Below, piece after piece: positions 1 to 64,000 of a stretch of DNA of 64,000 nucleotides (the stretch's first letter is position 1; the number at the start of each line of letters is the position of its first letter). The stretch covers positions 1-64,000 of the forward strand of contig JAQBZB010000009.1 in assembly GCA_027622275.1 (NCBI GenBank), in the 5' to 3' direction. The translations under genes and the position numbers were made by a program. The DNA comes from Planctomycetota bacterium (GTDB lineage Bacteria; Planctomycetota; Planctomycetia; Pirellulales; Pirellulaceae). The notes beneath the pieces are model-generated. The model was given only the letters and a program-made list of their open reading frames with translations. It was not told the DNA's origin and made no database searches.

Positions 1-58
1 AAGCCACCACTACGGGATCTTATCGAGACACAGTTTCTAAGTGGCCTGCGGACTCTGA

Positions 59-412
59 TCACTCTTCTCGCGGGGGCGGTTCGTGGCCGAATTTGGCTTC
101 GTAAAGTTTGACAAACTTGTCGGCCCGCGACGGGTCGCAGACGAAGCACTGGGATTCGGCGCGGTTGTGATCTTCGCACCAATCCCCCTTGGCCTTGAAC
201 GCGTCGGCGGCCTTCGAGCTGCACATGCTGCATTGCTCTTCCGGGATGCCGTGTTCCGCACACCACCAGTCTCCGTGATCGTGCTCGTCGCCCTCCGCGG
301 CAACTTGCTTCGCTCCGCTGTCATTGGCCTGGTGGCCGCAGCCGACGGCGATTACCGCAACAGCCAACAGCGCACCAAACATCGCACTTCGCTTAAGTAG
401 CACAATACTCAT
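59..412 (-). CDS. Small lipoprotein with two WC-x-(E/D)-H-x3-E-x2-C-x2-C motifs; putative metal-binding
   Basis: Lipobox-like N-terminus (AVIAVGCG); motifs WCAEHGIPEEQCSMC and WCEDHNRAESQCFVC; lies downstream of the RND gene on the same strand. Confidence 0.75.
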   Translation of the reverse strand: MSIVLLKRSAMFGALLAVAVIAVGCGHQANDSGAKQVAAEGDEHDHGDWWCAEHGIPEEQCSMCSSKAADAFKAKGDWCEDHNRAESQCFVCDPSRADKFVKLYEAKFGHEPPPREE

Positions 413-524
413 CCTTCACTCCTTTTTTGAGAACGATTTTCGGAACAGAAGACAACCGAGGAAACAGAGCCTCTGTTTCCTTGGTTTTCTCCTGTTCAGA
501 TGAGTTGCAATCCTGCTCCATGAG

Positions 525-3500
525 TCATTCCCTTCCAGCTTCAGATGCTGCCATCTCCTGGCTCTCCACATCCAACTCTTGTCTCTCGACTCTTCGGCCG
601 ACGGGTCCAGCGAAGACCATGTACAGCACGCGCAGCACAAGTAGCGACATCACGGTCGAGCTGATGACGCCGCCAATGACGACCGTTGCCAACGGTCGTT
701 GAACTTCCGCGCCCATGCCGGTGTTGAGTGCCATGGGGACAAAGCCGAGGGCCGCGACCAGAGTCGTCATCAGCACGGGGCGCAAGCGCGTCATGGCCGC
801 CGTCTCGACCGCTTCCTCCAGTCCCATACCGTGTCGGCGCAGACGTCGAATGGTGGATACGAGTAGCATGTCGTCGAGCACAGCGACCCCGGACAAGGCG
901 ATAAAACCGATCGCAGCCGAGATCGAAAACGGCATGTCGCGAATCCACAGAGCAATGATCCCGCCTGTCCACGCAAAGGGTACGCCGGTGAAAACGCGAA
1001 TCGCGTCGATGATGTTGCGGTAGGTCAGAAACAGCAGCCCGAAAATCAACACGATGGCCAACGGCACGACGACCATCAGCCGCCGCTGGGCGCTGAGCAA
1101 GTTTTCAAACTGACCGCCCCATTCGATGTGGTAGCGGCCAGGCGGTAGTTTTACCTCCTCGTCGATCCGCCGTTGTGCTTCTGCCACGAAGCTGCCCATG
1201 TCCCGGCCGCGAATGTTTGTCGAAACGGTAATCCGCCGATAGCCCCATTCGCGAGTGATCGTTGAGGGGCCTTCGACCACGTTGATGTCGGCCAGCCGCT
1301 GGAGCGGAATTCGCTCACCCGAAGCCGTGCTGATTTGAATCGCTCCGATGGCGGCCGGATCGCTACGATACTGTTCCGGCAATCGGACCACCAGCGGAAA
1401 GCGAAGTTGGCCCTCGTAAACTTCTCCGAGCTTGAAGCTGCCGAGTGACTCGACCAGATCGAGCACTTGTTTGGCCGAGACGCCGTAGCGGGCGATCTCG
1501 TCTTGCCGGACTTTGATTTGCAACACGGGCTGGCCCGTGATCTGTTCGACGGCCACATCGGCGTTGCCGTCGATCGAGCGCAGCACCTGTTCGATGTCTT
1601 CCGCCGTCTCGACCAACGTATCGAAGTCGTCGCCGAAGAGTTTCACGGCGACGTCCGAACGGATGCCGCTGATCATCTCGTTCACTCGCATTTCGATCGG
1701 CTGGGTCATGGCAATGCGTTGGCCGGGCATCTCGCGCAGTGACTGCTGGATCAGCGAGGTCAGTTCGTCCTGTGTTTTGGCACGCGTCCATTGATCGCGG
1801 GGTTTGAGCGTAATAAACACATCCGTCAGCTCGATGCCCATCGGGTCGGTGGCGACTTCGGCACTGCCGATGCGGCTCCAGACGTGTTCGACTTCGTGCG
1901 GGAATTCCTTCAGGATCGCCTGTTCCATGTGCGTGTTGTAGCGGATCGATTCGTCGAGATCGGTGCCCGCCAAACGGACCACGTTGATGGCGACGGCACC
2001 TTCCGACAGCTTCGGGACAAACTCGCTGCCCAAGTTCGGCGCGATCAAGCCAAACGCGACCACCAGTACGCAAAGCGCAAACCCAATGACGACAAACTTC
2101 TGGTGCATGGTGAAATGAAGCACCGGCCGATAAGCCCGCTTGATCCAGCGAATCAGAAACGGCTCACGTTCCTCAATCTGTTTGGGCAGCATCAAGCTGG
2201 CCAGCACCGGCATGAGCGTCAGCGAGAGGATCATCGAACCGGCGAGAGCGAAAATCACGGTCAGCGCCATCGGCCGGAACAGTTTGCCTTCGACACCTTC
2301 GAGCGTGAGGATCGGCAGGTAGACGATCATGATGATCATTTCGCCGAACATCGTCGGTTTGCGGACTTCGATGGCCGCCTCGCGAATTGTCGAGAGTCGA
2401 GAGTCGAGGGTCGAGGGTCGAGAGCCAAGCGAGAGCCGAGAGTCCAGAGTCGAGAGTCCAGAGCCAGAACCGGACGCGTAATTCTGGCTCTCCACTCTCG
2501 ACTCTGGACTCTGGACTCTGGACTCTGGACTTTCCGCTAATCTCCGGACGCAATTTTCGATCATCACCACCGAGCTATCCACGACCAGCCCGAAATCGAT
2601 CGAACCGAGACTCAATAGGCTGGCGGCGACGCCGAACTGCAACATTCCGGAGAATGCGCAGAGCATGGAAAGCGGAATTGCCAACGCGACAATCAGGCCG
2701 GCTCGCAGATTCCCCAGGAACATGAACAGCACCGCGACGACCAGCAGCCCGCCCTCGAACAGATTCTGCTCGACCGTGCCGATGACATGATCGACCAGTT
2801 CCGTACGATCGTAAACGGTCTCGACTTCAACTCCCGGCGGCAACGACGATTTGACTTCGTCCATCTTCGCCTTGAGCAGATTCGTCACTTCGTGGCTGTT
2901 TTCGCCCATGAGCATGAAACCGAGACCGTAGACAACTTCGCCTTTGCCGTCCGCCGTAACAGCACCCCTGCGAATCTCGTTGCCGATCTGGACGTCCGCC
3001 ACATCGCGGACTCTGATCGGAACGCCATCCTTCGCTTTGATGACGATGTTTCCGATCTGCTGCGTGTTAACCGTCCGGCCAATTCCGTGGACGAGCAGCA
3101 TTTCCGCGTTGCGGGTGATGTTGCCGCCGCCGACGTTGCGATTGTTTTCTTTGACGGCTGTGACGACCTCATCGAATGTCAATCCATGTTTGATGACTCG
3201 ATTGGGGTCGATGCGAACTTGATATTGCTTTTCGTAGCCGCCCCAACTGTTCACTTCCGCGGAACCGGCAACGGTCCGCATCTGAGGGCGAATGATCCAA
3301 TCGTGGATGGTCCGCAGTTCGGTCAGCTTCTCGACGCGCCGTGCCTTGGGAAGCGACGTGATATCGACGCCTTCGGCCCGCACGACGTAGTGAAAGACTT
3401 CGCCCAGCCCGGTCGAAACGGGGCCCATCTTCGGCCGCTCGATGCCTTCCGGCAGTTCGACGGTCGCCAGCCGCTCACCGATCAGTTGCCGCGCGAAATA

Positions 3501-3809
3501 GATGTCGGTGCCGTCCTCGAAGGTGACGACGACTTGCGACATCCCAAACTTCGAGATCGACCGCAGTTTCTCCAAATCGGGCAACCCACTGATAACCTGC
3601 TCGATCGGAAACGTGATCTGCTGTTCAACTTCCTCGGGCGACAGCGCGGGTGCGGTCGTGTTGACCTGCACCATCACCGGCGTCGTGTCAGGGAAGGCGT
3701 CGATGTCGATGTATTGCAGCGACCAGGCACCTGCCGCAATCACCACGCCGACCGCCACGAGCACGACAGCTCGGTTCCGCAGCGAGACGTCGATGATCCA
3801 GTTCAGCAT
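525..3809 (-). CDS. CusA/CzcA-family heavy-metal efflux RND transporter (RND1)
   Basis: Full-length ORF starting MLNWIIDVSLRNRAVVLVAVGVV; AFPDTTPVMVQV, GLGEVFHYVV and VYLPILTLEGVEGKLFRPMALT motifs; carries an in-frame SRVES/STLDSR repeat insertion. Confidence 0.95.
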   Translation of the reverse strand: MLNWIIDVSLRNRAVVLVAVGVVIAAGAWSLQYIDIDAFPDTTPVMVQVNTTAPALSPEEVEQQITFPIEQVISGLPDLEKLRSISKFGMSQVVVTFEDGTDIYFARQLIGERLATVELPEGIERPKMGPVSTGLGEVFHYVVRAEGVDITSLPKARRVEKLTELRTIHDWIIRPQMRTVAGSAEVNSWGGYEKQYQVRIDPNRVIKHGLTFDEVVTAVKENNRNVGGGNITRNAEMLLVHGIGRTVNTQQIGNIVIKAKDGVPIRVRDVADVQIGNEIRRGAVTADGKGEVVYGLGFMLMGENSHEVTNLLKAKMDEVKSSLPPGVEVETVYDRTELVDHVIGTVEQNLFEGGLLVVAVLFMFLGNLRAGLIVALAIPLSMLCAFSGMLQFGVAASLLSLGSIDFGLVVDSSVVMIENCVRRLAESPESRVQSPESRVESQNYASGSGSGLSTLDSRLSLGSRPSTLDSRLSTIREAAIEVRKPTMFGEMIIMIVYLPILTLEGVEGKLFRPMALTVIFALAGSMILSLTLMPVLASLMLPKQIEEREPFLIRWIKRAYRPVLHFTMHQKFVVIGFALCVLVVAFGLIAPNLGSEFVPKLSEGAVAINVVRLAGTDLDESIRYNTHMEQAILKEFPHEVEHVWSRIGSAEVATDPMGIELTDVFITLKPRDQWTRAKTQDELTSLIQQSLREMPGQRIAMTQPIEMRVNEMISGIRSDVAVKLFGDDFDTLVETAEDIEQVLRSIDGNADVAVEQITGQPVLQIKVRQDEIARYGVSAKQVLDLVESLGSFKLGEVYEGQLRFPLVVRLPEQYRSDPAAIGAIQISTASGERIPLQRLADINVVEGPSTITREWGYRRITVSTNIRGRDMGSFVAEAQRRIDEEVKLPPGRYHIEWGGQFENLLSAQRRLMVVVPLAIVLIFGLLFLTYRNIIDAIRVFTGVPFAWTGGIIALWIRDMPFSISAAIGFIALSGVAVLDDMLLVSTIRRLRRHGMGLEEAVETAAMTRLRPVLMTTLVAALGFVPMALNTGMGAEVQRPLATVVIGGVISSTVMSLLVLRVLYMVFAGPVGRRVERQELDVESQEMAASEAGRE
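2395..2533. repeat. In-frame GAGTCGAGAGTCCAGAG hairpin repeat inside RND1
   Basis: Stem arms 2446-2469 and 2482-2505 (AGAGTCGAGAGTCCAGAGCCAGAA / TTCTGGCTCTCCACTCTCGACTCT); encodes ESPESRVQSPESRVESQ...STLDSRLS. Confidence 0.85.
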
Positions 3810-3811
3810 GG

Positions 3812-3892
3812 GATAGTCCAGAGTGGAGGGGCGAGAGTCAAGAGCCAGAGGGAGGTCCAGAGTCCAGAGTCGAGGGGCGAGAGCCGGAAGAC
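3812..3892. repeat. Repeat flank, 3' side of four-helix-bundle gene 1
   Basis: AGTCCAGAGTGGAGGGGCGAGAGTCAAGAGCCAGAGGGAGGTCCAGAGTCCAGAGTCGAGGGGCGAGAGCCGGAAG; inverted relative to the 4253-4341 copy. Confidence 0.8.
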
Positions 3893-4248
3893 GACGATCG
3901 GAGCAGCGAATTTCTGAGACCGCTGAGCATGCGCGCTAGTTCTTCGGCGCGTTGATAGAGGGCATCGCGAGTTTCCTGTTCGAGCAGCGACTGGTGAAGC
4001 GCGACCTGCGACTGCGATACGACTTCCATTAACGAGCCGTAGGCGATTTCGAGAAAGTGAGCGAAGTCCTTGTCTGAACCACGCCCACTTCCTTCCGCGA
4101 TATTCGACGAGATCGAGACGGCCGCCCGCCGCATCTGACTCGTCAATCCAAACCGCTCATCACGTGGAAACGCTTTCGTAACTACATACACACGATCCGC
4201 GAACGCCACGCTCTTCTCCCAGACATCCAACTTCTCAAATCGAAACAT
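3838..4248 (-). CDS. Four-helix-bundle protein, S23/23S rRNA intervening-sequence-protein type (copy 1)
   Basis: [21 protein letters not shown]...[44 protein letters not shown] is the hallmark of this family; start chosen at the internal Met of ORF 3838..4371. Confidence 0.9.
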
Positions 4249-4252
4249 GCTC

Positions 4253-4341
4253 GCTCCTCTCCGGCTCTTGACACTTGTCTCTCGACTCTCGACCCTTCGC
4301 CTTCTTCTGGCTCTCGCCTCTGGACTCTTGACTCTCCACAG
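4253..4341. repeat. Repeat flank, 5' side of four-helix-bundle gene 1
   Basis: CTCTCCGGCTCTTGACACTTGTCTCTCGACTCTCGACCCTTCGCC...TTCTGGCTCTCGCCTCTGGACTCTTGACTCTCC. Confidence 0.8.
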
Positions 4342-4367
4342 CCGACCGGCTGCTAGTGCTCGCACAG

Positions 4368-5972
4368 TCACCCGGCGCCGAGATTGCCTTTGAGCAACTC
4401 GGCCCGCAGGACACCACTTCCCTTAGTCACGACTATCTCGTCAGGCAGCAGTCCCGCGATCACTTCCGTGTAGTCTCCATTCGTCACGCCAGGCCGGACC
4501 ATGCGAGTGTGGAATACCTTGTACGAGTCCTTGGCCAAGAAGTTCCTGTCACGGACAAACGCCACAAAGCAGCAGCCCTCCCAGTGAATCGCGTCGTTGG
4601 GCGCGACGATCGCTTGGTCTTCGTCGCGGAGCACGATCTGGCCGGCACCGAAGCTTTCGTCGCGCAAATCACCATCGTCATTGGGAAGTTCCGCGCGCAC
4701 CTTGACGGTGCGGGTTTCGGAATCAATGTGTGAGCTGATCCACGTGATCTGGCCAGTGTGTTCACGAGTTCCACCGTCTGGGCGAAACGCGACCTGTTGT
4801 CCGGCCTTGACGTACTGGGCGTCTTCCAAAGCCACGTTCAGCATCAGCCACATGCGGCGATTGTCCACGATGGTGAACAAGGTCTTCATCGTGTCGACGG
4901 CTTCGCCCGCGACGACATCGCGAGTGGTAACAACGCCGTCACGCGGCGCGAGAATGGGAATGAGATTCGCCGTCGTTGGTTGTCTGTCGAGCCGTAGCAA
5001 TTCGGCGGATGGCAATCCAAGTGAGTGAAGTTGCGTCGCGATTTCGTTTCCGCTTTTGCCTCGCAGTTCGTCCAGGGTGATCGGCAAGCCGAGGTTCGCC
5101 AGGGTCTGCACCGCTTTGCGAACCGCCGCTTCGGCTTCCGCGCGTGCCGCTTCGGCTTCCTGCAATCGCCGCCCCGCCACGACATCGCCCAAGCCCGCCA
5201 ACCGCTCAACGGTTTGGTCTTGCAGATTGAGCTGGGCGGCAGCCTGTAGCAGTTCCGCTTTGGCCTGCCCGACAACCGCGGCATCGACTAAGGCCAATAG
5301 ATCACCTTCGCGAACCGGATCGCCGACATTTCTTTCGACTCGCCACACCGTGCCCGCGGCTCGGGACGCCAGGCGAGTGACCAGCGTTGGGTCGTAACGA
5401 ATCTCGCCAGTCGTCGCAACCGTCTCGATGATCCGTCCGCGATCCACCAGGGCGATGTCGATGCCGGCCTTGTCGGCAGCTTCGCCAGAAGTGAATTGGA
5501 TGCGGCGTAGGTGGAGCTTGCACGATGGATCGTTCTTCGGCCTCTCCCTGGTCGCCAGTGCCCGCCGCGCCCGGTCGAGATCTTGCTGCGAAATGACCGG
5601 AGTTTCCTTGAATTGCCCAAGTTCGGGATGTTCGAGTACGCATTCGGCCACGCCGTGTTCTTGACACCAGCCGCGCAGCGTTCCCTTGGGCATTAGCTCA
5701 GCGTTGCAAGAGATGCAATCTGCTTCCGGAACGCCATGCTCCTCACACCACGCGACACCTTCGACCTCGTAGCGGGAAGTCAATGCGGAGAATTTTGGCA
5801 CCGTCCAACCCGAGTGATGCCCCCAGTATCCGATTGCACTCAACAGGAGCAGCACGGCGATGGTGGGTGTGGCTCCGAGAATCCAACGCCCAGTTCCCTG
5901 CCAGGAATGGGGCTTCTGGCCCGATGCGGTCGCTTCTTCAATCGGTTGTCGGTGACTGTCTGCTGGGCTCAT
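4368..5972 (-). CDS. RND periplasmic adaptor (HlyD/CusB-like) with N-terminal WCxEH...C motifs
   Basis: [26 protein letters not shown] lipoyl-like region, membrane-anchor N-terminus, [15 protein letters not shown] and [10 protein letters not shown] motifs. Confidence 0.92.
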
Positions 5973-6085
5973 GGCAAAGACTCAACGGGGGAGCGGGCAC
6001 AAAGAAACAAACATCTGCAACAGGAAACGCATACCGATCGGCAGCGATCTACGTAGCGGTTGCGGCCAGCGTGTCCGCGAAGAGA

Positions 6086-6514
6086 TTACAGCAGGTAAGA
6101 ATTCACCAGCGTGCAGATGTCGCGCCCGGATACGAGCGGCGGGAAGTGAGAGCCGCCACGCAGCGCTGGATTGCCGCTGCTTGTGCCGGCAAGCTGCCTT
6201 GCGACGGTACCGTTCATCACCACCGCGAAGAACCCGCGATTCACATCGAGATCAGGACACTTTGCTCCATCACTCAGTACGGCCCCGTTGCAGAAGCAGT
6301 CAGCTTCTTTGGAGCTGCCGCCATCGTGGTCACAGGGAAGCTGGCCGTCTGGCTTGCAATCGCAGTCAGCATCGTTTCCGCAAGCTGGGCTGTCAGAATC
6401 CGCGTACGCTTGATTCCAGCACATCCCGCAGCATTCCGCACATTGCAGCGGACATCCCAGCACGAGTGCTGTCATGACAAACGAAATGCAACGACGTGTG
6501 ATCATCTCAAACAT
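6086..6514 (-). CDS. Small exported Cys-rich protein
   Basis: MFEMITRRCISFVMTALVLGCPLQCAECCGMCW signal-like N-terminus, then many Cys; upstream of the adaptor on the same strand; start uncertain (6514 or 6544). Confidence 0.6.
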   Translation of the reverse strand: MFEMITRRCISFVMTALVLGCPLQCAECCGMCWNQAYADSDSPACGNDADCDCKPDGQLPCDHDGGSSKEADCFCNGAVLSDGAKCPDLDVNRGFFAVVMNGTVARQLAGTSSGNPALRGGSHFPPLVSGRDICTLVNSYLL

Positions 6515-6641
6515 AAACTCCCAAGCGACTTTCAACAGTTCCATCGTAAGTCGACGCGGGACAGCGGTCAATGACAACCTAATCTGCCCCAGCTTCATTT
6601 CGTCCTCCGAAGCGCTGGAATCGCAAGCAGCGCGCCGTGAT

Positions 6642-7352
6642 CTATCCGCGGGCCGCGAATCGCTGATTGGCTTCGTTCCAGTCGATGTGGTCGATGAACT
6701 TCTCGACATACTCGGCCTTGCGGTTTTGGTAGTCGATGTAGAAGGCATGTTCGTAGGTGTCGATCACGACCAGCGGAATCGCCATCCACAGGACGCCCAT
6801 CGCGTGCTCGTCGCTGACGACATTGTACAGCTTGTCATTGACCGGATGCTTGACGAGCATCGCCCAGCCGGCGGCGTCTTTGGCGGATGCGATGAAGTCA
6901 CCGGCCCACTTGTCGATCGAGCCGAATCGCTGCTCGATGGCGGAGCGGAGTTCGGCCGTTGGATCGGGCGCTTTGGCGGCCATGCCGTCGAAATACATTT
7001 CGTGCAAGACGACGCTGTTCCCTTTGCTATTGACGGCTCGCTTGAGCGCTCCATAGGCCGCCGGGTCAAGCGGTTGGCCGGCCTTCACCGACTCTTCAAT
7101 CTTGGCATCGGCCGCGGCGTAGCCCTTGAGCGCGCCGCCGTAGTGAGCCGTGTGGTGCGGGGCGATCTGTTCGGCACTCAAGAATCCTGGAATCGACGTC
7201 AGACGCAACGGCTTGGGCACTCCAGTCACCAACCCACTCTTGGAAAACAGGCCATCCAGATCTTCACCCTCGGCCAGTCCGGACACAAGCAGCGATCCAG
7301 CGGCGGCACCCGATGAAGCGAACAGAAAGTTGCGGCGCGAAACATCGTTCAT
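6642..7352 (-). CDS. Fe/Mn superoxide dismutase with twin-Arg-like signal
   Basis: MNDVSRRNFLFASSGAAAGSLLVSG leader; DEHAMGVLWMAIPLVVIDTYEHAFYIDYQNRKAEYVEKFIDHIDW SOD C-terminal signature. Confidence 0.93.
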   Translation of the reverse strand: MNDVSRRNFLFASSGAAAGSLLVSGLAEGEDLDGLFSKSGLVTGVPKPLRLTSIPGFLSAEQIAPHHTAHYGGALKGYAAADAKIEESVKAGQPLDPAAYGALKRAVNSKGNSVVLHEMYFDGMAAKAPDPTAELRSAIEQRFGSIDKWAGDFIASAKDAAGWAMLVKHPVNDKLYNVVSDEHAMGVLWMAIPLVVIDTYEHAFYIDYQNRKAEYVEKFIDHIDWNEANQRFAARG

Positions 7353-7387
7353 GACGGTTGTTCTTTCAAAGTGGTTGGTCTTCGGTT

Positions 7388-8392
7388 TCACGGCAAGAAT
7401 GCAACACGTTTGGGAGCCGCTCCGACCTTGATCTTCGCGAGCAATTTCAGCTTCCCGAGGCCGGACACTTCCGCCACACCCAGCGAGCCGTCGCCAATGT
7501 TGCTGATCAGAACTTGCACGGGGCTGGTTCCTGGTATCCGTTCGATACAGCACGGCTTGGCAACGTCAGTCAATCGATCAATGTGCTCGCCGGTCGTGAC
7601 ATTGACGGAATCCACATAAGAACGGCCCTCGTTGGCCGCCAGCACAATGTCCTCGCCCACAAACTCGCAACCGTGGTATGTCACTTCCTGCGGCGCGGAA
7701 TTGTCCTTGGGAGTTGGCGGCTGGAACAGTCGAGTCACTTGGCCGGTGGCGGTATCCATCTCGAAGAAGCCGTCGACCCAGAAACTACCAAAGTACAGTT
7801 TCGACTCATCGGGCGACAGCGTCAGGCTGCGTGGGTTGACATTCGTTTGATAGAACTTGACCAGCTTCCGCGCGGCGGGGTCGATGATCGCGATGCCCGT
7901 GATTTTCTTGCAAGTCACGTAGGCGTTCTTGTGGAGCGGCCCGTACTTGACGACGTGCGGAGCCGAGCAGCCTTCAATGCGAAACTCCTCTTTCATTGTC
8001 GCGAAGTTGATTCCCACTACCGTGTCGCTGTGGAAGTTCGCGTCCATGATGTACTTGCCATCGGTTGTCAGGACGATGTGGTCATGGTGCATTTCGCCGA
8101 TCTTGACTTCGGCCAGCGGCGCGAACGTCTCGGTATCGAAGAATTTGACCTTGCCTTCCCCTTCGACACCGATGGCCACTCGTTTTCCGTCGGCGCTAAC
8201 GGCGACACCGTAGGGGTTGGCGCCCACTTTGAGCCGCTTGATCTCCTTCATCGCTTTGAGATCGACCAGCGACACCGTTTCGTCGCCGGTGTTGACGACG
8301 AACAATCGGCTGGGAACATCTTCGGCATTGGTTTGCAAGGCGAGACCACAAAGCATCGCCGAGACGAACGCAATCGACATTTTGGTACTCAT
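7388..8392 (-). CDS. Exported YVTN/NHL-like beta-propeller protein
   Basis: Signal peptide; repeated VVNTGDETVSLVDL, VAVSADGKRVAIG, LTLSPDESKLYFGSF blades. Confidence 0.8.
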   Translation of the reverse strand: MSTKMSIAFVSAMLCGLALQTNAEDVPSRLFVVNTGDETVSLVDLKAMKEIKRLKVGANPYGVAVSADGKRVAIGVEGEGKVKFFDTETFAPLAEVKIGEMHHDHIVLTTDGKYIMDANFHSDTVVGINFATMKEEFRIEGCSAPHVVKYGPLHKNAYVTCKKITGIAIIDPAARKLVKFYQTNVNPRSLTLSPDESKLYFGSFWVDGFFEMDTATGQVTRLFQPPTPKDNSAPQEVTYHGCEFVGEDIVLAANEGRSYVDSVNVTTGEHIDRLTDVAKPCCIERIPGTSPVQVLISNIGDGSLGVAEVSGLGKLKLLAKIKVGAAPKRVAFLP

Positions 8393-8425
8393 CGCTCTCT
8401 CCCTATTTGATGATGGTGCGATTGG

Positions 8426-9073
8426 TTACTTGTCAGCCGGTTGGACGTGGAAGTCGTCGAAGTTTGTCACGGCATCTGCCTTGGTCCACAGACCGACTTT
8501 ACCCGCTGCCGTGATCGTGTCGTCACGCGCGTCAAGCTTGTCTCCGTTGATCGAGCAAACGATCTTGTCCTTTCGCATCGTGACTTTGATCGTGTGCCAC
8601 GTCCCGGCCGGAGCCTTGGCGTCGGCGCTGGCCAGTTGCGTCCGCTTGCCGTCGATGACTTTGTAGATGCGAAAATTGTCTTCGAGCGGATTGTGGCGGC
8701 AGACGTAATAGTTGTTGGCGTCTTGATAGCGCCACACGGGTCCACCGCCCTGGTCGATCTTTCCCGCCACGGCTTTCAAGGACACGGTGATGTCCACGTC
8801 GCCGTAGTTTTCTTCGTCTAGAACACACAGGTTGAACAGCGGGTTCGGCCCAGCGTCCGAAACTTGCGCGAGCACATTCGGACCAGCCGGAGCCGATTCG
8901 TCGTGCTGAATTTTCCAGACGCTTCCCTCGCCTCTGCCGGTCTGCGCCCTGGACCAGCCTTGCGGCAGCTTGCCAACCGCGGCGTCCTCGAACGTCCACT
9001 TCTCATCAGCAACGGCTGCCGTCGCCATGAACAAGACACACGCGACCACAGCACAACAAGGAACAGGCTTCAT
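8426..9073 (-). CDS. Exported DUF1080/LamG-like protein
   Basis: Signal peptide; GGGPVWRYQDANNYYVCRHNPLEDNFRIYKV and GKVGLWTKADAVTNFDDFHV. Confidence 0.75.
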   Translation of the reverse strand: MKPVPCCAVVACVLFMATAAVADEKWTFEDAAVGKLPQGWSRAQTGRGEGSVWKIQHDESAPAGPNVLAQVSDAGPNPLFNLCVLDEENYGDVDITVSLKAVAGKIDQGGGPVWRYQDANNYYVCRHNPLEDNFRIYKVIDGKRTQLASADAKAPAGTWHTIKVTMRKDKIVCSINGDKLDARDDTITAAGKVGLWTKADAVTNFDDFHVQPADK

Positions 9074-9412
9074 GTCGACGACTCCTTTGGCAAAGGACCG
9101 AACCGTGAATCACTTCCGGTCAAACCAACGCTCCACTGTCTACGTAAATAGAGCAGCCGTCACGGCAATAGCAAGATGCACCAACAAATATGAACGGTTT
9201 GAATCTCGCACCAATTGTCAGAAACCGTTGACTGCACGATGATGCTGCGTTGGCAACACGATTGCCGCTCTTGGAATTGCACGTGCAGTAATGGGGTTTA
9301 TGGAAGACGCCGAAGTACCACGAACTGACGAAGGCAGTGAAGCCGTCCCCAGCGCCATCGTCGGCATGGAGGCTCATTTTGTGATCGGAGGTAGCGGTTA
9401 GCGAGTGTTCTA

Positions 9413-9802
9413 TCAGCGAGACGAATCTTCCCTTTCGGTCTGCGCGGGACGACTCGGCGATGCTGGCGGACTCGGTCCGAACCGGAACCAGAGCCCAATC
9501 GTGATCGAAGCCAACAGCACGCCGATGGCGAAAGTCGGCCAGAAAGATAACCCGGTACGGTTGGCTAACGCGAATGGGATGAAGAACGGCAGCCCTAGTG
9601 GGACGAGCACGAGCGTTTCTCGCGCGAGTTGCGCGATCGTCGTCATCTCGCCTTCCTTGGTCCACGTCATGATGAACGCCAAGATGCTGACGATCGGCAG
9701 CGTTAACAAGAGCGCTCCGAGCCGAGGTATTCGCCCCGACACCTCAGCGACGGCCACAATGACCGCCGCTGAGATGATGGCTTTGACAAGGGTCCAAATC
9801 AT
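9413..9802 (-). CDS. DUF3147-like small membrane protein
   Basis: MIWTLVKAIISAAVIVAVAEVSGRIPRLGALLLTLPIVSILAF; about four hydrophobic segments. Confidence 0.7.
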   Translation of the reverse strand: MIWTLVKAIISAAVIVAVAEVSGRIPRLGALLLTLPIVSILAFIMTWTKEGEMTTIAQLARETLVLVPLGLPFFIPFALANRTGLSFWPTFAIGVLLASITIGLWFRFGPSPPASPSRPAQTEREDSSR

Positions 9803-9814
9803 AGGTCGTAACTC

Positions 9815-10333
9815 TTAGTGAGCGTGAGTCCCGTGCGGTTCTTCTTTGAAATCGCCGGAGTAAGGCGTGTCGTCGATCAGGCCGGTGATGGTTCCGGCAT
9901 ACTCTTGGACCACGCCCAGACTTTCGTGATTGCCGACGAAGCGTGAGGCGGAACCTTCCGGATCGCCTTCCTGAGGCGCGGCCTTCAGTGCGACTTGCAT
10001 CGGTGGGTCTTTGATAATGAGTTGAATCTCGGCGGACGTAATGGGCGAGGCCGTTTTCTCGTCGTCGCCGAGAATGTAGACCGTGCCTTCCTGCTTGTCG
10101 TGATCGACCGTGAATTCCACGTGGTACTTGCCGCCGCCCCAGTCGGCCAGAGTTCCATCGTGCGGCCCGGCACCGTGACCGGAATGCGCATGGTCGTCAG
10201 CATGGGCGGCCGGTTGCGATGGTGCCGCTGGCGTTGTCGGTGTCGCGGGCGGCTTCGATCCGCCGCAACCAACAACAAAGGTGAGCGTGCCGATCGCGGC
10301 CAGTGAGGTCAGTGTTCGTACAGTTTTCTTCAT
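9815..10333 (-). CDS. His-rich lipoprotein downstream of RND2
   Basis: LTFVVGCGGSKPP lipobox; HADDHAHSGHGAGPHDGTLADWGGGKYHVEFTVD. Confidence 0.75.
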   Translation of the reverse strand: MKKTVRTLTSLAAIGTLTFVVGCGGSKPPATPTTPAAPSQPAAHADDHAHSGHGAGPHDGTLADWGGGKYHVEFTVDHDKQEGTVYILGDDEKTASPITSAEIQLIIKDPPMQVALKAAPQEGDPEGSASRFVGNHESLGVVQEYAGTITGLIDDTPYSGDFKEEPHGTHAH

Positions 10334-10408
10334 GGGTTCAAACTCCGTTCATCGAGAGATGCCAGTGCACGCCACGTGGCATGAGTTGATGGCTGGCAAG
10401 GATCAGGT

Positions 10409-13400
10409 TCAGGTCAGTAGGTTTTCCGAGTTACCTTCCAGTTCATGCGATCGCGCAACCGCCGCCGCGTCTTTGCCGCTGAACTTCAAAAACAGTCCGG
10501 GGTGAATTAAAAACTCGCAAAATGTCGAAGTAACGAGGCCGCCGAGGATCACGGTGGCGACGGGGTACAGGATCTCGCGACCCGGTTCTTGGCCGCCGAG
10601 GACTAGCGGCACGAGTCCAATACCGGCGGTCAACGCCGTCATCAGTACAGGTGCGAGTCGCTCCAGACTGCCGCGCATGATCATCTCCGGCGTGAACTCC
10701 TCGCCCTCTTCCTTCATCAAGTGGATGTAGTGGGTGACGAGCAGAATGCCGTTGCGGACGGCGATACCGCCGAGCGAGATGAAACCGACGAGGCTGGCCA
10801 CCGTCAAGTCTTGTTGCGTGATCACGAGCGCTGCGACGCCGCCAATGAACGCCGTCGGCAGCGCGTTGAGGATTTGCAGCACGATCCGCACCGAAGGAAA
10901 CAGAATCATCAGCACGACGAACATGCCGATGACGGACACTCCGGCGAGGATCACGATGAGTCTCGTCGCACGCTGCTGGCTTTCGAATTGGCCGCCGTAT
11001 TCAACAAAGTAACCTGCGGGCAGGACAACTTGGCTTTGGACTCGCTGTTCGATTTCGGCGACAGCACTCGCCAAGTCGCGGTCCTGCGTGTTGCAGCGGA
11101 TGACGATGCGCCGGCGAGCGTTCTCGCGATTCACGGCATTTGGCCCCGCGCCTTCGCCGATGTCAGCCAACTCGCGCAGTTCGATCTGCCCCCGGTTGTC
11201 CGGAAGGTCGATGCGTAGCCGTCCGAGGTTGGCGTAATCCGTGCGGTACGTGTCTTCCAACCGAATCAACAGGTCGAATCGGCGTTGACCTTCCAGCACC
11301 TGCGATACGACTTCGCCTTGTAAGGCCGTTTGCAGGATCTGTCCGACGTAGGCGCGAGTCACGCCATGAAAGGCCAGATCATCGGATCGGAGTCGAATGT
11401 GAAGTTCTTCCGTCTGTTTAATCGGTTCAACCACCGGCGGCGTGAGGCCCGGAATCGTTTGGATCGTGGCCCTCACACGCTCCGCCAGCTGCTGCAAGGT
11501 GTCAAGGTCATCGCCGTGGATCTTGATCGCGATCTGAGCGTAGACACCGGAGACCATGTGACTGATCAGATGCGCCAGTGGTTGCTCGACCTCGATATCG
11601 ACGCCCGGCACTTCCTCGCGCAACTCGCTGAGCAACTCCGAGATCGTTTCTTCGCGATGCCGACCCGATTCGGGATTCATGCTCAGAATATATTCACCGG
11701 CATTCACGGGAGCCGCGTGCTCGTCCATCTCGGCCCGACCGGTGCGGCGAACGAAGTGCAGGATCTCGCCGTCGGGATTCTGGTCGGTCTTTTGCATCGT
11801 GCGAAACTTGGCATCGATGATCCCGGATGTCGCATTGGACGCTTCGAGCGACGAGCCGGGTGGCAGCGTGACGTTGACCAAGACACTGCCTTCGTCGAAC
11901 TGCGGCAGGAAGTTGCGTCCCAGTTGTGCGAATTGCCAGGCGGCGATGCCGACTCCGATCCAAGTCGCCACCAGCAGCACGACCGGCCACGCCATGCTGA
12001 TCCGAATTAGATAAGTGGCCATCCACTTCATGCCTCGCAGCAGCGGGCCATCGTGCTCCTGATGCGTCGCTTTGGATTGCGGCAGCAAGTAGTACGAAAG
12101 CACGGGAGTGACCGTGAGCGACACCAGCAGCGAGGCGAGAATGGACACGATGTACGCAACACCAAGCGGTGCAAACAAGCGGCCTTCCACGCCGGAAAGT
12201 GCAAACAGCGGCAGGAAGACCAGGATCACAACGGCCGTACCGAAGACGATGGCACTGCGAATCTCCATGCTGGCCTCGTAAACGACTTGGATTGCCGATT
12301 TTTGATTTTTGATTTGCGATTGTTCCGAGGCATCGTCGCCATGCAATCGGCAATCATCGATCGCCAATCGCCAATTCCTTAGTCGCCGAAAGATGTTTTC
12401 CACATCGACAATGGCGTCATCGACGAGTTCGCCCATCGCGACCGCCACGCCGCCCAGCGTCATGACGTTGATCGACAACTCGCTTCCAGTCAGATAACCG
12501 ATCAAGCGAAAGACCAATGTCGTGATCACAAGCGACAACGGGATGGCTGTTAGCGTGATGAACGTGGTGCGAAAGTTGAGCAGAAACAAAAAGAGAATGA
12601 TCAGGACGAGAAAGGCACCGATGACCAACGCTTCGCCGACGTTGAAGATGCCGCGATCGATGAAGTTCTTTAGTTGAAAGAGTTCCGTGTTGACGACGAT
12701 GTCGGCTGGCAGCGACGCTTCCGCTTCTTCAAATGCCGCTGTGATCGAATCTGTCAACGCGCGAGTGTCGACATGGGGTTGCTTGACGATGGTGAAGACG
12801 ACGCCGGGACGGCCGTTCACACTGCCGTCACCTCGCTTAAACTGCGGCCCTTCGACAACGCGTGCGACTTGTCCCAACAGAATCGTTCGCTTTTCATGGA
12901 CCTTCACGGGAACTTTTCGCAGATCTTCGAGGACCACTCGTGAATCGGGACCCAATCGGCCTAAGATGCGGATGGGACGTTCGGTTTCTCCGGTGATCGC
13001 GAACCCGCCGCTCGTGTTGATGTTGCTCTCCTGAAGTGCGTGTTCGACATCTTGTAGGGAGACGCCATATTCGAGCAACGCTGTCGGATCAACCAGAATC
13101 TGGTACTGCTTACGATCGGCTCCCATCTGGAAGACTTCGGCCACGCCGGTAACCTTGAGAACCCTGGGCCGGATCACCCAGTCCGACACTGTTCGCAAGG
13201 CCATGAGGCGTTGTTGCTCCGCCAGGAACTCAACCTCGAACTCGGTGCCGTCGATTCTCAGCGTCGCCCGATGTCCACCATTTTCCGCTGAATCGAGCCA
13301 ACGAAGATCCGTGTACCGCACTTCTTTCCACGTTTCATAATGACGACGATCGCCGGCCCGCCAGACGTGCATTTTCGATTCTAGATTGTTGATTTGCGAT

Positions 13401-13948
13401 TGCCGGAGTTCGTCGTCTTCAATCGGCAATCGAACATCGTCAATCGACAATTCCACCAGGTAGTCCGTCTTGTCGATCGCCGTCAGTTCACCGCCGTTCG
13501 GCCCCTGCTGTCGATAGATGCCCGCAATCACGATTTGCCCCATGATCGAGGACGGCGGCGTCATTTGAGGACGGATCCCTGCGGGCAGTATCCCTTCTAA
13601 CGAAGACAAGCGTTCCTGGACGGTTTGCCGGGCAGCGCGAATCTCTGTGGTCCAATCGAATTCAATGTAGATGACGTTCAGCCCAGCGGTCGTTTGACTG
13701 CGGACGTCCTTCACACCGTTGGCCCCCAGCAACGCGATCTCGATCGGCTGCGTGACGAGCGTCTCGACCTCCTCGGTGGCAAGGCCGGGGCTCTCCGTGA
13801 TGATGATCACACGCGGCCGGTCCAGGTCGGGAAACACATCGATCGGCATCGTCGTCGCCAAGTAAGATCCGTAGATCAACATCGCCAGACTGATCACGAC
13901 GACCAGCATGCGATAGCGAAGCGAGAACCGAATGATCGCGTTTAACAT
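10409..13948 (-). CDS. CusA/CzcA-family RND transporter (RND2)
   Basis: MLNAIIRFSLRYRMLVVVISLAMLIYGSYLATTMPIDVFPDLDRPRV; start trimmed from ORF start 14128; carries in-frame SQIKNQKSAI-type repeats. Confidence 0.95.
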   Translation of the reverse strand: MLNAIIRFSLRYRMLVVVISLAMLIYGSYLATTMPIDVFPDLDRPRVIIITESPGLATEEVETLVTQPIEIALLGANGVKDVRSQTTAGLNVIYIEFDWTTEIRAARQTVQERLSSLEGILPAGIRPQMTPPSSIMGQIVIAGIYRQQGPNGGELTAIDKTDYLVELSIDDVRLPIEDDELRQSQINNLESKMHVWRAGDRRHYETWKEVRYTDLRWLDSAENGGHRATLRIDGTEFEVEFLAEQQRLMALRTVSDWVIRPRVLKVTGVAEVFQMGADRKQYQILVDPTALLEYGVSLQDVEHALQESNINTSGGFAITGETERPIRILGRLGPDSRVVLEDLRKVPVKVHEKRTILLGQVARVVEGPQFKRGDGSVNGRPGVVFTIVKQPHVDTRALTDSITAAFEEAEASLPADIVVNTELFQLKNFIDRGIFNVGEALVIGAFLVLIILFLFLLNFRTTFITLTAIPLSLVITTLVFRLIGYLTGSELSINVMTLGGVAVAMGELVDDAIVDVENIFRRLRNWRLAIDDCRLHGDDASEQSQIKNQKSAIQVVYEASMEIRSAIVFGTAVVILVFLPLFALSGVEGRLFAPLGVAYIVSILASLLVSLTVTPVLSYYLLPQSKATHQEHDGPLLRGMKWMATYLIRISMAWPVVLLVATWIGVGIAAWQFAQLGRNFLPQFDEGSVLVNVTLPPGSSLEASNATSGIIDAKFRTMQKTDQNPDGEILHFVRRTGRAEMDEHAAPVNAGEYILSMNPESGRHREETISELLSELREEVPGVDIEVEQPLAHLISHMVSGVYAQIAIKIHGDDLDTLQQLAERVRATIQTIPGLTPPVVEPIKQTEELHIRLRSDDLAFHGVTRAYVGQILQTALQGEVVSQVLEGQRRFDLLIRLEDTYRTDYANLGRLRIDLPDNRGQIELRELADIGEGAGPNAVNRENARRRIVIRCNTQDRDLASAVAEIEQRVQSQVVLPAGYFVEYGGQFESQQRATRLIVILAGVSVIGMFVVLMILFPSVRIVLQILNALPTAFIGGVAALVITQQDLTVASLVGFISLGGIAVRNGILLVTHYIHLMKEEGEEFTPEMIMRGSLERLAPVLMTALTAGIGLVPLVLGGQEPGREILYPVATVILGGLVTSTFCEFLIHPGLFLKFSGKDAAAVARSHELEGNSENLLT
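12291..12375. repeat. In-frame second-family repeat (GATTTTTGATTTGCGATTG / CAATCGGCAATCATCGATCGCCAAT) in RND2
   Basis: Inverted AT-richer arms encoding NWRLAIDDCRLHGDDASEQSQIKNQKSAIQ. Confidence 0.75.
13373..13455. repeat. In-frame second-family repeat in the RND2 periplasmic region
   Basis: TTTTCGATTCTAGATTGTTGATTTGCGATTG...CAATCGGCAATCGAACATCGTCAATCGACAATTCC; encodes SIDDVRLPIEDDELRQSQINNLESKM. Confidence 0.7.
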
Positions 13949-13997
13949 TTTTGATTTACGATTGTTGATTTGTGATTGAGGATTGGGCGGACTTGAA

Positions 13998-15413
13998 TCA
14001 ATGCGGAGCATGCGTGGTGCCGTCGGCATGCACATGGACATCCGCACGCATGCCGCTGGCGGCCTGTGCTTTGAGCACGCGGTTGAGCGACGCGCCGGAG
14101 CCTTGTGCAAGATAGCTCCCTGGACCAACGCTTCCGTCGTTGGCCAGCACGACGTTCAATCGATCCTCATGCAGTACGTGAACCGGCAAGCGATTGAAGA
14201 GATCGCCGTTCTGGCTGAAGACATAGGCTTCCGGACCTTCGCGAACGAGCGCGGCCGTCGGCAATACGATCACGTTCTCGAATTGCTCAACCGGAATATG
14301 CAAGCGCACTCGCTGTCCCGGCCTCAGACGCCAGACGATAAATGTTTGCCCGTCTTTCTCGTAAGCGCGCGATTGATTGGTTAGCGAAATGAAGAAATCG
14401 AAGGTACGGCTGGCCGAATCGATCGTGTTGGCGAGGTGCCGGATCTGAAATGTTTGCTCCAGCGGTGGCCAATGCCGGCTGTCATCTTCGGCGAACTCGA
14501 CATCGATCGGCCAGCCGTTTTGCGCTGCCTGTTCGAGCATCGGGGCTTCCTGCTTGAAAGCATGACCTTCGATGTAGAGCAACCGATGATTCGACAACAC
14601 CGAGAGTAACTGTCCGGCTTGCACCTGCTGGCCGAGTTCGGCCTTCAGTTCCTGAACTTCATAGACAAGCCCTTCGCCGCTCGGATCGTCCGCGTTCGCG
14701 ACCAGTTTGGATTCGCCTTCCGCGCGGAGACCGCCGACCGGCGGCGGGGCGACCACGTCGATCGTCGAGACAAACTTTCCCTCCGTGATCTGCTCGATCT
14801 GGGTTGGAGCAAGTCCGCGAGTTAATAGATCCTGCCGGTACGCTTGAATGAGCCCGTCCTGCCGAAGAATCCGCTGGTCGAGTTCAATGATGCGGCTGCC
14901 GGCGATGGTCCCGCTGCTGGCAAGCTTCTCGAGCCGTGCGCGTTCTTCCTTGATCAGTTGCGTCTCGCGAGTGGCCTTGAACAACTCGGACTGCGTGTTC
15001 TGCAAGTATTCACTGAACAGCCGCAGCGTGAACAGGATCTCGCCGGGCCGGACGGTGTCGCCCGCAAACGCATGCACCTGCGTCACGACGCCAACCGCCG
15101 GCGAGGTGACGCCGCGATCGGACAGGCCCGGCCGGTCGACGACCACGCCCGGCACTTGCACGGTTCGCCAGTAACTTTGAATCGCCACGGGCTGCGAGAC
15201 CAACTCCAGGTTCTTGCGGGCCTGGGGGCTGAGTTTAAGCACCTTGGCGTCCTCGATGGCCGCTTGATGCTCGGCGGACTTGGCAGTCGCGTCCTTCGAA
15301 CTTAGCCAGGGCCACCAACGATCGCGTGTCACCAGCGCGGCAATACTTATTCCAACGAAGGCAACGACAATCGCAACGCCACCGGATAATCGGAGTGTTC
15401 GCTTACGATCCAT
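13998..15413 (-). CDS. RND periplasmic adaptor (HlyD/CusB-like)
   Basis: MDRKRTLRLSGGVAIVVAFVGISIAALV anchor; GVVTQVHAFAGDTVRPGEILFTLRL; start trimmed. Confidence 0.92.
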   Translation of the reverse strand: MDRKRTLRLSGGVAIVVAFVGISIAALVTRDRWWPWLSSKDATAKSAEHQAAIEDAKVLKLSPQARKNLELVSQPVAIQSYWRTVQVPGVVVDRPGLSDRGVTSPAVGVVTQVHAFAGDTVRPGEILFTLRLFSEYLQNTQSELFKATRETQLIKEERARLEKLASSGTIAGSRIIELDQRILRQDGLIQAYRQDLLTRGLAPTQIEQITEGKFVSTIDVVAPPPVGGLRAEGESKLVANADDPSGEGLVYEVQELKAELGQQVQAGQLLSVLSNHRLLYIEGHAFKQEAPMLEQAAQNGWPIDVEFAEDDSRHWPPLEQTFQIRHLANTIDSASRTFDFFISLTNQSRAYEKDGQTFIVWRLRPGQRVRLHIPVEQFENVIVLPTAALVREGPEAYVFSQNGDLFNRLPVHVLHEDRLNVVLANDGSVGPGSYLAQGSGASLNRVLKAQAASGMRADVHVHADGTTHAPH

Positions 15414-15550
15414 AATTCGACCTCGGCAATTGGCACGGATCAGAGGTAATGCGACGCAGCAGTTCAGCCGCAAGCACATCGGAAGGCAATCGCGGCAGAT
15501 GCAGCGCGAAAGATCATCGACCCCAGACACGGTCGATGGCGGCAACGCGA

Positions 15551-16042
15551 TTAAATGCGCAGAGAGAGCGTGCGCAGATAGATAGGACATGCCCCGTCAA
15601 AGATCGACGCTGGCGGACCGCGGAGCGGTCCCAAACGCAACAACCCGTCGCTCCGATTCGCGACGCGAAGAATGGCCGACGGGGCGACGTTCTCTGCCAA
15701 GACCCTTACTGAGTTTCCATCGCGAGCGAAGGTCTCGGTTTCCGCGCGGTACACCGCGCTGGCGTCATGGTCGCCGGCCGGCAAAAGAGATCGCACGAGC
15801 GTAGCATCGTGCGCGTCGAAGGGCGGAACACGAGGGGCGTGATCACCTTGTGAATGATCCGAGCCCTGAGCCGAATGATGCTGCGAGTGGTGGTGAGTAT
15901 GACCGCCCACGTGAAAATGAGATCGTGAGTCGTGACCTTCCGGCTCGGCAAAGTCGGCTCCGCGATGCGAGTGCGCAGGGCGCAGGCCCTGGCTGGCGAG
16001 CATCAAAGCGACGAGCAGAAGGCAGAGGAGTCGGCGGAACAT
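15551..16042 (-). CDS. Small exported His-rich protein
   Basis: MFRRLLCLLLVALMLASQGLRPAHSHRG signal; HFHVGGHTHHHSQHHSAQGSDHSQGDH. Confidence 0.7.
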   Translation of the reverse strand: MFRRLLCLLLVALMLASQGLRPAHSHRGADFAEPEGHDSRSHFHVGGHTHHHSQHHSAQGSDHSQGDHAPRVPPFDAHDATLVRSLLPAGDHDASAVYRAETETFARDGNSVRVLAENVAPSAILRVANRSDGLLRLGPLRGPPASIFDGACPIYLRTLSLRI

Positions 16043-16272
16043 TGTGTAAGTCTTGTGGCACCCTGGGTGAATCGAATCGAACCCGCCGTCTGAACAGGCA
16101 ATCATAGCCGCAGTCTTGGCTTAAGCAAGACAGAGACTTCTCCGTACGGGGCGTTTTACCCCCGGACGCGTCCGGAAAAAACATTTCGCAAGGCAATTAC
16201 GTTGACTTTGGAAGTTGCGAGGAAGCTTGCTGAGGCACTGCGCCGCGATGTGCGTCAGATCGCTCACGGGTC

Positions 16273-19200
16273 TCATGGGTTTGACGCATGGGTTTCTCCG
16301 GAGTATTCCACCAATTTGATTTCGGCCTGTGAGTTCTCCGTTACTCGCCGCGCCGAAGTCATTCCAAATTTCCAAAACAACGCAGGACGCACCAAGAATT
16401 CCAGCAGCGTGCTGCTGAGCAAGCCGCCAATAATGACCGTGGCGACTGGGTACAAGATTTCCTTGCCGGGCTCGCCCGAAGCAAGTGCCAGCGGCACTAA
16501 TCCGATACCTGAGGTGAGCGCAGTCATCAACACTGGTGCGAGCCGATCCTTACCAGCGCGAACGATCATCTCGCGCGACCACGTTTCGCCTTCGTGCTGG
16601 ACCAAGTGCAAGTAGTGATTGATCAACAAGATCCCATTGCGCGAGGCAATGCCGCAGAGCGAAATGAAACCAACCATGCTGGCGATCGTCAGAGTCTGTT
16701 GCGTCAGATACAGTGCCGCGACCGAACCGATGAATGCCATCGGTAGGGCAATCATGACCTGTAGTGACAAGTTGGCCGAGCCAAACATCTTGAACAGCAC
16801 CAGGAACATCCCGATAAGCGAAACAACGAACAAGATGCCGATCATTCGCGACGCCGACTGCTGACTCTCGAACTGACCGCTGTACTCCAGGAAGTAGCCC
16901 CTCGGCAACGCGGCCTCGATCGGAGCAATGCGACGCTTGATGTCTTCCACGACGTCGACCAAGCCGCGATCTCGGACGTTGCACTGGATGATGATTCGCC
17001 GCCGCACCTGTTCGCGATTGATCGTATTTGGCCCGCTGGACGGGTAGATGTTTGCCACATCTTCCAGCTTCACAGAACCGCCTTCGGGCAAGTCGATCAC
17101 CAGTCGCCGCAGCGCCTCGATATCTTCCCGATACGACTCGTCCATCTTGACCAGCAGATCAAATGTCCGCTGACCGTCGAGTACTTCGGAGACGACTTCG
17201 CCTTGCATGGCAGTCTCGACGAACTCGTTGACATCCAGCCGTCGCAGTCCGAACGTCTCCAAGCGGCTACCATCTACTTCGATGCGCAGTTGCGGAATAT
17301 TGACTTGTTGCTCGACTTGCAAGTCACGCACGCCTTCGACGCCAGCAATCGCAGCCTTCATCTTCTCAGCTTGCCGCCGCAGCACGTCCAGGTCGTCACC
17401 ATACAGCTTGACCGCGACTTGAGCCTTCACACCGGAGAGCATGTGCGAAATGAGATGCGCGAGTGGTTGTTCAACGGCCGTTACGATGCCTGGGATGTCG
17501 GCCAAAGCTTCACTGATTTCCTCGATGACTTCCTCGCGCGATCGCGGCGTGTCCGGGTCGATCGTGGCGATCATCTCGGTGACGTTGACTCCTTCGGCGT
17601 GTTCGTCGAGTTCCGCCCGGCCAGTCTTGCGGACGAATGCGACAATGTCGTCAATTTGTTGAAGTCGCTGCTCGACCTTCGCGGAGACCTCATTTGATTT
17701 CGCCAAGGAAGTGCCGGGTGGCAACAGCACATTGATCTGCACGGCTCCTTCGTTGAACGGCGGCAAAAAGTCCTTCTCCAGCCGTAACATCCCCCAGGCC
17801 GCGACGGCCACCGCGATCGACGCGATAAGTAGTATTGGCCACGCCAGGCGCAGGCTCAGTCGCATCACGCGATCCGCCAATGCCTTCAACCAACGGAGCA
17901 GAAAGCCGTCGGAGTGTCCAGAGTTGAGGGTCGAGAGTCCAGAGCCAGAAGAATCAAAAGCAGACTTTCCTTCTGGCTCTCGACTCTCGACGCTCGACTC
18001 TCGACTCAGCAGCCAGTAGCTCAGCACGGGCGTGATAGTTAGTGACACGAGCAGCGAAGACACAATGGAGACGATGTACGCGATGCCCAGCGGCGCGAAC
18101 AGTCGGCCTTCCATGCCGCTCAGTGCAAACAGCGGGATGAAGACCAGCACAACAATCATCGTGCCATAGACGATCGAGTTGCGGATCTCGCAGCTCGCTT
18201 GAAAGACGACGAGCAGCGAGTGCTTTGGTTGTGGACTGTGCCGATTCTCGCGGAGCCGACGGAAAATGTTTTCCACATCGACGATTGCATCGTCAACCAA
18301 TTCGCCAATCGCGACGGCCAGCCCGCCCAGCGTCATCGTGTTGATGGACAAATCGAACGCCTTGAATACGAGCGCGGTAATGACGATCGAGAGTGGGATG
18401 GCCGTCAAGGTGATGAAGGTTGTCCGGAAGTTCATCAAAAACAGAAACAGAATGATGACCACCAGAATACTGCCGTCGCGAAGGGCTTCGATGACGTTCT
18501 TAATGGACAGGTCAATGAAGGTCTTTTGTTGGTACAACTCCGGCAGTATGTGAACATCCTTGGGGAGCGACGTTTGCAGTTCACGCAGCGCCTTCTGGAC
18601 GGCCTCGGTGACTCGCCTAGTGTCCGCGTTTGGTTGCTTGTTGATCGTCAGGACAACCGTCTGTCCACCCACCAACTCACCGGCGTCATTGCGGGTGAAA
18701 GCTGAGCTGTCGCCGCGTTTTGTCTGCGGTCCCTCGACAATGTTGGCAACCTGCGAGAGTCGCACGGACTGGCCGCCGCGGTGTTTGACTACGATGTGAC
18801 TGATCTCGTCGATAGTCTTGACTCGCCCCAGCGAGCGAACGAGCAATTCGTTCGGACCTTGTTCATCCAAATAACCACCAGCCGTATTTTGGTTGCTTTC
18901 ACGAAGCGCAGTTTTGACTTCGCTAAGCGTGACGCCATAGCGTAACATTTCGTTGGGATCGACGAGCACCTGAAATTGCTTACGCTCGCCGCCCATCGTG
19001 ACGACTTGTGACACACCCGAGATGGTTAGCAATCGTTGCCGCACGACCCAATCGGCCAACGTCCGCAGTTCCATCGCCGAAGTTGGCGAGTCGAGGGTCG
19101 AGAGTCTAGAGTCGAGAGCCAGAGAAGAATCTTGCTGGCTCTGGTCTCTCGACTCTGGACTCTCCGCTTCGACGTACATTCCCACGATCAAGATTTGCCC

Positions 19201-19608
19201 CATGATCGACGAGATGGGTGCCAGTTGAGGTTGGACACCCTTCGGCAACCGATCGGCAATCAACGCCATTCGCTCGTTCACGATTTGACGGTCGTTGTAG
19301 ATGTTGGTATTCCAATCGAACTCGACATAAATCACCGACAGGCCGACGCCCGACGAACTTCGGACCGCCTGCACTCCGGTCGCGCCATTCAAAGACGTTT
19401 CCAGCGGAAAGGTGATCAGCGTCTCGACTTCCTCCGGAGCGAGCCCCGGAGCTTCGGTCATGATGACGACTCGCGGCCGGTTCAGATTCGGAAAGACGTC
19501 GATCGGCAATTGGTAAGCTTGCCAACCGCCGTAAGCGAGCATAAACACTGCCAACGCGATGACGAGCAGGCGGTTGTGGAGTGAAAATCGAATGATGGCG
19601 TTGAGCAT
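16273..19608 (-). CDS. CusA/CzcA-family RND transporter (RND3)
   Basis: MLNAIIRFSLHNRLLVIALAVFMLAYGGWQAYQLPIDVFPNLNRPRV; two in-frame SRVES-type hairpin insertions. Confidence 0.95.
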   Translation of the reverse strand: MLNAIIRFSLHNRLLVIALAVFMLAYGGWQAYQLPIDVFPNLNRPRVVIMTEAPGLAPEEVETLITFPLETSLNGATGVQAVRSSSGVGLSVIYVEFDWNTNIYNDRQIVNERMALIADRLPKGVQPQLAPISSIMGQILIVGMYVEAESPESRDQSQQDSSLALDSRLSTLDSPTSAMELRTLADWVVRQRLLTISGVSQVVTMGGERKQFQVLVDPNEMLRYGVTLSEVKTALRESNQNTAGGYLDEQGPNELLVRSLGRVKTIDEISHIVVKHRGGQSVRLSQVANIVEGPQTKRGDSSAFTRNDAGELVGGQTVVLTINKQPNADTRRVTEAVQKALRELQTSLPKDVHILPELYQQKTFIDLSIKNVIEALRDGSILVVIILFLFLMNFRTTFITLTAIPLSIVITALVFKAFDLSINTMTLGGLAVAIGELVDDAIVDVENIFRRLRENRHSPQPKHSLLVVFQASCEIRNSIVYGTMIVVLVFIPLFALSGMEGRLFAPLGIAYIVSIVSSLLVSLTITPVLSYWLLSRESSVESREPEGKSAFDSSGSGLSTLNSGHSDGFLLRWLKALADRVMRLSLRLAWPILLIASIAVAVAAWGMLRLEKDFLPPFNEGAVQINVLLPPGTSLAKSNEVSAKVEQRLQQIDDIVAFVRKTGRAELDEHAEGVNVTEMIATIDPDTPRSREEVIEEISEALADIPGIVTAVEQPLAHLISHMLSGVKAQVAVKLYGDDLDVLRRQAEKMKAAIAGVEGVRDLQVEQQVNIPQLRIEVDGSRLETFGLRRLDVNEFVETAMQGEVVSEVLDGQRTFDLLVKMDESYREDIEALRRLVIDLPEGGSVKLEDVANIYPSSGPNTINREQVRRRIIIQCNVRDRGLVDVVEDIKRRIAPIEAALPRGYFLEYSGQFESQQSASRMIGILFVVSLIGMFLVLFKMFGSANLSLQVMIALPMAFIGSVAALYLTQQTLTIASMVGFISLCGIASRNGILLINHYLHLVQHEGETWSREMIVRAGKDRLAPVLMTALTSGIGLVPLALASGEPGKEILYPVATVIIGGLLSSTLLEFLVRPALFWKFGMTSARRVTENSQAEIKLVEYSGETHASNP
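17921..18000. repeat. In-frame hairpin repeat in RND3
   Basis: GAGTTGAGGGTCGAGAGTCCAGAGCCAGAAG (17921-17951) pairs with CTTCTGGCTCTCGACTCTCGACGCTCGACTC (17970-18000), 28/31 complementary. Confidence 0.9.
19091..19165. repeat. In-frame hairpin repeat in RND3 (second)
   Basis: TCGAGGGTCGAGAGTCTAGAGTCGAGAGCCAGAG ... CTGGCTCTGGTCTCTCGACTCTGGACTCTCC. Confidence 0.85.
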
Positions 19609-19636
19609 GGGAGAGTCCAGAGTCGAGGGGCGAGGG

Positions 19637-20011
19637 TCAAGAGCCAGAGGGAGACGACGGTCGAAGCAATGAGTTTCTTAGGCCGCTGAGCATGCGGGCC
19701 AACTCTTCAGCGTGCCGGTACAGTTCGTCGTGAGCTTCCGTTGGCAGGAACGATCGACGCACTGCGATCTGCGTCTGAGAAACGACTTCCATTAGCGAGC
19801 CGTAGGCGATCTCCACGAAGTGGGCAAAGTCTTTGTCGGAGGACCGGCCGCTTCCTTCAGCAATGTTGGAGGAAACGGAAACGGACGCTCGTCGCATTTG
19901 GCTCGTGAGTCCGAATCGCTCGTCACCGGGAAATGTTTGCGTTAACTCGTACACGCGATCTGCAAACGTAATAGCACGCTGCCACACCTCTAACTTTTCA
20001 AAGCGAAACAT
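19637..20011 (-). CDS. Four-helix-bundle protein, S23/IVP type (copy 2)
   Basis: [76 protein letters not shown]; close paralog of 3838-4248; repeats flank it at about 19612-19653 and 20018-20058. Confidence 0.92.
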
Positions 20012-20062
20012 CTGCTTCCTTCTTTCTGGCTCTCGACTCTCGACCCTGGACTTTCAGCTCTC

Positions 20063-21463
20063 TTAGTGGTTATGCCCGGCGTGTGGATCGACTCCGCCTC
20101 CGGCCCTGTTCTTTAACGCCAGATGCATTTGATACGCACCCTTGGCCGCGACGACATCGCCCGGTTTGATCGCGCCATCGTTGGCAATCACGGCGGCGGT
20201 TTGGTCCCGGTATTCGACGTGGACTGAGACACGATCGAAATGATCTCCATTCCGCTCATAGACGAATGCCTCGGCCCCTTCCTCGACGATCGCGCTAACA
20301 GGCAACACGATCCGATCCGGCCAAAGTTCAACCGGGACCCGTAATTCCATCCGCTGGCCAGGATTGAATCGCCAGGCAATAAATCGCCGACCATTCTCCG
20401 CCGTTTGATCGAGCGCGACTTTGTTCGGGAGAGTCAAATAGAAACGAAATGCACGCGTTTCTGCGTCCACGTGATCGGCCAAGTAAAGAAGTTTCAACCC
20501 CTGGATCACGTCCGCCTGACGCCGACCCACGACGACAGATGCTGTCACGCTGCGTGATTCGCGCGCGGCTTCGCGCAGTCGCATCGCGTCGTCCTCAAAG
20601 GCTCGACCTTCGATGTACAGCTCACAGTGGTCCGCCACGATGCACAAGAGTTGTCCCGCACTCACCTGCTCGCCAAGCTTCACGGGTAATTGCTGCACAT
20701 GGAATAAGTGTTCCTCGTCGCAGGCCTCTTCATCGTGGCTGTGGACTGGTGCGAAGACCGTTAGCGATTGCAAGAGTCGCCGACTCTTTTTAATGCCGTC
20801 AATCTGCTCCTCTTTGAGACCATGCAAGAGCAGGGCCTGCTGTTCTGCACGCAGCGACGCTTGGAGTTTCTGTTGTTCGTACTCCTGTTCGATGATGCGT
20901 TTCCCAGCGATCACGCCCTCACCCGCTGCCTTGAGTCGGTCAATCTCGCGCTGCACCACGTCGGAACTTTCGAGCGTCTGCAGGAAGCTACGCTGAGCGT
21001 TGACGACTTCCTCGTGGGTCAGCCGAATATCGAACATCGGGCTGCCTGGCTCGATGGCCGCACCCTCGACTGGATAGATGCGAGTGACAACGCCTGTCAT
21101 CGGTGCGGTGCTGTAGATCTGCGAATGACCGGGCCGCTCGACGACCATCGCCGGCAGCGTGATGCTGCGCTCGAACGTGCTGAGCGTGACCGTTGCGGGT
21201 TCAAAATCGATATTTTTGAGGCCGGTCACCGAAAACTCGATCGCCGATTCCTCGACGTGTCCCGGATGAGAGTGGTCATGTTCGTCGTGGTCGTGGCCTT
21301 TGTGATCGTCCACGACGGGTGTGGAATCTTTCTCGAAGTAGCCGCGGACTTGTGGAAGCCACAACTTGTATGTAACGCCGGCGGCCAAAACGATCGTGAT
21401 GACCAGCAAGGCCGAGACGACTGCAGGCCAGCGCTGTTTCAGTGCGTGCGTCAAATTCTTCAT
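20063..21463 (-). CDS. RND periplasmic adaptor (HlyD/CusB-like)
   Basis: KNLTHALKQRWPAVVSALLVITIVLAAGVTYKLW anchor; GVVTRIYPVEGAAIEPGSPMFDIRL; His-rich linker DDHKGHDHDEHDHSHPGH. Confidence 0.92.
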   Translation of the reverse strand: MKNLTHALKQRWPAVVSALLVITIVLAAGVTYKLWLPQVRGYFEKDSTPVVDDHKGHDHDEHDHSHPGHVEESAIEFSVTGLKNIDFEPATVTLSTFERSITLPAMVVERPGHSQIYSTAPMTGVVTRIYPVEGAAIEPGSPMFDIRLTHEEVVNAQRSFLQTLESSDVVQREIDRLKAAGEGVIAGKRIIEQEYEQQKLQASLRAEQQALLLHGLKEEQIDGIKKSRRLLQSLTVFAPVHSHDEEACDEEHLFHVQQLPVKLGEQVSAGQLLCIVADHCELYIEGRAFEDDAMRLREAARESRSVTASVVVGRRQADVIQGLKLLYLADHVDAETRAFRFYLTLPNKVALDQTAENGRRFIAWRFNPGQRMELRVPVELWPDRIVLPVSAIVEEGAEAFVYERNGDHFDRVSVHVEYRDQTAAVIANDGAIKPGDVVAAKGAYQMHLALKNRAGGGVDPHAGHNH

Positions 21464-21476
21464 GGGTATCTCAAAT

Positions 21477-21597
21477 AGCGGAGAGGCGAGAGTGGAGAGC
21501 GGAGAGCCAGACAGCAGAAGATAGAGGGGGAATAGCGATCACCAGAACTCACGAAACCACTCTGGCTCTCAGCTCTCCGCCCTCAGCTCTTCGCTTT
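21477..21597. repeat. Intergenic hairpin repeat (GCGGAGAGGCGAGAGTGGAGAGCGGAGAGCCAGA / TCTGGCTCTCAGCTCTCCGCCCTCAGCTCTTCGC)
   Basis: Inverted arms flanking an approximately 50 nt spacer; sequence variant of the GAGTC repeat family. Confidence 0.75.
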
Positions 21598-22144
21598 AGA
21601 CAAGCAGTACGTGCAGCGCAAGATGCGTGCGCAAAGAGGTGCCAGCGACAGAGAGCGGCTGGTCGAGACTGCGATCAAGGTGGGAGCGAAACGAGACGAC
21701 GTTGCCCTCGGTAGCAACCATTTCCAGCGGGCAGAGATTGGCGACAAACTCACCGACTTCGTCTGGCGCAGGCTGACTCTGGACAAAGGTGCAATGATCA
21801 CCGGCGCATTGATGCCGCTGCCCGTGGCCGCCACCTTCGGGGACGTGCCCAGCTCCGTCCACCGAGCCTTCCGTCATATCGTCGTGGCGATGCGTGCCGC
21901 ACGGGCATGCTTCGGCGGTCGCTGTCGGTTCGGAGCAGCAGTTCGCTTCACACGCATGTGCATGATGCATACAGCAGCCAAATGCCATATGCATGACTAG
22001 CAGGAACGTCGTGAACTGTGGCAAGAGAAACTGCACGTAGGACTCCAAACGAGAAACACGCGAACACGTAATGATTGGCGTTTCACGGGTTCCGGTCAAC
22101 GCCGGAAACTTCGTGAGTCGGATTGGAATCGGGAAGTTCATCAT
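21596..22144 (-). CDS. Small Cys/His-rich probable exported protein
   Basis: FLLVMHMAFGCCMHHAHACEANCCSEPTATAEACPCGTHRHDD; upstream of the adaptor on the same strand; start uncertain. Confidence 0.55.
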   Translation of the reverse strand: MMNFPIPIRLTKFPALTGTRETPIITCSRVSRLESYVQFLLPQFTTFLLVMHMAFGCCMHHAHACEANCCSEPTATAEACPCGTHRHDDMTEGSVDGAGHVPEGGGHGQRHQCAGDHCTFVQSQPAPDEVGEFVANLCPLEMVATEGNVVSFRSHLDRSLDQPLSVAGTSLRTHLALHVLLV

Positions 22145-22157
22145 AAAGTCTAGCTCA

Positions 22158-22346
22158 CTACGCGGCCTGCTTGGCTCGTCTTCCTGACCTCAGAGGGATT
22201 TCGAATTCGCGAGCAATCTTGCTTAAAGTCTGCTGGCAAACGGAGATTCTCGACTTCCGCCGGGCTCCGCGAATGCCGTGTTCTCGGATCAGTTCCGCCA
22301 AGTACTGGCGGTCCTGTTGGGTAAATGTTGGTGGGCGGCCTTGCAT
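22158..22346 (-). CDS. Small probable HTH DNA-binding protein
   Basis: MQGRPPTFTQQDRQYLAELIREHGIRGARRKSRISVCQQTLSKIAREFEIPLRSGRRAKQAA; HTH-like spacing. Confidence 0.5.
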   Translation of the reverse strand: MQGRPPTFTQQDRQYLAELIREHGIRGARRKSRISVCQQTLSKIAREFEIPLRSGRRAKQAA

Positions 22347-22372
22347 AATTGATTGCCTCCATTCGTTTCAAT

Positions 22373-23393
22373 TCACGGTGCCGAGGCACTGCCATTCTCC
22401 AAACTGTCCTTCAGTAACAGCCCCTCGATCTCGACCACTGCCGCCCATAGTTCCCCCAAAGCTTCGACGTATGCCAAGTTGTTTTGGAAGTAGGTGCGTT
22501 GAGCGGTCAGGAGATCGAGGTAGCCGATCTCGCCCGCCTGGTATCCCTGGCGTACGAATTCGAGCGTTGCCTGTGAGTTAGCGAGGATGCCTTCCGGCTT
22601 CGAGTAGGCCTGCATCTGGTTTCTCGCCGATGCGTAGCGCTGATAGACGCCAGCCAACCGTCGCTTGAGGCTTAGTTCCAATTGTCCCACCGCCCGTTCG
22701 GCGGCGACCAACTCGGACTGGGCTTGCCGAATTCCTCCCTGGTTTCGGTTCAGCCAGGGAATTGGCATCGACACCTGAAGATTGCCGTTGCTGCTGCCCG
22801 TGCCGTTGTCACTTTGCAGAATGGCTTGCACGTCCACGTTAGGAATCGGTTCGGCATAGGCTCGATCGCGCCTGCTCGATCTCCTGGTCTACGATGGCAC
22901 GGTTCAGCCGCAATTTGTGGCCTCGCACAAATTTCTGTTGGATGTACACACCCTGCTGTTCCGCTTGCCCGTGGCTGCCGATCTGCTGGCCGGAGTAGCC
23001 AAGTGTCGTGTTTGGCGGCAAGCCAACTTGAACCCACTTACCACGAGTTGCGTCAACAAGTGCCTGGGCTTTGGCCAATGCCGGATTGAAGGAGATCGCC
23101 ATTTCTTCGAGTTCCGCCAGCGTCAATTCCGAAGTTGCTGGCGATGGGATATCGAGCGGTTCGGGTACGATCACCGGTTGCGCTGGCTGAATGTGGGCAA
23201 CCGGTTGCACTCGCATGGCTGGTACACCGAGCGGAGCTTGCGGACTTTCAAACGAGTTGGGAGCCTGACCGGAGTTCGCGTGGTTCGGTCCAACCATTTC
23301 GCGACTCGCATCGATTGAGTGTTGCCGTCCTGCCGTCTGGCAGCCAGCGCACAGGCACAGCGCGGCTACGACTATGATTCTTGTGGCTGCCAT
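22373..23393 (-). pseudogene. TolC/CusC-like outer-membrane factor with internal deletion and frameshift
   Basis: ORF halves 22839..23495 and 22373..22837 match the two ends of the intact TolC at 45005-46450, but the middle is missing and the frame changes at about 22835-22885. Confidence 0.85.
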
Positions 23394-23556
23394 AGGTACT
23401 CTGTCCGTGGAATTCTCGAAATGATGAACTGATTGCTGAACTGTGTCCGAGTCGGTTCCGATCGTTGACGGGAGTCGAGCGATGCGGAAACACATGGATC
23501 ATCGATCGCGAGTGTAAAGCCCCGCCTTCAAGTCGAAGGCATCGCTCGCGGAGCAA

Positions 23557-23997
23557 TCATGCCAAGAAGCGGCAGAGAACGGCGCAGACCTGCTGCGGTG
23601 ATTTGGGGATGGGCGGAGCGGCGGCTAACGCGGGCCGTGAATCATTCGTATCAATAACGGGACTCCAGGAGACAACCGGCTCGTCTCCAGTTGCCAAAGG
23701 CATCAGCTCACATATCTGCAAAAGAGCCTGCGCTGGTCGCCGACACCAGCAACCAGTCGGACAATTGCATGGGGCGACCGGTACCCCGACTTCATCCAAG
23801 TCCATGCCGCGAGACGCGTCTCGGCGAGACTCCGACTGTGAGACCCTCTTGGCGCAGCAAACTTGTGAATCCGATTCGCTTGCTGCGTGACAGACACCGA
23901 GATGGCACACGATTGGCGACCCCTGCAATACCTGCAGCGATGCGAGCACGGCCGTCAGCCAAACCAGGCATTTCGGTGCTCGTCTGACGGTCGGCAT
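23557..23997 (-). CDS. Small exported Cys-rich protein
   Basis: MPTVRRAPKCLVWLTAVLASLQVLQGSPIVCHLGVCHA leader; CNCPTGCWCRR. Confidence 0.6.
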   Translation of the reverse strand: MPTVRRAPKCLVWLTAVLASLQVLQGSPIVCHLGVCHAASESDSQVCCAKRVSQSESRRDASRGMDLDEVGVPVAPCNCPTGCWCRRPAQALLQICELMPLATGDEPVVSWSPVIDTNDSRPALAAAPPIPKSPQQVCAVLCRFLA

Positions 23998-24246
23998 CGG
24001 ATCGTTCTCGAATGAATATGCACAATATCCGCTCTTCCTGTATCGGCTGTAGGGATATTGTCGCTTCAGTGATTTTGCCCGCTTGCTGGCTGGCAACGCC
24101 CACCTCACCACGCGAACCCTTCTTTGATTTGATTCGACGATCTTGTCCACGTCAGCGCAGGGTTAAGATAAACATTAATCGTCAAGCAGCATCGCCCGCA
24201 AAGTCGATACAACCGGAAAGGTTTGCCAATTCTTCCGGGTCACATT

Positions 24247-25632
24247 ATGCGCGCATGGCTCCTATTTATGTTGCTAGCGGCTGGTGCCTCGGGTTGCAGA
24301 ACCTGCTGCCCGCCCGTTGAGCCGTGCATCGAAGCGCGCATTGCTCATGTGGCTGACGTTCACGCAATTCCAGAGCGATTGCCGCCGACGTCACTGTCTC
24401 CCGAACTTTCCAACCAGCCGCATTTGCCTGATCTCTGGAGTCTGGCCATCGAAACAAACCCGGCACTCCGCGAGGCAGCGGCCGGACTCGAAGCGGCGCG
24501 GGGCCGATTGTTGCAATCGAGCCTCTACCTCAACCCCGACTTCACGTACTCGGAAACCGGGCTGGGAGACAGCCGCCATGCAGCGGGGATTTTGAATCTA
24601 CAGATTCGTCAAGAGATCATCACGGCTGGCAAACGTCGGCTCGACATTGCCTCCGCTTCGAGGGGCACGGACGTGGCGTATCTGGCGTTGGTGAACCGCA
24701 AGTTCGACGTGCTCGGCCGCATTCGTCGGGCTTACTTCGACTACGTGGCGCTGGGCCACATTCTCGACGTGAATGACGAAGTGGTCGCGTCGCTGGCCCG
24801 CGACACGGAAACAACGCGAAAGTTAGTCGAGGACGTGAAGAGCCGGCCGCCCGTTGACCTCGTGCGAATGAGAGCCCTCTTGGAGGACGCCGAAGCAGCG
24901 CGGGTGCTCACGGAGGCCGCGTTTGCGGCCAGTTGGAAACAACTGGCGGCCGAGGTGGGTGTGCCGGAGCTTGCCGCGCCGCCGGAGCGGCCACCATTCT
25001 TCGAGGCGCTGCCGGACCTGGACGAAGTTCTCGTGGCCGAGCGGGTGCAATCTGCGAACACTGAGTTGAAACAATTGGCGATGCAGATCGAGCAGGCGCG
25101 GGCGCAGCTTGCGCGGGCCGAGGTTGCTGCTGTGCCAAACGTAACCATTGGGGCCGGCTACCGAAACAATTTCACCGCCGGTCAGCCCGGAGCGATTGTG
25201 AGTGCCCAGGTGCCGCTCCCGTTCTGGGATCGCAAACAGGGTCTGGTGCGTGAATCGCAGGCTCGACTAGTGCAGACAACCGCCATCCTGCGAAGCGCCG
25301 AGACGCGTTTGAGCCGCGATACGGCCAACGCCTATGGCCGGTATCTGGGGTTCAAGGAGCAGGAAGACCGGCTGACGCGAAAGGTACTGCCGCTGCTGGA
25401 AGAGGGCCTCAAGGCGGTACAAGATTTATACGCCGGAGGCGATCCGAAGCGTTCTTTCGCCGACGTGTTGCTCGCGCAGCAAAACTTGAATTCCACCAAA
25501 CTGCGGCGGGCCGACGTGCGCCGCAATCTGTTGCAAGCCTACGCTGACCTGCAAGCCCTCATGCAATTGGACGTGGATGAGGCCCCCGCGGCCGTTCCAG
25601 CACCCGAGGAGATTCCTCCGCCGCGAAGATGA
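24247..25632 (+). CDS. TolC-family outer-membrane efflux lipoprotein
   Basis: MRAWLLFMLLAAGASGCRTCC lipobox; LWSLAIETNPALREAAAGLEAARGRLLQ; coiled-coil TolC repeats. Confidence 0.9.
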   Translation: MRAWLLFMLLAAGASGCRTCCPPVEPCIEARIAHVADVHAIPERLPPTSLSPELSNQPHLPDLWSLAIETNPALREAAAGLEAARGRLLQSSLYLNPDFTYSETGLGDSRHAAGILNLQIRQEIITAGKRRLDIASASRGTDVAYLALVNRKFDVLGRIRRAYFDYVALGHILDVNDEVVASLARDTETTRKLVEDVKSRPPVDLVRMRALLEDAEAARVLTEAAFAASWKQLAAEVGVPELAAPPERPPFFEALPDLDEVLVAERVQSANTELKQLAMQIEQARAQLARAEVAAVPNVTIGAGYRNNFTAGQPGAIVSAQVPLPFWDRKQGLVRESQARLVQTTAILRSAETRLSRDTANAYGRYLGFKEQEDRLTRKVLPLLEEGLKAVQDLYAGGDPKRSFADVLLAQQNLNSTKLRRADVRRNLLQAYADLQALMQLDVDEAPAAVPAPEEIPPPRR

Positions 25633-25744
25633 TCGCTCGCCACCGCAAGATGACACGATTGTCATCTTGTCGTCATCAGGCTATCAGGTTGCGTCGCTAG
25701 ATTGCTAGAATCAAATGTCCCTTTATCTACTGACCCGAAAATCC

Positions 25745-26968
25745 ATGAAACGGTTTCTCGTCATCTCGACGCTCATTTGCCTTGCGGCTATCGCGGGATG
25801 GTTCGCGCATGGCGTGTGGTCAAAGCAGCGAGGAACCAATGGCAGTCAACCTGAAGCAGCAACCGTTCGCGTCCGATCTGGTCGCATCGAACAAGCGATC
25901 AAGGCCCGCGGGATCGTCAAGCCCGCCCCGAACGCGCTCGTTCGCGTCGGGTTTCCGATGCCGAAGGACGTCTCACGGCGGATTATCGAGTTGCCGTGGG
26001 TGGAAGGCGACGCGGTCAAAGCGGGTGAAACGCTCGCACAACTAGACGTCTCTGATCTACAGGCCACACTCGCGCAGCTTACGACCGAATCGAAGGTATT
26101 CGAGCAGAAGCTGGTCGCCGCCAAGGCGATTGAGCCAGTGGAAATCAAGGCCGCGGAGGCACGCCTGGCCGCCGCGGAAGCACACCAATCGCACACGAAG
26201 CGCGTTCATGAACGTCTCGCCAAACTCGTGGGCACAACGAGCGCCGCGAGCACCCTCGAAACGGAAACGGCACTCAACGATTACGACGTCGCCCAAGCCC
26301 AACTGGCGGAGTCGAAGGCCGCACTTCAGCAAGTCAAGGAGAAGTTCCGCACGGATATCCTCGTGCTCGAATCGCAGCTCGCCAATTCGCAAGCGGTGAT
26401 TCGCAACAGCGAAGTCCAAATTCGCTGGAGCACGCTCATCGCGCCGATAGACGGTCAGATTCTCATGGTGAACCAGCATCAGGGAGAGCTGACCAGCAAC
26501 AATCCCGCGAATCCCGTGCTGACGATGCTCGACCTGGCACAGCTCCAACTTCACCTGTACGTGGATGAGTCGGACTTCGGGCGCGTGCAGGTAGCGCAAC
26601 GCGTCACCTTCCGCGTTGACTCCTATCCTGGCGAGATCATCGCAGGGAACATTGTGCGTCTGTTGCCGCAGCCGATCTTGCAGGAGAACGTCGTTTACTA
26701 CCTGGCCGTCGTGGAGATTGACGCCGCGCAGAGGTCGCTCTTGCGCCCTGAGATGACGGCGCTCGCATATGTCCAAACAGCGGCGCGGGAAAACGCGCTG
26801 ACCCTGCCACTCACCGCCGTCAAATCGCGGTCGGATGGCTGGTTCGTCATGGTGCCGGCGGAAGGTGGGCCGGTCGAGAAGAGCGTCAAGATCGGCCCGA
26901 AGTCGGAAGGCCGCGCCGAAATCGTGGACGGTCTGAAAGCCGGCGATGAAGTGCTGGAAGAACCGTAG
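25745..26968 (+). CDS. Periplasmic adaptor (MacA/HlyD-like)
   Basis: MKRFLVISTLICLAAIAGWFAHGVW anchor; VRSGRIEQAIKARGIVKPAPNALVRVG; STLIAPIDGQILMVNQHQGELTSNN. Confidence 0.9.
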   Translation: MKRFLVISTLICLAAIAGWFAHGVWSKQRGTNGSQPEAATVRVRSGRIEQAIKARGIVKPAPNALVRVGFPMPKDVSRRIIELPWVEGDAVKAGETLAQLDVSDLQATLAQLTTESKVFEQKLVAAKAIEPVEIKAAEARLAAAEAHQSHTKRVHERLAKLVGTTSAASTLETETALNDYDVAQAQLAESKAALQQVKEKFRTDILVLESQLANSQAVIRNSEVQIRWSTLIAPIDGQILMVNQHQGELTSNNPANPVLTMLDLAQLQLHLYVDESDFGRVQVAQRVTFRVDSYPGEIIAGNIVRLLPQPILQENVVYYLAVVEIDAAQRSLLRPEMTALAYVQTAARENALTLPLTAVKSRSDGWFVMVPAEGGPVEKSVKIGPKSEGRAEIVDGLKAGDEVLEEP

Positions 26969-26994
26969 GAAACGCAAACAATGCCTTTGATTTC

Positions 26995-27027
26995 AGAAGC
27001 CCGGCTTCTCAAACAAGCCGGGCTTCT
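26995..27027. terminator. Perfect 13-bp stem hairpin after adaptor stop (terminator or REP-like)
   Basis: AGAAGCCCGGCTT-ctcaaac-AAGCCGGGCTTCT, 27 nt after the stop codon; no strong U-tract. Confidence 0.5.
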
Positions 27028-27280
27028 GAAAAAGCGGGGTCTCGCGTACTGGTACGCTCTGTTTCCGGTTCACCGATTGGTCTTCGCTGGCATGTCGAGA
27101 AACATCGCCCGCGCGGCCGCCCGGCAGACAGCAAGCGAGGAACCAGCGCCAATTCCAGTGGACCAGGGCCGGGCGAAGGGAAGGTTCGAGAATTCACTGG
27201 CTTTGCAGTGGGATGGAATGGAAAGTGACGTTCCAGGTAGTTTCCGGGTGTGGTATCTTCGCGCAAAGAGGTAATGCATT

Positions 27281-27811
27281 GTGGCAACCAGAAAACGTCG
27301 AACGCGTGAACACATTATCGCGGACCTTGGCGTAAATTACGTCGAACGCCAAGTGCTCAAATGCGGTCACGCAGTGAATCGCACGAGTCCAGGTCAGGAT
27401 TATGGCGTCGACTTGGTTGTCTTGACGTTCGATGAGAATTGCGAACTTGAAAACGGGCAGATCGAGATTCAAGTTCGTGCGACTGAGCAAGTCAAACCGC
27501 TAAAGAGCGGTGAAGTATTTGCTCAACGATTGGAAACCGCGCATGTCAGCCATTGGGTCATGCAGCCGTTTCCAGTCATTCTCGCCGTCTACGACGCTTC
27601 GCAAGAACGAGCGTGGTGGCTGAACATTCAACAGGCTGCCGAGCAACGTCAGCTCGACGATCTCGGCGAGAGCGTTACCGTTCACCTTCCCTTCGCCAAC
27701 GAGTTCACAGAATCGGCAGTCGAGCAATTCCGCGCCGACCGCGATGTGATGCTTAAACAACTGCAACAGTCGATCGCCAATCGCGATCAACAAGGAGATA
27801 GCCATGAATGA
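27281..27811 (+). CDS. DUF4365-like protein
   Basis: REHIIADLGVNYVERQVLKCGHAVNRTSPGQDYGVDLVVLTFD...IEIQVRAT pattern. Confidence 0.75.
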   Translation: MATRKRRTREHIIADLGVNYVERQVLKCGHAVNRTSPGQDYGVDLVVLTFDENCELENGQIEIQVRATEQVKPLKSGEVFAQRLETAHVSHWVMQPFPVILAVYDASQERAWWLNIQQAAEQRQLDDLGESVTVHLPFANEFTESAVEQFRADRDVMLKQLQQSIANRDQQGDSHE

Positions 27812-28070
27812 AGTTGAGGTCACTTATCAGTCGCTTTTCGATCTGTTGTTGCGACTTGGATTCGAGGATGTCTCCAGCGCCACGCCATCTCGTCGCGTTT
27901 TTCGCCACCAACCAACCGACACGCTGCTCGCCTTTGCCGAGCAACCGGCAGGCAACCACGTCCGCGAAGCGGAACTCATCGCCACGCAACAGCAACTCGA
28001 CTACCGCGGGCTCCTCAGCGAATCAGAGTTCGAACAGAAGATTGGGGCAGCGGTCGATGCCCAGACCTGA
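27804..28070 (+). CDS. Hypothetical 88-aa protein (degraded homolog at about 33.1 kb)
   Basis: ORF overlaps 27281-27811 by 8 nt; QQQLDYRGLLSESEFEQKIGAA resembles KQLDLRGMLAEQNFDRKLEAA on the minus strand at about 33.05 kb. Confidence 0.6.
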   Translation: MNEVEVTYQSLFDLLLRLGFEDVSSATPSRRVFRHQPTDTLLAFAEQPAGNHVREAELIATQQQLDYRGLLSESEFEQKIGAAVDAQT

Positions 28071-28087
28071 GCCCTGCGCATACGGCA

Positions 28088-28192
28088 GGGGTGGTCGCCA
28101 CCTACAACGTGAGCGACTTTCGCTCGCCGGATTTGACACCGCATGGCTGGACCGTCATGACGCCCCGGGAATTCCTCGCCCACTATTCATAA
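28088..28192 (+). pseudogene. C-terminal remnant of PIN-domain toxin
   Basis: In-frame GVVATYNVSDFRSPDLTPHGWTVMTPREFLAHYS* matches PIN C-terminal pattern; no N-terminus. Confidence 0.7.
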
Positions 28193-28202
28193 GGAAAACA
28201 CA

Positions 28203-28469
28203 ATGGCCACGCTATCGCTGCGCATGCGAGACGACCTGAAACAAAAGGCCCAGCAGCTTGCCAAAGAGCAGGGCGTCTCGCTCAACGCTTTCATAAACGC
28301 CACCCTCGCCGCCACGATCGCCCAGCAGGAAACGCTGACGTTTTTCAGCGACCGGCTGAAAGACGTGGACCAGGAAACGCTCCACCGGCGCGTCATGAAG
28401 TTCATGCGAAAAACGCGACGCGGCAAAGAACCGAGCGTTGAGGAAATCGAACGGGCGGTGCGCGGTTAA
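28203..28469 (+). CDS. RHH-type antitoxin-like protein
   Basis: MATLSLRMRDDLKQKAQQLAKEQGVSLNAFINATLAATIA is a CopG/RHH-like N-terminus. Confidence 0.75.
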   Translation: MATLSLRMRDDLKQKAQQLAKEQGVSLNAFINATLAATIAQQETLTFFSDRLKDVDQETLHRRVMKFMRKTRRGKEPSVEEIERAVRG

Positions 28470-28487
28470 CTGGTTTGGGTTGATCTG

Positions 28488-28675
28488 GTGAACCAGCCGC
28501 CAACAGATTCCGAACTCGCAGCCTTGCGTCTTCGTGTGCATCGCGGATTCCTGTTGGTGACCAGCGCTGGATCGAAAGCACTTCAAAACAGCTTGGCCTG
28601 GACTCGACGCTACGACCGCGCGGTCGGCCAAAGAAGGAAAACGAGAAATCAGGACGACCCATGATCTCTATTTAG
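28488..28675 (+). pseudogene. C-terminal remnant of RAYT/Y1 transposase
   Basis: VNQPPTDSELAALR then, after a frameshift, GDQRWIESTSKQLGLDSTLRPRGRPKKENEKSG. Confidence 0.65.
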
Positions 28676-28687
28676 CATCTCTAAATT

Positions 28688-28739
28688 TGGTGGCGGTCAC
28701 CTTTTCCAGCACCTGGTGGCGGTCACCTTTTCCAGCACC
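28688..28739. repeat. 26-bp perfect tandem duplication TGGTGGCGGTCACCTTTTCCAGCACC x2
   Basis: Direct read; core GGTGGCGGTCACC is near-palindromic. Confidence 0.95.
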
Positions 28740-28797
28740 CCCGCAGTTTCGCGGCGGGCTGTTCCAGGCTGGCCAGTTCGCGTTTCGGGGGGTGATG

Positions 28798-28866
28798 GCG
28801 TCAGGTCTTGAGTTTTAACTTTTCCTAAGAGGCGGCGGTCCAAAGTTAAAAGTCAAGACCTGACGC
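28798..28866. repeat. REP-like hairpin, 25-bp arms, 24/25 paired
   Basis: GCGTCAGGTCTTGAGTTTTAACTTT (28798-28822) / AAAGTTAAAAGTCAAGACCTGACGC (28842-28866). Confidence 0.95.
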
Positions 28867-28907
28867 TGATTCTCCGCCCGACACAATGAGTCATCTGCGC
28901 AACGCTG

Positions 28908-31697
28908 CTATCGGCTCAATGCTTCCGCGACCATTCGAGAGACACGCTTGGATACTGTATCACCACGTTCCGCCGCCTCGTTAATCGCACGGAGCACATC
29001 ATCACGTGTTCGCCATCTACCGTTTCCCTTGCCACGAACCAGTGCAGACATCGCAGAGCCCGACGCCCAAGCTGGCCAACCCGTGTTTCTCGTACCCAGA
29101 TAAAGGAGGTCGATTGGGTGCGTCTCAGTTAGGAGTTGCACGGTTTCGTTGTCATCCGAGAAACTAAGCGCACCCTCGCCCCACGGTAAGACTGCAAGGA
29201 CGGTTCCAGTTTCCACGTCCCACACCTCACAATCCACTTTGTGGTGCAGAGCGACAATCATTCGCCGACCATCTGATGCAAGCGCAAGGTCCCGCACCTC
29301 CGGCCCCCAAAGTCCATGCTCGCTTTCGAATGAATACGGGGGGTATCGGAGTACTTGCTTGCCGACCCGGACACTGAAGCCACCGTCATTCGAGTCGCTG
29401 GCGACAAACAGCGTACCGTTCCGATACGCGGTCAGCTCCGTCCCGCGGTCTGCTTTCGACAGGTGAACGGAATCCGAACTAACAATAAGCAACTTGAGGA
29501 GGGCTCTGTCGAATCGCTGGCGCGCTCGCGTTCCCGAGATCTCAAGCACTGGGGGCTGATTCTCCCTAAGTTCACTCGAAGCGTAGACCGCGGTCGTATA
29601 GGGTCGATCTTCGATGAAGTACTTCCCGTCGCGGGAGATTCTCGCCAAGGTTTCAAGCGGCTTGGAACATCTTGAGATCCCGGCTTCCGACCATTCACAG
29701 ACGGCGAATGTCTGCCTCACATCGCCGGAGAACCTCGAAACCGCGGCCAGCCGGCGGCCTTCGCCGATCCAGGCGTCTCCATCAAGTAGCCATCCATTCG
29801 AATCAAAGGCCGCCGACTCGACCCCGGATTCGGCGTCGAGCACCGTCACTTTGGCTCTTGCTTCTCGCTCCGTTACGTGGCTCTCGTCGATAATCACGTA
29901 CCGGCCATCCGTGGAGAACCGAGCGTGTGTGGTTATGTCGTCGCCAGGTATCGTCTTCTTCCATGTCTGGCGCTCGCTCGCATGCGCCCCCAACGATCTG
30001 GAAGTGATCTCGTGCTTGCCTGTTCCATAGGTGCTTCGGATAGTCAGCGATCTATCGTGCCGGGGCGAGAACGCTGTACGCTCCCGGCCTTCGCCATTCC
30101 TCGGCCGGGCCTCCAGAGAGTCGGGCGACTGGAATACACGGATCGGCAACGAGACGAACTCACCATCTCCGTTTATCACCCACATCTCGCTTCCGGAGCG
30201 GTTCCATTTCCGAGCTACGACGGACGCTCCCACGTTTCGAATCGCTTCTTCGGCTCCCGAATATAGGTCCCGCACCCGAAGACCGTTGGCGTCAAGGAAG
30301 GAGATAGTGTTCGGGCCTGGTCCTTGAGCCCATGCTTGTCCTATACCAAGGTCGTCCCAGGCCTTGTCGGCGTTCACCCCTATCGCGGCTGCAAACTCGT
30401 CTATGAGGGGGCGAACACCCGTCGTTGGTGCCTCCGCATACGTCACGATCGGATGATCGCGACGTGTGATTTGTTTGCACGCGGTCGAATCGCAGTACCA
30501 CGTCTCGTCGATGTTCCTGAAGACAAAAGCAGGTTTCGCCGGGTAACCCTGCCAGCGCACTTGACCCGAGAAACCAATGATTGAGTGTGTCCACAAGGTT
30601 GCGCCCTCGGGAACCGGCCCTGAGTATCCGGACGGAATCTTGTCAACGTCGACAAGAGCCAATCGTAGCTCCCCGGCGGCATACCCCCCTCCGTCAGCGC
30701 GCATCTGGGGTCCGCCGGTCTGCCAAACGATGAAGGACTCACCGGTCGAGGGGAAGCCTTCAGCGACCGTTCCACCGCTGAGTCGCATCGTGTCGACGCG
30801 CTCCTGACCAATGCGAAGAATCTCTGTTGACTCATCTCGCGCACGAATCAGCACGTAGCCGCGAGGTCCGTGGGAAACCGAGAAGTCGTCGCCGCTGCTT
30901 TGCCATAGAAGTTTGTCGCTTCCAGGACGCCACACCGCAAGAGTGAAGACCCATGGGCGCGTGCGCTCCGTCCCTGGACGGAATGCCTCTGCCGGGAATA
31001 CGAGTGAGGCAAGTGTCCCGTCATCACTCAAGCCTATCGGGTATCGCTCCATGAAGTTCATCCACTGAAAGTCGTTGTGGAGCAATCCAACGTCAGGTGC
31101 CGGCAACTTCCGTCCGGTGGTTCCTTCGAACACTTCGACTCGTCCTGTGTGTCGGCGTACAAGGACTTTGTCCGCATCAACCGAGAGCGCGGCGGCCCAT
31201 ACGGGGCCGATATCGCTGAGTGACCGGGGAGCGCTCGCAAGGTTCGCAACAATGCCCGCTAGCGCAACTGAGGCGCGAGGATCAGAGGGCGGTAGGTAGT
31301 CGATAGCTGCTCCAAATGCCTCAACTGCACTCGCAAGGTCGTGCCGCCGTAGTGCAGCCTGTGCGTCAAGTAACCGGCTTTCTGCCAAACGCTCTTGATC
31401 CTGCTCCTGAGCGGCGACGACTTTGTTGCGTTCGTCTGTCACCTCGCGCTCGTTCCGCTCGGCACGCTGCCACTGGACGACGCTGAATGCGGTCAGTGAA
31501 CTGAGCACGATCAGGGCGGCGATGGTGGCGGTCGTCACGCGCCGCAGTTGTTTCAATCGCCGGGCTTGACGCTCAGTGCGCCGCTGCGCGTCGAGCGCCG
31601 CGCGGCGCTGGGGCAGGGTCTCCAGCCGCTCGGCCAGGTCCGCGGGACCGGGCAGCCGACGCTGCCTTTGAACCGGTAGCGGCCGTGGTTCAGCCAC
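28908..31697 (-). CDS. Membrane-anchored WD40/beta-propeller-like protein
   Basis: TM segment VTTATIAALIVLSSLTAFSVVQWQRAERNEREVTDERNKVVAAQEQDQERLAESRLLDAQAALRRHD followed by repeated propeller-like blades. Confidence 0.7.
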   Translation of the reverse strand: MAEPRPLPVQRQRRLPGPADLAERLETLPQRRAALDAQRRTERQARRLKQLRRVTTATIAALIVLSSLTAFSVVQWQRAERNEREVTDERNKVVAAQEQDQERLAESRLLDAQAALRRHDLASAVEAFGAAIDYLPPSDPRASVALAGIVANLASAPRSLSDIGPVWAAALSVDADKVLVRRHTGRVEVFEGTTGRKLPAPDVGLLHNDFQWMNFMERYPIGLSDDGTLASLVFPAEAFRPGTERTRPWVFTLAVWRPGSDKLLWQSSGDDFSVSHGPRGYVLIRARDESTEILRIGQERVDTMRLSGGTVAEGFPSTGESFIVWQTGGPQMRADGGGYAAGELRLALVDVDKIPSGYSGPVPEGATLWTHSIIGFSGQVRWQGYPAKPAFVFRNIDETWYCDSTACKQITRRDHPIVTYAEAPTTGVRPLIDEFAAAIGVNADKAWDDLGIGQAWAQGPGPNTISFLDANGLRVRDLYSGAEEAIRNVGASVVARKWNRSGSEMWVINGDGEFVSLPIRVFQSPDSLEARPRNGEGRERTAFSPRHDRSLTIRSTYGTGKHEITSRSLGAHASERQTWKKTIPGDDITTHARFSTDGRYVIIDESHVTEREARAKVTVLDAESGVESAAFDSNGWLLDGDAWIGEGRRLAAVSRFSGDVRQTFAVCEWSEAGISRCSKPLETLARISRDGKYFIEDRPYTTAVYASSELRENQPPVLEISGTRARQRFDRALLKLLIVSSDSVHLSKADRGTELTAYRNGTLFVASDSNDGGFSVRVGKQVLRYPPYSFESEHGLWGPEVRDLALASDGRRMIVALHHKVDCEVWDVETGTVLAVLPWGEGALSFSDDNETVQLLTETHPIDLLYLGTRNTGWPAWASGSAMSALVRGKGNGRWRTRDDVLRAINEAAERGDTVSKRVSRMVAEALSR

Positions 31698-32290
31698 TGG
31701 ACTTCCGGCGGCGAGGCGTCGGCGCCGGCTTCGAGCCAGTGGGCGCGCACGCGGCCCGACTGGCGGGCGCTGTCGAAGGCCACGCGCGTCAGCAGCGTTT
31801 GCCCGGGCTGGGCCAGGCTCATCACGCGGGCCGTCATGTTGGCCGCATCACCGGCCAAGTCCCGATCGCCTTCGCTCCGCGCGTCAAACTCGATCGCCTC
31901 GCCCAGATGGATGCCGACCGTCGACTGCGGCTCAACACGCACCCACTTCGCGAGTCTCAGCGCGTGATGGAACCGCAAGGAACATTCGGCCGCGTCGCTG
32001 GCGCTGGCAAACGTGGCCATGAAGCCGTCGCCGGTGTGCTTAATTTCTTTGGCCCCGGAATACTCGGCCCGCAATCGCCGAAAGATCGCGTTGTGCGGTT
32101 CCAGCACGCACCGCACATAGTCGGCGTCGCCGAGCTGGCGGGCCAAGGCCGAGGAACCGACCAGGTCCGTGAACATGAACACGACGAGCTGGGAACGTTG
32201 CGGGCTGGCGGCCGGCGAATCTGCCGCGCCAACGGAGTCCGCAAGTTGCGGTACGGAATCGGCAGCCTTCATTGTCCCACTCCAAGTCAC
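31553..32290 (-). CDS. Adenylate/guanylate cyclase catalytic-domain protein, possibly frame-truncated
   Basis: VVFMFTDLVGSSALARQLGD...GAKEIKHTGDGFMATFASASDAAECSLRFH...GIHLGEAIE; overlaps 28908-31697 by 145 nt. Confidence 0.75.
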   Translation of the reverse strand: MTWSGTMKAADSVPQLADSVGAADSPAASPQRSQLVVFMFTDLVGSSALARQLGDADYVRCVLEPHNAIFRRLRAEYSGAKEIKHTGDGFMATFASASDAAECSLRFHHALRLAKWVRVEPQSTVGIHLGEAIEFDARSEGDRDLAGDAANMTARVMSLAQPGQTLLTRVAFDSARQSGRVRAHWLEAGADASPPEVQWLNHGRYRFKGSVGCPVPRTWPSGWRPCPSAARRSTRSGALSVKPGD

Positions 32291-32539
32291 GAGGTTGGTG
32301 CAACACTCAACAGTAACGCAAGCACACGCCGAACCAATATACCTACCGCACTCGGCGATACAACAATTCCACGCACCTGCCCTACGTATCGCCGTGACTT
32401 ACAATTCGTGCCGTCGTTGACCAACGGGGCGCAAGCGACTTGGCCGGGCCGGCGACCAGGGAACTGGTTGGTCATGTTGTTGCTGGCTCTGTGCGACTAT
32501 TTCGAGACGTGTTTGCCGGCGGGACTACCGACTTCAGCT

Positions 32540-32757
32540 TCAATCGCTGGCGCCACGCCGTTGGAGCAGCAGACTTAGAAACTCGATGTCGGAAAATCCC
32601 TGGCTCAGACCGCCTTGCCGGACCACTACGAGTTTCCGGGATGGGATGACGTACAGCCGCTGCTTGCCGGCACCGCAGGCGGCGACTAGATCGTTGGGGA
32701 GCCAAGCGGAATTCGCCACGTCGCCCCACGCCCTGGACAGAATGGGAATCGACCGGC
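32540..32757 (-). pseudogene. C-terminal fragment of serine hydrolase/beta-lactamase-like protein
   Basis: Reverse strand reads RSIPILSRAWGDVANSAWLPNDLVAACGAGKQRLYVIPSRKLVVVRQGGLSQGFSDIEFLSLLLQRRGASD*. Confidence 0.55.
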
Positions 32758-32999
32758 GAAATTCCGTACTGACCGGATTCTTGGAAGAGTAAATAAAAGA
32801 GTAAATAGTAGACGCAGCTCATTTCTTTCTGGGCCAGCCACATGGACGGAGTGAATGATCAAGTTAGAGTCGGGCTGCTGACTTGCGAACTGACTGCTTC
32901 CTTGCTGTGCGCCTTTCCGGACGGAACTGCTGATCGCTGACAATTCTGCCTCGGACTGTGCATGATTCACATGCGCAGGAGAGGTAAAGACTCCAGGGA

Positions 33000-33240
33000 C
33001 CGTTGAGTCGTCCGCGCTTCGCCTTTGCCTCGGGTGCCGCTTCCAACTTTCGATCGAAGTTTTGTTCCGCCAGCATCCCGCGGAGGTCGAGCTGTTTCTG
33101 ACGCGAATTAGATCCGCGACTCGCACAGGTGTACCAGTCGGATAAGCGGCGAACGCCAATACCGTATCGCCACGGCGAACCACGTTGCTCACACGGTCGG
33201 GATGGGTGAGGCCGAATTGGGCGATTCCACTCGCGCCGTA
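33000..33240 (-). pseudogene. Frameshifted homolog of the 88-aa protein at 27804-28070
   Basis: RVSNVVRRGDTVLAFAAYPTGTPVRVADLI(frameshift)RQKQLDLRGMLAEQNFDRKLEAAPEAKA. Confidence 0.55.
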
Positions 33241-33320
33241 CACGCGATAAAGTCTCGGCGCAGATCGCGACTGCGCCGGTGGGACTGACGTGCCCAGCGT
33301 CACTTCGTCCAGTCCTCGAC

Positions 33321-33725
33321 TTACAAATTCGGAATGTGCTCGAAATCGGAAGTATTCCTCGTCAACAACGTCATGTTGTGCGAAAGAACAATCGCGCCAA
33401 TTCGCAAGTCCATTTTTCCGATCCGAATCTTCTGGTCGCGCAGATCCCGATAGGTTCTCGCGGAGGGTTCGTCGAACGACAGAACCTGAGCCGGTTTGAA
33501 CTGTGCCAAGATCTCGTCCATCAGGCGATAACCTCGCGTCAACCCGGCCTCGTCCTTCGCTTTCGAAATGTACAAGTTTGCGCCCATCACGAGTTCGTGA
33601 AAGGTGATGATCGTGAAGTAAAAGTCCGATAGGGGACGAGCCCTCATTCTTTGGTCGAGGCGACTGAAATCGGGCTCAGATCGCCGCTGAATGATGCTCG
33701 CATGGTCCGTATCGAGTACATACAC
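33321..33725 (-). CDS. PIN-domain toxin (VapC-like)
   Basis: MYVLDTDHASIIQRR; FHELVMGANLYISKAKDE; RDQKIRIGKMDLRIGAIVLSHNMTLLTRNTSDFEHIPNL. Confidence 0.9.
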   Translation of the reverse strand: MYVLDTDHASIIQRRSEPDFSRLDQRMRARPLSDFYFTIITFHELVMGANLYISKAKDEAGLTRGYRLMDEILAQFKPAQVLSFDEPSARTYRDLRDQKIRIGKMDLRIGAIVLSHNMTLLTRNTSDFEHIPNL

Positions 33726-33727
33726 GG

Positions 33728-33928
33728 TCAGTCATCCTCGTCAGCTTGACCTTGGGATTCTCGAAACTGACGGCCCAGCGCGAGGACTTCGTCAAACGCC
33801 GGATCGTTTTCAAAGGCACCGGTCATGCGGTCGTACCAGGAGTCCGTGGATTCGACCTTCCGCTTCAGATTCCGCAGTTCGTTCTCCACGGCGGTCAATC
33901 GCTGCTCGATAGTGGTGTTCTCGGACAT
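33728..33928 (-). CDS. Putative cognate antitoxin (66 aa)
   Basis: MSENTTIEQRLTAVENELRNLKRKVESTDSWYDRMTGAFENDPAFDEVLALGRQFRESQ immediately upstream of the PIN gene. Confidence 0.8.
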   Translation of the reverse strand: MSENTTIEQRLTAVENELRNLKRKVESTDSWYDRMTGAFENDPAFDEVLALGRQFRESQGQADEDD

Positions 33929-34076
33929 TCAAGTCGCTCCGATAGTTGTTTGGGACCGCCAAAGCCATCGTCCATTGTAGCGTCCAAAATGGCAGGGGGA
34001 AATCGTGAAAGGTGGGCCGGAAAGGGTGACGGCCACCAAATCTGACATGCCCAGGAAGAATAGGTAGCAACGTTGG

Positions 34077-34200
34077 ATGCCTCGACCAACAAGATTTGTT
34101 CCTGGTGGAATGGTTTTTTCACGTGCGCAATCGTGGCACCCGGCGGCGCGATTTTTCAGCAAAGATGCGGACTTCGCGGCATTCGAAAAGGTGATGCACC
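34077..34200 (+). pseudogene. N-terminal remnant of RAYT/Y1 transposase
   Basis: MPRPTRFVPGGMVF...ARFFSKDADFAAFEKVMHQSMRVRPMRL resembles RAYT N-termini; no downstream HUH motif. Confidence 0.55.
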
Positions 34201-34559
34201 AGTCCATGCGAGTCAGGCCGATGCGACTCAGACGCAACAGGCCGAAACTCCTGGCGAGTTTCGCCACGCCGCGAAGTTGCTCCGTCCTCGATGGCTTCGT
34301 GCAGCGTGTCTATCTCCCTGGCCTTCGCTGTTCACTGTGCAACCCTGCGATTGTGGTCTCGCTGGCGATTGGCATGCATGAGCTGCACGCGATCGAAGGA
34401 GAGGTCTATGGCACCGTTTTCAAGTGCTAATGCGGCTATCGTCATCCTAAATCGACGGTTCCTGGAACGTACCTGGAATCCTTTCGCGGTCTGTATGGAA
34501 TGGAAGTTCAACTCGCCAATGCCTAGTTGTTCGGCTAAACTGAGAATCGTGGTGAATGG

Positions 34560-34844
34560 TTGAAAGTGGTTCCTGATAGCCAAACGGTGCGATACATGAC
34601 CGAGTCGATTCTGCGAGAAGTCGAATTCTCCATTGTTGAAAAGCTCAAGCAGCGCGCGGAAAAGCACCACCGTAGTGTCGAAGAAGAGCATCGCGCGATC
34701 CTGCGCGATACGCTGCTGGGCGACGGAGAAGAAGCACCTGCCATCACGTTTGAGGCATATCTACGAACCATGCCCGACGTGGGAATGGACACTGATTTTT
34801 CGAGGATCGAAGGATCGATTCGCGATGTCGATTTGGCGAACTGA
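34560..34844 (+). CDS. FitA-like antitoxin
   Basis: LREVEFSIVEKLKQRAEKHHRSVEEEHRAILRDTLL pattern; ATG of the following PIN remnant overlaps its TGA. Confidence 0.75.
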   Translation: MKVVPDSQTVRYMTESILREVEFSIVEKLKQRAEKHHRSVEEEHRAILRDTLLGDGEEAPAITFEAYLRTMPDVGMDTDFSRIEGSIRDVDLAN

Positions 34845-34966
34845 TGCTTTATCTGCTCGACACGAACGTGATTTCAGAATTGCGGAAAGGATCGCGATGC
34901 AACGTGAATGACATCAGCGATGTTGGCGTACGCGTCGTCAATTCGTTTGACTTTGTTACGGCATGA
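34844..34966 (+). pseudogene. PIN/FitB toxin collapsed by internal deletion (40 codons)
   Basis: MLYLLDTNVISELRKGSRCNVNDISDVGVRVVNSFDFVTA*: PIN N-terminus joined to a PIN C-terminal-like tail. Confidence 0.75.
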
Positions 34967-34994
34967 CGGCCAAATTCCGTACCGGAGATAATTC

Positions 34995-35696
34995 GTGCTG
35001 ATCGAATTGACGGAGATCGACAAGTCATATCGTGACCGGCAGGGCCAGCCGGTCTCCGTGCTCAAACAATTGAGCCTTCAGGTCGAGCAGGGCGCGTTCG
35101 TCGCACTCTCCGGCGCGTCAGGCTGCGGCAAGTCCACGTTGCTGAACATTCTCGGTTGCCTCGACCGGTTCGACGGCGGCGAGTACCGGTTCGACGGGGA
35201 AAATGTCGGGGCGTGGTCGGAAGGCCAGCGAGCCGACCTGCGAAACCGCCGCATCGGATTTGTCTTTCAGGCATTTCACCTGTTGCCGTTCCTCGCGGTC
35301 GAGGCCAATATCGCCCTGCCTTTCATGTACAACCATCACGGCCAGCGCCCCAGCCACGAACACATTGAATCGCTGCTGAAGTCCGTGGACCTGGAAGGAA
35401 TGTCGCAGCGGTATCCGGGCGAGTTATCAGGTGGTCAAATGCAGCGCGTCGCCATTGCCAGGGCGCTGGTACTGGGGGCGGATTTGATCCTGGCCGACGA
35501 GCCAACCGGCAACCTCGACTCGGCTGTAGCGCAGGGCGTGCTTGATCTCTTTGAACTGCTGGTGCAGCAAGGCAAGACCATTGTGATGGTGACTCACGAT
35601 CCCGCGATCTCCGCCCGCGCCGACCGTCAAATCAAGATGGAAGGCGGACAGATCGATTCGGACAATCGCCGCGAATCAGTGGGACGTGCTAAATGA
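34995..35696 (+). CDS. ABC transporter ATP-binding protein (MacB/LolD-like)
   Basis: GASGCGKSTLLNILGCLDRFDGGEYRF; LSGGQMQRVAIARALVLGADLILADEPTGNLD. Confidence 0.95.
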   Translation: MLIELTEIDKSYRDRQGQPVSVLKQLSLQVEQGAFVALSGASGCGKSTLLNILGCLDRFDGGEYRFDGENVGAWSEGQRADLRNRRIGFVFQAFHLLPFLAVEANIALPFMYNHHGQRPSHEHIESLLKSVDLEGMSQRYPGELSGGQMQRVAIARALVLGADLILADEPTGNLDSAVAQGVLDLFELLVQQGKTIVMVTHDPAISARADRQIKMEGGQIDSDNRRESVGRAK

Positions 35697-36910
35697 GCGC
35701 TGCCAAGAATATGTCTGCCGCTTTCCAGGTTGCCGCCGCCATGCCGGGGCGAGTCATTCTGCTGGCACTACCGGTTGCCGCTGCGACGGCGCTCGCTCTG
35801 GCCACGCTGGCTATTGACCAAGGGCTTAGCGCCAAAGCCGAACAAGCGGCCCGCAGCTTCGGCCAAGACGTAATTTCAATCCGACCAGGCGCGCGGGTCA
35901 TCGCTGGCCAGAGCGGGACAGCCACAAGTCTCTCTGCGGAGGACGTGGACGCGCTGCTTGAACGGCTCCGGGGTTACAAGGCCATCGAAGGCACGCGGAG
36001 AGAAGACAACGTGCCGACGTCCGCCGGCAGCAAAAGCGGCCGATACAAGCTGTTCGGCGTCCGACCGCCCTGGGCAGACGTGCGCCAGTTCGGTGCGGAT
36101 CGCGGTGACTTCCTGGACGACGACGACGTGCAATCCAGTGCCCGCGTTTGTCTGTTGGGACAGACCCCCACGCGTGAACTTTTTGGTGATCAGGACCCAA
36201 TCGGACAGGAGGTGACAATCAATCAAGTCCCCTTCCGCGTGAAGGGAGTGCTGGTGACGAAGGGTTCCAGTCCAGCGGAAGGCGACCGCGACGCCCGCAT
36301 CGTGATTCCGGTCACCACGTTCTATGACCGCCTCTACAAACGAGTGCATCTCGACCAAATCGTGGTGCAGGCCCGCGACAGCGAGCAGGCGACGCTCGCA
36401 AAGCTGGAGGGTGACATCCAGTCTATCTTGCGAACGGAGCGCAAACTCAAGGAAGGAGAGAAGAACGACTTCACGATCCGTCTGCCCAGCACGATTGCCG
36501 AGCAGTCCCGAGGCGTGTCGCGGAACGTATTTTACTTGCTGCTGGGACTCGCCGGAGTCTGCGGTTTGGCGGCGGTCTTCTTAATCGTGCTCGTCTACGG
36601 ACAAGCGGTGCGCAGCCGGCGCGGCGAGATCGGCATTCGCCGCGCGATGGGAGCAACTCCGGGCGACATTCTGATTCAGTTTTGGGCCGAGGGATTGGTC
36701 ACCAGCGTTATCGGCGGACTCGTCGGCGTGTTGCTCGGTATCGGCGGAGCGTATGGCCTGGCCGCATCCCGAGGACTGGAATTTGGCTTCGGCCCGCTAG
36801 TCGTCGTCGCGCCGCTGGCGATTGTGGTGTTTGCATCCCTGGCCGGTCTCATCCCGGCGCGATCCGCCGCCGGTCTTGATCCCGCCGAAGCACTCCGCCC
36901 GCAGGTTTAA
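35693..36910 (+). CDS. MacB-like ABC permease
   Basis: MacB periplasmic core-like domain plus C-terminal FtsX-like segment RSRRGEIGIRRAMGATPGDILIQFWAEGL. Confidence 0.9.
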   Translation: MSAAKNMSAAFQVAAAMPGRVILLALPVAAATALALATLAIDQGLSAKAEQAARSFGQDVISIRPGARVIAGQSGTATSLSAEDVDALLERLRGYKAIEGTRREDNVPTSAGSKSGRYKLFGVRPPWADVRQFGADRGDFLDDDDVQSSARVCLLGQTPTRELFGDQDPIGQEVTINQVPFRVKGVLVTKGSSPAEGDRDARIVIPVTTFYDRLYKRVHLDQIVVQARDSEQATLAKLEGDIQSILRTERKLKEGEKNDFTIRLPSTIAEQSRGVSRNVFYLLLGLAGVCGLAAVFLIVLVYGQAVRSRRGEIGIRRAMGATPGDILIQFWAEGLVTSVIGGLVGVLLGIGGAYGLAASRGLEFGFGPLVVVAPLAIVVFASLAGLIPARSAAGLDPAEALRPQV

Positions 36911-36913
36911 CAA

Positions 36914-38143
36914 GTGCCCAGCATGCGCCCTTCCGCTGTTGTCGTCGCGGTGCAGGCCGCCTGGGCGGTGCTCAAACAGAACGCCGTCCGTTCGCTCCTG
37001 ACGCTCGCCGTGTGCAGCTTGGGGACGGCGGGCGTCATTGTCGCGGGCGTCATGGGGCAAGCACAACTCGCCGAAATGGAAGTCAAGATGCAGATGCTCG
37101 GCGGCGGACTGATCGTCGTGTCCCCCAACAAAGTCCCGGCCTACCCTGGCCGCGCGCGGCAACTGGAACACTTCATCTCGTTGATTCCCGAGGATGGGGC
37201 CGCCTTGCAAGCAGCCGTTCCGCAATTGCAGCGAGTTGTTCCAGTGACGGCTCGCACGGCAACGCTGCGAGTGGAACAGACAACGTCTCGCATGCGACTG
37301 ATCGGCACGAGCCCGGACTACTTCACCCTGCGCGGGTTTCAACTCGCGAAAGGCCGCTTCTTCACGCCCGAAGATGTGCGACAACGCGTCATCGTGCTAG
37401 GCGACGGCGTGGCGCGGGAACTCTTTCCCTACGGCGTAGCGGTCGGCGACGTCGCGCAGCTTAACGGTCAACCCTACGAGGTTCTCGGCTTGCTGAAGCG
37501 ACAAGGCGTAAACTTCGCCGGCGAAGACGAGGACCACCAGGCGTTCATCCCCATCGACACATATCAAACCCGCCTGGCGAACCGTCCGTGGCTGAATTTC
37601 CTCTACTTGCAAGTTGCCCCCAAAGCGGATTCGAGCCCAGTGGTCGCGGCAGTTAACTCCGTGCTTCGCGCCCGGCATGGACGGTTTCAGGGCCAGGTGG
37701 ACGACATCGTGGTCCGCGACCTGGCCGATCTGAGCGCCCAGCAATCGGGTTTGCAAACCACGGCACTGTGGGCAGTCTCGGCGACGAGCGTCTTGCTTTT
37801 GACGGTCGGCGTGATCGGCATTGCCACGTTGATGCTGCTCGTCGTGCGCCAACGCCGCGCGGAGATCGGCCTGCGACGTGCGCTCGGCGCAACACCGTGG
37901 GACATCTGTTTGCAATTCTTCTTGGAAGGTACTTCGCTCGCCAGCCTGGGAGTTGCCGGCGGGCTGGTCCTTGGCCTTCTCGTCGCGCTGGTCGTCGTGA
38001 ACTTTTCCGCACTTCCCATTTCCGTCGATTGGCAGCTTCCCGCCTTGGCGGCCGCAGTCAGCCTGGGTGCGAGCGCCGCCGCTTGCTTGCTGCCGGCGAT
38101 CTCCGCTGCTCGCCTGGAACCCGCCGCCGCGCTGCGGCAGTGA
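36914..38143 (+). CDS. MacB-like ABC permease
   Basis: RQRRAEIGLRRALGATPWDICLQFFLEGTSLASLG; FtsX-like architecture. Confidence 0.9.
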   Translation: MPSMRPSAVVVAVQAAWAVLKQNAVRSLLTLAVCSLGTAGVIVAGVMGQAQLAEMEVKMQMLGGGLIVVSPNKVPAYPGRARQLEHFISLIPEDGAALQAAVPQLQRVVPVTARTATLRVEQTTSRMRLIGTSPDYFTLRGFQLAKGRFFTPEDVRQRVIVLGDGVARELFPYGVAVGDVAQLNGQPYEVLGLLKRQGVNFAGEDEDHQAFIPIDTYQTRLANRPWLNFLYLQVAPKADSSPVVAAVNSVLRARHGRFQGQVDDIVVRDLADLSAQQSGLQTTALWAVSATSVLLLTVGVIGIATLMLLVVRQRRAEIGLRRALGATPWDICLQFFLEGTSLASLGVAGGLVLGLLVALVVVNFSALPISVDWQLPALAAAVSLGASAAACLLPAISAARLEPAAALRQ

Positions 38144-38167
38144 CTTTTCGAGATCGCAAAGGGTTGC

Positions 38168-39424
38168 ATGTCAAACCGTTCCCAAGACACCCCAAAACGA
38201 ACCGTTGAATCGTTGCCGCGCAATGTCAAGCTGCTCGGTTGGGCGAGTTTTTTGAACGACGTTGCCAGCGAGATGATCTATCCGCTGATGCCGCAGTTTC
38301 TGATCGGGGTCTTGGGCGGCAGCCGCTTTCATCTCGGCATCATTGAAGGCGTCGCGGACTCAGTCGCCAGTCTGCTGAAGCTGTGGTCGGGCACACGATC
38401 CGATCGCGTCGGGAGGCGAAAGGGCTTTGTCGTTTTCGGCTACGCGCTCGCTACCGTTGCTCGACCGGTTCTTGGTCTGGTCGTCGCCCCGTGGCAGTTT
38501 TTTGTGACTCGCGTGGTCGATCGAATCGGCAAAGGGATTCGCACATCGCCGCGCGACGCCATGATCGCCGACGCGGCCGACGCAAGCATCCGAGGCCGTG
38601 CCTTTGGATTTCATCGAGCGATGGATCACCTCGGCGCTGCCATTGGGCCGCTTTTCGCGATGGCCTTCCTGTGGTTTTGGCCGGGGCAATTGCGAACGAT
38701 GTTTCTCGTGACGATCGTGCCCGGATTGTTGGTCATGGGCTTGCTCGTCCTGGGACTTAGGGAGCGGAGAGTTAAGAGCGACGGAGAGCTAAGTCGGGAA
38801 AGCGGCGATCCAGAAGTTCCGGCGCTGGACTCTCAACTCTCGTCTCTTGACTCTTCTCCGGCTCTCAACTCACTCGATGCCAACTTTGTCCGCTATCTGC
38901 TGGCGTTGACCGTCTTCACTTTGGGGAATTCCAGCGATGCCTTTCTTCTGGTAAGGGCTGAGGAGTTGGGCGTTCCAATCGCCGCGTTGCCCTTGTTGTG
39001 GTTCGTGTTCCACGTTGCCAAGAGCGGTGGGAATCTGGCGGCAGGCCGGCTCGTTGACCGTGTCGGAACAAGGGTTCCGATCTTTGTTGGCTGGATGATG
39101 TACGCCGCTGTCTATCTGGGTTTCGGTTTCGCGACGGCGGCATGGCAAGCGTGGGCGCTGTTCCTGGTTTACGCTGTCTTCTACGCTCTGACGGAGCCTG
39201 CGGAAAAGAAGCTGGTGACCGAACTTGTCGGGGCCGATCGAAAGGGGACGGCATTCGGCTGGTACAACTTTGCTATAGGCATTTCGGCACTACCGTCGAG
39301 CTTGATCTTCGGAGGCTTGTACGACTCGTGCGGCCCTGCCGTCGCGTTTGGATGGGGAGCGGGGTTGGCCCTAGTCGCCAGTGCCGTTTTCACGACCGTT
39401 CGTCAATTCAAGATCACCACGTGA
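38168..39424 (+). CDS. MFS transporter with repeat-derived central loop
   Basis: VASEMIYPLMPQFLIGVLGGSRFHLGIIEGVADSVASLLKLWSGTRSDRVGRRKGFVVFGYAL; loop RVKSDGELSRESGDPEVPALDSQLSSLDSSPALNS. Confidence 0.92.
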   Translation: MSNRSQDTPKRTVESLPRNVKLLGWASFLNDVASEMIYPLMPQFLIGVLGGSRFHLGIIEGVADSVASLLKLWSGTRSDRVGRRKGFVVFGYALATVARPVLGLVVAPWQFFVTRVVDRIGKGIRTSPRDAMIADAADASIRGRAFGFHRAMDHLGAAIGPLFAMAFLWFWPGQLRTMFLVTIVPGLLVMGLLVLGLRERRVKSDGELSRESGDPEVPALDSQLSSLDSSPALNSLDANFVRYLLALTVFTLGNSSDAFLLVRAEELGVPIAALPLLWFVFHVAKSGGNLAAGRLVDRVGTRVPIFVGWMMYAAVYLGFGFATAAWQAWALFLVYAVFYALTEPAEKKLVTELVGADRKGTAFGWYNFAIGISALPSSLIFGGLYDSCGPAVAFGWGAGLALVASAVFTTVRQFKITT

Positions 39425-39465
39425 CTTTTCACGGAAGAAGACGGCGCGCGCAATCGGCGAAGCAT

Positions 39466-39547
39466 GTAGAACAGTTGTCTCAACGGTTCTTGTCCTGTCA
39501 CGGGATCGGGAACCGGTGTCTCCGAACAGTTGAGACAACTGTTCTAC
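39466..39547. repeat. REP-like hairpin with perfect 19-bp arms at the RAYT 3' end
   Basis: GTAGAACAGTTGTCTCAAC (39466-39484) / GTTGAGACAACTGTTCTAC (39529-39547). Confidence 0.95.
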
Positions 39548-40005
39548 GTTCTTTCCCAATACAGAAACTCGCCCTCGCGCAGATTTGCCTTTTTCGGATT
39601 CTCGGCGATGTACTTTTGAAGGTACTCGAACTGCTCCGGGCCGCGGACGATGTGATCGAATGGCTCGGGTTGCCAAAAGGCCCCGGACGCACCGGTCGCC
39701 GCATTGATTTTGCGAGCGGTGTATCGCATCCAACTCTGACTGACGGTCTTGAGATCGGCTCCAACTCGAAACTGAACGATCGCATGAACATGATTCGGCA
39801 TCACGATAAACCGATCGAGATCGTATTTCGTGTCTTGATAGAACCGCATCGCATCGCCGACGACCTTGGCCAGTTTGGGACGCCTCAACAGGCACGCTCC
39901 GCGACAGTCATCAAGCGAGCGGTGAAAGATGCGGTCACTGAGCTGCTTGAAGTCCCGGCGGTCGGCGGAACTCAGTTGATTGAGCAACTCGTCGTGATTT
40001 GGCAA
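39544..40005 (-). mobile_element. REP-associated tyrosine transposase (RAYT, Y1 family)
   Basis: FIVMPNHVHAIVQF (HUH) and EQFEYLQKYIAENPKKANL (Tyr helix); GAFWQPEPFDHIVR. Confidence 0.9.
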
Positions 40006-40039
40006 CGGACTTGTGACGGGAACAATTGGGACAATTATT

Positions 40040-43000
40040 CTACAAACGAGTTTCCATTGGCGGCTCGAACCAGCGGTAGATGGCCGGGAGCACGACCAGC
40101 GTTAGCAGGCTCGACGTGAGTACGCCACCGATGACGACAGTTGCCAATGGTTGTTGGACTTCGGCACCAGTGCTGGTGGAGATGGCCATGGGCAAAAAGC
40201 CAAGGGCGTCGGTCGTGGCGGTCATCAGCACCGGACGGAGACGGTCCATTGCGCCGTGATAAATTGCGTCGTTGATCGCCGCACCTTTCTTGCGCAGATC
40301 GCGAATGTGCTCGACCAGCACCACGCCATTCATCACAGCGATGCCAAATAAAGCAATGAAGCCGACACCGGCCGAAATGGAAAACGGCATCCCACGCAGC
40401 CAGAGCAAGAGGATGCCGCCCGTGGCCGCCATCGGGACGTTCAGGTAGATCAGCAGCGCCAGTCGGCCCGAGCGAAATGCCATGTAGAGTAGCGAGAAGA
40501 TCAGAAACAGTGCGACCGGTACGGCGATCATCAAGCGACGATTGGCTTCTTGCAGATTCTTGAATTGCCCGCCCCAGGTAATGCGATAACTGGGTGGCAA
40601 CTGGACGTTTTGTTCGACGGCCTGCTGGGCGTCGGCCACAAAGCTGGCCAGGTCGCGACCGCGGACGTTGCACTGCACGAGGATGCGGCGATGGATGTCG
40701 TCGCGGCTGATCAACGCGGGCCCCTCTTCGACCACTACGTCCGCCAGTTGCTCCAAGGGAATCTGGCGGCCAAGCGGGTCTGCGATCTTCAGTTTTTTGA
40801 TGGACTCAAGGTCGGCGCGCCATTGTGGAGCGAGGCGCACTTGCAACGCAAATCGTTTTTGCCCTTCGAAGACCTGCCCGACTTCATGCCCGCCCACGAT
40901 CGCTACCGCGTCGAGCACATCGCGGGCGTTGATGCCGTAGCGGGCAATCTGATCGCGCTTGACCTTGATCCGCAGGTAGGCCATGCCACCGAGTTGCTCG
41001 GCGCGCACATCGGCTGCACCTCGCACTTGTCCGATGGCCCGCACGATCTCGTCGGCTGTGCGCGACAAGGTCTGCAAATCGTCGCCGTATAGGCTGATCC
41101 CAACGTCGGCTCGCACTCCGGCAATCAGCTCCTGCACTCGTAATTCAATCGGCTGGCTGAAACCAAATCCCTGACCTGGAATCTTTTCAGCCAAGGTCTC
41201 TTCCATCGCCTCGACCAGTTCTTCCTTGTCGTCGAATCGTTTCCACTCGCCCTTTGGCTTGAGCATGACGAAGATGTCGCTCCGGTTGACGCCCATCGGG
41301 TCGGTGGCGATTTCCGCTCGTCCGATCTTCGAGATGACAGACTGTACTTCGTCCGGGAATTCGTCCAACAGTGTTCGTTCGATGTCAGTACTCAGCCGGA
41401 TTGAAGTTTCCAGCGAGACGCTTTGCAGGCGATAACCTTCCATCGCGATATCGCCTTCGTCCAACGTGGGAATGAACTCGGCGCCGAACCGCGTGGCAAT
41501 CACCAAGCTACTGGCGAAGACGACAAACGCCGTGATCGCAACCAAGACGGGATGAGCGATCGCGCGGCGGAGCACTGGTCCGTAGCCGCTTTTGCAGATT
41601 CGTACGAGCCAGGTTTCCTTGTCGCTGATCTGGTGAGCCAGGAACAACGACGCCATGACTGGAATCACTGTCACGGATAGGACCAACGCGCCCGCGAGAG
41701 CCGACATAAAGCTGAACGCCATCGGGCGGAACATTTTGCCTTCGATGCCCTGTAGGCTGAGGATCGGCAGAAAGACGATAATGACCACCAGGCCAGCGAA
41801 CAGAATCGGCCGACCGACTTCCGCACCGGCATTGTGGATGGTTGAGAGTCGATGGTTGAGGGTTGAGAGTCGAGAGTCTGTTCTTTCTTTCAACTCTCGA
41901 CCCTCAACACTCAACCTTCTGACGATCTGCTCGACCATCACGACGGAACCATCCACAATGATGCCGAAATCCAATGCCCCAAGACTCATCAAATTCGCGG
42001 GCACTCCGGCCAAGTGCATGGCCGTGAACATCAACAGTGCGGAAAGTGGAATCGACGCCGCGACGATCAGCCCCGCTCGCAAGTCGCCCAACAGCAGAAA
42101 CAGCATAATGATCACCAGCACCGCTCCACTGCTGATGTTGTGCCGCACGGTGGCGATCGTGCGATCGACCAGAGCGGTGCGGTCGTAGAAGGTGTCGACG
42201 TAGACGCCGGGCGGCAGCGTCTTTTCGATTTCTCGAATGCGTTCATCCACGCGGCGGGCGACAAGTCGCGAGTTCTCGCCCATCAGCAGCATCGCCGTGC
42301 CCGTTACAATCTCGCCGCGACCGTCGCGAGTTGCTGCTCCATAACGAATCATCGGCGCGAAGCGGACTTCGCCCAAGTCGCGGATCATGATCGGCGTGCC
42401 GTCCGCGCGGCTGTCCACCACGATCGTCGCGATGTCATCGAGACTGCCGATCAGGGCCTCGCCACGGACGAGTTGTTGTTCGTCACGATGCTCGATGTAG
42501 CCGCCACCCTCGTTGGCGTTATTCTGTCGCAGCGCATCGAACACTTGCGTCAGCGAAATGTCGAAGTTGAGCAACTTGTTGGGATCGACCTGCACCTCGT
42601 AGGTTTTAAGTTCACCGCCGTGCGTATTGACTTCGATGACGCCGGGCACACTGCGCAACTGGTAAGCGATCTGCCATTCGAGGATCGTCCGCAGATCCAT
42701 CACACTGTATGCGTAGCCTGGCTTCGCGCGAACCTCGAAGTGATAGATTTCTCCCAAACCGGTCGCGATCGGGCCCATTTGTGGATCGCTAATGCCATCG
42801 GGGATGTTGTTGCGAGCTTCTTGCAAACGCTCGTTGACCAGATTGCGAGCCCAGTAGATGTCGGTGCCGTCCTCGAAAACCACGGTCACGTTGGAAAGTC
42901 CCGCCAGGGAAAGCGAACGGATCTCGGCAACTCGAGGCATCCCGCTCAGCGATGTTTCCACCGGGAAGGTGATGAACTGTTCGACCTCGACCGGCCCCAG

Positions 43001-43165
43001 GCCGGGAGCCTGCGTTAGCACCAAGACCTGGACGTTGGTCAAATCCGGCACGGCGTCCACCGGCAGATTCACCATCGACACGGTGCCGAGCCCGACCATC
43101 ACCAGCGTCAGCAGAAAGACGGCGAATCGGTTGTCGAGCGACAGATCGATGAGACGCTGGACCAT
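40040..43165 (-). CDS. CusA/CzcA-family RND transporter (RND4)
   Basis: MVQRLIDLSLDNRFAVFLLTLVMVGLGTVSMVNLPVDAVPDLTNVQV; contains an in-frame repeat near 41841-41915. Confidence 0.95.
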   Translation of the reverse strand: MVQRLIDLSLDNRFAVFLLTLVMVGLGTVSMVNLPVDAVPDLTNVQVLVLTQAPGLGPVEVEQFITFPVETSLSGMPRVAEIRSLSLAGLSNVTVVFEDGTDIYWARNLVNERLQEARNNIPDGISDPQMGPIATGLGEIYHFEVRAKPGYAYSVMDLRTILEWQIAYQLRSVPGVIEVNTHGGELKTYEVQVDPNKLLNFDISLTQVFDALRQNNANEGGGYIEHRDEQQLVRGEALIGSLDDIATIVVDSRADGTPIMIRDLGEVRFAPMIRYGAATRDGRGEIVTGTAMLLMGENSRLVARRVDERIREIEKTLPPGVYVDTFYDRTALVDRTIATVRHNISSGAVLVIIMLFLLLGDLRAGLIVAASIPLSALLMFTAMHLAGVPANLMSLGALDFGIIVDGSVVMVEQIVRRLSVEGRELKERTDSRLSTLNHRLSTIHNAGAEVGRPILFAGLVVIIVFLPILSLQGIEGKMFRPMAFSFMSALAGALVLSVTVIPVMASLFLAHQISDKETWLVRICKSGYGPVLRRAIAHPVLVAITAFVVFASSLVIATRFGAEFIPTLDEGDIAMEGYRLQSVSLETSIRLSTDIERTLLDEFPDEVQSVISKIGRAEIATDPMGVNRSDIFVMLKPKGEWKRFDDKEELVEAMEETLAEKIPGQGFGFSQPIELRVQELIAGVRADVGISLYGDDLQTLSRTADEIVRAIGQVRGAADVRAEQLGGMAYLRIKVKRDQIARYGINARDVLDAVAIVGGHEVGQVFEGQKRFALQVRLAPQWRADLESIKKLKIADPLGRQIPLEQLADVVVEEGPALISRDDIHRRILVQCNVRGRDLASFVADAQQAVEQNVQLPPSYRITWGGQFKNLQEANRRLMIAVPVALFLIFSLLYMAFRSGRLALLIYLNVPMAATGGILLLWLRGMPFSISAGVGFIALFGIAVMNGVVLVEHIRDLRKKGAAINDAIYHGAMDRLRPVLMTATTDALGFLPMAISTSTGAEVQQPLATVVIGGVLTSSLLTLVVLPAIYRWFEPPMETRL
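41841..41915. repeat. In-frame hairpin repeat in RND4
   Basis: GTTGAGAGTCGATGGTTGAGGGTTGAGAGTCGAGAGT ... CAACTCTCGACCCTCAACACTCAAC; encodes RRLSVEGRELKERTDSRLSTLNHRLSTIH. Confidence 0.85.
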
Positions 43166-43172
43166 GGCCAGT

Positions 43173-44720
43173 TCAATCCTCGTCCGCGAACTGCTCGGCG
43201 AGCATCTGCGATTTCAAGAAGAACCCGCCCCTCCACGACGACCGCTTCGTCGTCGGCGAGTCCGGCAGTGACCTCGACCATATCGCCGCCCGCGCGGCCT
43301 GTCGAGACGTCGCGGCGAACGAACTCGTCGCCTTCAAGATGCACGAAAACAAATCGCTTGTTCTCATGTTCCTGAATCGCGCTGACCGGCACGGCCAGCA
43401 CATCGGTCAGCGGTTCGCCACGCAATTCCACTTCGACGAACATGCCGGGCTTGAGCAAACGTTGCGGGTTTTCGGCAATCGCGGTCATCGGCAAGGTCCG
43501 CGTCTTGTCGTCCACCACCGATCCGGTTGAAAAGACGCGGCCCTCAAAAACTCGATCCGGATACGCGTTCACGCGAAAGCGAATCGACTCATCCATGAGA
43601 TGAGTCAGCAGCGAAATGTACTGGTCAAAAAAATGTCGACCTTGACCCAGACCGTGGATAGATCGGCGACGGTAAACAACATCGCGGTTGGATCGACTCG
43701 CTCCTCGAGGACGACATCTTTCTGGATGATCGAACCAGCAAACGGGGCGGTGATTGTGTAATGCGAGACGGTCTCGCCACCACTGCCTATGGTCTCGGCG
43801 AGACCCACCGTGTCGCTGACGCCGAGAATTCGCAGATTCAGTTCGCTCACCGACTCGGCTGTCTAGGCCTTCTGCAACTCGTGCTCGGCGGCGAGTCGGC
43901 TGTGGCTCGATGTGAACTTGATTTGCTCCAATAACGCCAGCATCGTCGCTTGGTCTGCTTCCAACGCCGCCTGGGCGGTCAGCAGATCCTTGCCGGCCGT
44001 GATGCGTTGTTCCGAAAGATCGTTGAGCCGTTCATAGTCTGCCTGTGACTTGTGCAGTCGGGCGTAGGCGGAGACGAGTTGCGAGCGATAATCGCCCATG
44101 TCGCGGTCCAGAAAGGTCTCTTCAATCTGTGCGAGCGGAACGCGTTTACGCAACGATTCGATTAACGCCTGGACGTTGGTCTCGACCGTTTGTTGCCATT
44201 GATAGTCCACCTCGGCCAGACGAGTCGCCAAGCGGCTCTTGATCAGTTCGAGTTTCGCCAGACCGATTTGTTGGCTATCGATGACGACAAGCCTCTGGCC
44301 CGCGGCCACTTCCTGACCGAAATAGACCGGCACTTCGTGAACCAGTCCCTCGACTTGAGAGTAAATCTGCGGGAGGCGATCTTCATTCAGCGCCAACTTG
44401 CCCGTCACCTGCACGACTTGCGAGAGGGTCTCGCGTTGAGCCGGCTCGATGCGGAGGCCGGCGACTTTCCATTTCGCCTTTTCCAACCTGATGACGCTCG
44501 CTTCGCCTTCTTCGGCCCGTTGACCATTCTCGGTTTGTGCCGGCACGCGAGCGGAAAGCCATCGGCTACCACGCAAGGTGAAATAGGTGATCCCGCTTCC
44601 CGCGAGAGCTGCCAGCAGCACCACCGCAACCACGGTCAGCCAAAAGTATCGATGTTTCCGCACGTGCGTCACGGGCATCGGCCTGTTCGGTGCTTGTTCC
44701 CCTTCATTTGTTGTGTCCAT
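43173..44720 (-). pseudogene. RND periplasmic adaptor with three lesions (in-frame TAG, T7 frameshift, GGGGCGGG frameshift)
   Basis: ORFs 43863..44750, 43605..43850, 43108..43596 and 43173..43403 are successive pieces of one HlyD/CusB-like protein. Confidence 0.85.
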
Positions 44721-45004
44721 TTCGCGCCCGCATCCTGATGCAACCCACACAAGCCTTACAATCGCGACAGGCGATAGAAATTCGCCGTCGCGTCAAAGAC
44801 AGTGTGGCGAGCAAGTTTAGTTCAACGATAGCCGATGCGCCTGGCAAGAAGATGACGCGCTGATTACGGTTTCGTCATTTCGAAGTGTTGCGGTCGCCAC
44901 GCGACGCCAGCCCTCTCGGCGATTCGCGGCTCGAGCGATACAAGTCGTGCTTGCTCCAATGGCCGGCGGCACATCGCAATTCGTCAATGGTAGAAACTGC
45001 CGTC

Positions 45005-46450
45005 TTACTTAGGCTCGGCCCCCAAGCTGTCCTTCAACAATAGCCCCTTGATCTCAACCGATGCAGCCCAAAGTTCGCCGAGTGCTTCAATGTAAGCCAA
45101 ATTCGTCTGGGAGAACGTCGTTTGCGCGGTCAGCACATCCAAATACGCGATCTCGCCTCCCTCGTATCCCTTTTTGACAAACTCGAGAGTCGTTCGGTAG
45201 TTGTCCAGAATCCCATCCGGCTTCGAGTAGTCTTCAGCCTGATTCCGGGCGTTCGCGTAGCGTTGATAAACGGTTGCCAAGCGCCGCTGTAAACTGAGTT
45301 CGATCTTGGCCACTGCATGTTCGGCAGCCACCAGATCGGATTCGGCTTCACGAATGCCGCCCTGGTTTCGGTTCAGCCACGGGATCGGCATCGAGACTTG
45401 CAAATTGCCATTGGTGCTGCCGGTTCCGTTGTCGCTTTGCATGATGGCTTGCACGTCGATATTTGGAATGGGCTCCGCGTAAGCCCGATCGATAGCCCAT
45501 CGGGCGCGCTCGATCTCCGCGACGGCGGCCGCGATCTCAGGGCTCTCGGCAAGCAGTCTTTGCAAAGACTCGTTCTGCTCGATTTGCGTCGTAATGGTTT
45601 CGATGTCACCTGTCAGCGGACGAATCGGAATGCCGGGCGAACCAAGGACGGCGGTGAGTCGCGTCCAGGCGGCCTCTTGCGAGTTTGCGGCGTTTTTGCC
45701 GAGCAGCTGGGCCATCTGCAACGCGCCGCGGCTGCGAATCACGTCGACCTGGCTGACTTCCGCCGCGTTGAACAACGCTTCAGCCGTCTTCAGTGCGTCG
45801 TCGGCGATCGCCACCAACTGTTGCGTTACTGCCATCCGGCGCTGTGCGATCAAAACGTCATAGAACCCGAGTCGCACGTCGGTCAGAACGCGTTGCTCTT
45901 GCGCAAACGCCATCTGCTCGGCTTTGAGGATCTCCTGATCGGCCACGGCGCGGTTCAGCCTCAGCTTGTGGCCGCGCACGAATTCTTGGCTGATGTAGAC
46001 GCCTTGCTGTTCCGCTTGCCCATGACTGCCGATCTGTTGACCGGAGTAGCCGAGTACCGTGTTGGGATACAGCCCGACTTGCACCCATTTGCCTTGCGCC
46101 GCATTGACGTGCGCCCGCGCTTCGATCAGCGACGGATTCGTGGCGAGGGCGATCTCTTCGAGCTGTTCCAGCGTCAACTCGCCGTCCCACGGTGCTCCGA
46201 TTTGAGGTTCAGGAGCGGGCATGAGCCCGTCCGCTGTACTGACGATGGGTTCCGGAAGTGGCGGGTCGCCGGGCTGTGCGTACGCGACGGGAAGTATTTC
46301 AGCGGCCGGTGCGGGAACGCAGGCGAGCGATGATTGTTCGGGTGCCGCACGAACGCCAAGACTGAACAGCGTCGCGCGCTCCGGCCGCGGCAGCCTGCAC
46401 CCGACGAACAGGCAGACGCAGAGCACAGTCGTGATGCGGGCAAGTGTCAT
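45005..46450 (-). CDS. TolC/CusC-like outer-membrane factor
   Basis: LEQLEEIALATNPSLIEARAHVNAAQGKWVQVGLYPNTVLGYSGQQIGSHGQAEQQGVYISQEFVRGHKLRLNRA. Confidence 0.92.
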   Translation of the reverse strand: MTLARITTVLCVCLFVGCRLPRPERATLFSLGVRAAPEQSSLACVPAPAAEILPVAYAQPGDPPLPEPIVSTADGLMPAPEPQIGAPWDGELTLEQLEEIALATNPSLIEARAHVNAAQGKWVQVGLYPNTVLGYSGQQIGSHGQAEQQGVYISQEFVRGHKLRLNRAVADQEILKAEQMAFAQEQRVLTDVRLGFYDVLIAQRRMAVTQQLVAIADDALKTAEALFNAAEVSQVDVIRSRGALQMAQLLGKNAANSQEAAWTRLTAVLGSPGIPIRPLTGDIETITTQIEQNESLQRLLAESPEIAAAVAEIERARWAIDRAYAEPIPNIDVQAIMQSDNGTGSTNGNLQVSMPIPWLNRNQGGIREAESDLVAAEHAVAKIELSLQRRLATVYQRYANARNQAEDYSKPDGILDNYRTTLEFVKKGYEGGEIAYLDVLTAQTTFSQTNLAYIEALGELWAASVEIKGLLLKDSLGAEPK

Positions 46451-46501
46451 GAATGATTATTTTCCATCGCACTCCGAACCGTGCATTGATGATTTCCCGT
46501 A

Positions 46502-46556
46502 GTGGTGGCTTCCAGCCGCCACTGGACAACGACGGCTGGCAGCCGCCACCACGAAA
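46502..46556. repeat. REP-like imperfect hairpin GTGGTGGCTTCCAGCCG...CGGCTGGCAGCCGCCACCAC
   Basis: Inverted arms in the intergenic region. Confidence 0.65.
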
Positions 46557-46779
46557 ACCGGGAAGTACGGATGATGAAGTGCGACAGCAGCGAGACGGAT
46601 ATGAGGAAGGGTGGGACAACTCGCCACCAAGCTGCTGGCGGCGAGTCTGGGTTCATCCCTATATCCGTTATCGTCGTCAAAGTTGTAGAGCTTGAACCAA
46701 TCGTGACAGTCGAAGCGGGAGCAGTTATAGTCAGTTTGAGATCACCGCCGAAACAGCTGCCCCGCATGCGGAGTGCCCC

Positions 46780-47946
46780 ATGTTCGATCGACGTGTCCTG
46801 CTGAAGCAGGCTAGCCTGTTCGCTCCCTTCTGGTTAGCGGGGCGCAGCGCCTTTGCGGCGCCCGACCCAAAAACGGGACTGATCGTTCATACGCTCGTGC
46901 CACACAACGCCGAGCCGCCGCTCGGCTCCTTGGTTCAGTCTTGGATCACGCCGAACGAACTGTTCTATGTCCGCAGCCACGCGCCCGTGCCGAAGGTCGA
47001 TGCCGACACGTTTCGGCTTTCCGTCGAAGGAATTGTCGAGCGGCCGTTCGAGATTTCACTCGCGCAGCTGCAAAGCGACTTCAAGCGGCAAGCGGTTGTC
47101 GCGACGATGACCTGTGCCGGCAATCGCCGCTCGGAGCACAGTCTGGTCAAGGAAGTTTCGGGCGTGCCGTGGGGCGCGGGAGCCATCGGAAATGCTGAAT
47201 GGGCGGGGGTGCGATTGTCGGATCTGCTGAAGAGAGCAGGAATCAAGGAAGGGGCCAAGCACGTTTGGTTCGACGGCGTCGACGAAGTCGAGCACAAAGG
47301 CGGCATGATTCCTTTCGGTGCCTCGATCCCGCTCGATAAAGCAATGAGCGATACCGAGTCGATGCCGGGCGCGCTAGTTTGTTACGAAATGAACGGCCAA
47401 CCGCTGTCGCCGGATCATGGCTTTCCGATACGAACGGTCGTGCCGGGCTATATAGGTGCTCGCAGCGTCAAATGGCTTGGCAAGATCATCGTCAGCGATC
47501 GTCCGTCGACGAATCACTACGTTGCCGGGGCTTACAAACTCGTGACGGAAGGGACGGAGGACGAATTGGCCTCGAGTCCGCCTCTCGATAACTTCGTGAT
47601 CAATTCGGTGACTTGCGTGCCCGCAGCGGGGAGCAAAGTCGTAACAGGAAAACTGGAAGTCAGCGGCTATGCATTGGCGACCGGCTTGCAGGGAGAGACG
47701 ATCGCAAAGGTCGAGCTATCGACGGATGGCGGCAAGAGCTGGACGAAAGCCCGCTTCACGAGCCAGGCCAAGCCGTACTGTTGGAGGTTGTGGAAAGCTG
47801 ACCTCGAAGTCCACGCCAGGACGTCGGAGATCATCGCCCGCGCCGTCGACTCGACCGGCGGCGTGCAGCCTGAAACGGTGGTGTGGAACCTGAAAGGCTA
47901 CATGTTCAACGCCTGGCACAAGACTTCCGTAAGAGTTAGCCCGTAG
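46780..47946 (+). CDS. Sulfite-oxidase-like molybdopterin-dependent oxidoreductase
   Basis: VVATMTCAGNRRSEHSLVKEVSGVPWGAGAIGNAEWAGVRLSDLL; DHGFPIRTVVPGYIGARSVKWLGKIIVS. Confidence 0.93.
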   Translation: MFDRRVLLKQASLFAPFWLAGRSAFAAPDPKTGLIVHTLVPHNAEPPLGSLVQSWITPNELFYVRSHAPVPKVDADTFRLSVEGIVERPFEISLAQLQSDFKRQAVVATMTCAGNRRSEHSLVKEVSGVPWGAGAIGNAEWAGVRLSDLLKRAGIKEGAKHVWFDGVDEVEHKGGMIPFGASIPLDKAMSDTESMPGALVCYEMNGQPLSPDHGFPIRTVVPGYIGARSVKWLGKIIVSDRPSTNHYVAGAYKLVTEGTEDELASSPPLDNFVINSVTCVPAAGSKVVTGKLEVSGYALATGLQGETIAKVELSTDGGKSWTKARFTSQAKPYCWRLWKADLEVHARTSEIIARAVDSTGGVQPETVVWNLKGYMFNAWHKTSVRVSP

Positions 47947-47963
47947 GCGTGGACAGAGAAAAG

Positions 47964-48045
47964 TAGGCCGGACCAAGGCTTTGCGCAGTTCCGGCATCCA
48001 CACCAATTCAACTGCCGGAACCACGCAGAGCCTCGTTCCGGCCTA
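47964..48045. repeat. REP-like hairpin with 33-nt arms
   Basis: TAGGCCGGACCAAGGCTTTGCGCAGTTCCGGCA (47964-47996) / TGCCGGAACCACGCAGAGCCTCGTTCCGGCCTA (48013-48045). Confidence 0.9.
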
Positions 48046-48050
48046 ATCGG

Positions 48051-48310
48051 CTACGATTTGCGAGTAACGATATGAATGACAATGCCGACGAATAAACCGA
48101 CGAAACCACCGACTCCCGCGGCAATCGAATGCCCGTTCGGATCGCCAGAGCCACGGAAATACGGTGCCAGCACAATCGAGCCAATCACGGCACCAAGAAA
48201 CGCGGGAAGCAGATACTCGCGAATGCGAAACGGCGGTGCGTTGGTTTTGCAGGTGATTCATTTGTGCCGGAATCGGTCTTGGGCGAGGCGTATGGATTGG
48301 AATCATTCAT
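48051..48310 (-). pseudogene. Small membrane-protein cassette ORF with one frameshift
   Basis: MNDSNPYASPKTDSGTNESPAKP then, in another frame, APPFRIREYLLPAFLGAVIGSIVLAPYFRGSGDPNGHSIAAGVGGFVGLFVGIVIHIVTRKS*. Confidence 0.6.
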
Positions 48311-48334
48311 CAGCGATCTCGGGTGAGTTCGATC

Positions 48335-48472
48335 ACCCAACGGTTGGCACGGCCGTCACCGCGCTCATCGAAGGCTACCAACGTCGAGCAAGAGTTGATT
48401 GTCCAACGACACGAGCGTTGAAGCAAGAGCGAAGGTGTGGCCGAAGGCCCCAGCGGGCATGCATTGTTGGGC
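48335..48472 (-). other. attC-like recombination site (site 3)
   Basis: Minus strand: GCCCAAC ... GTTGGGT (RYYYAAC/GTTRRRY both canonical), 138 bp, starts 14 nt after the LRR ORF stop. Confidence 0.6.
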
Positions 48473-48485
48473 CGGCCGCCAGAGA

Positions 48486-49154
48486 TCACGGTATAATTTT
48501 GCAGTTTGGAAGAGCCTGTCGTAACTCTTGCACCTGTTCATCGCTTACCCGTGTATAGACGAGGCTAAGCGAGCCGAGGTTTTTCAACCCTGCCAGCGGC
48601 GATAGATCGTTCACCAGTGTTTCGTTGAGGCGAAGCTCTTTGAGGTTCTTCAACTTCGCCAGGGGCGATAGATCGGTCACTGGTGTTCTGCGGAGGTCAA
48701 GATCGCTGAGGTTCTCCAAAGCCGCCAATGGTGATAGGTCGGTTACTAATGTGCCATCGAGATGAAGCGATTCGAGATTCTTCAATTCCGCCAGGGGCGA
48801 TAGATCGGTCACTGATGTATAGCTAAGCCGAAGCGATTCTAGCTTCTTCAGCTCCGCCAAAGTCGAGAGATCACTCACTTGTGTATTTTTGAGGTGGACG
48901 TAATACACCCGCCCCCCAAACAACCGATACTTCAAAACACTGAACAGACCAGATTCTCCACTTCTGGAAACATAAACCCCCTGCGCCGCACTGACCCAAG
49001 CAATCGCCTTTTTCTCTTTCCGTACTTGCTCCAACTCCCAGCCAACCCAGCCGAGAACAGCACCCAGGACTGTAAACACGATCAATAGCGTCCGAAGGCT
49101 GAATCGAAGCCAGCGACGACGTGTATTGGCGGGTGTTTCGTTGAGCGTGGCCAT
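48486..49154 (-). CDS. Leucine-rich-repeat membrane protein
   Basis: RWLRFSLRTLLIVFTVLGAVLGWVGWELEQVRKEKKAIAWV then repeated VTDLSPLAELKNLESLHLDGT. Confidence 0.9.
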   Translation of the reverse strand: MATLNETPANTRRRWLRFSLRTLLIVFTVLGAVLGWVGWELEQVRKEKKAIAWVSAAQGVYVSRSGESGLFSVLKYRLFGGRVYYVHLKNTQVSDLSTLAELKKLESLRLSYTSVTDLSPLAELKNLESLHLDGTLVTDLSPLAALENLSDLDLRRTPVTDLSPLAKLKNLKELRLNETLVNDLSPLAGLKNLGSLSLVYTRVSDEQVQELRQALPNCKIIP

Positions 49155-49178
49155 GGTGATTGGCTAGGAGTTTGGTCT

Positions 49179-49327
49179 GCCCAACGGGAAGATTTGCCGT
49201 CGTCGCCGTGAACGAAGCGGAAGACGTTGGAACAAGAGACGATTTTAACAACGCCGCGCACGTCGCGCCCAGAACGTAGGCGACCGCCGCATGGATGCCG
49301 CGGCTTTGCGGCAAATCTGTGTTGTCC
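49179..49327 (-). other. attC-like recombination site (site 1)
   Basis: Minus strand: GGACAAC-ACA-GATTTGCCG ... CGGCAAATC-TTCCC-GTTGGGC, 149 bp; near-identical to site 2. Confidence 0.65.
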
Positions 49328-49354
49328 GCCCGTTGTGGTGTCCATTGGCAACAA

Positions 49355-49675
49355 TCAGTCACCAATCACCGCGTTTCGCTGGACGTCGTTTGCAAGCGTG
49401 TAAAGCTGGCCGCGCAAGTCATCAAGGCGATCATTGAATTCACGCCAGTTGTCGTCATTGACCGTGTGACCATTGACAGCCGCGAGTACGAGATCGTTGA
49501 AACTACCCATGCCGCCATACGCACCAAGCAAATGTTCCACGCCGGAGAAGTCGCCATTTTGGATGCGTCGGAGTGAAGTCTCCATCCATTTGGCCCAGTG
49601 AGATTCGCCAGCACTCCGCAGGAGTTGCGCGGTTTCGCGTATGCGTTCGCAGAGTTGTGTGGTCTTTGGACCCAT
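49355..49675 (-). CDS. DUF6966-like small protein (family name from memory)
   Basis: LLRSAGESHWAKWMETSLRRIQNGDFSGVEHLLGAYGGMGSFNDLVL; start chosen at MGPKTTQ. Confidence 0.7.
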   Translation of the reverse strand: MGPKTTQLCERIRETAQLLRSAGESHWAKWMETSLRRIQNGDFSGVEHLLGAYGGMGSFNDLVLAAVNGHTVNDDNWREFNDRLDDLRGQLYTLANDVQRNAVIGD

Positions 49676-49691
49676 GGAACAAACTTGCAGC

Positions 49692-49840
49692 GGACAACGG
49701 GTAGACTTGCCGTCGCCGCCGTGAACGAAGCGGGCGACGTTGGAACAAGAGACGATTTTAACAACGGGACGCACGTCGCGCCCAGAACGAAGGCGACCGC
49801 GGCATGGATGCCGCGGCTTTGCGGCAAATCTGTGTTGTGC
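49692..49840 (-). other. attC-like recombination site (site 2)
   Basis: Minus strand: GCACAAC-ACA-GATTTGCCG ... CGGCAAGTC-TACCC-GTTGTCC, 149 bp. Confidence 0.6.
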
Positions 49841-49852
49841 GACGTTGCGTTG

Positions 49853-50305
49853 CTATTCCGCCCACCACTTGATTGCGCCTGCAAGTTGTTCCCGTGCGTG
49901 ATCGGAAAACGGTAATTCCGAATAGGCCGCCAAAAGGTTACGAATCAGCCGTGTTTGTACGGGGTTGAGAATTGGTTTGATTTGCTCCGAGATCGTTGAG
50001 TCGGTTTCCCATTCATCGGCACCAAGAATCCACGCAATGGTTTCAGCAACAGTTAGACCGTCCGAAGTAAAGGATTCGCGTGCGATGGCAGGCAAGTAGT
50101 GGAGCAAAGCGTCGGCCGACATGCAGTCCATCGGAATGACGGCGAACAGTCGCTCGGACGACTGAAGTACAGAATTGCAATCTGTTCCGTCGAGAGTGTC
50201 TGCGACGTCGGGACAGTCGAAGCAGTCGTCGCCGGGATGAATTACGACGCAAGTAGGGCGTTCAAAAGAGAAAGCGTCGTGAATGCGAGAAACAAGGTCA
50301 TCCAT
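49853..50305 (-). CDS. DUF6714-like hypothetical protein (family name from memory)
   Basis: MDDLVSRIHDAFSFERPTCVVIHPGDDCFDCPDVADTLDGTDCN...FFAVIP-like pattern. Confidence 0.6.
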   Translation of the reverse strand: MDDLVSRIHDAFSFERPTCVVIHPGDDCFDCPDVADTLDGTDCNSVLQSSERLFAVIPMDCMSADALLHYLPAIARESFTSDGLTVAETIAWILGADEWETDSTISEQIKPILNPVQTRLIRNLLAAYSELPFSDHAREQLAGAIKWWAE

Positions 50306-50466
50306 CGAATTAGATTGAGTCGCACAACAATGTTTCCGACGACAACTTGTCGCAATGTACGGTTAAGCTAGGCAAGCTGGCTTGCGACTTCGGTCTCTGC
50401 GGATGATTATTGGTGATTCGGGACCGCTTCGCAATCGAAACTGCCTTGGATTCTTGCGAGGTCGGC

Positions 50467-51636
50467 CTATTCGTCTTCAAGGATGATCCGCGCGGTGGCG
50501 TACATGCCGGGGCGGAGGCGGCCGGTCGGGTTGGGCAGATCGATCTCGGTGCGGAGCGTTCTGGAGGAGGGATCGAGCACCCAGGCGGTGCGTGTGACCT
50601 GACCTTCGATTTCCTCGCCGCCCAGGGCTTGGATGCGGATGAAGACGCGATTGCCGACTTTGACCAAGGGAGCTTCCAACTCGGGGATCTCGGTCACGAT
50701 GCGGACAACGTCGGCGCGGACCACGACGAACAGCGATGGCGAGCCGCTCCCTTGTGGCGGTCGGACCAGATGGCCGGTATCCACATTCCGCTGGGTCACG
50801 ACGCCGGCGAACGGCGCGCGGATCTTGGCGTAAGCGAGCATCGACTGCATGTGGTCGACGTTGGCCTGGGCGACTTCCAGGCGAGCCGTGGCCGCGGCTT
50901 CGTCGGCCCGCGCCTTGGCCACCGTGGCTTCCGCTTCACCCAGCGCTGCCTTGGCCGAATCGACTCTCGCGGCGACTTCCCGTCGGCCCGCGTCGGCGGC
51001 GCGGAACTGATTGAGCGTTTCGTCCGCCAGTTTTTGGCTGACGGACCCTTCGCCGGCGAGTTGCTGGATGCGGGTCTTCTCGGCCTCCCAGCGCTGGTAT
51101 TCGCCTTCGGCACGCATGACGCCGGCTTCCGCTTCGCGGATTTTCGCCTGGGCACTTTCAGCGGCCTTTTGGACCACGATGATCGCTTGAGCAGCTTGTT
51201 CCAACTCGGCTTCGGCCTGTGCGTGTAGCGCCTGCTTCTGCCGCAACTCCTGCTCCATTTCCGGCACCCAGATCTCGGCCAGCACATCGTTCTCCTTCAC
51301 GAGGTCGCCGATGTCGGCGATCGGTGCTTGGCTCGGCTGCCCGTCCGCGCCTTCGACCGTCCGCGATTTAAGCACGTAGCCCTCGATCTTGGCATACAAC
51401 GGTGCCTGTTCGAACGGTTCAATTCGAGCCGGTTGGGTCGTCGTCCTGGGTGGCGTCTCGGGGTCCGGCTTGGTTTCGCCGATTTGCGGCGTCGCAGCCG
51501 CCTGGGCGGGATTGGCGGAGCCTTTGCCCTGACTGTCCTTTTGAGTTGTTGCGGCAGCGTGGCCAGTGCAGCCAGCCAACGTCAGCGTCAAAGCACCGAC
51601 GGCAAGCCACATCACAGTTCCGAGATTTCGTTTCAT
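50467..51636 (-). CDS. RND periplasmic adaptor (HlyD family)
   Basis: MKRNLGTVMWLAVGALTLTLAGC lipobox; YAKIEGYVLKSRTVE; ATG overlaps the RND stop codon. Confidence 0.92.
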   Translation of the reverse strand: MKRNLGTVMWLAVGALTLTLAGCTGHAAATTQKDSQGKGSANPAQAAATPQIGETKPDPETPPRTTTQPARIEPFEQAPLYAKIEGYVLKSRTVEGADGQPSQAPIADIGDLVKENDVLAEIWVPEMEQELRQKQALHAQAEAELEQAAQAIIVVQKAAESAQAKIREAEAGVMRAEGEYQRWEAEKTRIQQLAGEGSVSQKLADETLNQFRAADAGRREVAARVDSAKAALGEAEATVAKARADEAAATARLEVAQANVDHMQSMLAYAKIRAPFAGVVTQRNVDTGHLVRPPQGSGSPSLFVVVRADVVRIVTEIPELEAPLVKVGNRVFIRIQALGGEEIEGQVTRTAWVLDPSSRTLRTEIDLPNPTGRLRPGMYATARIILEDE

Positions 51637-54600
51637 CAGGCGGCTCCTGGATCGTTCAGATTCGATGCGTCTTCGTCTTCGTGATAATGCATGCTCTCCG
51701 GGTCGTCCGGGTCTAGCGAGCCCGAGGCGGTGCTGGCTCGCCGCTGGAGGATCGCAAACATGCAAGGCAGCACGAAAAATGTGGCCAGCGTACCGGCGGC
51801 CAGGCCACCCACGACGGCGCGGCCGAGTGGTGCGTTCTGCTGGCCGGCCTCACCGATCGCCAGCGCCATCGGGATCATGCCGGCGATCATGGCGCACGTC
51901 GTCATCAACACAGCTCGCATGCGGCTTTCCGCGCCGGTGACGGCGGCGGTTTCAATCGCGCTGCCCTGGCGGCGGATCTTTTCGGCGAACGTGACCAGCA
52001 GAATCGCGTTGGCCATCGCCACTCCGACGGCCATGATCGAGCCGATGAACGATTGAACGTTCAGCGTCGTCCCAGTGACGAACAACAGCAGCACGACTCC
52101 CGCCACCACGGCCGGTGCCGTCGAGACCGTCGCCAGTGCCAGCCGAAGCGACTGGAAATTCGCGGCCAGGATCAGGAAGATGACGACGATGGCCATCAGC
52201 AGTCCGAGGCCCAAGCCGGCCAGCATCTCGCGCATCGGCGGGATTTGGCCGCGCACTTGCAGCTTCACGCCGCGCGGTGGTTCCCCCGCCCGGTCGAGCG
52301 CGGCGGTCACTTCACGCGCCACGCTGCCCAAGTCCGCACCGACGATGTTTGCCGTCAGACCGACCTCGCGCTGCATGTTGTAGCGGTCAAACTGGCCGGG
52401 CATCGTGCCTTCAGTCACTTCGGCGACATCGCGGACCCGCACGGTGGAGTTCGAGGTCGCCGTGTTGCCGTGGTTGCTGCGGCTGACTGGGATCGACTTC
52501 AATTCGTCGATCGAATCGATTGCGTCGAACCCTTCGTTGTCGCGGACCACCGCTCGCGGCAGCTCGACTTGCACCTGATAGCCGCGGCCGCTCTTCGGGT
52601 CGGCCCAGAAGATCGGCACAGTGAACCGGGTCGATGACGTCGCGGCCACCAGTGAGTTGGACACGTCGATCGGCGTGACGCCGGCCAACCCGGCCCGCTC
52701 TCGATCGACGTTCACTTCGATCGTCGGGTAGTCGAGCGACTGGGCGAACTGCAAGTCCCGCAGCGCGGGAACCTTGTTTAACTCGGCGTACAACTTCTCG
52801 GCGTAGGCACGGCTGACGGCCATGTCCGGGCCGCTGACGGCGATCTCGACCGGCGTCGGCGAACCGAAACTCATTACCTCGTTGATGATGTCGGACGGCT
52901 CGAACGAGAAGCGCACGCCGGCCAATTGCGGGTCGGTGGTCAGTTGGTCCCGTAGCCGCTCCTGCGCCTGGGCCACGTCGATTTCTGCACCGTCCTTCAG
53001 GTCCACCCACAGCACGGTCTCTTCCGGCCCCCGCGACCAGTGAAACACGGCGTTGATCGGATAACTGGATGGGTTCGTGCCCACGTAGGCCAGCGTCAGG
53101 TCGACGTTTTCCCGTCCCACTTCCTGTTCGATTCTCTCGATGACTCGCAGCGCGATCTGCTCGCTGCGGCCCAGGTGCGTGCCATCCGGGGCGCGGACGC
53201 GGACGCGAAACTGATCGGCCCCGACGCGCGGAAAGATGTCGAGTCCTAACTGCGTCCCCAGTCCGGCGATCACCGCCGCGCTACCGACCAGATACACGGC
53301 GACCAGCGCCAGGCGGAACGGCAGTACGCGAGTCAGTAGCCACTGGTATCCCGATCGCAGGCGGTCGAGGATCGGCGCGTGCCGCTGAGCCGCCTCGTCG
53401 TGCCCGCGCAGCAGCCAGATCGACAACACCGGCACGAACGTACTGGAGAGGATATAGGAGGCGATCATCGCAAATCCGACGGCCATCGCCAGCGGCACGA
53501 ACAGCGACCGCGCGGCCCCGTGCATAAAGAACGCTGAAATGAAGACGGCCAGAATGCAGACCATCGCCAGGAACCGGGGCACGGCCGTTTGCGCGTTGCC
53601 GAGTTTCACCGCACGGGCGATCGAGCCCACACGCTCCATCTGTGAGTGGATGTTCTCGATTTCGACGGTCGCCTCGTCAACCAGAATGCCGATCGCCAGC
53701 GCCAGCCCGCCGAGCGTCATCAAGTTAAGCGTCTGGCCGGTCAGCCACAGCATCAGCACCGAGGCCATCAACGCCAGCGGGATGTTCAGCACGACGACCA
53801 GCGAGCTGCGCCAGTCGCGCAGAAACACCAGGATCATCAGTCCGACCAGCGCCGCTCCCAACGCACCTTCGACAACGACACCGGTGACGCCGCGGGTGAC
53901 GTAGGGCGTCTGGTCGAACTCGAAGCTGACGCGGATGTCGTCCGGCAGCACGGCCTGCATGGCGGGCACGGCGGCTTTGATTTCATTGACTACGGAGAGC
54001 GTCGAGGCGTCGGCCCGCTTCGTCGCCAGGATGTACACCGCGCGGCGGCCGTTGACCAGCGAATAGCCGGACGGCACGTCCATGAAGTCGCGGACCGTGC
54101 CCACGTCGCGCAGATAAACGGGGCGGCCCGCTTCGCTGCGGATCGGCGAGTTGGCCAGGTCGTTCACGTCCTTGACGACCGAATTGACCGGCACGATGGG
54201 AAACTTGTCGCCGACCGGGATGTTGCCCGACGGGCTGAGGCGGTTGTTCTGAGCCAGCGCCGTGACGACTTCTTCAGGTGACATGCCGTACGCTTGAAGC
54301 CGCTGCGGATCGACCGTCACGACCACAGTTCGCTGGCTGCCCCCGAACGGCGGCGGGGCCGAGACCCCCGGCAGCGCCGAGAACATCGGCCGCACGAGGA
54401 ACAGTGCGAGATCCTGAATCTCGGCGATTGTCCGCGTCTCACTCGACAACACCAACCGCCCGACCGGCACGCTGCCCGTATCGAACCGCATCACAAACGG
54501 CGACACGGTGCCAGGCGGCATGAACGCCTGCGAGCGGTTCACGTAGTTAATCGTTTCGGCCATGGCCTGCGCCATGTTCGTGCCGGGATGAAAGGTCAGC

Positions 54601-55055
54601 TTCATCAGGGCGACGCTGTGGATGTTCCGCGACTCGACGTGATGAATGCCGCTGATGTACAGGAAGTGGTATTCGTAGTAGTTGGTCAGGTAGCCTTCCA
54701 TCTGCGCCGGGTCCATGCCGCCGTACGGCTGGCAGACGTAGATGACCGGCAGATTCAAGGCGGGAAAGACGTCGACTTCCATCCCTTTCGGCAGCGCGTC
54801 CGGGTACGGCAACCCCAACCCCTGACACACCGGTTTTCCGACGGCCATGAAGCTGCCCAGCACGATGCCCACGATGGCGATCAACACTGCGATCGGATGC
54901 CGCAGGGCCGACAGAATCAATTTCACCGCAAAATCACCTTTCCAAGCCCCCGTGACCCGCAGCCGCGGATCAAATTGCTCTCCGACTCGGTCCTTCGTGG
55001 TCCCGACAGCTGCGGTAAAATCGTTTGCGAGCCGCGATTCTCTGTTTGTCTGCAC
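51636..55055 (-). CDS. HAE1/AcrB-like RND transporter (RND5)
   Basis: VFPALNLPVIYVCQPYGGMDPAQMEGYLTNYYEYHFLYISGIHHVESRNIHSVALMKLTF; start may be internal, at KLILSALRHPIAVLIAIVGIVLGSF. Confidence 0.93.
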   Translation of the reverse strand: MQTNRESRLANDFTAAVGTTKDRVGEQFDPRLRVTGAWKGDFAVKLILSALRHPIAVLIAIVGIVLGSFMAVGKPVCQGLGLPYPDALPKGMEVDVFPALNLPVIYVCQPYGGMDPAQMEGYLTNYYEYHFLYISGIHHVESRNIHSVALMKLTFHPGTNMAQAMAETINYVNRSQAFMPPGTVSPFVMRFDTGSVPVGRLVLSSETRTIAEIQDLALFLVRPMFSALPGVSAPPPFGGSQRTVVVTVDPQRLQAYGMSPEEVVTALAQNNRLSPSGNIPVGDKFPIVPVNSVVKDVNDLANSPIRSEAGRPVYLRDVGTVRDFMDVPSGYSLVNGRRAVYILATKRADASTLSVVNEIKAAVPAMQAVLPDDIRVSFEFDQTPYVTRGVTGVVVEGALGAALVGLMILVFLRDWRSSLVVVLNIPLALMASVLMLWLTGQTLNLMTLGGLALAIGILVDEATVEIENIHSQMERVGSIARAVKLGNAQTAVPRFLAMVCILAVFISAFFMHGAARSLFVPLAMAVGFAMIASYILSSTFVPVLSIWLLRGHDEAAQRHAPILDRLRSGYQWLLTRVLPFRLALVAVYLVGSAAVIAGLGTQLGLDIFPRVGADQFRVRVRAPDGTHLGRSEQIALRVIERIEQEVGRENVDLTLAYVGTNPSSYPINAVFHWSRGPEETVLWVDLKDGAEIDVAQAQERLRDQLTTDPQLAGVRFSFEPSDIINEVMSFGSPTPVEIAVSGPDMAVSRAYAEKLYAELNKVPALRDLQFAQSLDYPTIEVNVDRERAGLAGVTPIDVSNSLVAATSSTRFTVPIFWADPKSGRGYQVQVELPRAVVRDNEGFDAIDSIDELKSIPVSRSNHGNTATSNSTVRVRDVAEVTEGTMPGQFDRYNMQREVGLTANIVGADLGSVAREVTAALDRAGEPPRGVKLQVRGQIPPMREMLAGLGLGLLMAIVVIFLILAANFQSLRLALATVSTAPAVVAGVVLLLFVTGTTLNVQSFIGSIMAVGVAMANAILLVTFAEKIRRQGSAIETAAVTGAESRMRAVLMTTCAMIAGMIPMALAIGEAGQQNAPLGRAVVGGLAAGTLATFFVLPCMFAILQRRASTASGSLDPDDPESMHYHEDEDASNLNDPGAA

Positions 55056-55316
55056 GACCCAGGCCGTAGAGTTCTCTTAACCGATGCAGATTCATACAAG
55101 CTAGTCCGCAGTATGGTCGGTCGCAAGCTGCGCCTTCGCGATTCCCTGTTCTGGTTGTGCCTGTTATCACGCTTGTGCTGGTGATTCCCGAACTAGTGGT
55201 TTTGGCGAAGGATCTGGATCGAAGAGAGATACGTTGAGTCCCGGTTGTCCGCCCCGTATGACCGACGCCGGTCATGCGGATGAATCCGAAAAGTCGCACA
55301 TCACCGGTAGACACCC

Positions 55317-56930
55317 ATGAAGCACCGCCGCAAGTCTTCGCCACTGAGAGGGATCCTCACTGGAGCATGCTGCGCGGCTGTCATCGCGATAGCGGGCTGC
55401 GCTGGGCCGCAGCGAGCGGGCTCGGCTCTACGCCGCAATCCGCCGCCGATGCTTGGGCAGCAGCAACTTCAGCGTTTGCCGCCAACAACCACGGCGACGG
55501 CGAGCGCTCCCGTTCGCCTAGCGGCCATGCAAGTGACGCTGGAGGCGGAGAGTTTAGTGCCAGCGACGGCAGCCGGGCTACGACCGAGGAGCGTCGCCGA
55601 GGTCATGGCGCAAGGGGGCGGCGAAGACATCAGCGACGCTGGCCAGCCGACGATGCAGCTCGATCTGACTTCGACGCTCGCGATGGTGTCGGGACAAAGC
55701 CCCGTCGTGGCGCATGCAGCCGCCAGGTACGAAGAGGCTTACGCGCGTCTGGCAGCCTCGAAGGTCTTGTGGGTTCCTTCGATTCGCGCGGGAGTGAGCT
55801 ATCACCATCACGACGGCAACCTGCAAGCCTCGGGCGGCGCGATCGCCGACGTCAATCGTTCTTCATTCCAAGGCGGTCTCGGTGTTGGCGCTGTCGGGGC
55901 CGGGACAACGCCCGTGCCTGGCGTCGTGGCGCAGTTCCACGCGTCGGACGCGATCTTCCAGCCGCGTATCAACGAACATGCCGCCTCCGCTCGCAGTCAC
56001 GCGGTCGACGCCGCGATGAACGACTCGCTGCTGGATGGAGCGATCGCCTACCTTGAGCTACTCCGAGCTGAGCAGTTACGGGCCGTCGCCAACGAGACAC
56101 TTGCTAACGCCAACCAACTCGCGAAACTGACGGCATCCTTCGCCGACACTGGCCAAGGGGCGCAAGCCGACGCCGACCGAGCCAAGACTGAGGCCGCGAT
56201 TCGGACGAACGACGTGGCTCGTGCCGAAGAGGAAGTGGACGTCGCGAACGCCCGCCTCGTGGAAGTGCTGAGCGCCGATCCGTACACGCGGATCGTCCCC
56301 ACCGAGCCCGTTGTCGTACCGCTGCACCTGATCGACCCGGACCACGGCTCCGGCGAGTTGCTGGCCATGGGTTTGTCGAGCCGGCCCGAACTGGCCGAGG
56401 CTCGTCACCTCGTTAACGAAGCGGTCCATCGCTACGAGCGAGAGCGTTACGCACCTTTGCTGCCAAGCGTTCTGTTAGGACTGAGCGACGGTTCCTTCGG
56501 TGGCGGGCTAGGCGGAAACATTGGCAACTCGGCCAACCGCTTTGACTTCGACGCCGTCGCGTTCTGGGAGTTGCGAAACTTTGGTTTCGGCGAACGTGCG
56601 GCGCGTGACGAACGCTGGTCTGTCTACGAGCAGCGTCAGTTGGAAGAGGTGCGTTTGATGGATCGCGTGGCGCGCGAGATCAACGTCGCGCATGCACAAG
56701 TTCGTTCCCGAAAGGGACAGATCGCCGTTGCTGAGTCGGCGGTCGAGGCTGCGACCGAGTCGTACGAGCGCAATACGACACGCATCAAGGAAGGCGTCGG
56801 CCTGCCGATCGAGACCCTGCAAGCGATCCAGGCGCTCGATCAAGCTCGCCGCGAGTACGTCCGCACTGTCGTCGATTACAACGCGGCCCAGTTCCGACTG
56901 CATCGCGCACTAGGCTGGGCGATTCAATAG
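55317..56930 (+). CDS. TolC-family outer-membrane efflux protein
   Basis: LTGACCAAVIAIAGCAGPQ lipobox; VVAHAAARYEEAYARLAASKVLWVPSIRAGVSYHHHDG. Confidence 0.9.
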   Translation: MKHRRKSSPLRGILTGACCAAVIAIAGCAGPQRAGSALRRNPPPMLGQQQLQRLPPTTTATASAPVRLAAMQVTLEAESLVPATAAGLRPRSVAEVMAQGGGEDISDAGQPTMQLDLTSTLAMVSGQSPVVAHAAARYEEAYARLAASKVLWVPSIRAGVSYHHHDGNLQASGGAIADVNRSSFQGGLGVGAVGAGTTPVPGVVAQFHASDAIFQPRINEHAASARSHAVDAAMNDSLLDGAIAYLELLRAEQLRAVANETLANANQLAKLTASFADTGQGAQADADRAKTEAAIRTNDVARAEEEVDVANARLVEVLSADPYTRIVPTEPVVVPLHLIDPDHGSGELLAMGLSSRPELAEARHLVNEAVHRYERERYAPLLPSVLLGLSDGSFGGGLGGNIGNSANRFDFDAVAFWELRNFGFGERAARDERWSVYEQRQLEEVRLMDRVAREINVAHAQVRSRKGQIAVAESAVEAATESYERNTTRIKEGVGLPIETLQAIQALDQARREYVRTVVDYNAAQFRLHRALGWAIQ

Positions 56931-57119
56931 TTGATTCAGGAATCGCCACGACGAGACGGTGCGGTTGTAACGGTCTTAGCGATTATGTGCAGCGGCCCCA
57001 AAAAACGTAGCTGCCGGACCAATCTTAATGTTCTCTTCGCGTTGACCGATCCGACTGAAGTAAAGACTACAAGACGTACAGCTATTGCCGCCGGATCATC
57101 CGGCATCGTCGAGCCCTCA

Positions 57120-57174
57120 GTAGGATGGACTTCCAGTCCGTCCGCCAAAACGACGGACCAGAGGTCCATCCTAC
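57120..57174. repeat. REP-like hairpin, 23-nt arms
   Basis: GTAGGATGGACTTCCAGTCCGTC / GACGGACCAGAGGTCCATCCTAC. Confidence 0.9.
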
Positions 57175-57221
57175 AACTGACGCAGCCGGCAAGTCATTGG
57201 AAAACTCACGGAGGAGCGCAG

Positions 57222-58727
57222 ATGCGTTTACGGTTCTATCTAGGAGGCTTGGTAGCCTGCTGTCTGGCTTTCGGCGGGTTCGCGCCACTGTCGGCTCAGC
57301 AACCGACTTTGGAAGACTACCAGCACTTGCAAGAAGTCGTCGCCCGCCAAGAAGCTCGGCTTCAGCAATTGGAAGTGAACCGTTTACCGCCAGTTGATAG
57401 TGGAGCGGGGTTCTACAACGCGGCAACCAACGCAGCCGTTGAAAGCCGCCTCGCCGAATTGGAAGAGTTCCTCGACGACAAGGGAGCTGACAAGGGCGAC
57501 AGTTCCTCGGGGAAGCCGACCATCAAATGGTCTGGCCGCATCCATGCGGATTACTGGGGATTTCCGGAACACTCCTCCGGCATTTCCGATTTCGAACACC
57601 CTCCCTCGACACCAGCCGCCGCCATCGACGGCACCGATGTTGAGGATCGCTTTGCTTTCCGTCGCATCCGCCTCGGCATGCAAGGCGACATTCTCGACAC
57701 GATGCTCTACAAGCTCGAGTTCGATGTGAACAATCCGGGGACGCCCGAATACAAGGATGTGTATTTGGGATGGCAGGAGCTTCCATTCAATCAAACCGTC
57801 CTGCTCGGCAATCAAAAGCGTCCGCTCGGCTTGGATCACTTGAACAGTAGTCGCTATAACGTCTTCATGGAGCGGCCGCTGGTCGTCGAAGCGTTTAACG
57901 AAGATGCTCGCCGAGTCGGTCTGGCCGCGTATGGCTACACGGACAACGAAAAGTATCACTGGCGATACGGCGTTTACAATTTGGAAAACACGTCGACGGA
58001 CGGGCGCTTCATCGGCGACTCGCTCCAGTTGAGTGGTAACTTCCGCTTGTCGTCGAGCCCTTGGTATGACGACAGTTCCGGTGGTCGCGGCTATTTCCAT
58101 TGGGCCGTTTCCGGAATGTACGCTCGCCCGGATGGTGACAATACCGCGGCCGACACCAATGCGAATGATGGCCGATTTCGCACTCGCATGGAGGCACGAT
58201 CCAATTCCCGCTGGATCGACACCGGCCGCATCGCCGGAATCACGGATTATGAGATTGTTGGGCTGGAGTCGATCGTCAATGTGGGGCCGTTTCAAGTGGT
58301 CGGTGAGTATCAGTCGAACTGGTCCCAGCGAAGCACCGCCGCGGATCTGAACTTTCACGGTGCCTACGTCTACGTGTCGTACTTCCTGACTGGTGAACAT
58401 CAGCCTTACGAGCGAACGACAGGAACAATCGGTCGCGTAAAACCCTTTGAAAACTTCTTCCTTGTCGACCGTTGCTGCGGTGGACGCGGCAGGGGGATGG
58501 GAGCGTTGCAAATCGCCGCCCGCTACTCGTATCTGGATCTCTCGGACGAGAACATTCTCGGCGGAGAGGGAAAGAATTTCACCGCCGGACTCAACTGGTT
58601 TTGGACACCCTACTCAAAGCTTCAACTGAACTATATTTACGGTGACATCACGAATCATGCCGACGTCAATGGATCGACCGCGGGCAACTATCACATCATC
58701 GGCACACGCTTCATGGTTGACTTCTAA
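57222..58727 (+). CDS. OprP/OprO-like porin
   Basis: MRLRFYLGGLVACCLAFGGFAPLSAQQPTLEDYQHLQEVVARQEARLQQLE; ends QLNYIYGDITNHADVNGSTAGNYHIIGTRFMVDF. Confidence 0.85.
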   Translation: MRLRFYLGGLVACCLAFGGFAPLSAQQPTLEDYQHLQEVVARQEARLQQLEVNRLPPVDSGAGFYNAATNAAVESRLAELEEFLDDKGADKGDSSSGKPTIKWSGRIHADYWGFPEHSSGISDFEHPPSTPAAAIDGTDVEDRFAFRRIRLGMQGDILDTMLYKLEFDVNNPGTPEYKDVYLGWQELPFNQTVLLGNQKRPLGLDHLNSSRYNVFMERPLVVEAFNEDARRVGLAAYGYTDNEKYHWRYGVYNLENTSTDGRFIGDSLQLSGNFRLSSSPWYDDSSGGRGYFHWAVSGMYARPDGDNTAADTNANDGRFRTRMEARSNSRWIDTGRIAGITDYEIVGLESIVNVGPFQVVGEYQSNWSQRSTAADLNFHGAYVYVSYFLTGEHQPYERTTGTIGRVKPFENFFLVDRCCGGRGRGMGALQIAARYSYLDLSDENILGGEGKNFTAGLNWFWTPYSKLQLNYIYGDITNHADVNGSTAGNYHIIGTRFMVDF

Positions 58728-58761
58728 TCAACGAATGCCCTCTTCAATGGGAGAGACGAAT

Positions 58762-59325
58762 ATGCGTTTACAATTGTTGGCGCTGGCACTTTTCGCGACG
58801 ATGACCGCGGCACCGGCCTGCGCGGGTGACAGCGATCACGATGGAAAACATGATGGGCACGGCAACGTCGCACGCCGCACCTTCTGTCCGCACTGCGGCG
58901 AGGCCTGTTACCCTACAGTCACCAAAGGAAAGGAAACGAAACATTGTTGGAACGTCGAGACAAAGGCGATCTGCATTCCGAAGGTGCGGTTCCCCTGGGA
59001 ATCGGATTGCGGAAAGGGAAACGGCAAGGATGCGTGTCCGGCTCCCAACTGTGGTCGTACGAAGTATGTGAACGTGCTGATGAAGCACGAGTACGAATGC
59101 TCGACGTGCAAGTACAGCTGGGACGTTGACAGCTATAAGAATGGCAACGGCAAGAGCGACAAAGATCCTGCTGACGAAAGCCCGGCGCTGGCCGATCCAC
59201 CGCCCGTCGAAGCGAGCCTGCCGCAAAGCAATCGCCGTATCGCGCCAATTGCCTTCGAAGAGCATAACGCGGCGAGTCCCGCGAAGAAGAGCTACACCGA
59301 AATTCTGACGTCGTTCTTCAAATGA
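58762..59325 (+). CDS. Exported Cys-rich protein
   Basis: Signal peptide; RRTFCPHCGEACYPTVTKGKETKHCWNVETKAICIPKVRFPW and HEYECSTCKYSWDVD. Confidence 0.75.
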   Translation: MRLQLLALALFATMTAAPACAGDSDHDGKHDGHGNVARRTFCPHCGEACYPTVTKGKETKHCWNVETKAICIPKVRFPWESDCGKGNGKDACPAPNCGRTKYVNVLMKHEYECSTCKYSWDVDSYKNGNGKSDKDPADESPALADPPPVEASLPQSNRRIAPIAFEEHNAASPAKKSYTEILTSFFK

Positions 59326-59498
59326 GCATTCAATCAAACTTTTGTACCCAGACGCCTCCGATCAATTCGGAGGCGTCTGTCGTTTCTTGTCCGGGATGGA
59401 ACCGCTCCCGTTGCAAAACAGTGGGCACTTGGTACCGTGGCGGCACGAGTGCCTGATGTTTCACTGCCTCATCAATCCGAACAATCGGAGACCGTAAC

Positions 59499-60446
59499 GT
59501 GCCGACGCGATTCCATAATCTCACTTTGCCCAGCGGCACTGCCGAAGTCACAACCGCCACCTCGCTGGCCTTTACCGAAGGGCCCGCTGTCCACGCCGAT
59601 GGAACGGTCTTCTTCTCGGATATCGAAAACAACCGGATCATGAAGCTTGCGCCCGACGGCACGCGAAGCGTCTTTCGCGAGCCGAGCGGCCGTACGAACG
59701 GCAACACGTTCGATCAGCAAGGGCGGTTGCTGCACTGCGAAGGTGCCGAGTTTGGCGCGGGCGGTGGACGGCGAATCACGCGGACGAATCTTCAAACAAA
59801 CGAGTACGAAGTGTTGACGGATCGCTTCGATGGAGTGCGCTATAACGCGCCGAACGATATCTGTGTCGATGGCCAAGGGCGGATCTACTTCACCGACCCC
59901 TGTTACGGCGACCGCTCGCAGATGGAGATGGAGATCGAGGGCGTCTATCGGATCGATCTCGACGGCAGCGTCACTCGCATTCTGCAGCAGCCCAACATCG
60001 AGCGGCCCAACGGCATCGCGGTCACTCAGGACTCGAAGCGGCTGTACTTGGTTGACAGTTGCCCGACGATCGGCGGCAACCGGAAGATCTGGGGCTTCGA
60101 TCTCGATGAGCGAGGAAATCCCTCCAATCAACTTGTCGTCATCGACTTTGCACCCGGTCGAGGCGGCGATGGCATGCGGCTCGACATCGAAGGCAATCTT
60201 TACATCGCCGCCGGGATCATGACTCCGCGGGGGCCGCACGAGACTGCCGACGTTCCGCCCGGGATCTACATCGTCACGCCGGAAGGCGATTTGAAGTCAC
60301 GCATCCCGATTCGCGAAGACGTGCTCACGAACCTCGCCTTCGGCGGGGCCGACGGCAGAACGCTCTACATCACCGCCGGCAAGACTTTGTTCACGACCAG
60401 AGTCGCTACTCCGGGCCAGGTCGCATATCCGGCCTGGACGTCATGA
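59499..60446 (+). CDS. SMP-30/gluconolactonase/LRE-like protein
   Basis: FTEGPAVHADGTVFFSDIENNRIMKL; DRFDGVRYNAPNDICVDGQGRIYFTDPCYG. Confidence 0.92.
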   Translation: MPTRFHNLTLPSGTAEVTTATSLAFTEGPAVHADGTVFFSDIENNRIMKLAPDGTRSVFREPSGRTNGNTFDQQGRLLHCEGAEFGAGGGRRITRTNLQTNEYEVLTDRFDGVRYNAPNDICVDGQGRIYFTDPCYGDRSQMEMEIEGVYRIDLDGSVTRILQQPNIERPNGIAVTQDSKRLYLVDSCPTIGGNRKIWGFDLDERGNPSNQLVVIDFAPGRGGDGMRLDIEGNLYIAAGIMTPRGPHETADVPPGIYIVTPEGDLKSRIPIREDVLTNLAFGGADGRTLYITAGKTLFTTRVATPGQVAYPAWTS

Positions 60447-60556
60447 TCGCGTCAACGTATCGAGTTCATGCAATCGGCAAACTTGCGGTTCGACGCCTCC
60501 GTGCGTTCCGATACTACTCAAAGCTGCGTGCGCTAAACATGGCATTGAACGTCCAA

Positions 60557-60663
60557 GTAGGTCACTTCCGCCGGAAGTGACCTCTCCGTGACCTCTCCGT
60601 GATCTCTTAGAAACCGCGGTGTTCGCGGGTGCGGCAAGGTCACGCTCGGCGGGCGTGACCTAC
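60557..60663. repeat. Paired REP-like hairpins with outer GTAGGTCAC/GTGACCTAC
   Basis: GTAGGTCACTTCCGCCGGAAGTGACCT ... AAGGTCACGCTCGGCGGGCGTGACCTAC. Confidence 0.85.
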
Positions 60664-60717
60664 ATTTGAGACAAAGCTCTAGCGGGATTCAAATCACTCA
60701 GGCTTCGAGGTGGCAGT

Positions 60718-62277
60718 ATGTGGTGGATGCCTTGGTTAGTGGGCGCCGTCTGTTTGGTCGCGATCTGGATCTTGCGTGACATCGGTCAGCGTCGCCATGC
60801 CATCATTCATAACTTCCCGATCATCGGGCACTTTCGCTATTGGCTGGAAGCGATCGGTCCCGAGTTGCGGCAGTACATCGTCACCAGCAATAACGAAGAA
60901 CTTCCGTTCAGCCGCGATCAGCGAAGCTGGATCTATGCCTCGGCCAAGAAAGAGAACAATTACTCCGGCTTCGGGACGGACAATGACTTGGAGTTGTCGC
61001 CCAACCATTTGATCTTGCGGCACGCGGCGTTTCCGTTGAGTGGCCCCAAACCCGGCGACGCGGGCTACGATCCCCGCTACCCGATACCTTGCGCCAAGGT
61101 CCTCGGCGAGTACCGTGGCCGAGCGAAGGCGTTTCGCCCAACGTCGATTGTCAACATCTCGGCGATGAGTTACGGATCGCTGAGCAGCCGCGCGGTCGAG
61201 GCGATGAATCGCGGCGCGAAGCTGGCTGGCTGCTTGCACAACACCGGCGAAGGCGGCGTCTCGAAGCATCACCAAAACGGCGGCGATCTGATTTTGCAAA
61301 TCGGGACTGGCTACTTCGGGTGCCGCACGGCCGATGGCCGATTCAACGAACAGAAGTTTGTCGAAGTCGTTCAAGCCAATCCGATTCGAGCCATCGAGAT
61401 CAAGTTAAGTCAGGGTGCCAAGCCGGGACTGGGGGGCGTGTTGCCTGCTGCCAAGATCACGGCCGAGATTGCGGAAATCCGCGGCATCCCGATGGGCAAG
61501 GACTGTATCAGTCCCTCGTCACACCGCGAGTTCCGCGACGTCGACAGCATGTTGGATTTTGTCGAGCGCCTCGCCGACTTGAGCGGCTTGCCCGTCGGCA
61601 TCAAGAGCGCGGTGGGCGAGATCCAGTTCTGGAAAGATCTCACTCACCAAATGGCCACCACCGAACGTGGTGTCGACTTCATCACCGTTGACGGCGGTGA
61701 AGGCGGAACCGGTGCCGCGCCATTAGTTTTCGCGGATCACGTGGCGTTGCCGTTCAAGTTGGGGTTCGTCACCGTCTATCGCGAGTTCGTGCAGGCTGGG
61801 CTGACCGATCAAGTCGCCTTCATCGGCTCGGGAAAGCTCGGCTTTCCAGAATCCGCGTTGCTCGCGATGGCGCTGGGATGCGACATGGTACACGTCGCCC
61901 GCGAGGCAATGTTGTCGATCGGCTGCATTCAAGCACTGAAGTGCCACACGGGGCATTGCCCAACGGGAATAGCGACGCAGAACAAGTGGTTGATGTCCGG
62001 CTTGGACCCGACGTTCAAAGCCGCGCGGCTGGCGAACTACGTGGCGACGCTGCGGAAGGAGTTGCTCCAGTTGAGTCACGCCTGCGGTAAGCAACATCCA
62101 GCGCTCGTCACCACCGATCACTTCACGATCTTGAACGACCACTTCGGCGGCATGAGCGCCCGAGAATGCTTCCGGTACGAATCTGGCTGGGGCGTTCCCA
62201 GCCAAGCCGATCGGGGCGAGATCGTGCGGTTGATGTCAGGCGTGGAGCTGGATGCCAGCGAGTTGATCGCCACTTAG
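60718..62277 (+). CDS. FMN-binding glutamate-synthase-family (GltB2-like) membrane-anchored protein
   Basis: SIVNISAMSYGSLSSRAVEAMNRGAKLAGCLHNTGEGGVSKHHQNGGDLILQIGTGYFG; ITVDGGEGGTGAAPLVFADHVALP. Confidence 0.93.
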   Translation: MWWMPWLVGAVCLVAIWILRDIGQRRHAIIHNFPIIGHFRYWLEAIGPELRQYIVTSNNEELPFSRDQRSWIYASAKKENNYSGFGTDNDLELSPNHLILRHAAFPLSGPKPGDAGYDPRYPIPCAKVLGEYRGRAKAFRPTSIVNISAMSYGSLSSRAVEAMNRGAKLAGCLHNTGEGGVSKHHQNGGDLILQIGTGYFGCRTADGRFNEQKFVEVVQANPIRAIEIKLSQGAKPGLGGVLPAAKITAEIAEIRGIPMGKDCISPSSHREFRDVDSMLDFVERLADLSGLPVGIKSAVGEIQFWKDLTHQMATTERGVDFITVDGGEGGTGAAPLVFADHVALPFKLGFVTVYREFVQAGLTDQVAFIGSGKLGFPESALLAMALGCDMVHVAREAMLSIGCIQALKCHTGHCPTGIATQNKWLMSGLDPTFKAARLANYVATLRKELLQLSHACGKQHPALVTTDHFTILNDHFGGMSARECFRYESGWGVPSQADRGEIVRLMSGVELDASELIAT

Positions 62278-62311
62278 GCACCGCAAAAAAATAACTTGAT
62301 GAATTGGAAAA

Positions 62312-62474
62312 GTAGCGGCAGGGCGCAAGCCCTCCGGTTCGCGGCACCGGACGGCTTGCGCCGTTCCGCTAACTGGCGCCGTTCCGCTAAGTCGTCAAGT
62401 TATCTTTTCGCCGATTCTTTGTGTCGTCTTTCGCTCCGCGAAAGAACGCGCCCTTTCGCGGAGCGAAAGGCGAC
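62312..62474. repeat. Two different REP-like hairpins in tandem
   Basis: GTAGCGGCAGGGCGCAAGCCCTCCGG.../CCGGACGGCTTGCGCCGTTCCGCTAAC and GTCGTCTTTCGCTCCGCGAAAG/CTTTCGCGGAGCGAAAGGCGAC (62423-62474). Confidence 0.85.
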
Positions 62475-62478
62475 TAAC

Positions 62479-64000
62479 TTAACCGATCACGTTGTCGCCC
62501 GCGTTCTCTCGCTGATGAATCGTGATCGGCCAGCCGGGAAACTGGTTCTCGGGGTTCCCGTCGGTCGGATCACAGAGGAAGCGAAACGCCTCCAACTTGT
62601 AGGTCTTGGCCTCGGTGTCGATCGTCACCAGCCCAAAGCCGCTTCCCTTTTGATGAGCCAGATCGTAGCGGTTCTTCTCGGTGCCGACCTCCGGATTGCC
62701 GACGGCATAAACGTAGGCGCGATTGCCAAAGCCATCGAGATACTCGCCGGTGTTCGGCAAGCCGTGCGACGGACGGCTCTCGTGCGTCATGCCAACTTCG
62801 TCGGGCCGCCACCAGCGCGGATAGCCGGCACTGATGGCCGGCGTGCAGAAGGACCAGCAGCTGTCTCGTTGCTCGTCGACGCCGTATTGAACCAACGTCG
62901 TCAGGTGCTGGTCGCCGTTGATGTGCAGCGGCATTCCCTTGCGAAGGATGCGAACTGCGTTGTTGCGAGCCGTTTGGGGCCAACCGCCCGAGTCGAGATC
63001 GGCTTTCAGATAGCCGTAGAAGCCGCCGTGATGAGTCGCGACACCGGCGAACACGGTTTGACTCAGCAGCACCTTCATGCTGTGCCCGCGCCAGTCGTCG
63101 CACCAATGCTCGAGAAACCTCTCCTGCCGTTCGCCTAACAGGACGAGTCCCGGTTTGTCGAGAACCGACGTATCGAAGTCCTTGTCGAGCACGTGGTCCG
63201 CCCGCCCGCTGCCCGTTTCGACTCGCGCGGGGCCGCTCTTGAACTGACGGTCACCCAAGATCGCAAAACTCACACCGCCATAGACCAGCTCGCCAAAGTA
63301 GACACTGATGTCTTGCTTGCAGGGTGCTGGATCGAAGTAGTCTGGGTGATGACTGGCGCACGTTTTGTGAACCACGTTGACCATCCGAGCCGGCTCGCGA
63401 TAGCCGCCGCTGGACGACGTCGTCCCCTCGTTCATCTTCGCGCCGCCCTCGCCCCAGATGTTGCCTTGAAACACATCGTGATCGTCCGGAATACAAACCG
63501 TCGGCCGGTCGCGCATCGCTGCGCGAAACGCCCAGCCGAACATGTAGAACTTTCGCAGGTAGTTCAGGATCGCTGGTTCCGCGGGATCGCGGATCAAACC
63601 GAACCCGCCGTGATCCTCGTACAGCTGATCGCCCGAGAAGTACAGCATGTCCGGATCGAGCCGCAGCAGATTCTGCGCGACTGGCTGATAAGGAAAGCCA
63701 TAATCCTTTTGGCAGGTCAGCGCCCCTAGCCGAAGTGGACGTCCTGCGGGATTTGCCTTGATCGTCCCCGACCATTCGTGGGCGGTCTGCGAACCGTCGG
63801 TATGTTGCTCTTGGTAAACGAGCTTATAACGGGCGGCTGCCTTCTCGTTCCAATTTGCAATTCGAAAAGTTGCCGTCCACGCATCGGCGTCCAGCTCCGC
63901 CGCGGCGAGAGAATTCCACTGACCATCCCGCTCGACGTGCAGCTCGACCGACTTATTGTCAGCTTCGCCGAGCGGCCCCGTCAGCGCACTGATCTTCAGC
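62479..64000 (-). CDS. PhoD-like (alkaline phosphatase D family) metallophosphatase, 5' end beyond window
   Basis: [27 protein letters not shown]; same frame stays open upstream of the listed ORF start ([56 protein letters not shown]). Confidence 0.85.

Follow-up and report, generated by a model that had tools for sequence, protein, structure and literature searches.

What kind of platform assembled a row of gene cassettes in a stretch of planctomycete DNA that holds no integrase? Integrons are the best-known bacterial machine for collecting and shuffling genes and have spread antibiotic resistance, and to our knowledge all known integrons use the integrase IntI, whose I2 domain is fitted to the extrahelical bases of the attC site. 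A preliminary description of the window (the whole 64,000-nucleotide stretch of DNA that was analyzed) proposed an orphan integron array, or CALIN. Comparison of this sequence with its relatives leads us to consider it likely that the array is instead an orphan of another, integron-like system, one that is independent of IntI and belongs to the Planctomycetota, mainly the Pirellulaceae.

On the minus strand, where all array features lie, the order is attI-like motif, box GTTGTGC, DUF6714-like ORF, site 2, DUF6966 ORF, site 1, leucine-rich-repeat (LRR) ORF, site 3 and a broken small ORF, and positions 48335-50328 make up three complete cassettes with attC-like sites between them. The attI-like site (50329-50389) has its core, CGACAAGTTGTCGTCGGAAACATT, at 50329-50352, abutting the GTT of the first cassette, and the additional box GTTGTGC that had been reported at 50322-50328 is present and proves to be the start of that cassette, directly behind the attI-like motif. 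Cassette A, measured from G^TT to G^TT, spans 49698-50327; its upstream box GTTGTGCGAC pairs perfectly over 10 nt with the R'' box of site 2, GTCGCACAAC, and its ORF (49853-50305, 150 aa) has a weak likeness to DUF6714 (PF20461, E = 0.0029, under the cut-off for that family). Site 2 (49692-49840, 149 nt; R'' GCACAAC, R' GTTGTCC) scores 153.8 bits with our covariance model R1, of which it is one of the building sequences. Cassette B, a unit of 513 nt (49185-49697), begins with the R' box of site 2, GTTGTCCGC, which pairs over 9 nt with the R'' box of site 1, GCGGACAAC, and encodes a DUF6966 protein of 106 aa (49355-49675; PF22294, E = 8e-22); it ends in site 1 (49179-49327, 149 nt), itself a member of the model (144.8 bits). 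Cassette C (48341-49184) runs from the R' box of site 1, GTTGGGC, to the R'' box of site 3, GCCCAAC, a match of 7 nt, and encodes an LRR membrane protein of 222 aa (48486-49154; PF12799, E = 6e-22); site 3 (48335-48472, 138 nt; R' GTTGGGT), also a model member, scores 91.5 bits. These are the positions and lengths that the preliminary description gave for the three sites, and its distances from ORF stop to box and from box to ORF start hold as well, as does the near-identity of sites 1 and 2 (93% over 147 nt). Past the last site lies a fourth unit (48043-48334), a broken small ORF with no Pfam match and no closing site, in which the R' box of site 3 has no visible partner; this is probably a decayed last cassette.

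Within 45005-55055 the array is flanked by an RND efflux operon, whose HlyD-like protein ends at 50467, and by a molybdopterin oxidoreductase gene, and the attI-like site lies 138 nt past the HlyD stop. Between the end of the array and a sulfite-oxidase-like gene there is a strong inverted repeat of 33 nt whose loop measures 16 nt (47966-48043, minus strand); it is probably a terminator and matched only a microRNA family by chance in Rfam. An Rfam scan of the window gave weak chance matches only, with no relevant family, and a plasmid search using the window array gave no match.

A feature missing from the preliminary description is that the boxes in the window agree by cassette and not by site. 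Because the bases that break the GTTRRRY consensus match as well, these agreements are hard to ascribe to chance. When an array is integrated, the two ends of a cassette should match while the two boxes of a site need not. In the relatives' arrays, the ends match over at least 7 nt in 145 of 202 consecutive pairs, mostly over 11-13 nt, against only 18 of 219 for the two boxes within a site, and the mean run beyond GTT is 5.98 for consecutive pairs, compared with 1.26 within sites and 1.08 under random pairing. The length of 11-13 nt is itself only slightly unusual, because matching in published attC sites likewise reaches 9-11 nt (PMC2727003). The cassettes stand in tandem and in one orientation (156 ORFs forward, 41 reverse), giving the tandem units with complementary R'/R'' ends by which integrons are recognized. 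One array (G112) holds the same cassette at three positions with 100% identity, and full-length cassette homologs between genera share 82-93% identity, comparative evidence that points to cassettes moving as whole units. The sites are repeated, palindromic and intergenic, and two of them are nearly the same, which is also what dispersed REP-like or terminator-like hairpin repeats lying by chance between small genes would look like. That explanation is scarcely credible here, however, since box identity tracks the cassette and not the site, a test that already contradicts it, and since cassettes recur whole at new positions and arrays begin at a common attI-like motif beside a recombinase.

Model R1, built from these sites with those of the window included, gives 14 sites for the window genome. 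Of 151 Pirellulaceae genomes, 34 carry such sites, and 399 genomes sampled from the phylum add two more, both from other genera. In G112 about 80 sites lie on a single strand between 3.906 and 3.963 Mb. As in integrons, the cargo is made up mainly of small proteins without known function; domains of the toxin-antitoxin, Fic, immunity and methyltransferase kinds also occur.

When the sites of the window genome and its relatives are aligned, a fixed geometry is apparent: R'' box, 2 nt, L'', the interior of the site, L', 4 nt and R' box. RNAalifold on 18 sites yields 26 pairs, 12 of which show compensatory changes; 95.5% of cells are paired, whereas shuffling gives 81.2% and sliding no more than 54%, and no shuffle equals the real sites on paired cells or covariation score. 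With 150 sites, changes on both sides are seen in 21 of the 26 pairs, in an alignment fitted to the model, so that these counts lean toward the model structure. The sites have the R and L boxes, unpaired spacer and folded stem of integron sites, with covariation in the R, L and further stems. The extrahelical bases that belong on the L'' arm of an integron L stem, of which published attC sites have two or three (PMC2727003), are absent, and the L stem is a covarying, uninterrupted 10-bp helix. The L'' arm bears a small hairpin of 12-26 nt, also covarying, which lies between the L stem and the stem beyond it. The case for the hairpin fold rests on covariation and not on energy, because the folding energies of sites 1 and 2 are not striking (z about -0.7 to -2.0). 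Of the three sites in the window, a generic hairpin scan recovered site 1 alone; its L-stem rule was too strict for sites 2 and 3. About one-tenth of the sites (L235, L236, L232 and others) measure 205-211 nt and have about 70 nt inserted.

Most sites also contain a -10-like motif, TANAAT, 67-71 nt before the site end; 171 of 212 sites have it within the tested range, compared with a shuffled mean of 2.25, and an extended -10, TGNTANAAT, is present in 143 of 212. The short form does not fit site 3 and fits sites 2 and 1 of the window, as TAAAAT at 49755-49760, pointing at cassette B, and at 49242-49247, pointing at cassette C. From this fixed placement we infer a promoter role for the motif in these two sites and, more widely, that most sites hold a promoter aimed at the next cassette. 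A promoter across an attC junction is reported for a Vibrio array (PMC2945992), and given that case the novel point is the conservation of a -10-like motif in most sites. Because these motifs face the next cassette, the arrays may not depend on a single attI promoter, and if most sites do carry promoters, this would be another solution to the expression of long cassette arrays.

The attI-like motif was located by seeking, upstream of the first site, the partner of the first R'' box. Most relatives' loci have, directly before the GTT, the pattern TGTCG, about 8-10 nt, AAC, 2-3 nt and GTT, and an inverted CGACA usually precedes the TGTCG. The core is common to the window and to the attI position of relatives' complete arrays, including those of another family of the class, and since the window has this motif its array stands at a proper entry site and not at a random place, so that it is not off-site. 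A second copy of the motif, identical to that of the window at 50 of 61 positions, lies on contig C135 of the window genome. There (L294 2300-3660) one attC-like site follows about 1.2 kb on, the R boxes mismatch, and an intermediate site may have decayed. In relatives the motif adjoins a recombinase gene, as attI adjoins the integrase gene of an integron; the window has the attI-like site only.

This recombinase is a second tyrosine recombinase, apart from IntI. A Phage_integrase search placed it next to the array start in G112, G162, G108, G102, G081 and G154, and it is also found near array sites in G116, G139, G165 and G166, a linkage seen at about ten loci within one phylum. Most loci carry its gene collinear with the array, but in G116, G139 and G165 gene and array are divergent. 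At more than 440 bits, its profile matches in 12 of 151 Pirellulaceae genomes, and these are 12 of the 34 genomes with sites and none of the 117 without (Fisher p = 3e-9). Beyond the Pirellulaceae, G482 has both the recombinase and sites, the gene lying about 3 kb from a site, and a congener (G002) has the recombinase and the attI-like motif. The proteins are about 450-500 aa long, with complete and invariant catalytic residues and an extra C-terminal domain. The I2-bearing stretch of IntI is absent from all 11 aligned members and present in 23 of 23 IntI proteins; the family scores 163-200 bits against the IntI profile (cut-off 265) and forms its own clade apart from IntI (support 100/99, and 100/100 for IntI). 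An integron is recognized by an integrase with the IntI-specific I2 domain, which the linked recombinase lacks, and the window is without any integrase. Among solved structures the best relatives are the XerC-like 4A8E and XerA 5HXY, with IntI4 (2A3V) between them. The closeness to XerA/XerC-like enzymes and the lack of I2 fit a real system acting on double-stranded sites, as Xer does at dif, in which the hairpin would serve transcription termination or stability only. We regard this as quite improbable, given that L'' and L' covary across about 110 nt in a fixed geometry, which double-strand binding does not require, and that the R and L boxes form no ordinary inverted-arm core within L'-R'.

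A profile search found no member of the recombinase family in the window's own assembly or in the site-rich genomes G015, G026, G130 and G008. The nearest relatives of the recombinase in the window genome (best 191 bits, contig C468) were rejected as members because they do not cover the C-terminal domain. Tyrosine recombinases beside a Y1/IS91-like transposase gene (L240 5745-7717 and similar loci) have a family-like core without the C-terminal domain of the family. In another class of the phylum, G377 has two family members (L304, L305), but the model finds no site there, perhaps because the sites have diverged too far.

The earlier statement that no IntI is visible is correct for the window, but two full-length IntI genes lie elsewhere in its genome, on other contigs, and IntI is present in most site-bearing relatives, although not beside these arrays. 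The array could on this account be an ordinary CALIN, that is, a remnant integron array moved in trans by the genome's IntI, with sites that are an unusual local subtype of attC. The R boxes, GTT crossover, L stem and cassette logic are as in integrons, IntI may act in trans on the window array, and the sites could be a far attC variant that IntI also uses, as their R and L boxes, spacer and crossover GTT resemble attC. Loss of the extrahelical bases is moreover reported to lower strand choice without abolishing attC x attI recombination (PMC2727003). We nevertheless find an ordinary CALIN unlikely. Beside its own IntI the genome has an array of attC sites that are shorter and canonical, with an extrahelical base (for example L029 12550-12639, GCGT[G]AACCG versus CGGTTACGC), which the site model misses, and the loci of 30 IntI genes searched with the same model gave no confident site (best E = 0.026). 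A different recombinase, without I2, heads the relatives' arrays and co-occurs with the sites, the L stem is without extrahelical bases, and G008 has nine sites and no IntI at 1e-30. The CALIN proposal survives as far as a cassette array with three hairpin recombination sites in a window without integrase, but these sites are non-canonical, whereas a CALIN calls for two or more canonical attC sites with no integrase near them, and its placement among IntI-type CALINs is not supported.

The classical integron of the window genome lies on contig C56 (L029 9400-12640); its IntI is encoded on the minus strand, and its short canonical attC array lies on the plus strand. DUF6966 genes with matched cassette-like end boxes occur in Luteimonas, Pseudoxanthomonas and two planctomycetes (L080, L083, L115, L121), so that classical integrons may carry this gene as well.

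In the IntI-independent system that we prefer, cassettes would be added at the GTT of the attI-like site beside the recombinase. Each cassette would bring one attC-like site, folding as a single strand into an R stem, an unpaired spacer (2/4 nt), a 10-bp L stem, the L''-arm hairpin and a further stem. The recombinase would join double-stranded attI to this folded single-stranded site, as IntI does, with the strand marked by the protruding hairpin in place of extrahelical bases. What is left in the window would be the attI and three cassettes, the recombinase gene being gone, in an assembly gap, or acting from elsewhere. On balance we lean toward a second class of integron in the Planctomycetota, with a recombinase lacking I2, an extrahelical hairpin replacing the extrahelical bases and a promoter in most sites. 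Such a system could be an independent invention or a survivor that predates the co-evolution of I2 and the extrahelical bases. The platform appears integron-like in its working, yet the lack of an I2 domain and of extrahelical bases means that it should not be classed as an integron.

The origin of the pairing between I2 and extrahelical bases has been termed a chicken-and-egg problem (PMC4792948), and a working cassette platform that has neither would open it to direct testing. Such a platform would also broaden the definition of the integron, and searches that look for the domain specific to IntI and for canonical attC sites may miss it. No such system was found described in the literature searched, with most subscription papers and all bioRxiv preprints outside that search, and an earlier description may exist.

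Among known systems, the IntI integrons, such as the sedentary chromosomal Vibrio superintegron, share with the platform tandem same-strand cassettes, an attI-like entry point, a tyrosine recombinase, crossover at GTT and attC-like sites that fold and have an R box, an unpaired spacer and an L stem. The platform differs from them in that its recombinase is without the I2 insertion and falls outside the IntI clade, its L stem is without extrahelical bases and has a hairpin on the L'' arm, its attI motif is another one, the recombinase gene is often collinear with the array and most sites have a -10-like motif. Like a CALIN, the window array is without an adjacent integrase, but unlike one it keeps an attI-like site and has sites that differ from the canonical attC type. 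The core and catalytic domain of the recombinase resemble those of XerA and XerC-like recombinases, whereas an extra N-terminal stretch, the C-terminal domain and its position at cassette arrays set it apart from them. CTXphi integration via XerCD likewise uses a folded single-stranded site without extrahelical bases and a recombinase without I2 (PMC4792948), although CTXphi has neither its own recombinase nor cassette arrays.
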